From positions 1 through 35,284 of the IMG/VR virus record IMGVR_UViG_3300035703_004046: a DNA stretch of 35,284 nt; one strand, given 5' to 3'. Positions 1-35,284 of the stretch are shown here, piece by piece; position 1 is the stretch's first letter; each line of letters begins with the position of its first letter. The stretch comes from a virus. Made by a program: the position numbers and the translations under genes. The notes below the pieces were generated by a model. The model was not told the DNA's origin. It ran no database searches and saw only the letters and a program-made list of their open reading frames with translations.

Positions 1-1155
1 ATGAACACAGTAGACGGAAATTTCAAGGTTCAATACATCCCAGCCAAAATATGTGACAACAAAGAACTCACTATAAAATACTATGCTTATCACCCTGTGG
101 AATGCAGGATGAAACGAGTAGTTATGCGGTTCAATCACCTCAAAGACAAAATGACCAAAACGGAATTAAATAGGCATTTGAGGAACATCATGCATGACAT
201 AAATGTAAATCTAGCAGCAGGCAAAAACCCATTCATAGCGCAGGAAAGTCCAAAATCATACTGCAAGCTGAATGAGGCTATAGACATGTTTCTTAAACTG
301 AAAGCGAGAGATATGCGCCCTGATGGATTACGCTCTTACACATCATATAGCAAGAAACTGAAAGAGTGGGCTATGGTAAATGGATTGGAGGATTGCTTTG
401 TGATATCATTTACCCGGGAGAAAGCAATTGATATGATGAATGAGCTGGCCATGAACGATGAATTGAGCAATCGGACATGGAATAATCACTTTGTGTTCTA
501 TCGATCGCTATGGAATTGGTTCATTAAAAACATGTACTGCTCCAAAAATGTATTTATGGAATTTGACAAGAAACGTGAAGCCGAGAAAATAAGGAAATCC
601 GTTCCAAAAGAAACACATGCTAGAGTAGCGGAGTATTGCAAAGCAAACATGCCGAACATGGAAATTGTCATCGACCTGGTGAGAGCATCATTTATTCGCC
701 CCAAGGAAATCAGTATGATTCAGATAAAGGAAATTGACTTGTTCAATAAGGTCATAACGATTCCTTCCGAAAAATCAAAAACACACAGCACTAGATTTGC
801 TTATCTGCCAGAATGGCTGTGCGAAAAGATAGTGGATAATATTGCCCTGGATAGATATCCTGGGGATTATTACCTGATAGGTTCAGGACTTAATCCAAGC
901 AAGAACTGTATCAATACCAGGACCATTGATAAATACTGGTGTAAAATACGCAATGATTTGGATTTGGGGATGGAGATGCAACTGTATTCATACCGTGACA
1001 CAGGTATCACAGCTCTGGAGGAAAAGGGAGTGCCACGTAATGTAATACAAAAACTTACCGACCATAAGACTGAACGAATGGTCGGTAAGTATGTCGGAAA
1101 ACCAAACAAGGAATTGATTGACAATATTGTGAGTAAGATTGATGAGTTTTTATAA
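1..1155 (+). CDS. tyrosine recombinase, phage integrase
   Basis: A 384-residue site-specific recombinase of the lambda-integrase fold that would integrate and excise the prophage. The N-terminal part (about 90-190) looks like a SAM-like core-binding domain. The catalytic part starts near residue 200. Visible catalytic candidates are Arg233 (in RPKEIS), Lys near 258-260, Arg332 (in YSYRDTG), His355 (in TDHKT) and nucleophile Tyr364 (in GKYVG). The usual His of the HxxR box is Tyr329. It is the only plus-strand gene and converges on the tail gene, the two stops overlapping by 6 bp. Its promoter and the attachment site would lie left of the window. Family assignment is secure; the integration target is unknown. 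Confidence 0.93.
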   Translation: MNTVDGNFKVQYIPAKICDNKELTIKYYAYHPVECRMKRVVMRFNHLKDKMTKTELNRHLRNIMHDINVNLAAGKNPFIAQESPKSYCKLNEAIDMFLKLKARDMRPDGLRSYTSYSKKLKEWAMVNGLEDCFVISFTREKAIDMMNELAMNDELSNRTWNNHFVFYRSLWNWFIKNMYCSKNVFMEFDKKREAEKIRKSVPKETHARVAEYCKANMPNMEIVIDLVRASFIRPKEISMIQIKEIDLFNKVITIPSEKSKTHSTRFAYLPEWLCEKIVDNIALDRYPGDYYLIGSGLNPSKNCINTRTIDKYWCKIRNDLDLGMEMQLYSYRDTGITALEEKGVPRNVIQKLTDHKTERMVGKYVGKPNKELIDNIVSKIDEFL

Positions 1156-3039
1156 CATGGTATAAAAAGTACCTTTAACAGACATTCTAGAATTAGAGGA
1201 TATTATTCTTTCGAAACTTATCGGAACGTACTTTTTATTATTGATGATGTATAAGTTCTTAACATTAAAGTCATATTTATCTTCAAAATAAAATGTATAT
1301 ATCTTTGACCCATCTGTGATATTTACATGCCGATAAGATTCTAGTATACCATTATCACCATCTAGTCTTAATGAAAGATTTAACCCCTTATTTCTAAATT
1401 CTGAACACCAGGTTAAATACTCATCATATACGTGTCTATTTCCACCTTGTGGCAATGGAATTTCATAACTACCAATAAATCCAAATTCAGGATAAATATC
1501 TACATAAGAGAATGGATATATTATATTATCCAAATGAAACCCCATCCCCCAAAGCTCTATGCCTGTTAAATCATTTTGATTAAACATAGTTGGCATTCCA
1601 AGATACATAGACATTTCAATATTAGATGTTCGTGAAATGGTTTTCACACCATCCTGAATAGACTCCAATAAATTTTGGCTTAGTTTATTTTGAATTGATG
1701 GAAGTGATGAATTAGGCAATTGGTAATAATACACAAATTGATTTTGATCCCACCAAATGTGTTTTGATTCCTGGCATATTTCAGCTGGCACTATTTTGAA
1801 AACAAGTTCTCTATTCCCTTCAGATAATTTAAAGGATCTGAATTTATTCACTAAGAAAATCTTATTGTCATTATTAATCAATTGGAAATAAAAAATATTT
1901 TTTGATGTAGAACTAGAATACATCCATTGTTCATTATCACTGTCCTGATACAACTTATAACCATTAAGTTGTTCTGATGAAAAATTATTCATTAATAGAT
2001 CCCCAATTTGTCCTTCATGTGATATAACACACTTATTTATCACATCATCATTAATCTTTTGATACTTAAATAATCCGCCCTCAGATAAATCATAACTAAT
2101 TTTAGTAAAGCTAAGCCTCGCATCAGTTTTTGAATCAGAATCATTTTTCCGTTCATAATTATCAAAAGCCACGATATCTGATATGGTTTTTTTTTGCGAA
2201 TAATTTGATTTCAAATTGTCTATTGAAATGGTTTTATTCGATGATTTAACAGTAAATCTTACAAAAAAGAAATCTTCAATAGCTGTGATAAACTCGGAGA
2301 TTGACATATCTGGCAAAGCGTCAGCATAGTTCAATGATTGTACTGTATTTAAAACATACATTCGCTTACATCTTTCATCATCATTTAAGATATTATGGTC
2401 TAATACATAACCTAAAAGGGAGGGCAGTTTATTGATGTAATATAGCAAATATGGTTGCATACATACATTCTCAACTCCATTAATCTCATTACGTCCATAT
2501 CCTCTACCACCCAAACTCATAGTATAATTATTTACTATGGAATCTCCTACTTTTACTGGAGCACAAACATAATTGACTCCATCACCATACTTTTTTGTAT
2601 GAATAAATGTCCCATTTTGAGTATATTCGGTTGTATCAATTATGGAATCATACGCCTTGTTGTAGTCTAATGAACTTTCACTACCCCAATCAAGACTCCA
2701 TATTTTTCGGTTGTCATAGTTAGCTATGTAATTTAGTTCTGAATTCCCGGACAAGAATTGGAAAGTTACATCAATATCGGTATTGCTTAATATAATTATT
2801 GAACCAAACTTGATATTACCATTAACGATTTGGTAAGCATTACCACTCGTAGGTATTGAAGTTAGGTTGATTCGATTTATATTTTTAAAAGCAATTGCAT
2901 TTTTGGGTTCTAACAATGACACAGTCACATCAAGAGAGTATTCGCCATTATCCGTTAACTCTGGGTTTTCATCAATCAACGTAATGTTGAAATCTTCAGG
3001 GAGCACGAGTTCATGTCCTTCGTAGAAAAATTGAATCAT
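1150..3039 (-). CDS. putative tail-tip or baseplate protein
   Basis: A 629-residue protein encoded directly after the tape measure gene (ATGA overlap at 3036-3039), the usual place for distal-tail or tail-hub proteins. The N-terminus (FFYEGHELVLPEDF, then ENPELTDNGEYSLDVTVSL) resembles a type common in Bacteroidota siphoviral prophages, with a beta-rich domain of Dit/hub character. The rest is beta-strand rich with many aromatic residues and has no signal peptide. No enzymatic motif was found. Assignment rests on position and general resemblance, so tail-associated is fairly sure but the exact role is not. It is the last minus-strand gene of the late region. Confidence 0.65.
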   Translation of the reverse strand: MIQFFYEGHELVLPEDFNITLIDENPELTDNGEYSLDVTVSLLEPKNAIAFKNINRINLTSIPTSGNAYQIVNGNIKFGSIIILSNTDIDVTFQFLSGNSELNYIANYDNRKIWSLDWGSESSLDYNKAYDSIIDTTEYTQNGTFIHTKKYGDGVNYVCAPVKVGDSIVNNYTMSLGGRGYGRNEINGVENVCMQPYLLYYINKLPSLLGYVLDHNILNDDERCKRMYVLNTVQSLNYADALPDMSISEFITAIEDFFFVRFTVKSSNKTISIDNLKSNYSQKKTISDIVAFDNYERKNDSDSKTDARLSFTKISYDLSEGGLFKYQKINDDVINKCVISHEGQIGDLLMNNFSSEQLNGYKLYQDSDNEQWMYSSSTSKNIFYFQLINNDNKIFLVNKFRSFKLSEGNRELVFKIVPAEICQESKHIWWDQNQFVYYYQLPNSSLPSIQNKLSQNLLESIQDGVKTISRTSNIEMSMYLGMPTMFNQNDLTGIELWGMGFHLDNIIYPFSYVDIYPEFGFIGSYEIPLPQGGNRHVYDEYLTWCSEFRNKGLNLSLRLDGDNGILESYRHVNITDGSKIYTFYFEDKYDFNVKNLYIINNKKYVPISFERIISSNSRMSVKGTFYTML

Positions 3040-6000
3040 CTTTGAGCGTTTTTAATAAGTTTATTATACGTTTTCATATTCTCATCAATCCCATTTTTGC
3101 CAGTAATTGACACCTCTGCACTTATACCTTGATTAAGTCTATCTAGCAGTGCTTGAGTGACGGCGTTAGTCTTAGCCGTGGCAGACTCAATGGCGAATGA
3201 TAATTCTTCTTTAGAAATCCCATTTCCGACACTCATCATCGGAGCTTTAGATACCCACCCACCATTAGCTAATCCATTCTTCATGCCAATGCTTCTTGCT
3301 ACATCATCACTGGTCAGTGAAGCCACAGTATTAGTTTTCTGTGCATAATCTACCAGATTGAATACTCTACGCATCACAGGATTGCCTACAGCATCTTGAT
3401 TGGCGACAAATTCCCCCTTATGAACTATCCCGTCAGGTTCATATTTATTACCAGGATCCGTGAATCCACCTGTCCAAAGATTTTTTACAGATTCTCTTTG
3501 TTCGTTAGCTACTGCTAATTCAGCAAATCCAGCTGCAACTGCTACACCTGCCATAATTGGACCCATTGGATAACCAAGTTCCCAAGCCTTCATGGCTGCA
3601 AGCGAAGTACTGGCTATAATCTTTGCAGAAGTAATGCCGAAATCGATATCGGCATACTGTTTCTTCATTTCCTTTTTTTCTTCCTCCATTTTTGCCTCTA
3701 TCTCGGCAGTCTTTTCGGAATTGCCTTTAGCTGCTTTCAGCTGGGCGGCATATTTGTTTTCTATGTGTAGAGTTTCGGCTTCTTGCAACTTTGACGAAAA
3801 GTCACCAGCTTTACTTGCTATCTCTGAAATTGATTGAGCAGTCTCTTCTGCGTGAGTCAATCTGACTTTAGTAATATCCTTTTCAATCCTTTCAACAGCT
3901 TTCTTTCTGTCTTCGGAAGACTTGGTAGTGTCTTGTTTCTCCTTTTCTAATTTGTCTTGTAATAACTTTAGATCTTTCTTATACTGGTCACGTTTTGCGT
4001 TATAGGTGTTAAGCCCATAACGTTGCTCTATTTCCTTAATATCAGCCCACCCATCTCTTACCAGATTAGCTCTAGCTTTACGATATGCCTTATCAGATTC
4101 TAATGCTTGAGCATTAGCTTCTTTAATGGTGTTGACACGGTCTTCCTCCGAAGCATAATTATAGTCGGCGGCATCTTCCGCATAATTATTGGCTATCTTG
4201 AGTCTTTTATCAGCAGTAGCATAGTCAAGTTCTAGAATAGATTGGTCATATTCGGATTGGGTTACAACCTTATCTTCCAAATCCATTTCCAACTTTCTGC
4301 GCATCATCGCATCATTGGCATCAACTAAATTTAGCTGTGCTTGATGACTCTCCTTGAAAAGTTTCAGGTTATTTTTGGCTTGTTCTTCCTCGTCTTTTAG
4401 TGATTCTTTTTGACGTGCGAGTAGAATATCATCAATTTGGGCTTGAATTTCTAATTGTTCAGCAGAGCCATCTTTATACAGCCTTTTTTTGCGTTGGAAA
4501 TACTCTAGCTGTACATTATTTAGCTTATGTCCCAACACCTCTTCTGATACTACCCCATCTTCTTCATTGATACGTTTTTCTTTCCAATAGTTTGACAATT
4601 GAAGTTTCCATTTATCAAGTGCGTCAAGTTCTTTCTTTAGCTTCTCCTCAGGGGTGGGTGTTCCTGTCCCTGTCCCAGAAGTTGTATTTGTGTTTAGATT
4701 ACTTTCTAATTTTAGTTTTTTCGTTCCCAAATCTTCAATTAAATCATCATATACTTTAATGTCACTATTCATTTTTTTTAATTTGTCGTCTAGTCCCATT
4801 AATCCTGCACCAGCACCAGCAGCAGATAAAGCCTCATCAAAATTGTTATATAGACCTTTTTGCATTAAATCTCCAGCCTTCACTTTATACATCACCAAAT
4901 CTTGTAAATCTGATTTGTATTCCTGTATAAATTTTCTTCGTTCCTCTACTAAGTTACCCCTATTAGTTGTAGCTATTTGGAGTTCTGTAGATAGTTTTAA
5001 CGTGTTAATATATTTATCCAGAGCTTCTTTATTGTCGTTGATTAATTTGCCTTCTTGGGTCAACTGTGCATGATATTCTGGAACAATTTTCTTCAATTCT
5101 ATCAAGGCATTATTTCTCTCGGTATAACCTTTGGTTGAGTCATTAAGAACTCCTTTTAAAAATTCGAGGTGTCGCATTTCGTCATCCATTTTCGCTGATG
5201 CTTCAGCACTCACTTTGGCACTTTCTGATTGCAAAGTCATTGCTTTTTGAGTCCCACTGATCCAATTATACAATCCAATGGTGACTGCTGCAATGGCGAC
5301 ACCTATGGCGATGAATGGATTAACACCAAGTGTGGAGAAAAAAGCTTTGGTAGCAACATTTGCCGCTTTAATATTGCCTGTTAAATACCCAACTACAGCT
5401 GTTTGTGCCAGCGTGGCAGCTGTAGTGGCATTCGTCCAGAAAACTTTCAATTTCTCTATGGCCAATTGCGCTACTGATGCTATCCATGCTTGATTAACGG
5501 CAACGGCATAAGTGCCCATAGTAATGGCAAGCGTAAATAAAAGTCCTTTATTTTCACTAATCCATTTCGGCAATTGAATTAAAAATCTCAAAAACACATT
5601 CCCTAAATCAGCCGCTTTAAGCATGGCAGGGTTAAGACCCTCTACCAACTGCATGCCCAATTCGTTGAAATTATTCTTAGCCTGTGCCAGTCTGGCAGCA
5701 GTGGTTTTGCTATTTATTTGCGCCTGCTCTAAGGCTATATTTGTTCCTGTTACTGCTTTAGTGTAGAAATCTACCTTTTGTGCACTCGAAATCATAGTAG
5801 TTGCAACAGAATATGTTTCAAGTCCAAACTGTTTTTGAATTTCTGTGGTGGATAGGTTTTTTGCTGCTAAATTTTCTAATGCTTTTTGCAGACCTACTAT
5901 TTTGGGGTTTGTATCATCAGCACCTGATTGGAGCTTGATGAAAAATGTTTTAAGACCTGTTCCGGCTATTTCATCTTTTATACCTTTTTCTGCCAAAGCT

Positions 6001-6983
6001 TGGATGCTTCCAACCAATTGTTCGATGGGGATTCCAGCCTGCGATGCTGCCACGCCAGCTTTGAGAATAGACTCAGTCTGACTACTTACTTCTGCTGCTC
6101 CTTCTTTAGCTCCTGCACCAAGCACATTAGTGTATCTAGCCGCTTCACTTGCTGATGCCCCATACATATTGAGGGCTATGGTAATGCCTTTGACAGCATC
6201 CTTAAGGTCCATCTTGGAAGCTTCAGCTAATATCATTGACTGCTCAGTCACCTCTTTCAAGGCTTCTTTATTCTTCAACAGTTCTGGTTTGGCTGAACCA
6301 ACCAAAGTGAATGCATCAACTATTTCTTGTGAACTAGCCCTAATTCTGACTCCTGAAGATGTCATTTCTGTGGATAGTTTTTTGGCTTCCTGTGCCAACC
6401 AATCCACGTCATTATCCCCCAATCCTGTAAGAGCCTTGAGATTTGCCTTTGAATCTTCTAACTTGTTTTTTTGGTCATAGAAGTCCTTAAGTGCTAATGT
6501 GAACCCTGTTACGGCAGCAAATCCAGCAGTAAACATGGCAAAGTATTTATTAAGGCCATCCGCCAGTTTGGATATGCCACTTTGCTGAGCTCTAGTTTCA
6601 GATTGAATATTGCTTATTTCAGTACGAACGCTTTTAAGTTCCCCTGTAAGGCGGTGCCATTCCTCTGAATTTCTAGCTATGTCGCCACTCCTAAGCTGTG
6701 CATTTAGTTGTCTTTGGGCTTTTTCTAAGTCTTTAATGGATGACCCAGACAGATTGTCCAATACTTTTTTGACATCAAATGATTCTTTTTGAAGTTGATT
6801 CATTTGCTTTTCGGTAGCCTTAAGCTCCTTGTTGTACTTCGCAAATGCTTTTTCATCACCAGCCTCATTGGCTTGGCGGATAGCGTCTCTAAGTTCTTTG
6901 GCTTTCTTGCCTAGAATGTTTAATTCATTCTTGGCTTGTTCTCCGTTTAGGAATACGGATGATGTGGCTTTCTCGTTTTGCAT
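3036..6983 (-). CDS. phage tail tape measure protein, TP901 type
   Basis: A 1315-residue tape measure protein that sets tail length and is ejected with the DNA. An N-terminal coiled coil (about 1-120) precedes a TP901-like core (about 150-400) rich in Ala and Gly with the SQAGIPIEQLVGSIQALAEKG segment. Hydrophobic stretches follow (about 480-580), then a long charged coiled coil (about 780-1100) and a hydrophobic segment near the C-terminus. An upstream in-frame TTG at 7040 would add 19 residues, but it lies inside the terminator hairpin. The ATG at 6983 (MQNEKATSSVF) is therefore chosen. The end overlaps the next gene by ATGA. Length implies a tail of roughly 200 nm by the usual rule of about 1.5 angstrom per residue (inference). 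Confidence 0.93.
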   Translation of the reverse strand: MQNEKATSSVFLNGEQAKNELNILGKKAKELRDAIRQANEAGDEKAFAKYNKELKATEKQMNQLQKESFDVKKVLDNLSGSSIKDLEKAQRQLNAQLRSGDIARNSEEWHRLTGELKSVRTEISNIQSETRAQQSGISKLADGLNKYFAMFTAGFAAVTGFTLALKDFYDQKNKLEDSKANLKALTGLGDNDVDWLAQEAKKLSTEMTSSGVRIRASSQEIVDAFTLVGSAKPELLKNKEALKEVTEQSMILAEASKMDLKDAVKGITIALNMYGASASEAARYTNVLGAGAKEGAAEVSSQTESILKAGVAASQAGIPIEQLVGSIQALAEKGIKDEIAGTGLKTFFIKLQSGADDTNPKIVGLQKALENLAAKNLSTTEIQKQFGLETYSVATTMISSAQKVDFYTKAVTGTNIALEQAQINSKTTAARLAQAKNNFNELGMQLVEGLNPAMLKAADLGNVFLRFLIQLPKWISENKGLLFTLAITMGTYAVAVNQAWIASVAQLAIEKLKVFWTNATTAATLAQTAVVGYLTGNIKAANVATKAFFSTLGVNPFIAIGVAIAAVTIGLYNWISGTQKAMTLQSESAKVSAEASAKMDDEMRHLEFLKGVLNDSTKGYTERNNALIELKKIVPEYHAQLTQEGKLINDNKEALDKYINTLKLSTELQIATTNRGNLVEERRKFIQEYKSDLQDLVMYKVKAGDLMQKGLYNNFDEALSAAGAGAGLMGLDDKLKKMNSDIKVYDDLIEDLGTKKLKLESNLNTNTTSGTGTGTPTPEEKLKKELDALDKWKLQLSNYWKEKRINEEDGVVSEEVLGHKLNNVQLEYFQRKKRLYKDGSAEQLEIQAQIDDILLARQKESLKDEEEQAKNNLKLFKESHQAQLNLVDANDAMMRRKLEMDLEDKVVTQSEYDQSILELDYATADKRLKIANNYAEDAADYNYASEEDRVNTIKEANAQALESDKAYRKARANLVRDGWADIKEIEQRYGLNTYNAKRDQYKKDLKLLQDKLEKEKQDTTKSSEDRKKAVERIEKDITKVRLTHAEETAQSISEIASKAGDFSSKLQEAETLHIENKYAAQLKAAKGNSEKTAEIEAKMEEEKKEMKKQYADIDFGITSAKIIASTSLAAMKAWELGYPMGPIMAGVAVAAGFAELAVANEQRESVKNLWTGGFTDPGNKYEPDGIVHKGEFVANQDAVGNPVMRRVFNLVDYAQKTNTVASLTSDDVARSIGMKNGLANGGWVSKAPMMSVGNGISKEELSFAIESATAKTNAVTQALLDRLNQGISAEVSITGKNGIDENMKTYNKLIKNAQR

Positions 6984-7029
6984 ACATTGATAGTTTAATG
7001 ATGCAAATAAAGTGAAGTAGCGAGGGGTT

Positions 7030-7067
7030 AAAAAAGACAAAAGCCAATCAGTTAAGAATGGCTTTTG
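7030..7067 (-). terminator. intrinsic terminator before tape measure gene
   Basis: On the minus strand a perfect 9-bp stem (CAAAAGCCA, 7059-7067, with TGGCTTTTG, 7038-7046) with a 12-nt loop is followed after GTC-type spacing by six T (7035-7030). The stop codon of the 39-residue membrane peptide sits in the loop. The tape measure ATG is 47 bp downstream, so a promoter could just fit, but no clear TAnnTTTG box is seen. Confidence 0.75.
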
Positions 7068-7167
7068 CTATGGTTTTAATGATTAGGACTAATAATGCTA
7101 TTGCTATTATTACCAGCGCGAGCGATAAATCTCGCTTATGTCTTCGTTTTATGTTTTCTAATGGCAT
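7048..7167 (-). CDS. 39-residue single-span membrane peptide
   Basis: Small reading frame with ATG at 7167 and TGA at 7048. A basic N-terminus (MPLENIKRRHKRD) precedes one clear hydrophobic span (LSLALVIIAIALLVLII, about 14-30) and a short KTIAKAILN tail. The charge distribution predicts an inside N-terminus or amphipathic anchoring. It starts 26 bp after the repeat-protein gene and its stop codon lies in the loop of the terminator. It could be a small holin-like or accessory membrane protein; no family is recognised. The clean composition (basic head plus hydrophobic span) and snug fit between the previous stop and the terminator argue that it is real. Confidence 0.6.
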   Translation of the reverse strand: MPLENIKRRHKRDLSLALVIIAIALLVLIIKTIAKAILN

Positions 7168-7193
7168 ATGAAACAAATAAATAGTGTTTTATT

Positions 7194-7418
7194 TCAATAT
7201 TTCTCTGTTTCTAATGGGATAATAGGAGTATTATAATCGTTAGTATTTGGATAAATTTCTAACAATTGTTCATCTTCTAAACATTTAGCTTTAGCTATTG
7301 ACATTGATTTATCCTGTGCATCTACTGAATACTTAGATTCAGCTATTGACATTGATTTATCCTGTGCATCTACTGAATACTTAGATTTAGCTATTGACAT
7401 TGATTTTTTTAAACTCAT
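7194..7418 (-). CDS. small protein with 16-residue tandem repeats
   Basis: A 74-residue protein of unknown function. Residues about 5-43 consist of 2.4 copies of a 16-residue unit (KSMSIA K/E SKYSVDAQD); the C-terminal 30 residues are acidic and non-repetitive (CLEDEQLLEIYPNTNDYNT). There is no signal peptide or membrane span. The DNA repeats are nearly identical, pointing to recent expansion. The gene begins about 60 bp after the terminator that closes the lysis genes, behind an A+T-rich spacer that may hold its own promoter, and is followed by a small membrane peptide. Whether it is expressed is unproven, but the repeat keeps the frame (48 bp) without stops. Confidence 0.5.
   Translation of the reverse strand: MSLKKSMSIAKSKYSVDAQDKSMSIAESKYSVDAQDKSMSIAKAKCLEDEQLLEIYPNTNDYNTPIIPLETEKY
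7293..7406. repeat. 48-bp tandem direct repeat, 2.4 copies
   Basis: Copies 7293-7340 and 7341-7388 differ only in the last base (c or t). A partial third copy (7389-7406) matches the first 18 bases. The period is a multiple of three and lies wholly within the 74-residue gene. Confidence 0.95.
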
Positions 7419-7476
7419 ATTGTTATTTTTATTGTTATTATAGATATATTATAACATATTATTTCAACAAATAAAC

Positions 7477-7508
7477 AAAAAAAGCACCGACTTTCACAAG
7501 CCAGTGCT
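7477..7508 (-). terminator. intrinsic terminator after spanin gene
   Basis: Minus strand: arm AGCACTGGCTT (7508-7498), loop GTG, arm AAAGTCGGTGCT, then seven T (7483-7477). The stem is 11 bp with two G-U pairs. It follows the u-spanin-like gene (stop at 7517) by about 10 bp and closes the lysis cassette. Confidence 0.85.
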
Positions 7509-7516
7509 AAATTAAT

Positions 7517-8056
7517 TCAGAATAATCTCCAAATTCGAAAATAAACAATAAAAGCAACACAGAGTAGGATTATCAGACCAATTATTATCCACTGCCACCA
7601 CTGGACTATCGGTCGGACGGTGGTTTGGGTGGTGGATTTAACGGCTGATTTAGATTTTATATGAGTAGTTGAGTCTGATTTTATGGCTGTTTTAGTGATT
7701 TGATTCGTGTGAATGGCTGTTTTAGTGTTGTTGTTTCTGTCAGATACCAGGCGTTTGGTAATGATTAGTTCAGTGGCCACAGGAGGACGGTGCGTAACGC
7801 TGTCAATGGGCTTATTGGTATCATAAGTAATTAGATGAGACTGCCAGTCTTCGGTCTTCAGGTCGGATGCTTGCACCTGATTGGTAGCCGTGCTATCCTT
7901 TTTAATTTCGGTCTTGTTTTTAGACTCTACTTCTGTAGTTTTGTCCAAGTTTAATGCCACATTTTCAGCAGTCTTGGCTACTGATTTAGTGGTGTTCTGC
8001 ACCGTATGGCAAGCCACCAATAGCACGGTGATAATTAGTAAGATAATTGATTTCAT
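7517..8056 (-). CDS. u-spanin-like lipoprotein with C-terminal membrane anchor
   Basis: A 179-residue protein with a lipoprotein signal (MKSIILLIITVLLVAC, lipidated Cys16), a long Lys/Thr/Ser-rich linker, and a C-terminal transmembrane helix (about 153-173: WWQWIIIGLIILLCVAFIVYF) with a basic end. This is the architecture of unimolecular spanins such as T1 gp11. A lipid anchor in the outer membrane and a helix in the inner membrane let one protein bridge the periplasm and fuse the membranes at lysis. It sits at the end of the lysis cassette, 21 bp after another lipoprotein gene and just before a terminator. Function is inferred from topology and context, not from sequence similarity. Confidence 0.68.
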   Translation of the reverse strand: MKSIILLIITVLLVACHTVQNTTKSVAKTAENVALNLDKTTEVESKNKTEIKKDSTATNQVQASDLKTEDWQSHLITYDTNKPIDSVTHRPPVATELIITKRLVSDRNNNTKTAIHTNQITKTAIKSDSTTHIKSKSAVKSTTQTTVRPIVQWWQWIIIGLIILLCVAFIVYFRIWRLF

Positions 8057-8077
8057 TCTAAGTGGGTTTATTGGTTA

Positions 8078-8455
8078 TTATTCTTCAAATACTCTAGCTG
8101 ACCATCCCTTGTAATACTTCCACTGGGTGGGGTTATGCTTGCATATTTTGTAATACTTCTGCAAGCGCGCATATTTGTAAAGCTGTACAAATTGGTAAGA
8201 TGTCATTACTGTTGCCGATTGGTATCGCTCCAAACTATCAGTCAATGCTTTCCGTTCATTGGCACCTGCAATGAGTCCTTGTTCATACGTGCTGCATAGC
8301 ATACTGAGTGTATCTAATCGTCCATTAAGTTTGCCGACTGAGTCTTTCAATAGTTCTAAGTAATCAGCCTGTGTGATTACTCTCGGTGTTGGTGTCTGTG
8401 ATTTGGTGCAACTGATTGCAATTGCTACCAATAGGAATAAGATTGTTCGTTTCAT
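8078..8455 (-). CDS. small phage lipoprotein, possible lysis accessory
   Basis: A 125-residue secreted lipoprotein: signal MKRTILFLLVAIAISC with lipidated Cys16, then a helical region (ADYLELLKDSVGKLNGRLDTLSMLCSTYEQ segment) and a basic, Tyr-rich C-terminus (YKYARLQKYYKICKHNPTQWKYYKGW). Its ATG overlaps the endolysin stop (ATGA), so translation is probably coupled. By position it could be an outer-membrane spanin subunit or a lipoprotein affecting lysis or superinfection. There is no inner-membrane partner embedded in frame. Lipoprotein nature is well supported; the role is inferred. Confidence 0.7.
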   Translation of the reverse strand: MKRTILFLLVAIAISCTKSQTPTPRVITQADYLELLKDSVGKLNGRLDTLSMLCSTYEQGLIAGANERKALTDSLERYQSATVMTSYQFVQLYKYARLQKYYKICKHNPTQWKYYKGWSARVFEE

Positions 8456-8862
8456 CGCATTGCGTTTAATCGTTTTACAAGAATTTCATCTATCACGCCT
8501 GTTTCTGGCAGTGAGGTTATTTGTTGAGCCATCTTAATTGCAGGAGGAATTCCACAATTGACCGCTGTGTCTAGCAACTGATTGGCAATAATCTGATTGC
8601 TAATAAAGTCGCCATCAATTTTATCCCAAAAGTTGTGTTTGTAAAAGTCAGACACCAATTGGTCAAGTCCTGGCACCTTTGCCAGACTACTTGGGAAATT
8701 AGGCTGATGTTTCGCATTGTCAATCAATACCCATCCTGCCCAATGTGGAAAATTCTTGCGGGATATTCCCCTGTACGTTTCGCCTCCGCGGTCGTTAGGG
8801 TCAATCACATACTTTCCCTCTATGAGCAGTACCCGGAAAATGGATGATATGAAGTCTGCCAT
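8452..8862 (-). CDS. endolysin, glycosyl hydrolase family 108 type
   Basis: A 136-residue muramidase-like endolysin. The N-terminal family signature is clear: IEGKYVIDPNDRGGETYRGIS, with the presumed catalytic Glu at residue 15 and GGET at 26-29. The segment LLDTAVNCGIPPAI (about 95-108) corresponds to the second conserved block, and a short C-terminal part (TGVIDEILVKRLNA) resembles the start of the peptidoglycan-binding region, shorter than in many relatives. There is no signal peptide, so it needs a holin. It abuts the holin-like gene (stop of that gene and ATG at 8862 share a base) and overlaps the lipoprotein gene. Confidence 0.9.
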   Translation of the reverse strand: MADFISSIFRVLLIEGKYVIDPNDRGGETYRGISRKNFPHWAGWVLIDNAKHQPNFPSSLAKVPGLDQLVSDFYKHNFWDKIDGDFISNQIIANQLLDTAVNCGIPPAIKMAQQITSLPETGVIDEILVKRLNAMR

Positions 8863-9077
8863 TATTTTTGAGGTTTTTGGGTTAATTGAAGTAAGAAAAT
8901 AATAAATCCGCCAGCCAGTGACACATATAGCAAGTACGATGGTGGAATACTTGATTTGAATGCATCAGGAAGGCTGTCATAATACTTGGGTAGTGCGGCG
9001 ATAGCACCTGATAGCATTTGAAGCATTTTCACCCATATAGCGGTAGGGCTGGCTAGTCTGTCAATTATTTTTTTCAT
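8862..9077 (-). CDS. putative holin, small membrane protein
   Basis: A 71-residue protein with a moderately hydrophobic N-terminal helix (about 13-30, TAIWVKMLQMLSGAIAAL) and a strong span near 49-65 (SYLLYVSLAGGFIIFLL), ending in a basic tail. Size, topology and position directly before the endolysin gene suit a class II-like holin. The start overlaps the upstream gene by ATGA (9077-9074). No holin family was recognised by sequence, so the call is contextual. Confidence 0.6.
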   Translation of the reverse strand: MKKIIDRLASPTAIWVKMLQMLSGAIAALPKYYDSLPDAFKSSIPPSYLLYVSLAGGFIIFLLQLTQKPQK

Positions 9078-9331
9078 TTTGAGTTAATTTTATTGATGAT
9101 TATATCCATTTTTGCCTCCATTCTTTGGTGGTCTTGCCTATTTTCTTGTCGGATGGTTTCTGATTGAGTTTCTTGTTTTTCAACTCGCTTTTCAATTGCC
9201 TGATTTTTTTCGTCAATTTTTGCCACACGTACATTCAAGTCAGTGTACGCGGCTATTACTCCAGACATAAGCCCAACAACGGCAATTATTTGCCCAAAGG
9301 TTAACCCTATTTTAGTTTCTTTTTGCAACAT
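9074..9331 (-). CDS. membrane-anchored coiled-coil protein of lysis cassette
   Basis: An 85-residue protein with one membrane span near the N-terminus (about 9-28, GLTFGQIIAVVGLMSGVIAAY) and a strongly charged heptad-like helix afterwards (about 32-80, rich in Glu, Lys, Gln). The layout recalls phage membrane proteins of the XhlA or antiholin kind with the anchor at the other end. It is the first gene of the lysis cassette and overlaps the holin-like gene. A role as holin partner or antiholin is inference. Confidence 0.6.
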   Translation of the reverse strand: MLQKETKIGLTFGQIIAVVGLMSGVIAAYTDLNVRVAKIDEKNQAIEKRVEKQETQSETIRQENRQDHQRMEAKMDIIINKINSK

Positions 9332-9343
9332 GATACGATAACT

Positions 9344-9532
9344 TTATACGATTTTCTCTAAATTGAAAAATGACTCTGCTTCTTGTATCGTCTCAAATTC
9401 ATGCACATCCACGTTAGTGCCTATTGGCTCCGCGATGTAATTAACTGCCTCCAACAGCTCCATTGGTTGTTTGGTGGTTTTGTCTCGATAGATAGCCTCA
9501 TTGCTGGTCGTTCTTGCTTTGTAAAGTAACAT
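9344..9532 (-). CDS. hypothetical 62-residue protein
   Basis: Small acidic soluble protein without recognised family. The text runs from MLLYKARTTSNEAIY to a helix (TIQEAESFFNLEKIV). It starts 10 bp after the BspA-like gene stop and ends 12 bp before the lysis cassette, in the same direction, so it belongs to the same transcript. It may be a fibre accessory protein. Confidence 0.6.
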   Translation of the reverse strand: MLLYKARTTSNEAIYRDKTTKQPMELLEAVNYIAEPIGTNVDVHEFETIQEAESFFNLEKIV

Positions 9533-9542
9533 CGTCGTTCAA

Positions 9543-10820
9543 TTAATTAGTTAGTGTATATCCTTTTCCTGTCAACTCGGTAATCATAGCAGGTGTAATC
9601 TGTGCTGAGCAGTCAGCACCTGTGGTGCGAATGCTTTTGCCTGACACCACTCCCAATGAATCAATAAATGCTTGGAAATTCTCGATACTTGTCCGCGAGT
9701 AAGCCATATCGATTTGGTAAGATGAGCCAGCGAACAGGGACAAACCTGCCTGTTGCAAAATGAATCCAGTGATTCCACACTTGATGCTGGATGTTCCTAC
9801 AGCTGTAATCTTCTTCACAGGGCTACCAATGGTTATTTGTCGGTTAAGCGCCTCGCATCCATCAAACGTACCATCGTATGATGTTTGTGAATTATAACTT
9901 CCCATGTATTGTTCGTTGTGTAAGTCCGATAGATTCCCACAGTTTTTGAATGCGTAGTCGCAAGTAGTCAGTAAATCACTACCTCTATCAGTGGGTAGTA
10001 CTACTTTGCGAAGCATTTGATTGTCAATGGCTATAGATGCTATGGTCGTTACTTTCTTCCATGATGGTGGGAAGAGAAGAGTGTGCAATTTCCTGCAGGC
10101 AGAAACATAATTGGTGGCCGAAGCATTCACATCACCGAAATTTCCCAACGGCATAACCATGAAGCCTGTATTACTCAATGCGTAGTCGTATGCAGCACAC
10201 AATGGCGTATCGGGAAAATTGTAGATAAAGAAATCTTGAGCTCCATAAGCCATGTAATTCATGGATACTACTTGGTCTGCCGATAACAGATATCCCATCT
10301 TCAACCATGGCGCACGAAGTGAAGTCACTGATATACCATTGGACCACATTTTGGATAAGTCCTTGAGGCTGTTACACTGGATGTCGTAACGGATTACAGT
10401 GCTTCGCTGAGTGCCTGCGTGTAGAGGATTCTGATACGCTTGAATCTTAGCAATAGGCGAAGTAGCGCCGTAAATTTTCACTACATAGCAGTAGCAACCC
10501 TCGTTTGGTACATATTTTCCTAGTCCTGAAGGATTGCCTTGTCCGTAGTCATGCGTAAATGTGAATGGCGCCGTACTAGTACTTGCCCATGATGGTATGT
10601 TGGTATATGTGTTGACAGTACCATCACCAAAACTCACTGTTACATTCCCCATCGAGGCAAGAAGTATTCCTAAGGATAGTATTTCTACGTCATTTACCAC
10701 TAAACACATCTCTCCTGGTTGTGCTATGCCTGTGATATCGGGGATGGCAGAGTCAATGGCTGAACCATTGCCCGTGGAACCTCCCAGTCTTCTTGGATTT
10801 ATTACTTTTACTATTCCCAT
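9543..10820 (-). CDS. BspA-like leucine-rich repeat virion protein
   Basis: A 425-residue protein, probably an adhesive tail appendage. The N-terminal part has a PKD-like strand pattern (VSFGDGTVNTYTNI, then FTFTHDYG; about 60-95). The middle and C-terminal regions show irregular repeats of the BspA/LRR_5 sort (for example MLRKVVLPTDRG, YAFKNCGNLSDL, GTFDGCEALNRQITI). The extreme C-terminus (TPAMITELTGKGYTLTN) is typical of such Bacteroidota surface proteins. There is no signal peptide, which suits a virion protein rather than a secreted one. It follows the FISUMP fibre gene. Confidence 0.7.
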   Translation of the reverse strand: MGIVKVINPRRLGGSTGNGSAIDSAIPDITGIAQPGEMCLVVNDVEILSLGILLASMGNVTVSFGDGTVNTYTNIPSWASTSTAPFTFTHDYGQGNPSGLGKYVPNEGCYCYVVKIYGATSPIAKIQAYQNPLHAGTQRSTVIRYDIQCNSLKDLSKMWSNGISVTSLRAPWLKMGYLLSADQVVSMNYMAYGAQDFFIYNFPDTPLCAAYDYALSNTGFMVMPLGNFGDVNASATNYVSACRKLHTLLFPPSWKKVTTIASIAIDNQMLRKVVLPTDRGSDLLTTCDYAFKNCGNLSDLHNEQYMGSYNSQTSYDGTFDGCEALNRQITIGSPVKKITAVGTSSIKCGITGFILQQAGLSLFAGSSYQIDMAYSRTSIENFQAFIDSLGVVSGKSIRTTGADCSAQITPAMITELTGKGYTLTN

Positions 10821-10821
10821 G

Positions 10822-10866
10822 TTAGTCTACATCTGGTGGTGGAACGTCTAAATAAATTGTTCTCAT
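10822..10866 (-). CDS. 14-residue micro reading frame between fibre genes
   Basis: ATG at 10866 and TAA at 10822 encode MRTIYLDVPPPDVD. The frame fills the 64-bp gap between the FISUMP fibre gene and the BspA-like gene, and its stop is 1 bp from the next ATG, suggesting translational coupling or a leader peptide. The PPP stretch could stall ribosomes. A chance frame of this length is not improbable, so confidence is low. Confidence 0.3.
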   Translation of the reverse strand: MRTIYLDVPPPDVD

Positions 10867-10884
10867 ATTGTTTGTTTTTTTGTT

Positions 10885-13110
10885 TTAGTCTCTCAATAAA
10901 ATGGTGGCCACAAAATCTGCAGAAGGTTTCACATTCGCATAAATAGTGAGTGATCCATCGGCAGTGATGCCATTGTTTTGGATATCTGCCTGTAATACGA
11001 CTGATTCTTGCGTAATGGGGATAAAGTCCGCATAATGACTTGCTTTAATACGAGCATTGCTCACCACATACTGCCATCCATTTCCGTTGGGTGTCCATCC
11101 TGAATTGAGAATGGTGATATTCGGCAACTGAATCGTTTTATTGGCCAGATAATCAGTGTTCATTACAGGGATGCCTTTCACGTCAGAAGCGCTCATTTTT
11201 CTACCCATTGTTGGTTCAATCATGGTATCATCAGTGAATGTGCTACCTATTTGAATGGTGCTACTTAGCGCATTAGCTATGTTGGCATCCGTGTACTGCG
11301 GATAATTTGTCTTGATGTATGTGGCTAGCGTGTTCACATCAGCTATTGATGGAACTTTCCAGCCATTGGCGCTGTTAACTATCCCGCTTGCAGATTGAAT
11401 GGTGTACCAATTATAATAAAGTCCATAGATATCAATTACTTGCTGTTCGCTGGTTAGTACGTCTGCAATCGACTCAGCAAAATTTTTCACTGTATAACCC
11501 ACTAAGCTAGTGGTGGGGGCTGCAATCCACTGTGCAATTGTTTGCTTTACAATGGGGTCTCCATTTTCAAAATGCGTAGTTTTCAAGTTCTCACGCATCC
11601 ATACCTGAGTGCCTATTTTTGCACCAGTATACAAGTTCCCATCAAAGTCCTTATAAGCATTTTGGATGATTGTCCCATCAGCATACTTTTGCTCAATAAG
11701 CGTGGAAGGTCTTACAAAGCGAGAGGTTAAGCCATTTCGTTTATGATTAGATGTGATTCTTAATTTACCATCATTAGCATGATTGGTCGAATTATTATCC
11801 ACCCCCCACGAGGTAGATGATGAGTCTGCTAGTAGCATGTAAGCGCAAGTTCCCATATAATCACCTTGCCCATTGTCATAGCGAATGTAAGCCGACGGAA
11901 TCAAATTCAAATTAAATTTATCCTCACCTCTATACAAGTTTCCATTGGAAGTAGATATCCAGTGTGGATGTGTGGTAGTGGTTTTCGCGTGAAGTATCTC
12001 CATCAGATTATCAGCAATTTTCTGATAGTCTGATAGGTCGCCAATTAGCGTAAGGCGTGTGCCGTCAAATTTGTACTTATTTCTGTCAGGTTTAGAGATG
12101 TAAATTACACCTTGATAAGCAAGTCCTCTGTCTAATACAGGAGCATAACTACTCGGTTGTATATGTATGTGGTTAGTATCAAGGGCGTAGTAGAATTCAC
12201 CGATATTAATAGCAATCGAATCAATGCTATTCACTATGTTGACAGGCAGACCTATTCTAGTATCTACAGGGACATCAATTCCTTTCGCTGTGTCAATAGC
12301 AAGCTCTTCACCGTCAACTGATACTTTTTCAATCTTGTTGATCATGGATGATAGAAACATCAGCGGATATAGCGTGCCTGAGTCTTCATCACAGATGTAT
12401 TTTAGGTCGTCGCCATTATCATTGACATAAAGGTAGATATTTCCAGCAGATACGGCTCCTCTATCTACCCAGTGAGCACCATTATTTGTAGATATAATCC
12501 ACAAATGGTTATCATTCGATGAATAATACTTCTTACCCACTTCTGCCGTTTCTGCGCTAGGAAGTTCGGATACCCAATAGTCAATCCTAATACCTATTTT
12601 TGAGTCGATAGAGAATGAAATTTGGTTGGTGCCTGGAGTTGGAAATAATTCAAGACCATCTATCTTAAGTGAACCCGCTGAACTCTTCACCCTATCTACA
12701 AATTCCACCCATGGCATAAAGAAATCAGTATTAGCAACACCACCATCATCATTACCTCCAGGAGTATCATTGTAATCTTGTAAGCAGACATAATCAGAGT
12801 ATGTTCCGTGTGACGTACCAGTGCCAATGATTCTAACGATAGAACCTTTTTTAGCTACCATAAATGGTTCAACATCTACGTGAACATCAATTGGGAACGC
12901 CTCAACGCTAATTACACCCTCTTCGTTTGGCACGAGGGAAGTTTGTTTGTTGAACAGGATGAATGACACGGTGCCTGAGCCACCGCCAGAAGTATTCATT
13001 TCTTCAATTATATCTTCCAATAAGCTACCCACCCTATATGCTGTATTTGCATCTGGGATTATTTCGTCTCGGACTACTCGGGCTTTAATGATTAATTGTT
13101 CTTTGCTCAT
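10885..13110 (-). CDS. tail fibre with FISUMP domain
   Basis: A 741-residue virion protein. The N-terminus (VRDEIIPDANTAYRVGSLLEDII) is a pattern common at the start of Bacteroidota phage tail proteins. The middle holds beta-rich repeats (for example KYYSSNDNHLWIIS and FYYALDTNHIHIQ). A FISUMP domain (Fibrobacter succinogenes major paralogous type, a C-type-lectin-like fold) begins near 486: DFDGNLYTGAKIGTQVWMREN, then YGLYYNWYT and GWKVPS near 560-585. A segment at about 400-467 ending in GLTSRFVRP resembles the end of a second such domain. Probable receptor-binding fibre. A terminator lies 40 bp upstream of its ATG. Confidence 0.8.
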   Translation of the reverse strand: MSKEQLIIKARVVRDEIIPDANTAYRVGSLLEDIIEEMNTSGGGSGTVSFILFNKQTSLVPNEEGVISVEAFPIDVHVDVEPFMVAKKGSIVRIIGTGTSHGTYSDYVCLQDYNDTPGGNDDGGVANTDFFMPWVEFVDRVKSSAGSLKIDGLELFPTPGTNQISFSIDSKIGIRIDYWVSELPSAETAEVGKKYYSSNDNHLWIISTNNGAHWVDRGAVSAGNIYLYVNDNGDDLKYICDEDSGTLYPLMFLSSMINKIEKVSVDGEELAIDTAKGIDVPVDTRIGLPVNIVNSIDSIAINIGEFYYALDTNHIHIQPSSYAPVLDRGLAYQGVIYISKPDRNKYKFDGTRLTLIGDLSDYQKIADNLMEILHAKTTTTHPHWISTSNGNLYRGEDKFNLNLIPSAYIRYDNGQGDYMGTCAYMLLADSSSTSWGVDNNSTNHANDGKLRITSNHKRNGLTSRFVRPSTLIEQKYADGTIIQNAYKDFDGNLYTGAKIGTQVWMRENLKTTHFENGDPIVKQTIAQWIAAPTTSLVGYTVKNFAESIADVLTSEQQVIDIYGLYYNWYTIQSASGIVNSANGWKVPSIADVNTLATYIKTNYPQYTDANIANALSSTIQIGSTFTDDTMIEPTMGRKMSASDVKGIPVMNTDYLANKTIQLPNITILNSGWTPNGNGWQYVVSNARIKASHYADFIPITQESVVLQADIQNNGITADGSLTIYANVKPSADFVATILLRD

Positions 13111-13150
13111 ATCTCTGATTTTTTAGCAAAAAAACACGAAAAGGAAAACG

Positions 13151-13180
13151 AAAAAAAAGACACTCAAAAATTGAGTGTCT
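13151..13180 (-). terminator. intrinsic terminator at end of gp10-like gene
   Basis: Minus strand: AGACACTCAA, loop TTT, TTGAGTGTCT (perfect 10-bp stem, 13180-13158) followed by eight T (13158-13151). The stop codon of the upstream gene lies in the loop. The fibre gene starts 40 bp later. Confidence 0.9.
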
Positions 13181-13538
13181 CGCTTATGATGGCTTGGAAT
13201 TCTTCTCCGTACAATACGGCTGCTTTTTCTGACAGCATCCGTATGCTTCTATAGTAGGACTTATTATACCATGGTTTAGCTTTTCTTGAGGTATCATTAT
13301 CTCTTTGTGAAAACGACACTCCTTTGCCAACTCCCATGTCTACCATCCGACCATAATACTGATAGGTGTGAGTTATTTTTGTCACATCTCCATTGGCACC
13401 TGATTCTACGTGTGCCACGAATGAAGAAAACAGAGTGCCAGTATCTCTTATGTTTAGCGCGCCTATTTTATCTTGCCAAATGGTAATCATCATTTGTGCC
13501 CAGGCATCATAATAAGCTAGCTTATCAATCCCACTCAT
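13164..13538 (-). CDS. HK97 gp10-like neck or tail-completion protein
   Basis: A 124-residue protein with the pattern of the HK97 gp10/tail-completion group: an N-terminal helix, NIRDTGTLFSSFVAHV (about 29-44), then ITHTYQYYGRMVDMGVGKG (about 54-73). In this family the DTG-LxxS and YGxxvdxGvG segments recur. It would join head and tail. Its ATG lies inside the end of the preceding gene (14-bp overlap). Confidence 0.65.
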   Translation of the reverse strand: MSGIDKLAYYDAWAQMMITIWQDKIGALNIRDTGTLFSSFVAHVESGANGDVTKITHTYQYYGRMVDMGVGKGVSFSQRDNDTSRKAKPWYNKSYYRSIRMLSEKAAVLYGEEFQAIISETLNF

Positions 13539-13998
13539 CTGAATCGTATATTAATGATACTGGTTCTTCTATGGTAATGCTAAAATAAACACCTGCTGTG
13601 CCTGCTGCAAAGTATTCAGGCACTTCGTGGTATGGGAATCTTTTTTTGTCAAGGTATTCCAATCCTTGAATCTGATTATTGGAATCGACAATGAGTTTGC
13701 TAATGATGCTTTTTCTGATTTTTCTACAAGTAGCTAATACTTGTTCACGTTCAACCATGTTGGTGATCTTGTATTTTTGCAATATGTATATCACTACCGA
13801 GCGTTGGTCGAAATATCCGCCTCCTTTTTGGATAGTTATACCATCATCTGAGTCGTCCACTGCGAAATAAGCGTTTTGATTGTAACTCTGAAGTATATCT
13901 TCCAAAGCTCCAATGCCAGATACTCTGCAAAATTTATGCTGTTTGGTGGCTTTTAGTCGTTTAGCAATGGCATCAAAATATGTAACTGCGTTCCACAT
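13525..13998 (-). CDS. putative head-tail joining protein
   Basis: A 157-residue protein of mixed alpha/beta prediction with an N-terminal helix (WNAVTYFDAIAKRLKATK) and a beta-rich remainder (GGGYFDQRSVVIYILQ; GTAGVYFSITIEEPVSLIY). It lies in the connector region between the 243-residue gene and the gp10-like gene, with a 3-bp gap and a 14-bp overlap, where head-closure or tail-terminator proteins are usually encoded. No family is recognised with certainty. Confidence 0.5.
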   Translation of the reverse strand: MWNAVTYFDAIAKRLKATKQHKFCRVSGIGALEDILQSYNQNAYFAVDDSDDGITIQKGGGYFDQRSVVIYILQKYKITNMVEREQVLATCRKIRKSIISKLIVDSNNQIQGLEYLDKKRFPYHEVPEYFAAGTAGVYFSITIEEPVSLIYDSDEWD

Positions 13999-14001
13999 GG
14001 T

Positions 14002-14733
14002 TTATAGTTTTGATTGTTTTTCTAATTCTTTTGATTCTTTGACTTTCTCATTGAGTTCCTGGAGTGCATCCCAGCAGTTGGATTTAAGGATAAGTTCATT
14101 CTTGCTAATATCACCACCGGTTAACGCTCTTATCTGGTTTTGGATGATTTGGTACATATCAACCCTTTCATTAGGCTCCGCATCTTCATCGGAAGACGTT
14201 GTCTGAAATAGTGATTTGTATTTTTGATTGAAATAATCTTTTACTCCAATAATCCACATGACGGTCCACATCTTCTGGGAAGCTGATAGTTTCTTTTTCT
14301 TGCCAGTATATAGAGTGGAAATAATTTTGTCCAGATACTCCTCATTTTTTGTGAAAATATAGGCTTGATGATAGTTCTCCACATTAAGATACTGACCGAA
14401 TGTTACATCGCGAAACAACTTATCACATGATTTCATTCTTCTAACTACAGGTGGATTAATTCCCCTGTATCTCTGTGTGACGAAACTTAATTTCTTGGAA
14501 AAAAAGTTTACCTCTTCGGGGCTCAGCTGGAAAAACTGCTTTGAATCTAGCTGCCGAAACAGGAACACATTTTCAATGGACTTAATTGGTTTGATATTTG
14601 CAAATTTCAAAAAGCATTTAGTCCAAATAGCATCCTCTGAATCTTGACGCAAAAGTAATTTAACGACAAATTCTATCTGCTTTGTTGTCATTTCGGAGTA
14701 TGACCTTGGTGCTTTAAGTTCGATTGTATTCAT
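14002..14733 (-). CDS. conserved phage protein, possible assembly factor
   Basis: A 243-residue, mainly helical, highly basic protein. The N-terminus (APRSYSEMTTKQIEFVVKLLL) and C-terminal segment (ILKSNCWDALQELNEKVKE) resemble proteins encoded next to the DUF6712 connector in Bacteroidota prophages. There are no membrane spans. The end is charged and coiled. It could be a morphogenesis or tail-assembly factor. No frameshift signal typical of tail-assembly chaperones was noticed. Confidence 0.45.
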   Translation of the reverse strand: MNTIELKAPRSYSEMTTKQIEFVVKLLLRQDSEDAIWTKCFLKFANIKPIKSIENVFLFRQLDSKQFFQLSPEEVNFFSKKLSFVTQRYRGINPPVVRRMKSCDKLFRDVTFGQYLNVENYHQAYIFTKNEEYLDKIISTLYTGKKKKLSASQKMWTVMWIIGVKDYFNQKYKSLFQTTSSDEDAEPNERVDMYQIIQNQIRALTGGDISKNELILKSNCWDALQELNEKVKESKELEKQSKL

Positions 14734-14735
14734 GG

Positions 14736-15569
14736 TTACATCCCAAAGAAAAATGTTGGATCTGATGCTTGATTCTTGTATTTAACCACTGTTTTCAACT
14801 CATATTCCTGACTTGCTGCATAAGTGGGATAATTACCTATGTTTTTATCCAGGTAATTGCTTAGTCTATCAATCAGTTCATCTGCTTGGCTTTCTGATTT
14901 GCTGACAGAAGGGATTAACCTCACACAGATTGTTTTTACAAAATACAAAATCTGTTTGTCTACTGCTGTCAATGTATTATTCCTAGTCTTTTCTATTATT
15001 TCAGCCATATAATCCACACTAATCACTTCGGCTATTTCGGTGTTCTGAATAGCAATAATTTCGTTTCGATATTTGGACAAGATGGACCTCTTTTTGGGCT
15101 CGTCACTATTGTAGTACTGAAAGAAATCAATACCCGTGTTGAAAACACAGGATGTCAGTGCCTCGAAATTTCTGAATTTTTTCCATTGAGTGAGGTAAGC
15201 ATCTGTATTTATGATTAGCTCCACCAATCTATCAGTACTATTGTCAATGATAATGTCAATTTGATTCAATAGTCTTTCCACTCTCTCCTTGCTAGCTGGA
15301 GCTATATTATTATTGCTCACCACTCCAAATCCATTGGGTGTTTGGATAAGATCCACAAACGGTATGGCGTTACGATAAGCATGGTGGGCTACGATGGAAG
15401 CCAATTTGTATTTGAATTCAGATTCTACAATGGCATAAAGGTCTTCACCTGTCAATGTCAATTTGATTTCATCCTCTGCCTGTTTCAGGTAGGGTAAAAT
15501 GGTATTCCAGTCGGTGCCAGAAGCTGTGGGAATGGCTGTTATAAACTCCTCAATTGTATTGATAATCAT
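14736..15569 (-). CDS. DUF6712-type head-tail connector protein
   Basis: A 277-residue protein with the features of the DUF6712 group of Bacteroidota phages: helix-rich N-terminus, VAHHAYRNAIPFVDLI (about 60-75), TPNGFGVVSNNNIAPASKERV (about 77-97), then alternating helices. These proteins lie right after the portal gene and are thought to act as connector or adaptor proteins. Gaps to both neighbours are 1-2 bp. Family placement is from recall of the motif; the function is inferred from position. Confidence 0.75.
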   Translation of the reverse strand: MIINTIEEFITAIPTASGTDWNTILPYLKQAEDEIKLTLTGEDLYAIVESEFKYKLASIVAHHAYRNAIPFVDLIQTPNGFGVVSNNNIAPASKERVERLLNQIDIIIDNSTDRLVELIINTDAYLTQWKKFRNFEALTSCVFNTGIDFFQYYNSDEPKKRSILSKYRNEIIAIQNTEIAEVISVDYMAEIIEKTRNNTLTAVDKQILYFVKTICVRLIPSVSKSESQADELIDRLSNYLDKNIGNYPTYAASQEYELKTVVKYKNQASDPTFFFGM

Positions 15570-15570
15570 A

Positions 15571-16929
15571 TTAATTACTGTTTTGATTGGGGTTAGTAGA
15601 TGTTGATTTTGCGCCTGTATTTTGGTCTAATGTGGTAAGCTGCATGAATGGGATGTCAAACTCAACTTCATCCCAACCGTTGTAGTTTTTGATAAGGATA
15701 TACGGCTCCAGTAGGATATCTTTGAATGCTGTCTCCAATGCTTGTTTCATAGTGAATATCTCACGCACATTGCTACCAGATAGGTTTCCGCTTGATTTGC
15801 CAGGTGTAGCACCAATCACACTTGGATGCACACCCATGGCATAACATTCAGTAGAGGATGCTTCTTCCATGTCTTGAACCCAGTCACCGCCTTCTGTTGT
15901 ATTACTCACAACTTTAATTCGCACATACGATTGCTCCTTGCCTAGTGGGTCAACGTAGAATCCAGAAAACCACACTTTACCAGCATTCACTATGCCTGTA
16001 AGGAATGTTTTGATATTGGTTTTTTCCTCGTCCATTCTTTCCTTCTTCTTCTTGAGGTCGGTTATCTTTTCGTGTTCAAATAATTCGTCCCAATACTTGA
16101 TATTGATTTCGACTTGATATTTCACGACTAGCCCGTTGGTGAATTTAGCTTTTTTACCTGCAGGGATTAATTGCTTGATGTCATACCAGCCACTATTGAA
16201 TAGTGACCAATAGTATGGGAATGGGTAATATTTTTGTCCAGGTATAGGAATAGCATTCATCATGGCAAATTTCCTAGTAGTGGTGGCTTTAGCCGTCTTA
16301 CCATCATCACCAGGCAATTTCCCCATGCGTTTCATTAAGTCACCAAGTGGATCAGTGGTGTCAAGTAATTCAATGCATTCAAGCTTATCGTAGCTTGGTG
16401 CGCCCTTTTCCCAATTGCCATAAAACACGTGTTCAATTTTTCCGTTTTCTGGATTACAAGTCTCGAATCGACAATAAGTAGCTTCTTTATGAATCAATTT
16501 CACAATTTTTTTTCCATCACCACTCAATATAATCACTGAAACAGTGAAAAAGAAGTGTTTAATATCTGTTTGTTGCTCTAACAAGTACTTGGTAGGACGG
16601 TTGAACTTGAAAAATTCAATCACATCCTGATTGGCAACGGCAGTTCCGTCAGCATTCTTATACTTAAGGCCGTTGGAATAGCCGCAAAGGATGTTGAAAA
16701 AATTGTTGGATGACATTACTTCGTCCTTACGCATGAGTTCAAGGATCTCATTGCAACGAAGGTTGTCACTTCCCCATGGCACATATCCCCTGATGTTTGT
16801 CGGAGCAGAAGGTATTTTCATTGGCACCAACAGGTCTGTATCGAACACGGTCTTACCATTGTCAATGCTATTCATTGCATTTTGAGCCTTTTCGCTCAGT
16901 GGAATCTCGAAAACATCTATTTCATTCAT
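15571..16929 (-). CDS. portal protein
   Basis: A 452-residue protein of portal size. Portal-like features include the N-terminal YVPWGSDNLRCNEILELMRK segment, the central clip/stem part, and the C-terminal crown segment AMGVHPSVIGATPGKSSGNLSGSNVRE (about 375-401) followed by a helix ending in ILLEPYILIKNYNGW. The final 20 residues are Asn/Ser/Thr-rich. It would form the dodecameric ring for DNA entry and exit. It lies well downstream of the terminase genes, separated by the accessory block. Confidence 0.82.
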   Translation of the reverse strand: MNEIDVFEIPLSEKAQNAMNSIDNGKTVFDTDLLVPMKIPSAPTNIRGYVPWGSDNLRCNEILELMRKDEVMSSNNFFNILCGYSNGLKYKNADGTAVANQDVIEFFKFNRPTKYLLEQQTDIKHFFFTVSVIILSGDGKKIVKLIHKEATYCRFETCNPENGKIEHVFYGNWEKGAPSYDKLECIELLDTTDPLGDLMKRMGKLPGDDGKTAKATTTRKFAMMNAIPIPGQKYYPFPYYWSLFNSGWYDIKQLIPAGKKAKFTNGLVVKYQVEINIKYWDELFEHEKITDLKKKKERMDEEKTNIKTFLTGIVNAGKVWFSGFYVDPLGKEQSYVRIKVVSNTTEGGDWVQDMEEASSTECYAMGVHPSVIGATPGKSSGNLSGSNVREIFTMKQALETAFKDILLEPYILIKNYNGWDEVEFDIPFMQLTTLDQNTGAKSTSTNPNQNSN

Positions 16930-16931
16930 AA

Positions 16932-17156
16932 CTATAGGTATATTTCTTCGTCATTAATTTCAAACAAGGTAATTATTTTAAGTTTTCGCACTTGGCGACT
17001 TTCGGTGAATAGGATATTGGCAGTGTCGTTTTTAAAATTTGTAGACGTGCATACCACATTGTTGTATGTAAGTATTTCTCCGCTTTTGTTCCACAACCTG
17101 CATGAAAATTCTTTCCCTTCGGAAAGTATTTTGCGCACTGTATTGATATGAATCAT
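16932..17156 (-). CDS. hypothetical 74-residue virion-region protein
   Basis: A small protein with beta-strand character (GKEFSCRLWNKSGEILTYNNVVCTS region) and an acidic C-terminus (TLFEINDEEIYL). It lies 2 bp before the portal gene and directly after the 385-residue gene. The position suggests a structural accessory role; no family is recognised. Confidence 0.6.
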   Translation of the reverse strand: MIHINTVRKILSEGKEFSCRLWNKSGEILTYNNVVCTSTNFKNDTANILFTESRQVRKLKIITLFEINDEEIYL

Positions 17157-18314
17157 CTAGTTGAATGGATTAAATGTGTAATCAAATATTTTATTTCTCA
17201 TGGACGAAAACTCGGAATGTCTGTTTTTGCTTTTTCGGTACGTAAAGCTAAATGACTGTAATTCGTTGTTGTTTGTGGCTGTTTTATCAAGTGCTACGAG
17301 CGTGATGTCCATGCCTGTAGATTTTTTTTTGTCATAAGTTGACACTTGATAGCTATTTAGCAAGTCGTCCGTCCACACCATCTCTTCATCGGATAGGAAG
17401 CCAGTATTTTGAGTAGTTTCAATTATGAAATTCTGAGATGTTTTGCGGTAATGGTCGGATATGTTGGCTAGCGCATACTCAGCAGTAGTTTTGGTGGTTT
17501 TAAGACCAGTAGCTGTGAATGTCTCAGGCACTCCAAAGCAATTAATGAAAAAATAGTCTTGAGTGTAGATGTAATTGGTAGCATCAGACAGGAACAAATA
17601 CGGTCGCCCTGGCGTGTATGGGTCGCCACCAGAAGTATCACTAACCCATACCTCATAAGATAATACTTGTGTGGTCATAGGTAGAGATAACTTAGATAAA
17701 ATCAGCATCATGGACACGTTGAATGTATAAACTTCATAGTCATGACTGCCAGGTAAAGCCGCACTACCAAATGTCTGAATAGTTTCAAGATGTTCGGTGA
17801 TGTTGGATGTATTACTCTCACCACTTACAAGTTTTACTCTCAAGTATTTAACTCCATCGCTTTTTTTCTTAAGGAAGGATAGGTATTCGTTTCTGAACAA
17901 AGTGGTTTTCTTGGCGAAATTAGCTCGTGTAAGAAAATTGCTAACTGCAAAGGAGTCTGCGTTATAATTGATGTCTGCATCACATTTGAGTGCTACAAAG
18001 TGACCTTCGTAGATGGACCCAGAATCTGTAATTTTGAAATAAATGCTTTTGGAAGTGTTTGTGGAGGTCGTCACTTCACCATCAATGACAACATCTGTGG
18101 ATGTGTCAAAATATTTGTCAATAATTTCACCAATATTTCTAACACGGATAATCCCATTCACATCCCAGAAATAGGTTTCTTCTAACACCAACTGACCATT
18201 GACAGATAGTTCAAATTGGATGCTGGATGAGTTTAGATCTTGACCCAGTATTAAGTCTGGTATATTCAGGTGAAAATATGTGTGCCACTCGAATGGTCGT
18301 TGTGAATACTGCAT
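17157..18314 (-). CDS. putative virion structural protein, 385 residues
   Basis: A beta-rich protein with no signal peptide (starts MQYSQRPFEWHTYFHLNIPD). The central LPGSHDYEVYTFNVSMMLIL and C-terminal IFDYTFNPFN segments resemble tail-associated proteins seen beside portal genes in Bacteroidota prophages. The ATG is only 2 bp from the T-run of an intrinsic terminator, so its expression depends on read-through. It could be a tail-tip or adaptor component. The function is unproven. Confidence 0.5.
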   Translation of the reverse strand: MQYSQRPFEWHTYFHLNIPDLILGQDLNSSSIQFELSVNGQLVLEETYFWDVNGIIRVRNIGEIIDKYFDTSTDVVIDGEVTTSTNTSKSIYFKITDSGSIYEGHFVALKCDADINYNADSFAVSNFLTRANFAKKTTLFRNEYLSFLKKKSDGVKYLRVKLVSGESNTSNITEHLETIQTFGSAALPGSHDYEVYTFNVSMMLILSKLSLPMTTQVLSYEVWVSDTSGGDPYTPGRPYLFLSDATNYIYTQDYFFINCFGVPETFTATGLKTTKTTAEYALANISDHYRKTSQNFIIETTQNTGFLSDEEMVWTDDLLNSYQVSTYDKKKSTGMDITLVALDKTATNNNELQSFSFTYRKSKNRHSEFSSMRNKIFDYTFNPFN

Positions 18315-18315
18315 A

Positions 18316-18364
18316 GAAAAAGCCTTTGAATTTTATTGACAATGCAAATAAAATACAAAGGCTT
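18316..18364 (-). terminator. terminator-like hairpin abutting a start codon
   Basis: Minus strand: AAGCCTTTG, T, ATTTTATT, 9-nt loop, AATAAAATT, CAAAGGCTT, followed by TTT (18364-18316). The outer stem is 9 bp, the inner about 8 bp. The ATG of the 385-residue gene is at 18314, leaving no room for a promoter between. Confidence 0.8.
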
Positions 18365-18390
18365 ATTGAGAAAAAAGACAGTAATATAAA

Positions 18391-18621
18391 TTAGTCTGTG
18401 GTCTTACAAAGCATCCATTGTGGATCGTTACCAGAAAAATCAACATTATAACCATGACTTAATAGATATTCGGCTATCTCATTTGTTTTCAGTTCTACGA
18501 TATACATAAGGTCTCGCTGTATATCTTCTGTGGATTTCCGACAATTAGAAAAAGCCATTGAGCCTGGGTGAAATTCAGATGCCCATGCATCTAATAGTTG
18601 TGTTTTATATTCATCTGTCAT
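18391..18621 (-). CDS. hypothetical 76-residue protein
   Basis: Small soluble protein ending in EIAEYLLSHGYNVDFSGNDPQWMLCK, a pattern often seen in short Bacteroidota phage proteins. Its ATG overlaps the upstream stop (ATGA, 18621-18618) and is preceded by AAGGAGGTGA, a perfect Shine-Dalgarno-like match that also codes for the upstream C-terminus. Such a site is unusual here and may be chance. No function is recognised. Confidence 0.65.
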   Translation of the reverse strand: MTDEYKTQLLDAWASEFHPGSMAFSNCRKSTEDIQRDLMYIVELKTNEIAEYLLSHGYNVDFSGNDPQWMLCKTTD

Positions 18622-18833
18622 GACTCACCTCCTTCCGTGAAACTAATATGAATGGCGCCAAGTCCTGACGAAAAGTCAATGGCCATTCCATTTTCAGTGG
18701 TCATGGCTTGTACGGTGTTTTGATCATCCAGCATTTGTTTCAGATTCAAGTAAAGTAGTCGTAGCATTTCTTTACTTGTCTTTCGGTCAAAGTTACCTGT
18801 TTTGCTGATTGTAGTGGTGTTTTGTGTTTTCAT
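18618..18833 (-). CDS. hypothetical 71-residue protein, first gene after leader
   Basis: Start chosen at ATG 18833 (MKTQNTTTISKTG); an earlier in-frame start at 18887 would lie inside the repeat structure of the leader. The protein has a basic helix (KTSKEMLRLLYLNLKQMLDDQ) and a C-terminal MAIDFSSGLGAIHISFTEGG segment. It is the first gene of the portal-tail transcript. The arm TACAGAACTCCC of the leader pseudoknot ends 3 nt before its ATG, so RNA folding may control its translation. Confidence 0.6.
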   Translation of the reverse strand: MKTQNTTTISKTGNFDRKTSKEMLRLLYLNLKQMLDDQNTVQAMTTENGMAIDFSSGLGAIHISFTEGGES

Positions 18834-19023
18834 GTTGGGAGTTCTGTATTTAGTTTTATGGCAAAAAGAAAGCGATGCCAATATCACGCTACAGAACTCC
18901 CGAAGGCATTACCGCTCCAAACGGCTCGTGATATGGCATCGCCATATTTAAAACATGTTAGTTTTTGGGCATAAAAAAACCACATCATTATGTGGCACGT
19001 TGTGCCTTCGTAAGAGTTCTGTA
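18834..19023 (-). promoter_or_regulatory. structured RNA leader with competing repeats and pseudoknot
   Basis: Minus-strand order: arm C (TACAGAACTC plus CGAAGGCA, 19023-19003), terminator (18995-18973), arm B1 (18942-18927), arm A1 (TGCCTTCG plus GGAGTTCTGTA, 18908-18890), arm B2 (18888-18872), arm A2 (TACAGAACTCCC, 18848-18837), ATG 18833. A1 can pair with C (18 bp with a small bulge) or with A2 (12 bp). B1-B2 pairing (about 15 bp with one bulge) crosses A1-A2 and would give an H-type pseudoknot. The pairing is seen directly. Use as attenuator or antitermination signal is inferred. Confidence 0.6.
18973..18995 (-). terminator. leader terminator
   Basis: Minus strand: CCACAT, loop AATG, ATGTGG, then seven T (18979-18973). 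It lies about 28 nt after the predicted transcription start, so unaided transcripts would be about 50 nt long. Confidence 0.85.
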
Positions 19024-19026
19024 CTG

Positions 19027-19057
19027 CAAATATACAACAGGATTTGAAATTTACAAG
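19027..19057 (-). promoter_or_regulatory. Bacteroidota-type promoter of the structural leader
   Basis: The -7 box TATATTTG (minus strand, 19034-19027) fits TAnnTTTG exactly. A CTTG (19057-19054) lies 19 nt upstream, matching the -33 TTTG at three of four positions. The predicted start near 19022 coincides with the first base of arm C. It sits just after the stop of the 86-residue membrane protein gene. Confidence 0.55.
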
Positions 19058-19068
19058 AAATTTACGAG

Positions 19069-19329
19069 TTATTTTTCATTAAAGCGTTTCGCTTTGTCTT
19101 GATCAATGTGTTTGTTAATCTCTTGATTTGACTTTATGACCTCTTTTATATAACTTATATCATCAGAAATTTTCCATAATTTGATTATAATTAGAATATT
19201 TAAAACCAAGAATACCAGACCAATGATGATATTTACAAATCCAATTTGTTCAATAAATGTATGTCCGCTATAATTGAATAGTCCAATTAATATGGCTAAT
19301 ATCAATGCTGGGAATAATGCTTTTCTCAT
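19069..19329 (-). CDS. small membrane protein, two spans
   Basis: An 86-residue protein with two hydrophobic helices (about 5-20 and 33-52: FVNIIIGLVFLVLNILIIIKLW) and a charged, Lys-rich C-terminal tail (about 60-86). It is last in a three-gene run after the PemK-like gene and the 134-residue membrane protein, 19 bp from its neighbour. In an accessory block such proteins often act in superinfection exclusion or as TA accessories; no family is recognised. Confidence 0.6.
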   Translation of the reverse strand: MRKALFPALILAILIGLFNYSGHTFIEQIGFVNIIIGLVFLVLNILIIIKLWKISDDISYIKEVIKSNQEINKHIDQDKAKRFNEK

Positions 19330-19348
19330 TTCTATTTATATATTAGTT

Positions 19349-19753
19349 TTATTCTATGCTTTTAGCTTTTGATTTCTTACTATCCTTTTTGTTGAAATTT
19401 AAAAACTTGAAACTATCGATATAATATGCTTGCCCTATAACAACACATCCTAAAGCTACGTATGGTAAAGGCCTTGTATCTTCAGAAGGATGATTATATG
19501 TTATTGCATATATAGCGGCAAAAGCGATACCTAAACCTGTCATAAACTGACTGACACGATTATAATCTCTAAATGAACTTAAAGATTGTTTAAGTTCATA
19601 GTTTGATTTAATTTGGTCTTCTAACATTTTTGTTTGTAATGAATCCAAACGACCATTCATTTGATGAATAGTGATTGAATCTTTTGTAGACTGAGACATT
19701 GCTACATTGATAGATAATACTGATAGGAGAATGTAAATGATTGTTGATTTCAT
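19349..19753 (-). CDS. secreted or membrane protein with coiled segment
   Basis: A 134-residue protein with an N-terminal signal-like helix (MKSTIIYILLSVLSINVAMS), a coiled region (MNGRLDSLQTKMLEDQIKSNYELKQSL; about 32-60), two hydrophobic spans (about 71-85 and 95-112) and a basic tail (KKDSKKSKAKS). It starts 10 bp after the PemK-like gene. An envelope location is likely; the role is unknown, possibly superinfection exclusion. Confidence 0.6.
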   Translation of the reverse strand: MKSTIIYILLSVLSINVAMSQSTKDSITIHQMNGRLDSLQTKMLEDQIKSNYELKQSLSSFRDYNRVSQFMTGLGIAFAAIYAITYNHPSEDTRPLPYVALGCVVIGQAYYIDSFKFLNFNKKDSKKSKAKSIE

Positions 19754-19763
19754 ATGTGTAGTG

Positions 19764-20243
19764 TTATTGATTTAGACCAAATAGTTTTTTCTTATAAATT
19801 TTCATCCTTTTATTATCCTTACTTTTTATTTTTTCAACAATATTATTCAGATCAACATCACTCAATTTAAATTTAAAACAATCAAAATTGCATCTGTCAT
19901 CGTCAATAGGATTCATAATATCTGTACAATCTACATAACTAATATCTTGTTTTTCTAATTGATTGTAGTTTTCTTTTTTTAATGGATATTGAAAGTTTTT
20001 ATCAATATGACTATATAGTTTACTGTTAACTAGAACTACACCTAATGCTTTCCCGTCTTCGGTAAAACCAACTATTATACAATATTTGTTTCTGCTTTCA
20101 TATCCTTGCGTATCGTACAATCCATCACTCTCCTTCAACGGGATATAATAAACATTTCCCAGTTCTATAATGTGATTTTGAATTTCTTCTTCATTAATGG
20201 GATTAATTACAACTTTAGCTAAATCTTCTTTCCAATCTTTCAT
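19764..20243 (-). CDS. PemK/MazF-like candidate toxin
   Basis: A 159-residue protein whose central part matches the pattern of PemK/MazF-like barrels: IELGNVYYIPL (26-36), then RNKYCIIVGFTEDGKALGVVL (about 51-71), VNSK (72-75), and ISYVDCTDI (about 100-108). A basic helix ends it. Such proteins are mostly mRNA interferases. It follows a Panacea-domain gene by 198 bp but has its own promoter-like box (TACATTTG) and the upstream gene has a terminator. The toxin call is therefore inferred from fold pattern and neighbour. Confidence 0.5.
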   Translation of the reverse strand: MKDWKEDLAKVVINPINEEEIQNHIIELGNVYYIPLKESDGLYDTQGYESRNKYCIIVGFTEDGKALGVVLVNSKLYSHIDKNFQYPLKKENYNQLEKQDISYVDCTDIMNPIDDDRCNFDCFKFKLSDVDLNNIVEKIKSKDNKRMKIYKKKLFGLNQ

Positions 20244-20267
20244 GTGAATAAAGTATAAAATTATTCA

Positions 20268-20275
20268 CAAATGTA
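20268..20275 (-). promoter_or_regulatory. -7 box before the PemK-like gene
   Basis: TACATTTG on the minus strand fits TAnnTTTG and lies 24 bp before the ATG at 20243. No good -33 TTTG is seen at the expected distance. Confidence 0.45.
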
Positions 20276-20377
20276 AATCATAATTCATTTGCATTTTTAA
20301 TTTCATAATAAAAGTTATGATCAAGTTATGAATATTTTGTGAATAAAATGTCAACTATATATAATTCAAACATTTAC

Positions 20378-20417
20378 AAAAAAAAATATACTTAACATTT
20401 TTGTCAAGTATATTTTT
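20378..20417. terminator. bidirectional terminator after Panacea gene
   Basis: Arms AAATATACTT (20384-20393) and AAGTATATTT (20406-20415) flank a 12-nt loop. On the minus strand nine T follow (20386-20378). It separates the antitoxin-like and toxin-like genes. Confidence 0.8.
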
Positions 20418-20440
20418 AAACCATTAATTTCAATAAAAAA

Positions 20441-21019
20441 TCAGTTACATCCTAATGCATTTTTAACCAAGTTCAATTCTTTTATGTACTCAATCAATTC
20501 ATCACTTGCATCTCCTGCCTTCGCTATATCGATGTCTGACATAAAATCTCTTTGAGGATCTTCCTTTTTTATGCCAAAAGCTTTAATCCATGCACTGTCT
20601 TTGTGTGATAAGTCCGATAATTCTTCTGGAGATTTATCTTTATACAATTCAATTATTTCATCAATAACTTCAATGTCAGAACCTGAGAATTCATCCATAT
20701 CAGGCTCTAAGTTAGTAGTAATAGTTCTGCATCCTTTCCCCACTTTTACCACATTAATGCCTTCCAAAAATTCAGCAAACAATTCTTTTTTACTAGAATC
20801 AACAGAATCTATGGCCTCAAAAGTATATCCTGGAACTGGTCCACGTTCATGGGCATGAAATTTCTCATTAACTATACCTCTTCCATAAAGAACCAAATGC
20901 TTTTGCTGAGCAAAATACATCAATTTAAAAAGCTTTACCCAGTCAATCCCTTCTGGAAATGACTTAAGAATATAGATAACAGTAGCTTTTATCTCGTTTA
21001 TGCTTTCTTTACTTTTCAT
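20441..21019 (-). CDS. Panacea (SocA/DUF4065) domain antitoxin-like protein
   Basis: A 192-residue protein with a Panacea domain over nearly its whole length: DWVKLFKLMYFAQQKHLVLYG (26-46), FHAHERGPVPG (54-64) and LSHKDSAW (137-144) are the recurring motifs of this group. Panacea domains act as antitoxins for many different toxin folds. Another family use is adaptor to proteases, as with SocA. A TATTTTTG box lies 18 bp upstream of the ATG. Its partner is probably the PemK-like protein downstream, but separate terminator and promoter leave room for another explanation. Confidence 0.8.
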   Translation of the reverse strand: MKSKESINEIKATVIYILKSFPEGIDWVKLFKLMYFAQQKHLVLYGRGIVNEKFHAHERGPVPGYTFEAIDSVDSSKKELFAEFLEGINVVKVGKGCRTITTNLEPDMDEFSGSDIEVIDEIIELYKDKSPEELSDLSHKDSAWIKAFGIKKEDPQRDFMSDIDIAKAGDASDELIEYIKELNLVKNALGCN

Positions 21020-21036
21020 ATATTTTTCAAACTTTA

Positions 21037-21044
21037 CAAAAATA
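21037..21044 (-). promoter_or_regulatory. -7 box before Panacea gene
   Basis: TATTTTTG on the minus strand matches TAnnTTTG; the ATG follows after 17 bp. No TTTG at the normal -33 spacing was seen, so support is weak. Confidence 0.35.
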
Positions 21045-21206
21045 TAATTTTATTTCTTGCTGGTATAACCATTTTGAAAGCACAAAGTTAAACATTATAG
21101 TCAACAATTGAATACAAATTCACAGTATTTTTTATTCTCATTTTAATAACAACTCAACTTCTGATTTTCAACTCTGCCCCTTGTGGGTGATATTAGCGCC
21201 TTTTTG

Positions 21207-21274
21207 CTCCTTTTTGGCGCGACAAAAAGGAGTCGATTTACACACCTACACCCCCTAAAATAGGCGGTGTAGGT
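21207..21274. terminator. two strong hairpins after SymE-like gene
   Basis: Hairpin 1: CTCCTTTTTG (21207-21216), loop GCGCGA, CAAAAAGGAG (21223-21232), a perfect 10-bp stem. Hairpin 2: ACCTACACC (21244-21252) with GGTGTAGGT (21266-21274), with an inner CCTA/TAGG pairing. They follow the SymE-like gene on the minus strand. Neither has a classic T-run, so they may be terminators, processing signals or parts of another site. Confidence 0.5.
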
Positions 21275-21293
21275 CATTTAAAGGCTTATTTCT

Positions 21294-21536
21294 CTATTCT
21301 ATTGACATACCTAGTCCCTCAATCATTTTTAAAATGGAGGGGTTTTTCATGCCCATACTAGTAAGCAATCCGGTACTAACACTTTTTTCAATTATAATTT
21401 TATTACTTGATATCGAAACTTTTACAAAATCTCCAAATTCAAAACCGTATTTTTTAAGGTACTCGCCTTTTAAATTTATTGCTGTAGTATATTTTTTGCC
21501 TTGAGTAGAACGGCAAACAGTAAGTAATTTTTCCAT
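21294..21536 (-). CDS. SymE-like toxin-family protein
   Basis: An 80-residue protein; the start is set at ATG 21536 (MEKLLTVCRSTQGKKY), which is 1 nt after the stop of the ArdC-N-like gene. Residues 3-50 match the SymE pattern: YTTAINLKGEYLKKYGFEFGD, then VKVSISSNKIIIEK, an AbrB-like swapped hairpin fold. SymE of E. coli is an SOS-induced RNA-cleaving or DNA-condensing toxin controlled by antisense RNA. A C-terminal extension (about 53-80) is specific here. No antisense RNA is evident. It could be a regulator rather than a toxin. Confidence 0.65.
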   Translation of the reverse strand: MEKLLTVCRSTQGKKYTTAINLKGEYLKKYGFEFGDFVKVSISSNKIIIEKSVSTGLLTSMGMKNPSILKMIEGLGMSIE

Positions 21537-21537
21537 A

Positions 21538-21936
21538 TTATTTAGCTCCCATTGGTTGGACTTGATTTTCAGAAAACACAAAACACAGCGGATAAAAAGT
21601 TTCTTTTGATTCATCAGTTTCTTGTTCCTCCTTTTCAGTTTTTAAACTGGTAGGACTACCCCAAAGTAAAAGTGCTTTTTCTCCTTTTTTGACAATCATA
21701 TTAGCATGATTCCATTGATTTATAGTTTTAAGATTGCCGTGCCCCTGCTTGGCGTACCACTCAATTAGACCCTCATTAACTGAAGAGTAAACGCCCTCTT
21801 TTACAGCCAATTTAATTGTTTTTGAAATAGTCTTCAGTTCTTCTCTTTTGGCTCTCATTGCCTCCTTTTGCGCCTCTGTTGATTGTTTTTTTAAATAAAA
21901 TGTAGGTTTTATTTGATTTGTATTAGTTGTTTTCAT
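21538..21936 (-). CDS. ArdC N-terminal-like (ssDNA-binding type) protein
   Basis: A 132-residue protein. A basic N-terminal helix (TEAQKEAMRAKREELKTISK) precedes WNHANMIVKKGEKALLLWGSP (about 75-95) and FYPLCFVFSENQV (114-126). These resemble the ArdC antirestriction N-terminal domain, but the C-terminal metallopeptidase part is missing. Such stand-alone proteins occur in Bacteroidota mobile elements. It shares a repeated leader with the upstream gene and is coupled to the SymE-like gene. The antirestriction role is inferred only. Confidence 0.6.
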   Translation of the reverse strand: MKTTNTNQIKPTFYLKKQSTEAQKEAMRAKREELKTISKTIKLAVKEGVYSSVNEGLIEWYAKQGHGNLKTINQWNHANMIVKKGEKALLLWGSPTSLKTEKEEQETDESKETFYPLCFVFSENQVQPMGAK

Positions 21937-21971
21937 ACATTTGCAGTATTGATTTGAAAATTAATTTTTGA

Positions 21972-22007
21972 ATTGATAAAAAGTTTATGCGTGTGGGATG
22001 GCTCGAA
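21972..22007 (-). repeat. duplicated leader, copy A
   Basis: Plus-strand text ATTGATAAAAAGTTTAT (21972-21988), 11 nt, GGCTCGAA (22000-22007). The same two blocks occur in copy B with 13 nt between. Copy A lies 35 nt before the ArdC-N-like ATG. Confidence 0.85.
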
Positions 22008-22031
22008 ACTATATCCCACACGCATTTTTTT
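21987..22031. terminator. 13-bp hairpin with plus-strand T-run
   Basis: ATGCGTGTGGGAT (21987-21999) and ATCCCACACGCAT (22013-22025) pair perfectly; seven T follow on the plus strand (22025-22031). On the minus strand it is a leader hairpin of the ArdC-N-like gene, overlapping the stop of the upstream gene. A termination role would be for plus-strand RNA. Confidence 0.7.
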
Positions 22032-22386
22032 ATTTGATAAGTTCAAGTTCAAGTTTGATAACCTCCTCATCAATTTTTTGAAGCAGTCCGTCAATGAAAA
22101 ACAAAATCAAATCAGTATTTGATATTGTTAGTTTTTCATCATCTCTATAGGTGTTAGATGACGAAATAGAAAGTTTAAACTTTGCACTTTCAAAATTTCC
22201 GCTTTGTAGTTCTTCCTGGATTGATTTTTTGTACTCCTGTAGATTGTTTCTTTTGAGCAGAAACACCTGCCTATTATCAGCAAGTTGTTTTTTGTGGGTA
22301 ATTTCTTGAAGTTGAGCTTCAAGTTTTGCGGTAAGCTCGTCGGCTTTGTCGTTAGTCGGGCTAACAACTTTCATTTTTTGATTCAT
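22030..22386 (-). CDS. hypothetical 118-residue coiled-coil protein
   Basis: Start set at ATG 22386 (MNQKMKVVSPTND); a longer frame from 22452 would run through the duplicated leader. Helices around 13-75 are charged and coiled-coil like (ELTAKLEAQLQEITHKKQL; NNLQEYKKSIQEELQ). The C-terminus is hydrophobic-helical (DLILFFIDGLLQKIDEEVIKLELELIK). No domain is recognised. It is preceded by copy B of the duplicated leader and is co-directional with the ArdC-N-like and SymE-like genes. Confidence 0.6.
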   Translation of the reverse strand: MNQKMKVVSPTNDKADELTAKLEAQLQEITHKKQLADNRQVFLLKRNNLQEYKKSIQEELQSGNFESAKFKLSISSSNTYRDDEKLTISNTDLILFFIDGLLQKIDEEVIKLELELIK

Positions 22387-22402
22387 GATAAATAATTTTA
22401 AG

Positions 22403-22440
22403 ATTGATAAAAAGTTTATTTCGTATCTCGGGGGCTCGAA
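22403..22440 (-). repeat. duplicated leader, copy B
   Basis: ATTGATAAAAAGTTTAT (22403-22419), 13 nt, GGCTCGAA (22433-22440), lying 16 nt before the 118-residue gene. It lacks the perfect hairpin present in copy A. Confidence 0.85.
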
Positions 22441-22569
22441 TTCCCTTAACACACTACTAAATTACAAAAAATAATTGGAATATTCAAATATAAATCACTG
22501 TTTTTCAGCAAATTAATTAAATAATTTACCGTAAAAAAGCCCAAAAACACAAAAAAAAAAGCCCAAGTC

Positions 22570-22761
22570 GCTTACAACGTACAACACGATTTTAACTGCC
22601 TGAAAACTAATAAAATACAATTAAAAAAGCGTTGTAACCTATATTTTGTTGTAGGCTGTTGTAACCTACAAAACACACCATTAAAACAAAGGTTACAACG
22701 TGTAATTTAATATAAATCAATAAATTAAATGTATTTGTTGTATGGTTGTAACGTTGTAAGC
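22570..22761. repeat. iteron-like cluster of GTTGTAA motifs
   Basis: Exact GTTGTAA occurs at 22631, 22658, 22745 and 22753 (plus) and as TTACAAC at 22572 and 22693 (minus). One-mismatch versions lie at 22579, 22649 and 22737. The ends form a 10-bp perfect inverted repeat (GCTTACAACG 22570-22579; CGTTGTAAGC 22752-22761). Several units extend to GTTGTAACC(T). Confidence 0.8.
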
Positions 22762-22782
22762 ACTTCCGCAAGCTTCGCAACT

Positions 22783-22854
22783 TATAATATTTATAATATT
22801 ATAATACATATATAATTGATTATAAATAATTTAAATATAAATACAATAATATTA
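22783..22854. other. A+T-rich tract beside iteron-like cluster
   Basis: Only three G or C in 72 bases, with many TATAAT-like and AATATT steps. Its place next to the repeats recalls a DNA-unwinding element; the function is inferred. Confidence 0.55.
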
Positions 22855-22922
22855 GGCATTAGTAATATTTTCCATCATAAATAATACTAACATTCTATAT
22901 TTCATCTATAAAACAGCTTTGG

Positions 22923-22943
22923 AAAACCTTTATTAAAGGTTTT
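22923..22943. other. AT-rich hairpin
   Basis: AAAACCTTT (22923-22931), loop ATT, AAAGGTTTT (22935-22943), a perfect 9-bp stem. Both ends carry T or A runs, so it may act as a weak bidirectional terminator. Confidence 0.5.
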
Positions 22944-23050
22944 ATTGTCGATAGACCCCGCCCCGCCCTCAGCCGTAAATGCAATTACAGAAGCTGAAAA
23001 CCGCCAAATATGTAATGGGTGATTTGATGTGGGTGCATGGTAAAAACGCC

Positions 23051-23092
23051 ATTACAATACAAAATTCAGATATTAGAATTTTGTATTGTAAT
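23051..23092. other. perfect 17-bp inverted repeat
   Basis: ATTACAATACAAAATTC (23051-23067), 8-nt loop, GAATTTTGTATTGTAAT (23076-23092). It lies about 107 bp after the terminase stop on the minus strand. No clear T-run follows. Possible terminator, protein-binding site or mobile-element relic. Confidence 0.8.
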
Positions 23093-23198
23093 TCGATTTG
23101 GAAAGTGTAGGGTAATCACGTGTATGTAATACTTGTGATAGGGAGTATTTTTATGAAGAGTATACGGAATACAGTGTAGTATTATCTGAATAAATGAA

Positions 23199-24848
23199 TC
23201 AGATAAATGAATTGAATATAGACCCGCTGAAGGACGAACTGGCAGGGAAGTTGTTCATCCCCACAAAAAGAGTATCGAAAGCATCCGTGCCATCTGTGCG
23301 AGTCTCAAGCTTATCCTCTTCGCTTTCTACAAGCTTCTCTCCTCGCTTGTCTTTCTTGAAGCCATTAGGTCCTTGATATATCCCGCATTGTTCCATGGCC
23401 AGTAGTAATGATTCGTTGTTATTACGATTAAACATTGGGAATAATCCTTTCTGACCTTTAAACGCCATGTTTATGAGATTATGCTTCTCAATATGCTTGA
23501 TTGGATTACCAATGTGAACCGCATTAACCGTCCATCCATTTGATTTGAAGGTGTTGATTACTACGGACGCAAAGTCATCTGAGTTGACGGCGTAATTGCT
23601 TCCTAGTGCTGTATTATCATAGTAATATACCACATCCTTTCTTTTGAAGTGACGGTAGTACACACAAAAGTCATTGACTAATTCAACCAATTTGCGATCA
23701 TACTTCACATAAAAAGATTTGAGGACTTTCATTTTAATGCCAGACTGTTGAGCGGCAACAATCCAATTGATATTGGCATTGTAATCCATCGCAATACATA
23801 TAGGACTATTCTGGTCAAGGTCGCCGTCTTGCAAGCATGATAGTTCCTTGCTTTTGTCAAAGTTGTAATCCAATGACTGTAGGTAACTATTGTCGAATGC
23901 AGAGTAATAATGTACTGATTCTTTTAGGTTATTATAGAATCCATCCTTTAATAAACCGACTTTCTTACACAAAATAGATGTTTGGAACACTAATGGCGGA
24001 AGGTCGCGCTTCATCTGCTTGATATAGTTCTCTCCTAGCACTTGCAGATTATCAATAGAGCTAAACACATTGTAATCAACTGCCACACTCTGTAATTCCG
24101 CTAAGCTTTTGCATAGACCCTTATATATCGAATAGATGTATTTGGGTGGCTCTACTCCCTGTGATTTGAATTTTTGTATCTTGTCATATAGTCTCCACTT
24201 TTCATAGATTATACCATGGATGGTATCAATTAATTCTCTATCACATTTTTCATCATACGAAAGAAACCAACTACCTCTCTTTGTGGTTGGCATGTCAGAA
24301 ACTATCAGTGAACCATGATGCCATGGTAGGTGTCCAAAATGACCTCTAAAACCACCATTAGCTGGAAATGTTTCATTCTTCAACTTGTCAAAATCAAGCA
24401 ATTTGGCTTCATCCATTATGAGATAATCCAATGTTAGTGAGTTGGATGTCCCCACACCATCTTGAGTGATTATGTGTTGGATAGAACCATTATACCAGGA
24501 AATAACATGGTCGTAACTCTCAGGCTTAATAATAGGTTCAGCGAAACGCGCCGACAATGGAGGTCTACGCCCAATGAAAAAATGGACATTCCGTTTAAAG
24601 CCGAAGCTTTCTAGAGCCGATAATGTTCCTGGTATGGTCCTGGTAAGTCCCTGCTGAAATGTACTACAGACGAACGCACCAGATGAGCGCGGCATCCTCT
24701 GAAAGTTTCGCAATAGAAATGGTGCAACTATACCATGAGATTTGCCAAGTCGCCTACCTCCAACAACCACAACCGTTTTTGCCCCAGTAAACATTACTTT
24801 TTGCTGTGGGTCGTTGAAATATATTTTCTTTTTAGTTCTAATCGTCAT
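23199..24848 (-). CDS. terminase large subunit
   Basis: A 549-residue packaging motor. Walker A is GGRRLGKS (30-37), Walker B LIMDEA (143-148), with a coupling-type SDMPTTKRGSW segment at 184-194. The nuclease domain has acidic candidates Asp355 (CIAMDYNA), Asp411 (YYYDNTALG) and Asp522/Asp525 (GTDAFDTL). It cleaves concatemers and drives DNA into the prohead through the portal. The start overlaps the small-subunit gene by 11 bp. It is of the Bacteroidota siphovirus type and lies downstream of the capsid gene rather than upstream. Confidence 0.93.
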   Translation of the reverse strand: MTIRTKKKIYFNDPQQKVMFTGAKTVVVVGGRRLGKSHGIVAPFLLRNFQRMPRSSGAFVCSTFQQGLTRTIPGTLSALESFGFKRNVHFFIGRRPPLSARFAEPIIKPESYDHVISWYNGSIQHIITQDGVGTSNSLTLDYLIMDEAKLLDFDKLKNETFPANGGFRGHFGHLPWHHGSLIVSDMPTTKRGSWFLSYDEKCDRELIDTIHGIIYEKWRLYDKIQKFKSQGVEPPKYIYSIYKGLCKSLAELQSVAVDYNVFSSIDNLQVLGENYIKQMKRDLPPLVFQTSILCKKVGLLKDGFYNNLKESVHYYSAFDNSYLQSLDYNFDKSKELSCLQDGDLDQNSPICIAMDYNANINWIVAAQQSGIKMKVLKSFYVKYDRKLVELVNDFCVYYRHFKRKDVVYYYDNTALGSNYAVNSDDFASVVINTFKSNGWTVNAVHIGNPIKHIEKHNLINMAFKGQKGLFPMFNRNNNESLLLAMEQCGIYQGPNGFKKDKRGEKLVESEEDKLETRTDGTDAFDTLFVGMNNFPASSSFSGSIFNSFI

Positions 24849-25425
24849 ATTTTTCGAGTTGTTCTACATCTATATTTTCAAAGGTGACATCCTCTATATC
24901 ATTTTCATATTTTTTCTTTAGATCCGCAATCTTTTTATTGATATTCGGGATAGGTTTTATGCCGAGCAGACTCGGGTCATTGCTGGGGACAAAAGTTTGT
25001 GGGACAATTTCTTCCCATGGCAGTGCATTTGCATCCTCTTTATCAAGCTGATTGAATTTAGCATAAGTGTTTGCAGCCTTTTGCATAGCATCAGCATCTT
25101 GCTTCTTCTCTGCGACCTCATAAGCCTTCATTACCATAGAATTGAACTTGAACCTGTGCCAATCCTTAGAGGCTTTATTGATGTTACCAAGCAGTTCTTG
25201 AATCAATCTTACATCCTCATAGGCTTGAGATTTATTGATATCATTCTTTGATAGTAAGAAATCCACTATTTCCTTTGGTCGCTTGTTCGGATATTCATTC
25301 CAAAGAGTATAACCCTCTCTAATTCGCACTAATTTCTTCACAGTGTCTTCATGAAGATGTTGTAACTTATTCACATCGTCAAATAAGTGCCTGTTACATA
25401 GTTCTAAAGGTGACTGTTTAGACAT
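24838..25425 (-). CDS. terminase small subunit
   Basis: A 195-residue helical protein; the start is set at ATG 25425 (MSKQSPLELCNR), which overlaps the upstream stop as ATGTCTAA; a longer frame from 25503 would run deep into that gene. A DNA-binding helical segment (VRIREGYTLWNEYPNKRPKEIVDFLL), a helical oligomerisation part (DWHRFKFNSMVMKAYEVAEKK) and an acidic C-terminus fit a TerS. It recognises the packaging site and loads the large subunit. The call rests mainly on context and helical pattern. Confidence 0.7.
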   Translation of the reverse strand: MSKQSPLELCNRHLFDDVNKLQHLHEDTVKKLVRIREGYTLWNEYPNKRPKEIVDFLLSKNDINKSQAYEDVRLIQELLGNINKASKDWHRFKFNSMVMKAYEVAEKKQDADAMQKAANTYAKFNQLDKEDANALPWEEIVPQTFVPSNDPSLLGIKPIPNINKKIADLKKKYENDIEDVTFENIDVEQLEKYDD

Positions 25426-25699
25426 TTTCAGATAGTTTTTGAGATAAAATAAATTTTCTAGTATTCTCCATAGCCATGGGTGAACCAAGTTTAGCCAAAT
25501 CAATTTCTTGTTTGTGTAAATCGACGATAGTGGTCAATTGTCCTTTACGATATCGTTTCGAAACCTCGGAGTATTTGTTGGAAATATCTGCTTTCAGTTC
25601 ATCGCAATCCACATCAATGAGAATTGCAATATCATCTAGTTCGAGAAGTAATGCAGCGTGTTTTTCAACCATTTCTAACATTTCATTGGTGTAATTCAT
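25418..25699 (-). CDS. small helical protein before terminase
   Basis: A 93-residue all-helical protein (MNYTNEMLEMVEKHAALLLELDDIAILIDV) ending in QEIDLAKLGSPMAMENTRKFIL. The latter segment recalls phage proteins that accompany terminase small subunits in Bacteroidota. It overlaps both neighbours by 8 and 17 bp, so translation is coupled. The function may lie in packaging; no family name is certain. Confidence 0.6.
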   Translation of the reverse strand: MNYTNEMLEMVEKHAALLLELDDIAILIDVDCDELKADISNKYSEVSKRYRKGQLTTIVDLHKQEIDLAKLGSPMAMENTRKFILSQKLSENV

Positions 25700-26174
25700 A
25701 CTTTATTGATTCATTAATAATACGTTGTATATTAGAATGATACTTTTCAAAAACGTGTACGTTTGTGGTAATCAATCCACTTTCTTCTCTATCTCCTCGT
25801 GTGGCATTTTGACTCCCAACCACGACAACCTTTAGGTTTTCTGTTTCTATAAGAATCACTTTAGAATGATTCTTAGATAGAAATACTTCGTCGAAAACAT
25901 TGTAAGCAAAGCCCATTATTTCTTTAAGTTTCTGGGCTGATTTCAAGTCGATAACTAGTTTTACATCCTGAATCAAATCTTTATTTCTAAGTCGATATAC
26001 CTTTCTGATAAACTCCTCCGAAATGCTGAATGAAATTATTGTGATATGAGCTTTACCTGTTTGTTCCAGGATCCATTCAAGGACGTTGTAAATCTGCATA
26101 CTTTTACCTAAATAAGCCTCAATGTAATTATTGAGGCTTATTGGTTTAAGAGATTTGATGCTGTTAGTTGACAT
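25683..26174 (-). CDS. PLD-superfamily nuclease-like protein
   Basis: A 163-residue protein with one HKD-type motif: HSKVILIE (103-110) and GSQNATRGDREESG (120-133). This fits HxK-x4-(D/E) and G-S-x-N of the phospholipase D nucleases such as Nuc and BfiI, with Glu at the usual Asp position. The N-terminal part (AHITIISFSISEEFIRKV; VKLVIDLKSAQKL) has alternating strand and helix as in that fold. A single motif implies dimeric action. It lies between an unknown helical gene and the terminase genes, overlapping both sides. Confidence 0.75.
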   Translation of the reverse strand: MSTNSIKSLKPISLNNYIEAYLGKSMQIYNVLEWILEQTGKAHITIISFSISEEFIRKVYRLRNKDLIQDVKLVIDLKSAQKLKEIMGFAYNVFDEVFLSKNHSKVILIETENLKVVVVGSQNATRGDREESGLITTNVHVFEKYHSNIQRIINESIKYELHQ

Positions 26175-26919
26175 TCAAACCTAATTTGACAAAGGCAGTC
26201 TTTTGATCATCAGAGAAATTCTCGCCTGCAGCAGTTATTTCAGAGATTCTAACTTGCATTTCAGCCAGTATTTTTCTGTTTTTATCAGAATCTACATTCG
26301 AAATCTTCGGAATAGCACGGCTCAAGAATGTTCTATTGGCGCTAATTCTTTTGGGCGTGATGATGCTTACAGTTTCAGACTTAGTATCTTCGTTAGCATC
26401 AACAGTAATCACATCATCTGCATTGAATCCGTCATAAATACCCCAATTGGTTCTCAACTTATCATTCAATTCAATCAATCGTTTGAGAAATGGATACCTG
26501 TCACAAGGTGTAGATGTCTCATTGAGCACCTTAAGCCTTTCGTGAATCGACCTCATTTCTGGGTAAATCTTCAAATTTTCTTCGAAAGCTGTTGCAATTG
26601 TGGCAGGTAATGAATCATGATCATTCCTTTTCCCTTTTTCAGGATTGGCACTATCCTTACCATTTTCGGATAACTGATTTTCGATATCAGATAAATCCTT
26701 GCTCATGGCTTGAACAGTTTGTTCATTACATAATGGATAATCATTACCCAGATATTTCTTCAGCTCATACTCGATTTTGGCAAAGTCATTTTTGCGGATA
26801 ACATGCTGATGTAATATCCTATTCCTATTTGCCTGTAACATTAGTTTAGCCCCAAGGTCTAAACTTCTTTCGGATGGCTCCGTGTTTAGCCATTCTTGAA
26901 CTTGTTCTTTGTGTGTCAT
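26164..26919 (-). CDS. conserved phage protein of packaging region
   Basis: A 251-residue, mostly helical protein with no recognised domain. Segments: EQVQEWLNTEPSERSLDLGAKL (about 5-26), a Lys/Asn/Asp-rich linker near 85-105, MRSIHERLKVLNE and RYPFLKRLIELNDKLRTNWG (about 120-160). It resembles in layout the gene often found before terminase in Bacteroidota prophages. It overlaps the PLD gene by 11 bp. A role in head assembly or packaging is a guess. Confidence 0.55.
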   Translation of the reverse strand: MTHKEQVQEWLNTEPSERSLDLGAKLMLQANRNRILHQHVIRKNDFAKIEYELKKYLGNDYPLCNEQTVQAMSKDLSDIENQLSENGKDSANPEKGKRNDHDSLPATIATAFEENLKIYPEMRSIHERLKVLNETSTPCDRYPFLKRLIELNDKLRTNWGIYDGFNADDVITVDANEDTKSETVSIITPKRISANRTFLSRAIPKISNVDSDKNRKILAEMQVRISEITAAGENFSDDQKTAFVKLGLNVN

Positions 26920-26987
26920 TTGTAGATGGTTTAATTAGACATAAATGATACACAAAAAAAGCATCTTGTAATTACAAAAAAAAATAC

Positions 26988-27023
26988 AAAAAAAGCCCTC
27001 GCAACTCAATACGAGGGCTTTTT
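26988..27023. terminator. strong bidirectional terminator
   Basis: AAAAAGCCCTCG (26990-27001) and CGAGGGCTTTTT (27012-27023) form a 12-bp stem with a 10-nt loop. On the minus strand seven T follow (26994-26988). It separates the putative tail-tube gene from the packaging genes. An imperfect hairpin (27024-27051) lies beside it. Confidence 0.92.
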
Positions 27024-27051
27024 ACCATGTTCCTGGTATCAGGAAAATGGT

Positions 27052-27621
27052 TTAAGGAGCAGGATTGATAGTTCCGTCTTCAGTTACTATTTCGCCGGTG
27101 TAAAATGGAGCAGCACAAGCATCAGTAACAGTAACAGTAAAAGTTGTACCCATTTCGTCAGTGGCTGCACCACCAAGCTTTTGGTCAATAGCTGTGTCTG
27201 TTTGATAGATGTCATTACCTACGACTCTAAATTTACCTTTCTTGGTTTCTACCAAGTAAACTAAATCATCATTATTGGCTTGACGAGAAAATCCTGTAGC
27301 GTTTTCTTCCGTACCAGGATGTTGAAACGTTGCCGTAACCAGGAACGTTTTTGATGGACGAACGCCTTGACTTTTAGAATCAACTGGTGATTTTTCTACA
27401 ACAATGCCAATTTTACTCCATTTTTTACCAGCGGCCAAAGTGAAATTACCAGTATATCTGGCTATTTCACCTATCTCTGTGGTAAATGTATCTGGAAGCG
27501 TTGGCCAAGCTACAATATCTCGTTTAGATATTACGTAAACATTCCTTTTGATACCAGGGAGGTTTAATTCTCCGTCGCACCAATCTAGATCTTTATATTC
27601 AATTGTATCACATGATGGCAT
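27052..27621 (-). CDS. putative major tail-tube protein
   Basis: A 189-residue beta-rich protein (LDWCDGELNLPGIKRNVYVIS, 8-28; SQGVRPSKTFLVTATFQHPG; LGGAATDEMGTTFTVTVTDAC). It follows the major capsid gene and has its own terminator, typical for an abundant virion protein. It resembles proteins encoded after capsid genes in Bacteroidota prophages, thought to be tail-tube or decoration proteins. It shares the LPGIK start motif with the 148-residue protein at 29993-30439. The exact role is unproven. Confidence 0.6.
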   Translation of the reverse strand: MPSCDTIEYKDLDWCDGELNLPGIKRNVYVISKRDIVAWPTLPDTFTTEIGEIARYTGNFTLAAGKKWSKIGIVVEKSPVDSKSQGVRPSKTFLVTATFQHPGTEENATGFSRQANNDDLVYLVETKKGKFRVVGNDIYQTDTAIDQKLGGAATDEMGTTFTVTVTDACAAPFYTGEIVTEDGTINPAP

Positions 27622-27655
27622 AATTTGATTCTCCTATAATTTTAAGTGAATGAAT

Positions 27656-27679
27656 AAAACCAGCTCCTTAAGGAGCTGG
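27656..27679 (-). terminator. palindromic terminator at end of capsid gene
   Basis: CCAGCTCCTT (27660-27669) and AAGGAGCTGG (27670-27679) form a 20-base perfect palindrome, followed on the minus strand by TTTTATT. The capsid stop codon TAA lies in its centre. The next ATG is 35 bp further on. Confidence 0.75.
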
Positions 27680-28636
27680 CACGAATAATTTACCGATTAA
27701 AAGCCTTTCAGGACTAATAGACTCGTACTGAACACCGAAATACATAACCATTACCAGTGTAAGAACAAGTCCATCCAATTTTTCCACACTGATAGTTTCA
27801 GTTTGGCTGATTTGGTCTACACCGATAAGCATGTTGCCTTTGGTGGTTAGCTGGATGTAAGGTTGACCTTTTTTGTTAGGAAGTGCCACCAATTCACAAG
27901 AATCATCAGTACCCTCAAGGTACGTTTTCTTGAAAGTATTATTGTAAGGCACTGCACCATGTGCAGCTTGATAGTCATCCACATAAGCATTGTAAATGTC
28001 TTTCGAGATAAACAATTTAGCTGATTCACCTTGGAGCTCATCTTTCGCCGCACGATAAAATGCTTTCAATAGATCTACTGCATTAGTAGATGTAATAGCT
28101 TCAGTGAACACATACAAGTTGCCTTTAGCTTCAGTGATTTCGGAAGCAGCAATTTCTGCAGCAGCAATGGTATCAAAACCGTTGAACAAAGCTGTAGTAG
28201 TATCACCATTCGCATTTCTTACTGCCTTAAACAAATTGGCATTCAAAGCTTTAGACACTTTTTTAACTAGGTAACCTACTACAGCAGTAGTGATATCTGT
28301 GTTTTTCAATCCATCACCACTCAAAACAGTACTTCCATAAATGGAATCAGCCACAGAGTTTGGAGAGAATTTTTTGATAACCGAGCCACGGAATGTGGTT
28401 AGAGTACGACCCTTGATAGACGTATCAGAAGTATCAGTTCTGGTTTCGCTATATGGTCCAATTTCGATATCAGATGAAAGTTCGCCTACTGTTTCATCGC
28501 CACGAACACCCATACGAAGGGTCATGTGATTCAATGAAGATTGCAATGCGATAACTGGCATCATCAATAAGTCTTTTCTGAATTTTTTAGCCGATTTGGC
28601 TAGATCTTCAGGCGTAATTTCTACTTGATTTGACAT
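27668..28636 (-). CDS. major capsid protein
   Basis: A 322-residue protein of the size of HK97-fold capsids. The N-terminal part is helical (LAKSAKKFRKDLLMMPVIALQ), followed by GVRGDETVGELSSDIEIGPYSETR (about 45-70), then the Ala-rich helix and beta-rich domains, with EYESISPERLL-like ending (YFGVQYESISPERLLIGKLF). It follows a protease and a scaffold-like gene, the usual order. There is no obvious N-terminal delta domain, so a separate scaffold gene fits. The fold is inferred from context and pattern. Confidence 0.78.
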   Translation of the reverse strand: MSNQVEITPEDLAKSAKKFRKDLLMMPVIALQSSLNHMTLRMGVRGDETVGELSSDIEIGPYSETRTDTSDTSIKGRTLTTFRGSVIKKFSPNSVADSIYGSTVLSGDGLKNTDITTAVVGYLVKKVSKALNANLFKAVRNANGDTTTALFNGFDTIAAAEIAASEITEAKGNLYVFTEAITSTNAVDLLKAFYRAAKDELQGESAKLFISKDIYNAYVDDYQAAHGAVPYNNTFKKTYLEGTDDSCELVALPNKKGQPYIQLTTKGNMLIGVDQISQTETISVEKLDGLVLTLVMVMYFGVQYESISPERLLIGKLFVPAP

Positions 28637-28668
28637 TGTGTATAATTATTTGATTGTGAATAATAATG

Positions 28669-29034
28669 TTACTCAGGAAGAAAATCGTACAATGCTTTAG
28701 CAGCCGAATAAGATGCTGAAACATCATCCTTGTCATTGCTACCTCCTTCATCTACATCTTTGATGATGGATGAAGAACTATCACCAGGAGCTTTCTTCAG
28801 ATTCGTATTCTCTAGCGTCAAGGAAGCAACTTGCTCCTCAAGCTCTGTAATACGATTAGCACTTTCAGTGTTTTCTACTGGTTCACTTGCAATTGCAGAA
28901 ATTATAACTTCCACAGTTACTTCTTCGGCAGTTAGTCCTTCGCTGTTTGCGACAACTGCTTCAACGATTGAGTCGTAGTTTGCTGCCTTATTAGCTAAGT
29001 CGGCATAGACTTCATCTTTTAAAAATTTTGGCAT
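28669..29034 (-). CDS. scaffold-like prohead protein
   Basis: A 121-residue acidic protein with helices and a coiled segment (ANRITELEEQVASLTLENTNLK, about 59-81), a Ser/Asp-rich linker and a C-terminal helix (SYSAAKALYDFLPE). It lies between the S49 protease and the capsid gene, 4 bp after the protease stop, the standard place for a scaffold. Scaffolds of this kind are removed by the neighbouring protease. Confidence 0.65.
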   Translation of the reverse strand: MPKFLKDEVYADLANKAANYDSIVEAVVANSEGLTAEEVTVEVIISAIASEPVENTESANRITELEEQVASLTLENTNLKKAPGDSSSSIIKDVDEGGSNDKDDVSASYSAAKALYDFLPE

Positions 29035-29038
29035 AGTC

Positions 29039-29896
29039 TTAAATATTAAAAATGTTTATAAAATTTTCTAGTGTATCAATTCCATCTATAAGCCCAAGCG
29101 ACAAAGCTTCCTCAGCGAAGTAAACTTTGCCAGTTCCCCACACGTCTTTGCCTGATGTCAATTTTTCGCCACGATTTCGTTCTATCATTTGCAAAAAATA
29201 ATCATTGTATACATCTGCCTTGGCTTTAATAGCTTTATCGTTACCTGCTATTGCATCCTTAGCATCTTTGTTTTTGTCTGTGGATGCACTAGCATACACC
29301 TCCACCAGATTCACACCCATCTGTTTTAGCCTCTCGGTGCAATCACTAATAGTGATATAGGTACCGATACTTCCTACTTGGGCTAGGTTGTTGTTGGCAT
29401 ATATAATATCACAGCCTGAGGCTATGCCGTAAGCGGCCGAACAAGCTAAATCGTCAATAAATGCCCCGCATAGTTTATTCTTTTTGCTTAATGCTTCATC
29501 CATCAATCGCATAGCCATTCCTTCTCCCCCACCAGACTCTATCATAAGAATCACAGCAGAGATATTATCATTGTCAAAACATTGACATAGTAGGTCGGCT
29601 TTTGATTTCATGCCAGCAGGACCACAAAATTGGTCTTGCTTGGTTATCACTCCACTAATATTGATAACTGCTATGCAATTGACCGGGGTGTCATTATTAT
29701 CCATTCCTGCATTAAGTGGCATGGAACTCATTACATCGCCATTAAATGAATACACAGAATCGATAATTTTGGTTTGAGGTTTTTCAATCAACATTTTATC
29801 TCCTTTGAGATAACTTGCCAATAATGGAATATAGTTGGCTGCATAGCCTTCATCCATCATCCACACACCGTTTAAAATATTGTGATAGTAAAGCAT
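29039..29896 (-). CDS. prohead protease, peptidase S49 family
   Basis: A 285-residue Ser-Lys protease of the SppA/S49 type that matures the prohead. Visible features: VILMIESGGGEGMAMRLMDE (115-134), nucleophile Ser153 in DDLACSAAYGIASGCD (148-163), GSIGTYITISD (175-185), and Lys208-Lys213 (STDKNKDAKD) as the general-base region. A terminator lies 18 bp before the ATG. The scaffold and capsid genes follow. The family is firm; the head role follows from order. Confidence 0.88.
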   Translation of the reverse strand: MLYYHNILNGVWMMDEGYAANYIPLLASYLKGDKMLIEKPQTKIIDSVYSFNGDVMSSMPLNAGMDNNDTPVNCIAVINISGVITKQDQFCGPAGMKSKADLLCQCFDNDNISAVILMIESGGGEGMAMRLMDEALSKKNKLCGAFIDDLACSAAYGIASGCDIIYANNNLAQVGSIGTYITISDCTERLKQMGVNLVEVYASASTDKNKDAKDAIAGNDKAIKAKADVYNDYFLQMIERNRGEKLTSGKDVWGTGKVYFAEEALSLGLIDGIDTLENFINIFNI

Positions 29897-29915
29897 TCTG
29901 ATAGTTTTTTAAAAT

Positions 29916-29951
29916 AAAAAAAGTTGCATTGAGTTTTTCACAATGCAACTT
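29916..29951 (-). terminator. intrinsic terminator before protease gene
   Basis: Minus strand: AAGTTGCATTG, 9-nt loop, CAATGCAACTT (perfect 11-bp stem), then seven T (29922-29916). The protease ATG at 29896 follows within about 20 bp, too close for a normal promoter plus leader. Confidence 0.9.
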
Positions 29952-29992
29952 TACGACAATATATTACTTAAGAAAAAGACTATAAATCTATT

Positions 29993-30439
29993 CTATGACA
30001 GCAACTTTATAGGTGGAAGCCTGTTTTTCCAAGTGATTTCGACATTTGCACCTCTTATGCCAGTAGGGTCAGAATCATTCAAATTATTAAATACGATTTC
30101 GGGATATGGTGCACTATCTATACCAATCAAATATTGGCACCCATATACATCAGTCAACATATAAGCATATTTACCTGTGATCAATCTATTTTGCACCTCT
30201 GGAGTGGTAATGTCATCATCATATATCACAGCATTGATTTTGGTATTGTACACCAAACCTCCGTCCATTTTCTCACTGATATATTGACAGCTTCCATTTT
30301 CAACCAATCCCAACTCATTCAATTTAGCAATGGCCATAACTGTCTGACCAGGGGAAATGTATTTTTTAGGGTATAAGGTCAAATCATTCATAGAAATGAA
30401 ATCAATATTTTTGATACCCGGTAGATTTTTAGTTGCCAT
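29993..30439 (-). CDS. LPGIK-type virion protein
   Basis: A 148-residue beta-rich protein with N-terminal NLPGIKNIDFISMNDLTLYP, the same NLPGIK start seen in the 189-residue putative tail-tube protein. The C-terminus (YAYMLTDVYGCQYLIGIDSAPYPEI, then GANVEITWKNRLPP) has the strand pattern of virion proteins. It is the first gene of the head block and is closed by a terminator. It may be a decoration, neck or second tail protein. Confidence 0.5.
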   Translation of the reverse strand: MATKNLPGIKNIDFISMNDLTLYPKKYISPGQTVMAIAKLNELGLVENGSCQYISEKMDGGLVYNTKINAVIYDDDITTPEVQNRLITGKYAYMLTDVYGCQYLIGIDSAPYPEIVFNNLNDSDPTGIRGANVEITWKNRLPPIKLLS

Positions 30440-30516
30440 AATTTTATATATTTTATCAATGTAATTACTTCTATTTATTTAGTAATCATCAAAATAGGTG
30501 TCAAAGTCAATGATAT

Positions 30517-30975
30517 TTATGAGATTTTTATATCATTTTTTTGAAAGTATTTTTTTCGGGTTCTGTAATAGATTTGAGAGACCGTGTCCCAGTGATGTTC
30601 ATCTACTCCATGCTTCTCCATCCACGAATAAAGTATCGTTGCTATTTTGCAGTTTACATTTTCGAGCGACCCAACTTCCTCCATTAGGTTTTTCCTCAGA
30701 AGGGTATAAAAACTTTCCTCCAAAGCTTTCTTGCCTGACTTATGCAAGTAGTTGTATTGTTCTGGATTCTTGCCTTTGAAATAAGGTATCTTGATAATCA
30801 CATTGGCATCGTTACCATTGTCTGGAATCTTATTCGCTGGAAGTTTGCATAGCAATTCATTAAGGAGTCGGCTTTCGGGACCATCCTTAAGTAATTCCAC
30901 TGGTTCACCAAACGTATGGTTAATCCACTGTGCCAAATAATCTGGCGTTTTAAGATAAACATAGTATTCACTCAT
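30517..30975 (-). CDS. conserved hypothetical phage protein, 152 residues
   Basis: A protein with an N-terminal EYYVYLKTPDYLAQWINHTFG segment and a C-terminal helical part (LYSWMEKHGVDEHHWDTVSQI, YYRTRKKYF). This two-part pattern recurs in Bacteroidota prophages but no function is known to me. The C-terminus looks like a helix-turn-helix and could bind DNA. It stands between the replication-linked genes and the head block, so a late regulator is one possibility. Confidence 0.55.
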   Translation of the reverse strand: MSEYYVYLKTPDYLAQWINHTFGEPVELLKDGPESRLLNELLCKLPANKIPDNGNDANVIIKIPYFKGKNPEQYNYLHKSGKKALEESFYTLLRKNLMEEVGSLENVNCKIATILYSWMEKHGVDEHHWDTVSQIYYRTRKKYFQKNDIKIS

Positions 30976-31044
30976 AATTTTACAATTGTATAATAAATAG
31001 TTTGTGTTTTAAAATTCAATGATTTTTCCGTTAGTATCTAAATT

Positions 31045-31239
31045 TTATTTTGAAGAAGCACTTCTAAAAAGCAACCTACATAATAAGGTCAATCCTACTG
31101 CCTGCAGGAAATCGATTTTAGTTAACCCGAAAAGAATAGGCATTAACCAATTCCACAACCACATGGTTGGAAATACCATCGTCACTAACCATATTATAAT
31201 TAAACTAATTGCTTTAGAAAATCTAGATCCTATTTCCAT
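31045..31239 (-). CDS. small inner-membrane protein, two spans
   Basis: A 64-residue protein with hydrophobic segments at about 10-27 (AISLIIIWLVTMVFPTMW) and 41-55. The run WNWLMPILFGLTKIDFLQAVGL is a pattern of short Bacteroidota membrane proteins. It overlaps the upstream 120-residue gene by 17 bp. There is no recognised function; possible membrane accessory. Confidence 0.6.
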   Translation of the reverse strand: MEIGSRFSKAISLIIIWLVTMVFPTMWLWNWLMPILFGLTKIDFLQAVGLTLLCRLLFRSASSK

Positions 31240-31585
31240 TGTTGTGAGTTTTGAAGTGAGTGTGAGTTTTGTTCGGGAAGTTCATTTCCTGAACATCCCG
31301 TTTTGAATTAGCATTGAAAGTTTTAATGTGCCTTTTTACTTTCTGAAGATATTTGATTAATTTTTCAATTTCTTCAACATCAAAATCATTATTATTGTCA
31401 AACTGCCTAAATTCCTTTGATTTTCTTTTTTCTTCATTACCCTCGTAAATTACAATTCCTAACTCTCTTATATTTCTGTTTGGATTTATTTCATTTGTCT
31501 TGCATACAAAAAATTCAAGTATCATATCTTCTCCTCTATTCCAAGTCATTGGAACTTTAAAAACTTCGTCACCTATTTTTCCCAT
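31223..31585 (-). CDS. hypothetical 120-residue protein
   Basis: No recognised family. The N-terminal half has strands (FKVPMTWNRGEDMILEFFV; LGIVIYEGNEEKRK), the middle an acidic helix (DFDVEEIEKLIKYLQKVKRHI, about 67-87), and the tail is His/Asn/Thr-rich (NKTHTHFKTHNNGN). It follows the 55-residue gene by 26 bp and overlaps the membrane protein gene. Position among early or middle genes suggests a non-structural role. Confidence 0.6.
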   Translation of the reverse strand: MGKIGDEVFKVPMTWNRGEDMILEFFVCKTNEINPNRNIRELGIVIYEGNEEKRKSKEFRQFDNNNDFDVEEIEKLIKYLQKVKRHIKTFNANSKRDVQEMNFPNKTHTHFKTHNNGNRI

Positions 31586-31611
31586 TGGTTGTGTTTATTG
31601 TTTATTATTAA

Positions 31612-31779
31612 TTATTCGGTTGCTTTTTTGATTGCTTGTTTGGACTTTTGAATAGACAGTGTGTACTTATCTTCCACTAAATCAGCAAATTTTTCCCATA
31701 CTTCAACCATATTTTGAAGTGCTTCAAGCAACTCAGGTGCCGCAGTTATAAGTTTGGCATTTAACTCATTTTTGTGCAT
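31612..31779 (-). CDS. 55-residue helical phage protein
   Basis: ATG at 31779 and TAA at 31612 encode a helical peptide (NAKLITAAPELLEALQNMVEVW, then ADLVEDKYTLSIQKSKQAIKKATE). The phrase LITAAPELLEALQ is a recurrent signature of short phage proteins of unknown function found near replication genes. It lies between the VirE-type ATPase gene and the 120-residue gene in the same direction. Confidence 0.7.
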   Translation of the reverse strand: MHKNELNAKLITAAPELLEALQNMVEVWEKFADLVEDKYTLSIQKSKQAIKKATE

Positions 31780-31830
31780 AATATAAATGGATTTTACAAA
31801 GCCCGTCCAAGGCGTATTTTTCCCTATTTA

Positions 31831-33063
31831 TTATTCAATTAAAGAAATCACGTTATATCCATACCTCGTTTGATTCTTGCTGATTCTTTTAGCTTCGCGT
31901 TTGAAGCCTAGGTTTTTCAGTGCCATTCCTATGGTTATGTCAGATACGTTTGTAATTGAATTATTCAACTTCTTAGCCTTTTGAAGCTCCTGCAATATGT
32001 CCATTGGCATTTTGAACTCGGACTCTTCCTCGGGTTCAGGTAATCTGTAGTATTTCTTAATCAGCTTTTGGGCGTTTGTTTCAATGATGTATCGGGAGTT
32101 GTATTCACGGAACTCTATAAAGTCATCCATGTTCCACTCATAGTCAAAATTGGCATTCTTATAAAGAACATACGCCTCTGCCCATAGCTGGTCTATATCT
32201 ACTTCTGCTGAATATCCGTGAGTGATATTGTCAAGTTCAATAACTGCGTACCTGCGATATCCCATTTCATAAGTAAGGAAGCCTCCTAGTTCACTTGTTT
32301 TATTGGAAGTGAATGTAGCATTCGCGATTCTCTGAAAGTTGTTAGTAACACTTTTTGTTATTGTGATCCAAATGGATGATAATAATTTTTTGATTGACTC
32401 TGCACTGTTTTTGGTTATCCCCACAAACTCGTCAAAGTTGACAATGAAGTTTTGGGTGAATGCAGTGGTAGCGTTGAATAGTCTTTCGTCCTTGTCGGAT
32501 TTTGCATAAAAATCTTTCAGCACGGATGGCATAAGGAACTCCAACGCATAAGTCTTACCAATACCCTCATCTGCATGTACAAATCCAATCATTACATCAT
32601 TTTGTCTTACGCCTAGCGAACAGGCCACGGAAGCGGCTAGCCACTTTTTGAATATCCGTTTAAATCTGTCCTGGTAATAGCTACCATCTTTGTCGCCAAA
32701 ATCTCTGGCTATGATATGACTGCAATACTTATCAATGTGGCTTTCTCCTTTCCACTTTCCATCCAACGCATTGAAATAATCTTGAACCGGATTAAATGTA
32801 GTTACCTGGTTAGGTGAGTTAAGTATTTTCTTCAAAATACTGTCACAGCCTCTTATCCCTTCACTCTCCATGTGGAGTGATATATCGTTGAAATTTGGAT
32901 TTTGCTTATACCTCTTTGCATTCTTGGCTACGATTACTATTCTAGTAGGATCGAATACATTCATTTTCACATCATAGTGCAATGCAAGAAAATCTTGAAC
33001 AAGTTGAACTCTATCAATTGAAGATGTATTAGTCTTAGTATCTGAAAGTTTTCTCTGAGTCAT
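31831..33063 (-). CDS. VirE-family replication ATPase
   Basis: A 410-residue P-loop ATPase of the VirE/VapE type, linked to phage and satellite replication as helicase-like proteins. P-loop region HADEGIGKTYALEF (163-176), with DEGIGKT at 165-171 in place of the classic Gly-rich loop; Walker B IVNFDEF (207-213); sensor region NATFTSNKTSELGGFLTYEMG, then YRRYAVIELD (about 270-285). A C-terminal winged-helix-like domain (MALKNLGFKREAKRISKNQTRYGYNVI) ends it. No N-terminal primase domain is seen. The ATG overlaps the 39-residue peptide stop (ATGA). Confidence 0.82.
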   Translation of the reverse strand: MTQRKLSDTKTNTSSIDRVQLVQDFLALHYDVKMNVFDPTRIVIVAKNAKRYKQNPNFNDISLHMESEGIRGCDSILKKILNSPNQVTTFNPVQDYFNALDGKWKGESHIDKYCSHIIARDFGDKDGSYYQDRFKRIFKKWLAASVACSLGVRQNDVMIGFVHADEGIGKTYALEFLMPSVLKDFYAKSDKDERLFNATTAFTQNFIVNFDEFVGITKNSAESIKKLLSSIWITITKSVTNNFQRIANATFTSNKTSELGGFLTYEMGYRRYAVIELDNITHGYSAEVDIDQLWAEAYVLYKNANFDYEWNMDDFIEFREYNSRYIIETNAQKLIKKYYRLPEPEEESEFKMPMDILQELQKAKKLNNSITNVSDITIGMALKNLGFKREAKRISKNQTRYGYNVISLIE

Positions 33064-33179
33064 TTTTCAACGATTATATAAAATTTAGTTCGGCATCTTG
33101 GACATATTCCCCCGCTACATCTACCGCAGTATTCATAATTACACTCTGGACATATCAAGTACACACAATGATTAGCCAT
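33060..33179 (-). CDS. 39-residue cysteine-rich zinc-ribbon-like peptide
   Basis: ATG at 33179 and TGA at 33060. The peptide has CPEC (10-13), CGRC (18-21) and CPRC (26-29), plus His4 and Cys5, enough ligands for one or two zinc ions. Its start overlaps the helicase-loader stop (ATGGCTAA) and its stop overlaps the ATPase start (ATGA), filling the gap exactly. It probably binds DNA or a replication partner; no family is named with confidence. Confidence 0.75.
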   Translation of the reverse strand: MANHCVYLICPECNYEYCGRCSGGICPRCRTKFYIIVEK

Positions 33180-33864
33180 TTTTGCTGACAGGCTGATTCA
33201 CGGAGTAATCTTTGCGTCTGCTATTCCCCGGCAGGAAAACTATATTCACATGCTCCAGCAGGCGCTTACCCACATATTCTTGATAAAACTGAGATAAAGT
33301 GGGGATGTCCATGTTCGTGCTACCAAATGTCAATGACCCATATTCGGCACGAACAGCCAATAGTTCAGATATTGGATTATAAATTGTTCCAAAATGATTC
33401 ACTCCTTTTTTTTCTTTCCCAAGATCCTGAATACATAGAGGCATTTTAGCGTAAGGCGACACGCCATTATTAATAATTAAATCAGCTAGTTCGATTGAAT
33501 GAAAGAACTGTATCTTGTTTTTTTCTGAATAGGTAATAAGATTAAGAATTCGACAGAATGCTTCAATCAATACTGACTTTCCACACCCATATTTTCCATT
33601 GAGAATAATTCCGATATAAGAATTAAAGCATGCTGATTGATGAACCGTGTAGTTGTAAAATTCATTAATGATTGGCGTATTAAATTCATCAATCATAAAC
33701 TCATCAAAATTTTTTCTTTCGTACATGATGAATTTAGCCGTATGCAGAAACAACTCTCTGTATTTTTCTACCGAAATATGTTCTCTTAGGTTCTGATAAC
33801 GTTTCATTTGCTCCCTGCAATTATTTTTTGCTATATCAATAGCATTGTCAATTTGTTCCACCAT
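33172..33864 (-). CDS. DnaC-like helicase loader
   Basis: A 230-residue AAA+ protein. Walker A is GKYGCGKS (90-97) and Walker B-like LCIQDLGKE (143-151). The sensor-1-like strand LTFGSTNM lies at about 174-181 and an arginine-containing segment (YVGKRLLEHVNIVFLPGNSRR) follows, as in DnaC/IstB-type loaders. It would place the host or phage helicase at the origin. It overlaps the DnaA-domain-like gene by 17 bp and the cysteine peptide by 8 bp. Confidence 0.85.
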   Translation of the reverse strand: MVEQIDNAIDIAKNNCREQMKRYQNLREHISVEKYRELFLHTAKFIMYERKNFDEFMIDEFNTPIINEFYNYTVHQSACFNSYIGIILNGKYGCGKSVLIEAFCRILNLITYSEKNKIQFFHSIELADLIINNGVSPYAKMPLCIQDLGKEKKGVNHFGTIYNPISELLAVRAEYGSLTFGSTNMDIPTLSQFYQEYVGKRLLEHVNIVFLPGNSRRKDYSVNQPVSKNG

Positions 33865-34168
33865 AACTAAATAAGTTTAATTGTTGAGTAAATTGGATTT
33901 CTGTGTTTTCGAATAATTCTCTGAATTTTCGATTGTGCTCAAGCATGTTTTTGCCTCTCTTCAGATAGTAGTACAGTGTGGTTCTATCCTTGTTAATCAA
34001 TACAGAAATGTCTTTTATTTCGTGTTTTTTAGAGAGCAATAGGACTAAAATAGTCCTCACATCTACATTAGCCATTTTCTGAGCTGACAACCACTGGGTG
34101 TCTATGTCTATACCAATAATCCTTTTGAACCTATCAAAGTCATTAATCAAAGCTACTTCCCGTATCAT
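33848..34168 (-). CDS. DnaA domain IV-like DNA-binding protein
   Basis: A 106-residue helical protein. The segment NVDVRTILVLLLSKKHEIKD (34-53) followed by ISVLINKDRTTLYYYLKRGKNML (54-76) resembles the helix-turn-helix of DnaA domain IV, where DHTTV contacts the DnaA box; here it reads DRTTL. It would mark the phage origin. There is no ATPase part. The overlap with the loader gene supports a joint role. Confidence 0.65.
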   Translation of the reverse strand: MIREVALINDFDRFKRIIGIDIDTQWLSAQKMANVDVRTILVLLLSKKHEIKDISVLINKDRTTLYYYLKRGKNMLEHNRKFRELFENTEIQFTQQLNLFSYGGTN

Positions 34169-34601
34169 TTTTAGCTGGTTGTTTTAGGTCTTTGTCTTCA
34201 ATTACAAAAAAGTTTCGATATCCGTTGGCCATTGCATATCTAAGATATTTCATGGCTTTTTCTTCATCGCCTCGGCACATCTCCTTTAGGAACTCTAGTG
34301 AATATTTCTCGCTTCGGCTCCTCATTATTTTGCCGTGCTGCTCGCTTAGGTAATCTTTCCAGTCTTTCCACATTTCCAGTAGTTTTTCAGATTTGAAAGG
34401 GATCTTAATGTCTATTGGTGTGGTCGGTGAGATGTAAGTATCAAAATCCGATATTTGTTTTTTGACTGCATTCCAGGATCTAATAAACTGCTCCATCTTT
34501 TTTTGTTGAAGAGCTGAAAGTGATGAGTCTTCAATGAATTCATTCAGATGGAGATTGCAGTCTTCAAAATCAGCCCATATCTTATCCCATTTTGTCTTCA
34601 T
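34143..34601 (-). CDS. replication-initiation accessory protein
   Basis: A 152-residue protein; the start is set at ATG 34601 (MKTKWDKIWADF), as the longer frame begins with TTG at 34607. The C-terminal region (LLEMWKDWKDYLSEQHGKIMR; SLEFLKEMCRGDEEKAMKYLRYAMANGYRNFFV) is like the C-terminal part of phage replisome organisers, where an AMANGYRNFF-like end contacts the helicase loader. The N-terminal part is helical. It overlaps the upstream and downstream genes. Confidence 0.6.
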   Translation of the reverse strand: MKTKWDKIWADFEDCNLHLNEFIEDSSLSALQQKKMEQFIRSWNAVKKQISDFDTYISPTTPIDIKIPFKSEKLLEMWKDWKDYLSEQHGKIMRSRSEKYSLEFLKEMCRGDEEKAMKYLRYAMANGYRNFFVIEDKDLKQPAKNDTGSSFD

Positions 34602-34776
34602 GGCCAATTGAGTTTAGTTTAACTTCCTGTTCAAATTCTTTCACTGTCATTTCGCGAGGTGTAATAATTATTGGCTCATTATCTTCTGATTCATCTACCA
34701 TTGTCCATACATCCATAAAGTCAGACGTGATGAATTTTGTCATACTTGATTTTTGTTCGATGATGTAAGCTTTCAT
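34582..34776 (-). CDS. hypothetical 64-residue protein
   Basis: Small acidic protein (MKAYIIEQKSSMTKFITSDF; VDESEDNEPIIITPREMTVKEFEQE). There is no recognised family. It starts 4 bp after the ASCH-like gene and overlaps the next gene by 20 bp, so it belongs to the replication transcript. Confidence 0.65.
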   Translation of the reverse strand: MKAYIIEQKSSMTKFITSDFMDVWTMVDESEDNEPIIITPREMTVKEFEQEVKLNSIGHEDKMG

Positions 34777-34780
34777 AGGA

Positions 34781-35284
34781 TTATTTGCTTTTAAAAGTGT
34801 ATTTCCACACCCATGGGTTAATAAGTAAGTCTAACTGTCCGTATTGTTTAATCCAGAGTGTCCCATAAGAAGCCACCGCCGTTTTTACAAATGGGAATCC
34901 TGGTTCCTGTAGTTTCAGAATTTCTTTTGGGAAGAACATACTAGGCGAATAATGAACATACCCCTCTTTATTCCTTTGTACGCCTGTCCGTACAGCATCT
35001 TCTTCTGTTACAGATGATAGTCTCATGATGTCAATATCAACTATTATTACCTGTTGTCCATAATGCCATTGGACTGTTTCACCAATTTTGTGCTTGCACA
35101 ATGGGGTTACTGGTATTTGGTGTGATTCGTCCTCTGTAGATACGAATCTAGTTTTCTGTTCGTTCAATTCCCATACGGCAGATGCATCATTGATTTTATT
35201 TAGTCCATGCTTATCAAATATCACATCGCATTTATTTGGGATGAATTTTGGATTAAAGTCCTTAATTTTATTGATTTTCTTCAT
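34781..35284 (-). CDS. ASCH/PUA-like phage protein
   Basis: A 167-residue protein. The segment IMRLSSVTEEDAVRTGVQ (about 86-103) and the ending LWIKQYGQLDLLINPWVWKYTFK match the ASCH-like pattern of phage proteins with RVQDITEEDAxAEG and NPWVWVIEF motifs. ASCH domains have a PUA-like barrel and may bind RNA or modified nucleotides. It is the first gene of the visible minus-strand transcript; its promoter would lie beyond the window. Confidence 0.7.
   Translation of the reverse strand: MKKINKIKDFNPKFIPNKCDVIFDKHGLNKINDASAVWELNEQKTRFVSTEDESHQIPVTPLCKHKIGETVQWHYGQQVIIVDIDIMRLSSVTEEDAVRTGVQRNKEGYVHYSPSMFFPKEILKLQEPGFPFVKTAVASYGTLWIKQYGQLDLLINPWVWKYTFKSK

Follow-up and report, generated by a model that had tools for sequence, protein, structure and literature searches.

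A three-arm leader RNA in phages of Bacteroidota with the predicted architecture of a bistable start-codon switch

In the Salmonella prophage Gifsy-1, the IsrK locus produces from one promoter a terminated short RNA and a bistable readthrough mRNA whose small first ORF is coupled to the next gene, and trans activation by the short RNA has been shown experimentally (PMC4825925). In the P4 CI (seqA/seqC) and P1/P7 C4 systems, as summarized in PMC4825925 and PMC12197685, a short RNA represses, by termination or by a translation block, with C4 pairing near the start site of the antirepressor gene and CI RNA arising by processing. We identified a leader whose logic comes closest to that of IsrK in the IMG/VR virus record IMGVR_UViG_3300035703_004046, of which the whole stretch analyzed (35,284 nucleotides) is hereafter called the window.

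The three-arm leader lies on the minus strand (19023-18831), as do all features of the leader given below, and every part was found in the place described by the original prediction. The promoter (19027-19056) consists of TTG (19056-19054), a 19-nt spacer, and TATATTTG (19034-19027), and fits the sigma-ABfr consensus. Arm A1 starts at 19023, 4 nt past the TATATTTG box, and its core, TACAGAACTC (19014-19023), is predicted to supply the 5' bases of the RNA. The distal A1 segment CGAAGGC (19004-19010), whose partner is the distal part of A2, can persist in both states described below, and it overlaps the hairpin H1 (GGCAC/GTGCC, 18994-19006), which in turn overlaps the intrinsic terminator T1 (CCACAT-AATG-ATGTGG plus U7, 18973-18995). 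T1 begins 28 nt into the RNA; termination in the TTTTTTT run behind it would yield an RNA of 51 nt. Downstream are the 5' strand of stem B (18927-18943), hairpin H2 (ATGGC GAT GCCAT, 18933-18945) as an alternative fold for the 5' half of B, a small B-loop hairpin (GCCG-TTTGGAG-CGGT, 18911-18925) that is a candidate factor site, the middle arm A2 GCCTTCGGGAGTTCTGTA (18890-18907), and, directly 3' of it, the strand B' (18872-18889). B' is followed by a U-rich tract, TTTCTTTTT (18863-18871), and by hairpin C (TGGCA/TGCCA, 18859-18880), in which a portion of B' pairs downstream in competition with B:B'. The third arm, A3 TACAGAACTCCC (18837-18848), is identical in sequence to the A1 core and ends 3 nt ahead of the ATG at 18833, covering the start region as had been predicted; this ATG opens ORF1 (18618-18833, 71 aa), the first gene past the leader. 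A2 can pair either with A1 (19 bp under constrained folding) or with A3 (12 bp), and the stem B:B' (18943-18927/18889-18872) encloses A2 and crosses A1:A2 and A2:A3 alike. The promoter-terminator leader, the mutually exclusive pairings of the middle arm, and the crossing stem B were thus all present as first proposed, and the same layout occurs in other phages far above shuffled controls. Our main reading, to which we give a probability of about 60%, is that this is a bistable 5' leader of Bacteroidota phages that sets how much the first gene in an operon segment is translated, with A1 and A3 competing for A2.

The likeness to IsrK extends to an own promoter, to short terminated and readthrough RNAs from one start, to a readthrough leader with two alternative long-range folds, one of which occludes the start of the small first ORF, and to a prophage location. 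At the sequence level, the promoter and intrinsic terminator would yield a short RNA, with some transcripts continuing into an ORF, and the short RNA is complementary to the region controlling the first ORF start (A1:A2, A2:A3). The Bacteroidota leader, however, is described here from its sequence, whereas trans activation by IsrK is known from experiment, and it further differs in its three arms, with the A1 core equal to A3, its A2-enclosing B:B' stem, its Bacteroidota promoter, its dozens of diverged copies, and an ORF1 that is not conserved. As in P4 CI and P1/P7 C4, the short RNA and the targets it complements are encoded in one transcript and the arms are sequence-specific, but pairing of A1 would be expected to open the start rather than to repress, and the short RNA would come from a terminator near the 5' end and not, like CI, from processing. 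There was no match to a curated RNA family, and neither IsrK, P4 CI, nor P1 C4 is a family to which the leader can be assigned by sequence. The put RNA of HK022, EAR, and lambda pR'/tR' also place a promoter-proximal structured RNA or a promoter-terminator in a phage or operon, but these carry no competing arm copy at a start codon, and we saw no sign of polymerase modification in the Bacteroidota leader. In synthetic toehold or strand-displacement riboregulators, two like strands compete for one complement near a start codon, as A1 and A3 would for A2, whereas the phage leader is natural and consists of one transcript that includes a terminator of its own and a pseudoknot stem. The earlier impression that no known RNA family is involved was borne out in Rfam, with 0 matches at gathering thresholds in the window and ten other loci and weak chance matches only at loose thresholds, and we found no description of this three-arm leader in the open-access literature.

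Relatives were identified by several routes. When the A2/A3 inverted repeat was searched for exactly, a single further contig (L002) matched; its element is almost identical to that of the window, but its flanking genes differ. A conserved-core scan found eight contigs that, together with the window, gave six distinct versions. A portal-homology search in which the RNA was not used led to L053, L054, and L055; a profile search of these loci identified a diverged element in L054, and L053 and L055 had, in the same intergenic place, the same layout in a wholly different sequence. A descriptor requiring TTTG, an 8-mer, its reverse complement, and the same 8-mer again just 5' of a start codon gave 64 raw matches in 1.09 Mb against a mean of 1.3 per Markov-shuffled control pass, these 64 including overlapping loci and reverse-strand readings, so that distinct elements are fewer. 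When the common T1 sequence GGGCTTTTTTTATGCCC was scanned for and the descriptor applied again, 19 matches resulted (control, 0), of which 11 were additional real elements. In total, 30 distinct, often unalignable elements from IMG/VR contigs and human-faecal phage records were tabulated, and eight more were identified by eye (L081, L099, L217, L218, L221, L227, L238, and L240). Four genomes carried two elements each (L093/L217, L108/L240, L133/L227, and L207/L238), with arms lacking strong cross-pairing; the human-faecal phage MT835542, for example, harbors L093 at 9492-9700 and L217 at 2010-2330. The element is not universal, since the portal-bearing loci L058, L085, L086, L088, and L091 had none by strict or relaxed scan.

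Other searches were less productive. At the DNA level, the window element matched nothing significantly among named phages and plasmids, an inverted-repeat scan of IMG/VR with 9-nt arms returned mostly chance loci, and a scan of species genomes for the degenerate class I core CACGAGCCGNNTGGNGCGGTA gave 21 matches with titles outside Bacteroidota, which we judged to be chance; at the level of this core pattern, the class I element is absent from those genomes. The protein at 17157-18314 found no relative as bait, whereas the portal-like protein did. The Bacteroides fragilis phages vB_BfraS_NCTC and BF344P1 were considered as carriers and set aside because the resemblance was confined to the promoter. 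From the promoter and the phage relatives we infer that the hosts are Bacteroidota.

Across the 30 tabulated elements, A1, A2, and A3 vary in concert, with both A1:A2 and A2:A3 remaining complementary. Mean pairing energies were -28.1 kcal/mol for cognate and -10.3 kcal/mol for non-cognate A1:A2, and -22.6 and -7.5 kcal/mol, respectively, for A2:A3, and the observed means were reached by 0 of 10,000 permutations. As the arms helped to detect many of these elements, sets found independently of the arms weigh more as tests. In the six versions found via the conserved core, with the arms unused, both partners had changed in 7 pairs of the A1:A2/T1/B structure and in 6 of the A2:A3/H1/H2/C structure (0 of 500 shuffles), and slid controls gave 0-1 pairs. 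In seven arm-independent versions, 80 of 84 cells were standard pairs for each arm, a result equaled in 3 of 5000 permutations. The original prediction had named covariation in related phages as a check, and these two sets supplied the compensatory changes. Individual cases include L025, in which two adjacent bases are altered jointly in A1, A2, and A3, two compensatory pairs in T1, one in H1, a G-C to A-U replacement in H2 of L023/L027, and an A-U to U-A replacement in stem B of L054.

The B:B' stem enclosing A2 was identified in 30 of 30 elements. Hairpin C, which takes a portion of B' from B, was present in nearly all of them; it is invariant in the six-row alignment but altered and still complementary in L079, L059, L073, and others. 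The small B-loop hairpin is identical in the six closest versions. In the tabulated elements, A3 adjoins the ATG; in L238 and L227, it overlaps the start region. In the latter (540-900), a near-perfect B:B' is followed by TTTTTT, and A3 seemingly lies within the first codons and not 5' of the ATG. Mean identity within class I was 91% for B and B' against 58-68% for the A1, A2, and A3 cores. The variable arms are suggestive of selection for arm diversity, although the promoter segment, at 65% identity, is as variable as they are. Taken together, the comparison shows the promoter, T1, compensatory complementarity among A1, A2, and A3, the position of A3 beside or over the ATG, and B:B'.

The promoter type, TTG/nAnnTTTG, is that of sigma-ABfr of Bacteroides, following the consensus quoted in PMC7366714. 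In 30 of 30 tabulated elements, TTG lay 19 or 20 nt from the nAnnTTTG box, a spacing independent of detection, which required TTTG only, and A1 began 2-5 nt after the box. An early intrinsic terminator T1 with its U run was identified in all 30, with predicted short RNAs of 45-77 nt. In the window, T1 was the sole terminator-like site of the region by a simple scan (shuffle mean, 0.3) that covered loops of 3-8 only and did not flag B:B' with its U tract. This tract averaged 5.9 U in 8 nt over the 30 elements and is possibly a second terminator, T2, or a pause site, which suggests that transcriptional control may matter in addition to translation.

We propose that the RNA begins at A1 and that T1 probably stops most polymerases, leaving the short RNA. 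In a readthrough leader, A1 would take A2 first, A3 being as yet unmade, so that A3 and the start codon would be exposed once transcribed; A3 would then oust A1 from A2 by branch migration, during which the distal A1:A2 helix may tether the complex. Adenines upstream of the start codon matter for translation in Bacteroidetes (PMC7366714), and A2:A3 masks the region just 5' of the start codon; A1:A2 is therefore proposed as the open state and A2:A3, which would shut the initiation region, as the closed state. B:B' could stack beside A2 whichever arm A2 is paired with, and B could be dismantled by hairpin C or H2. The start site, the termination efficiency, the folding order, the ON/OFF assignment, and the trigger are our inferences.

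In constrained folds of 29 elements, the A1:A2 and A2:A3 states differed by a median of -1.5 kcal/mol, with an absolute difference of at most 4 kcal/mol in 22, and in 22, both states retained a distal A1:A2 helix, four or more base pairs long, as a potential toehold. The near-equal energies arise partly because A1 and A3 share sequence, and with states so close, a modest input could tip the switch: possible inputs are protein binding at the conserved B-loop hairpin, ribosome loading, processing that removes A1, or additional A1 provided in trans by the short RNA. For such trans action, suggested in the original prediction, IsrK, in which pairing opens the start region, is a good precedent (PMC4825925), and the diversified arms are compatible with it. 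In pseudoknot-free equilibrium folding, class I leaders, among them that of the window, were predicted mostly as A2:A3 with or without extra A1 RNA (unpaired probability of the window A3, 0.21), so the ON state would need kinetic or factor stabilization. Under the same folding, adding the short RNA raised A3 accessibility by more than 0.3 in 0 of 27 leaders when the mRNA was full length, and a gain was seen in 5 of 27 when A1-T1 was removed from it; in these models, cis action appears more likely than trans action of the short RNA. We advance only tentatively, and with some doubt, the broader proposal of a widespread family of natural, mutually orthogonal strand-displacement switches, in which each element would have an arm "address," the terminated RNA would act in trans on any copy that shares this address, be it in its own or a related phage, and arms would diversify against cross-talk within a genome and between rival phages.

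The genomic context does not bear out the suggestion that the leader guards a portal-tail block in the manner of lambda pR'/tR'. A portal-like gene and the tape measure are downstream of the element in the window, but a terminase-like gene (23199-24848) and a head-protease-like gene (29039-29896) are encoded in the same orientation upstream of it, and the element therefore does not start a late operon ahead of terminase and head genes. Most loci have the element ~2-4.5 kb ahead of the portal, L023, L027, and L103 have it after the portal, and a genome can carry two. Further, the first gene varies: ORF1 falls into numerous small, mutually unrelated families whose distribution does not follow RNA class, and it is 83% identical between L026 (class I) and L070 (class II) and 98% identical between L062 (class I) and L053 (class II). 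This independence and the varied context mark the leader as a module whose recombination is uncoupled from that of its downstream gene.

Several observations concern the neighboring genes. In L221 (24-800; MT836165, human faeces), the element is immediately 5' of a Phage_pRha plus KilAC (ANT) antirepressor gene; this is the only locus with an antirepressor directly downstream, unrelated small ORFs following the element in the window and most others. ORF2 of the window (18391-18621, minus strand) overlaps ORF1 and is preceded by AAGGAGGTGA (18618-18640), a strong Shine-Dalgarno sequence, unusual for Bacteroidota, and its overlapping start would suit coupling to ORF1; many ORF1 proteins end in a conserved EGG/KGG, the codons of which could supply the same sequence. 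Just upstream of the element, between terminase and portal, a small-gene block (19069-22452, minus strand) with a SocA/Panacea-like gene (20441-21019) and, just under the cut-off, SymE-like (21294-21614) and ArdC N-terminal-like (21538-21936) genes looks like an accessory insertion. Elsewhere on the minus strand, a 74-aa ORF (7194-7418) consists of three near-identical repeats, KSMSIAxSKYSVDAQD, and a protein with a weak PLD-like domain (25683-26174) is encoded upstream of the terminase-like gene; by eye, the protein following the element in L002 resembles it.

Other explanations account for parts of these data. An antisense immunity or incompatibility RNA in the style of P4 CI or P1 C4 would act in trans on A2 of a transcript that had just arrived or just been made and shut the operon, for instance by favoring B:B' and a stop at the U tract, with the arms setting specificity. 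The high variability of the arms beside a 91% identical B in class I, the arms without strong cross-pairing in two-element genomes, the U-rich tract after B', and the antirepressor gene of L221, a gene type under C4 and IsrK control, would all suit such an RNA. We nevertheless regard it as rather unlikely: A1 on A2 would free the start region and not block it, A1 is present in cis on every transcript from the promoter, small unrelated ORFs and not an antirepressor follow most elements, and selection for diversity is only a possible reading when the promoter segment varies as much as the arms. Cis antitermination or attenuation, in which a folded leader or a factor would carry polymerase past T1 and later stops without translation being the target, as in put, EAR, or lambda pR'/tR', leaves A3 and its constant ATG position unexplained, and polymerase has already passed T1 and the U tract by the time A3 and the 3' strand of hairpin C are made. 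This reading is improbable, even though the terminator immediately after the promoter, the pseudoknotted fold, the location within the structural-gene region, and the U tract after B' are in its favor, and the lack of an Rfam match also counts against it. The put-type antitermination invoked in the original prediction gained no positive support, and A3 with its constant closeness to the ATG points to translation.

Inverted and direct repeats in varied gene contexts could also be expected of a DNA-level element, with the A1/A2 inverted copies serving as recombination or inversion sites, or of a mobile insertion. The pairing in T1, H1, H2, and C matters in RNA, though, the promoter and ATG spacing are fixed, and there was no inverted version among those from the core-sequence or portal-homology searches, which makes this explanation very improbable. 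There is similarly little to be said for an 18-residue leader peptide, MAMPYHEPFGAVMPSGVL, as the driver of class I conservation; its frame is open in the window and L002 but missing from other classes. The peptide was rejected on L023/L027, where its first ATG is lost (ATAGCG) together with a compensatory change and the end of the frame is altered.

The leader is a conserved structured RNA from phages of a phylum that dominates in the gut and the environment, and for which few accounts of RNA regulation by phages exist. It is missing from Rfam, and its architecture outlasts almost complete sequence turnover. As Bacteroidota mRNAs lack classical Shine-Dalgarno signals (PMC7366714), it would offer a testable example of start-codon switching in the mRNAs of this phylum. 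Its copies also constitute a natural set of orthogonal arm pairs, potential riboregulators for study in laboratory Bacteroides.
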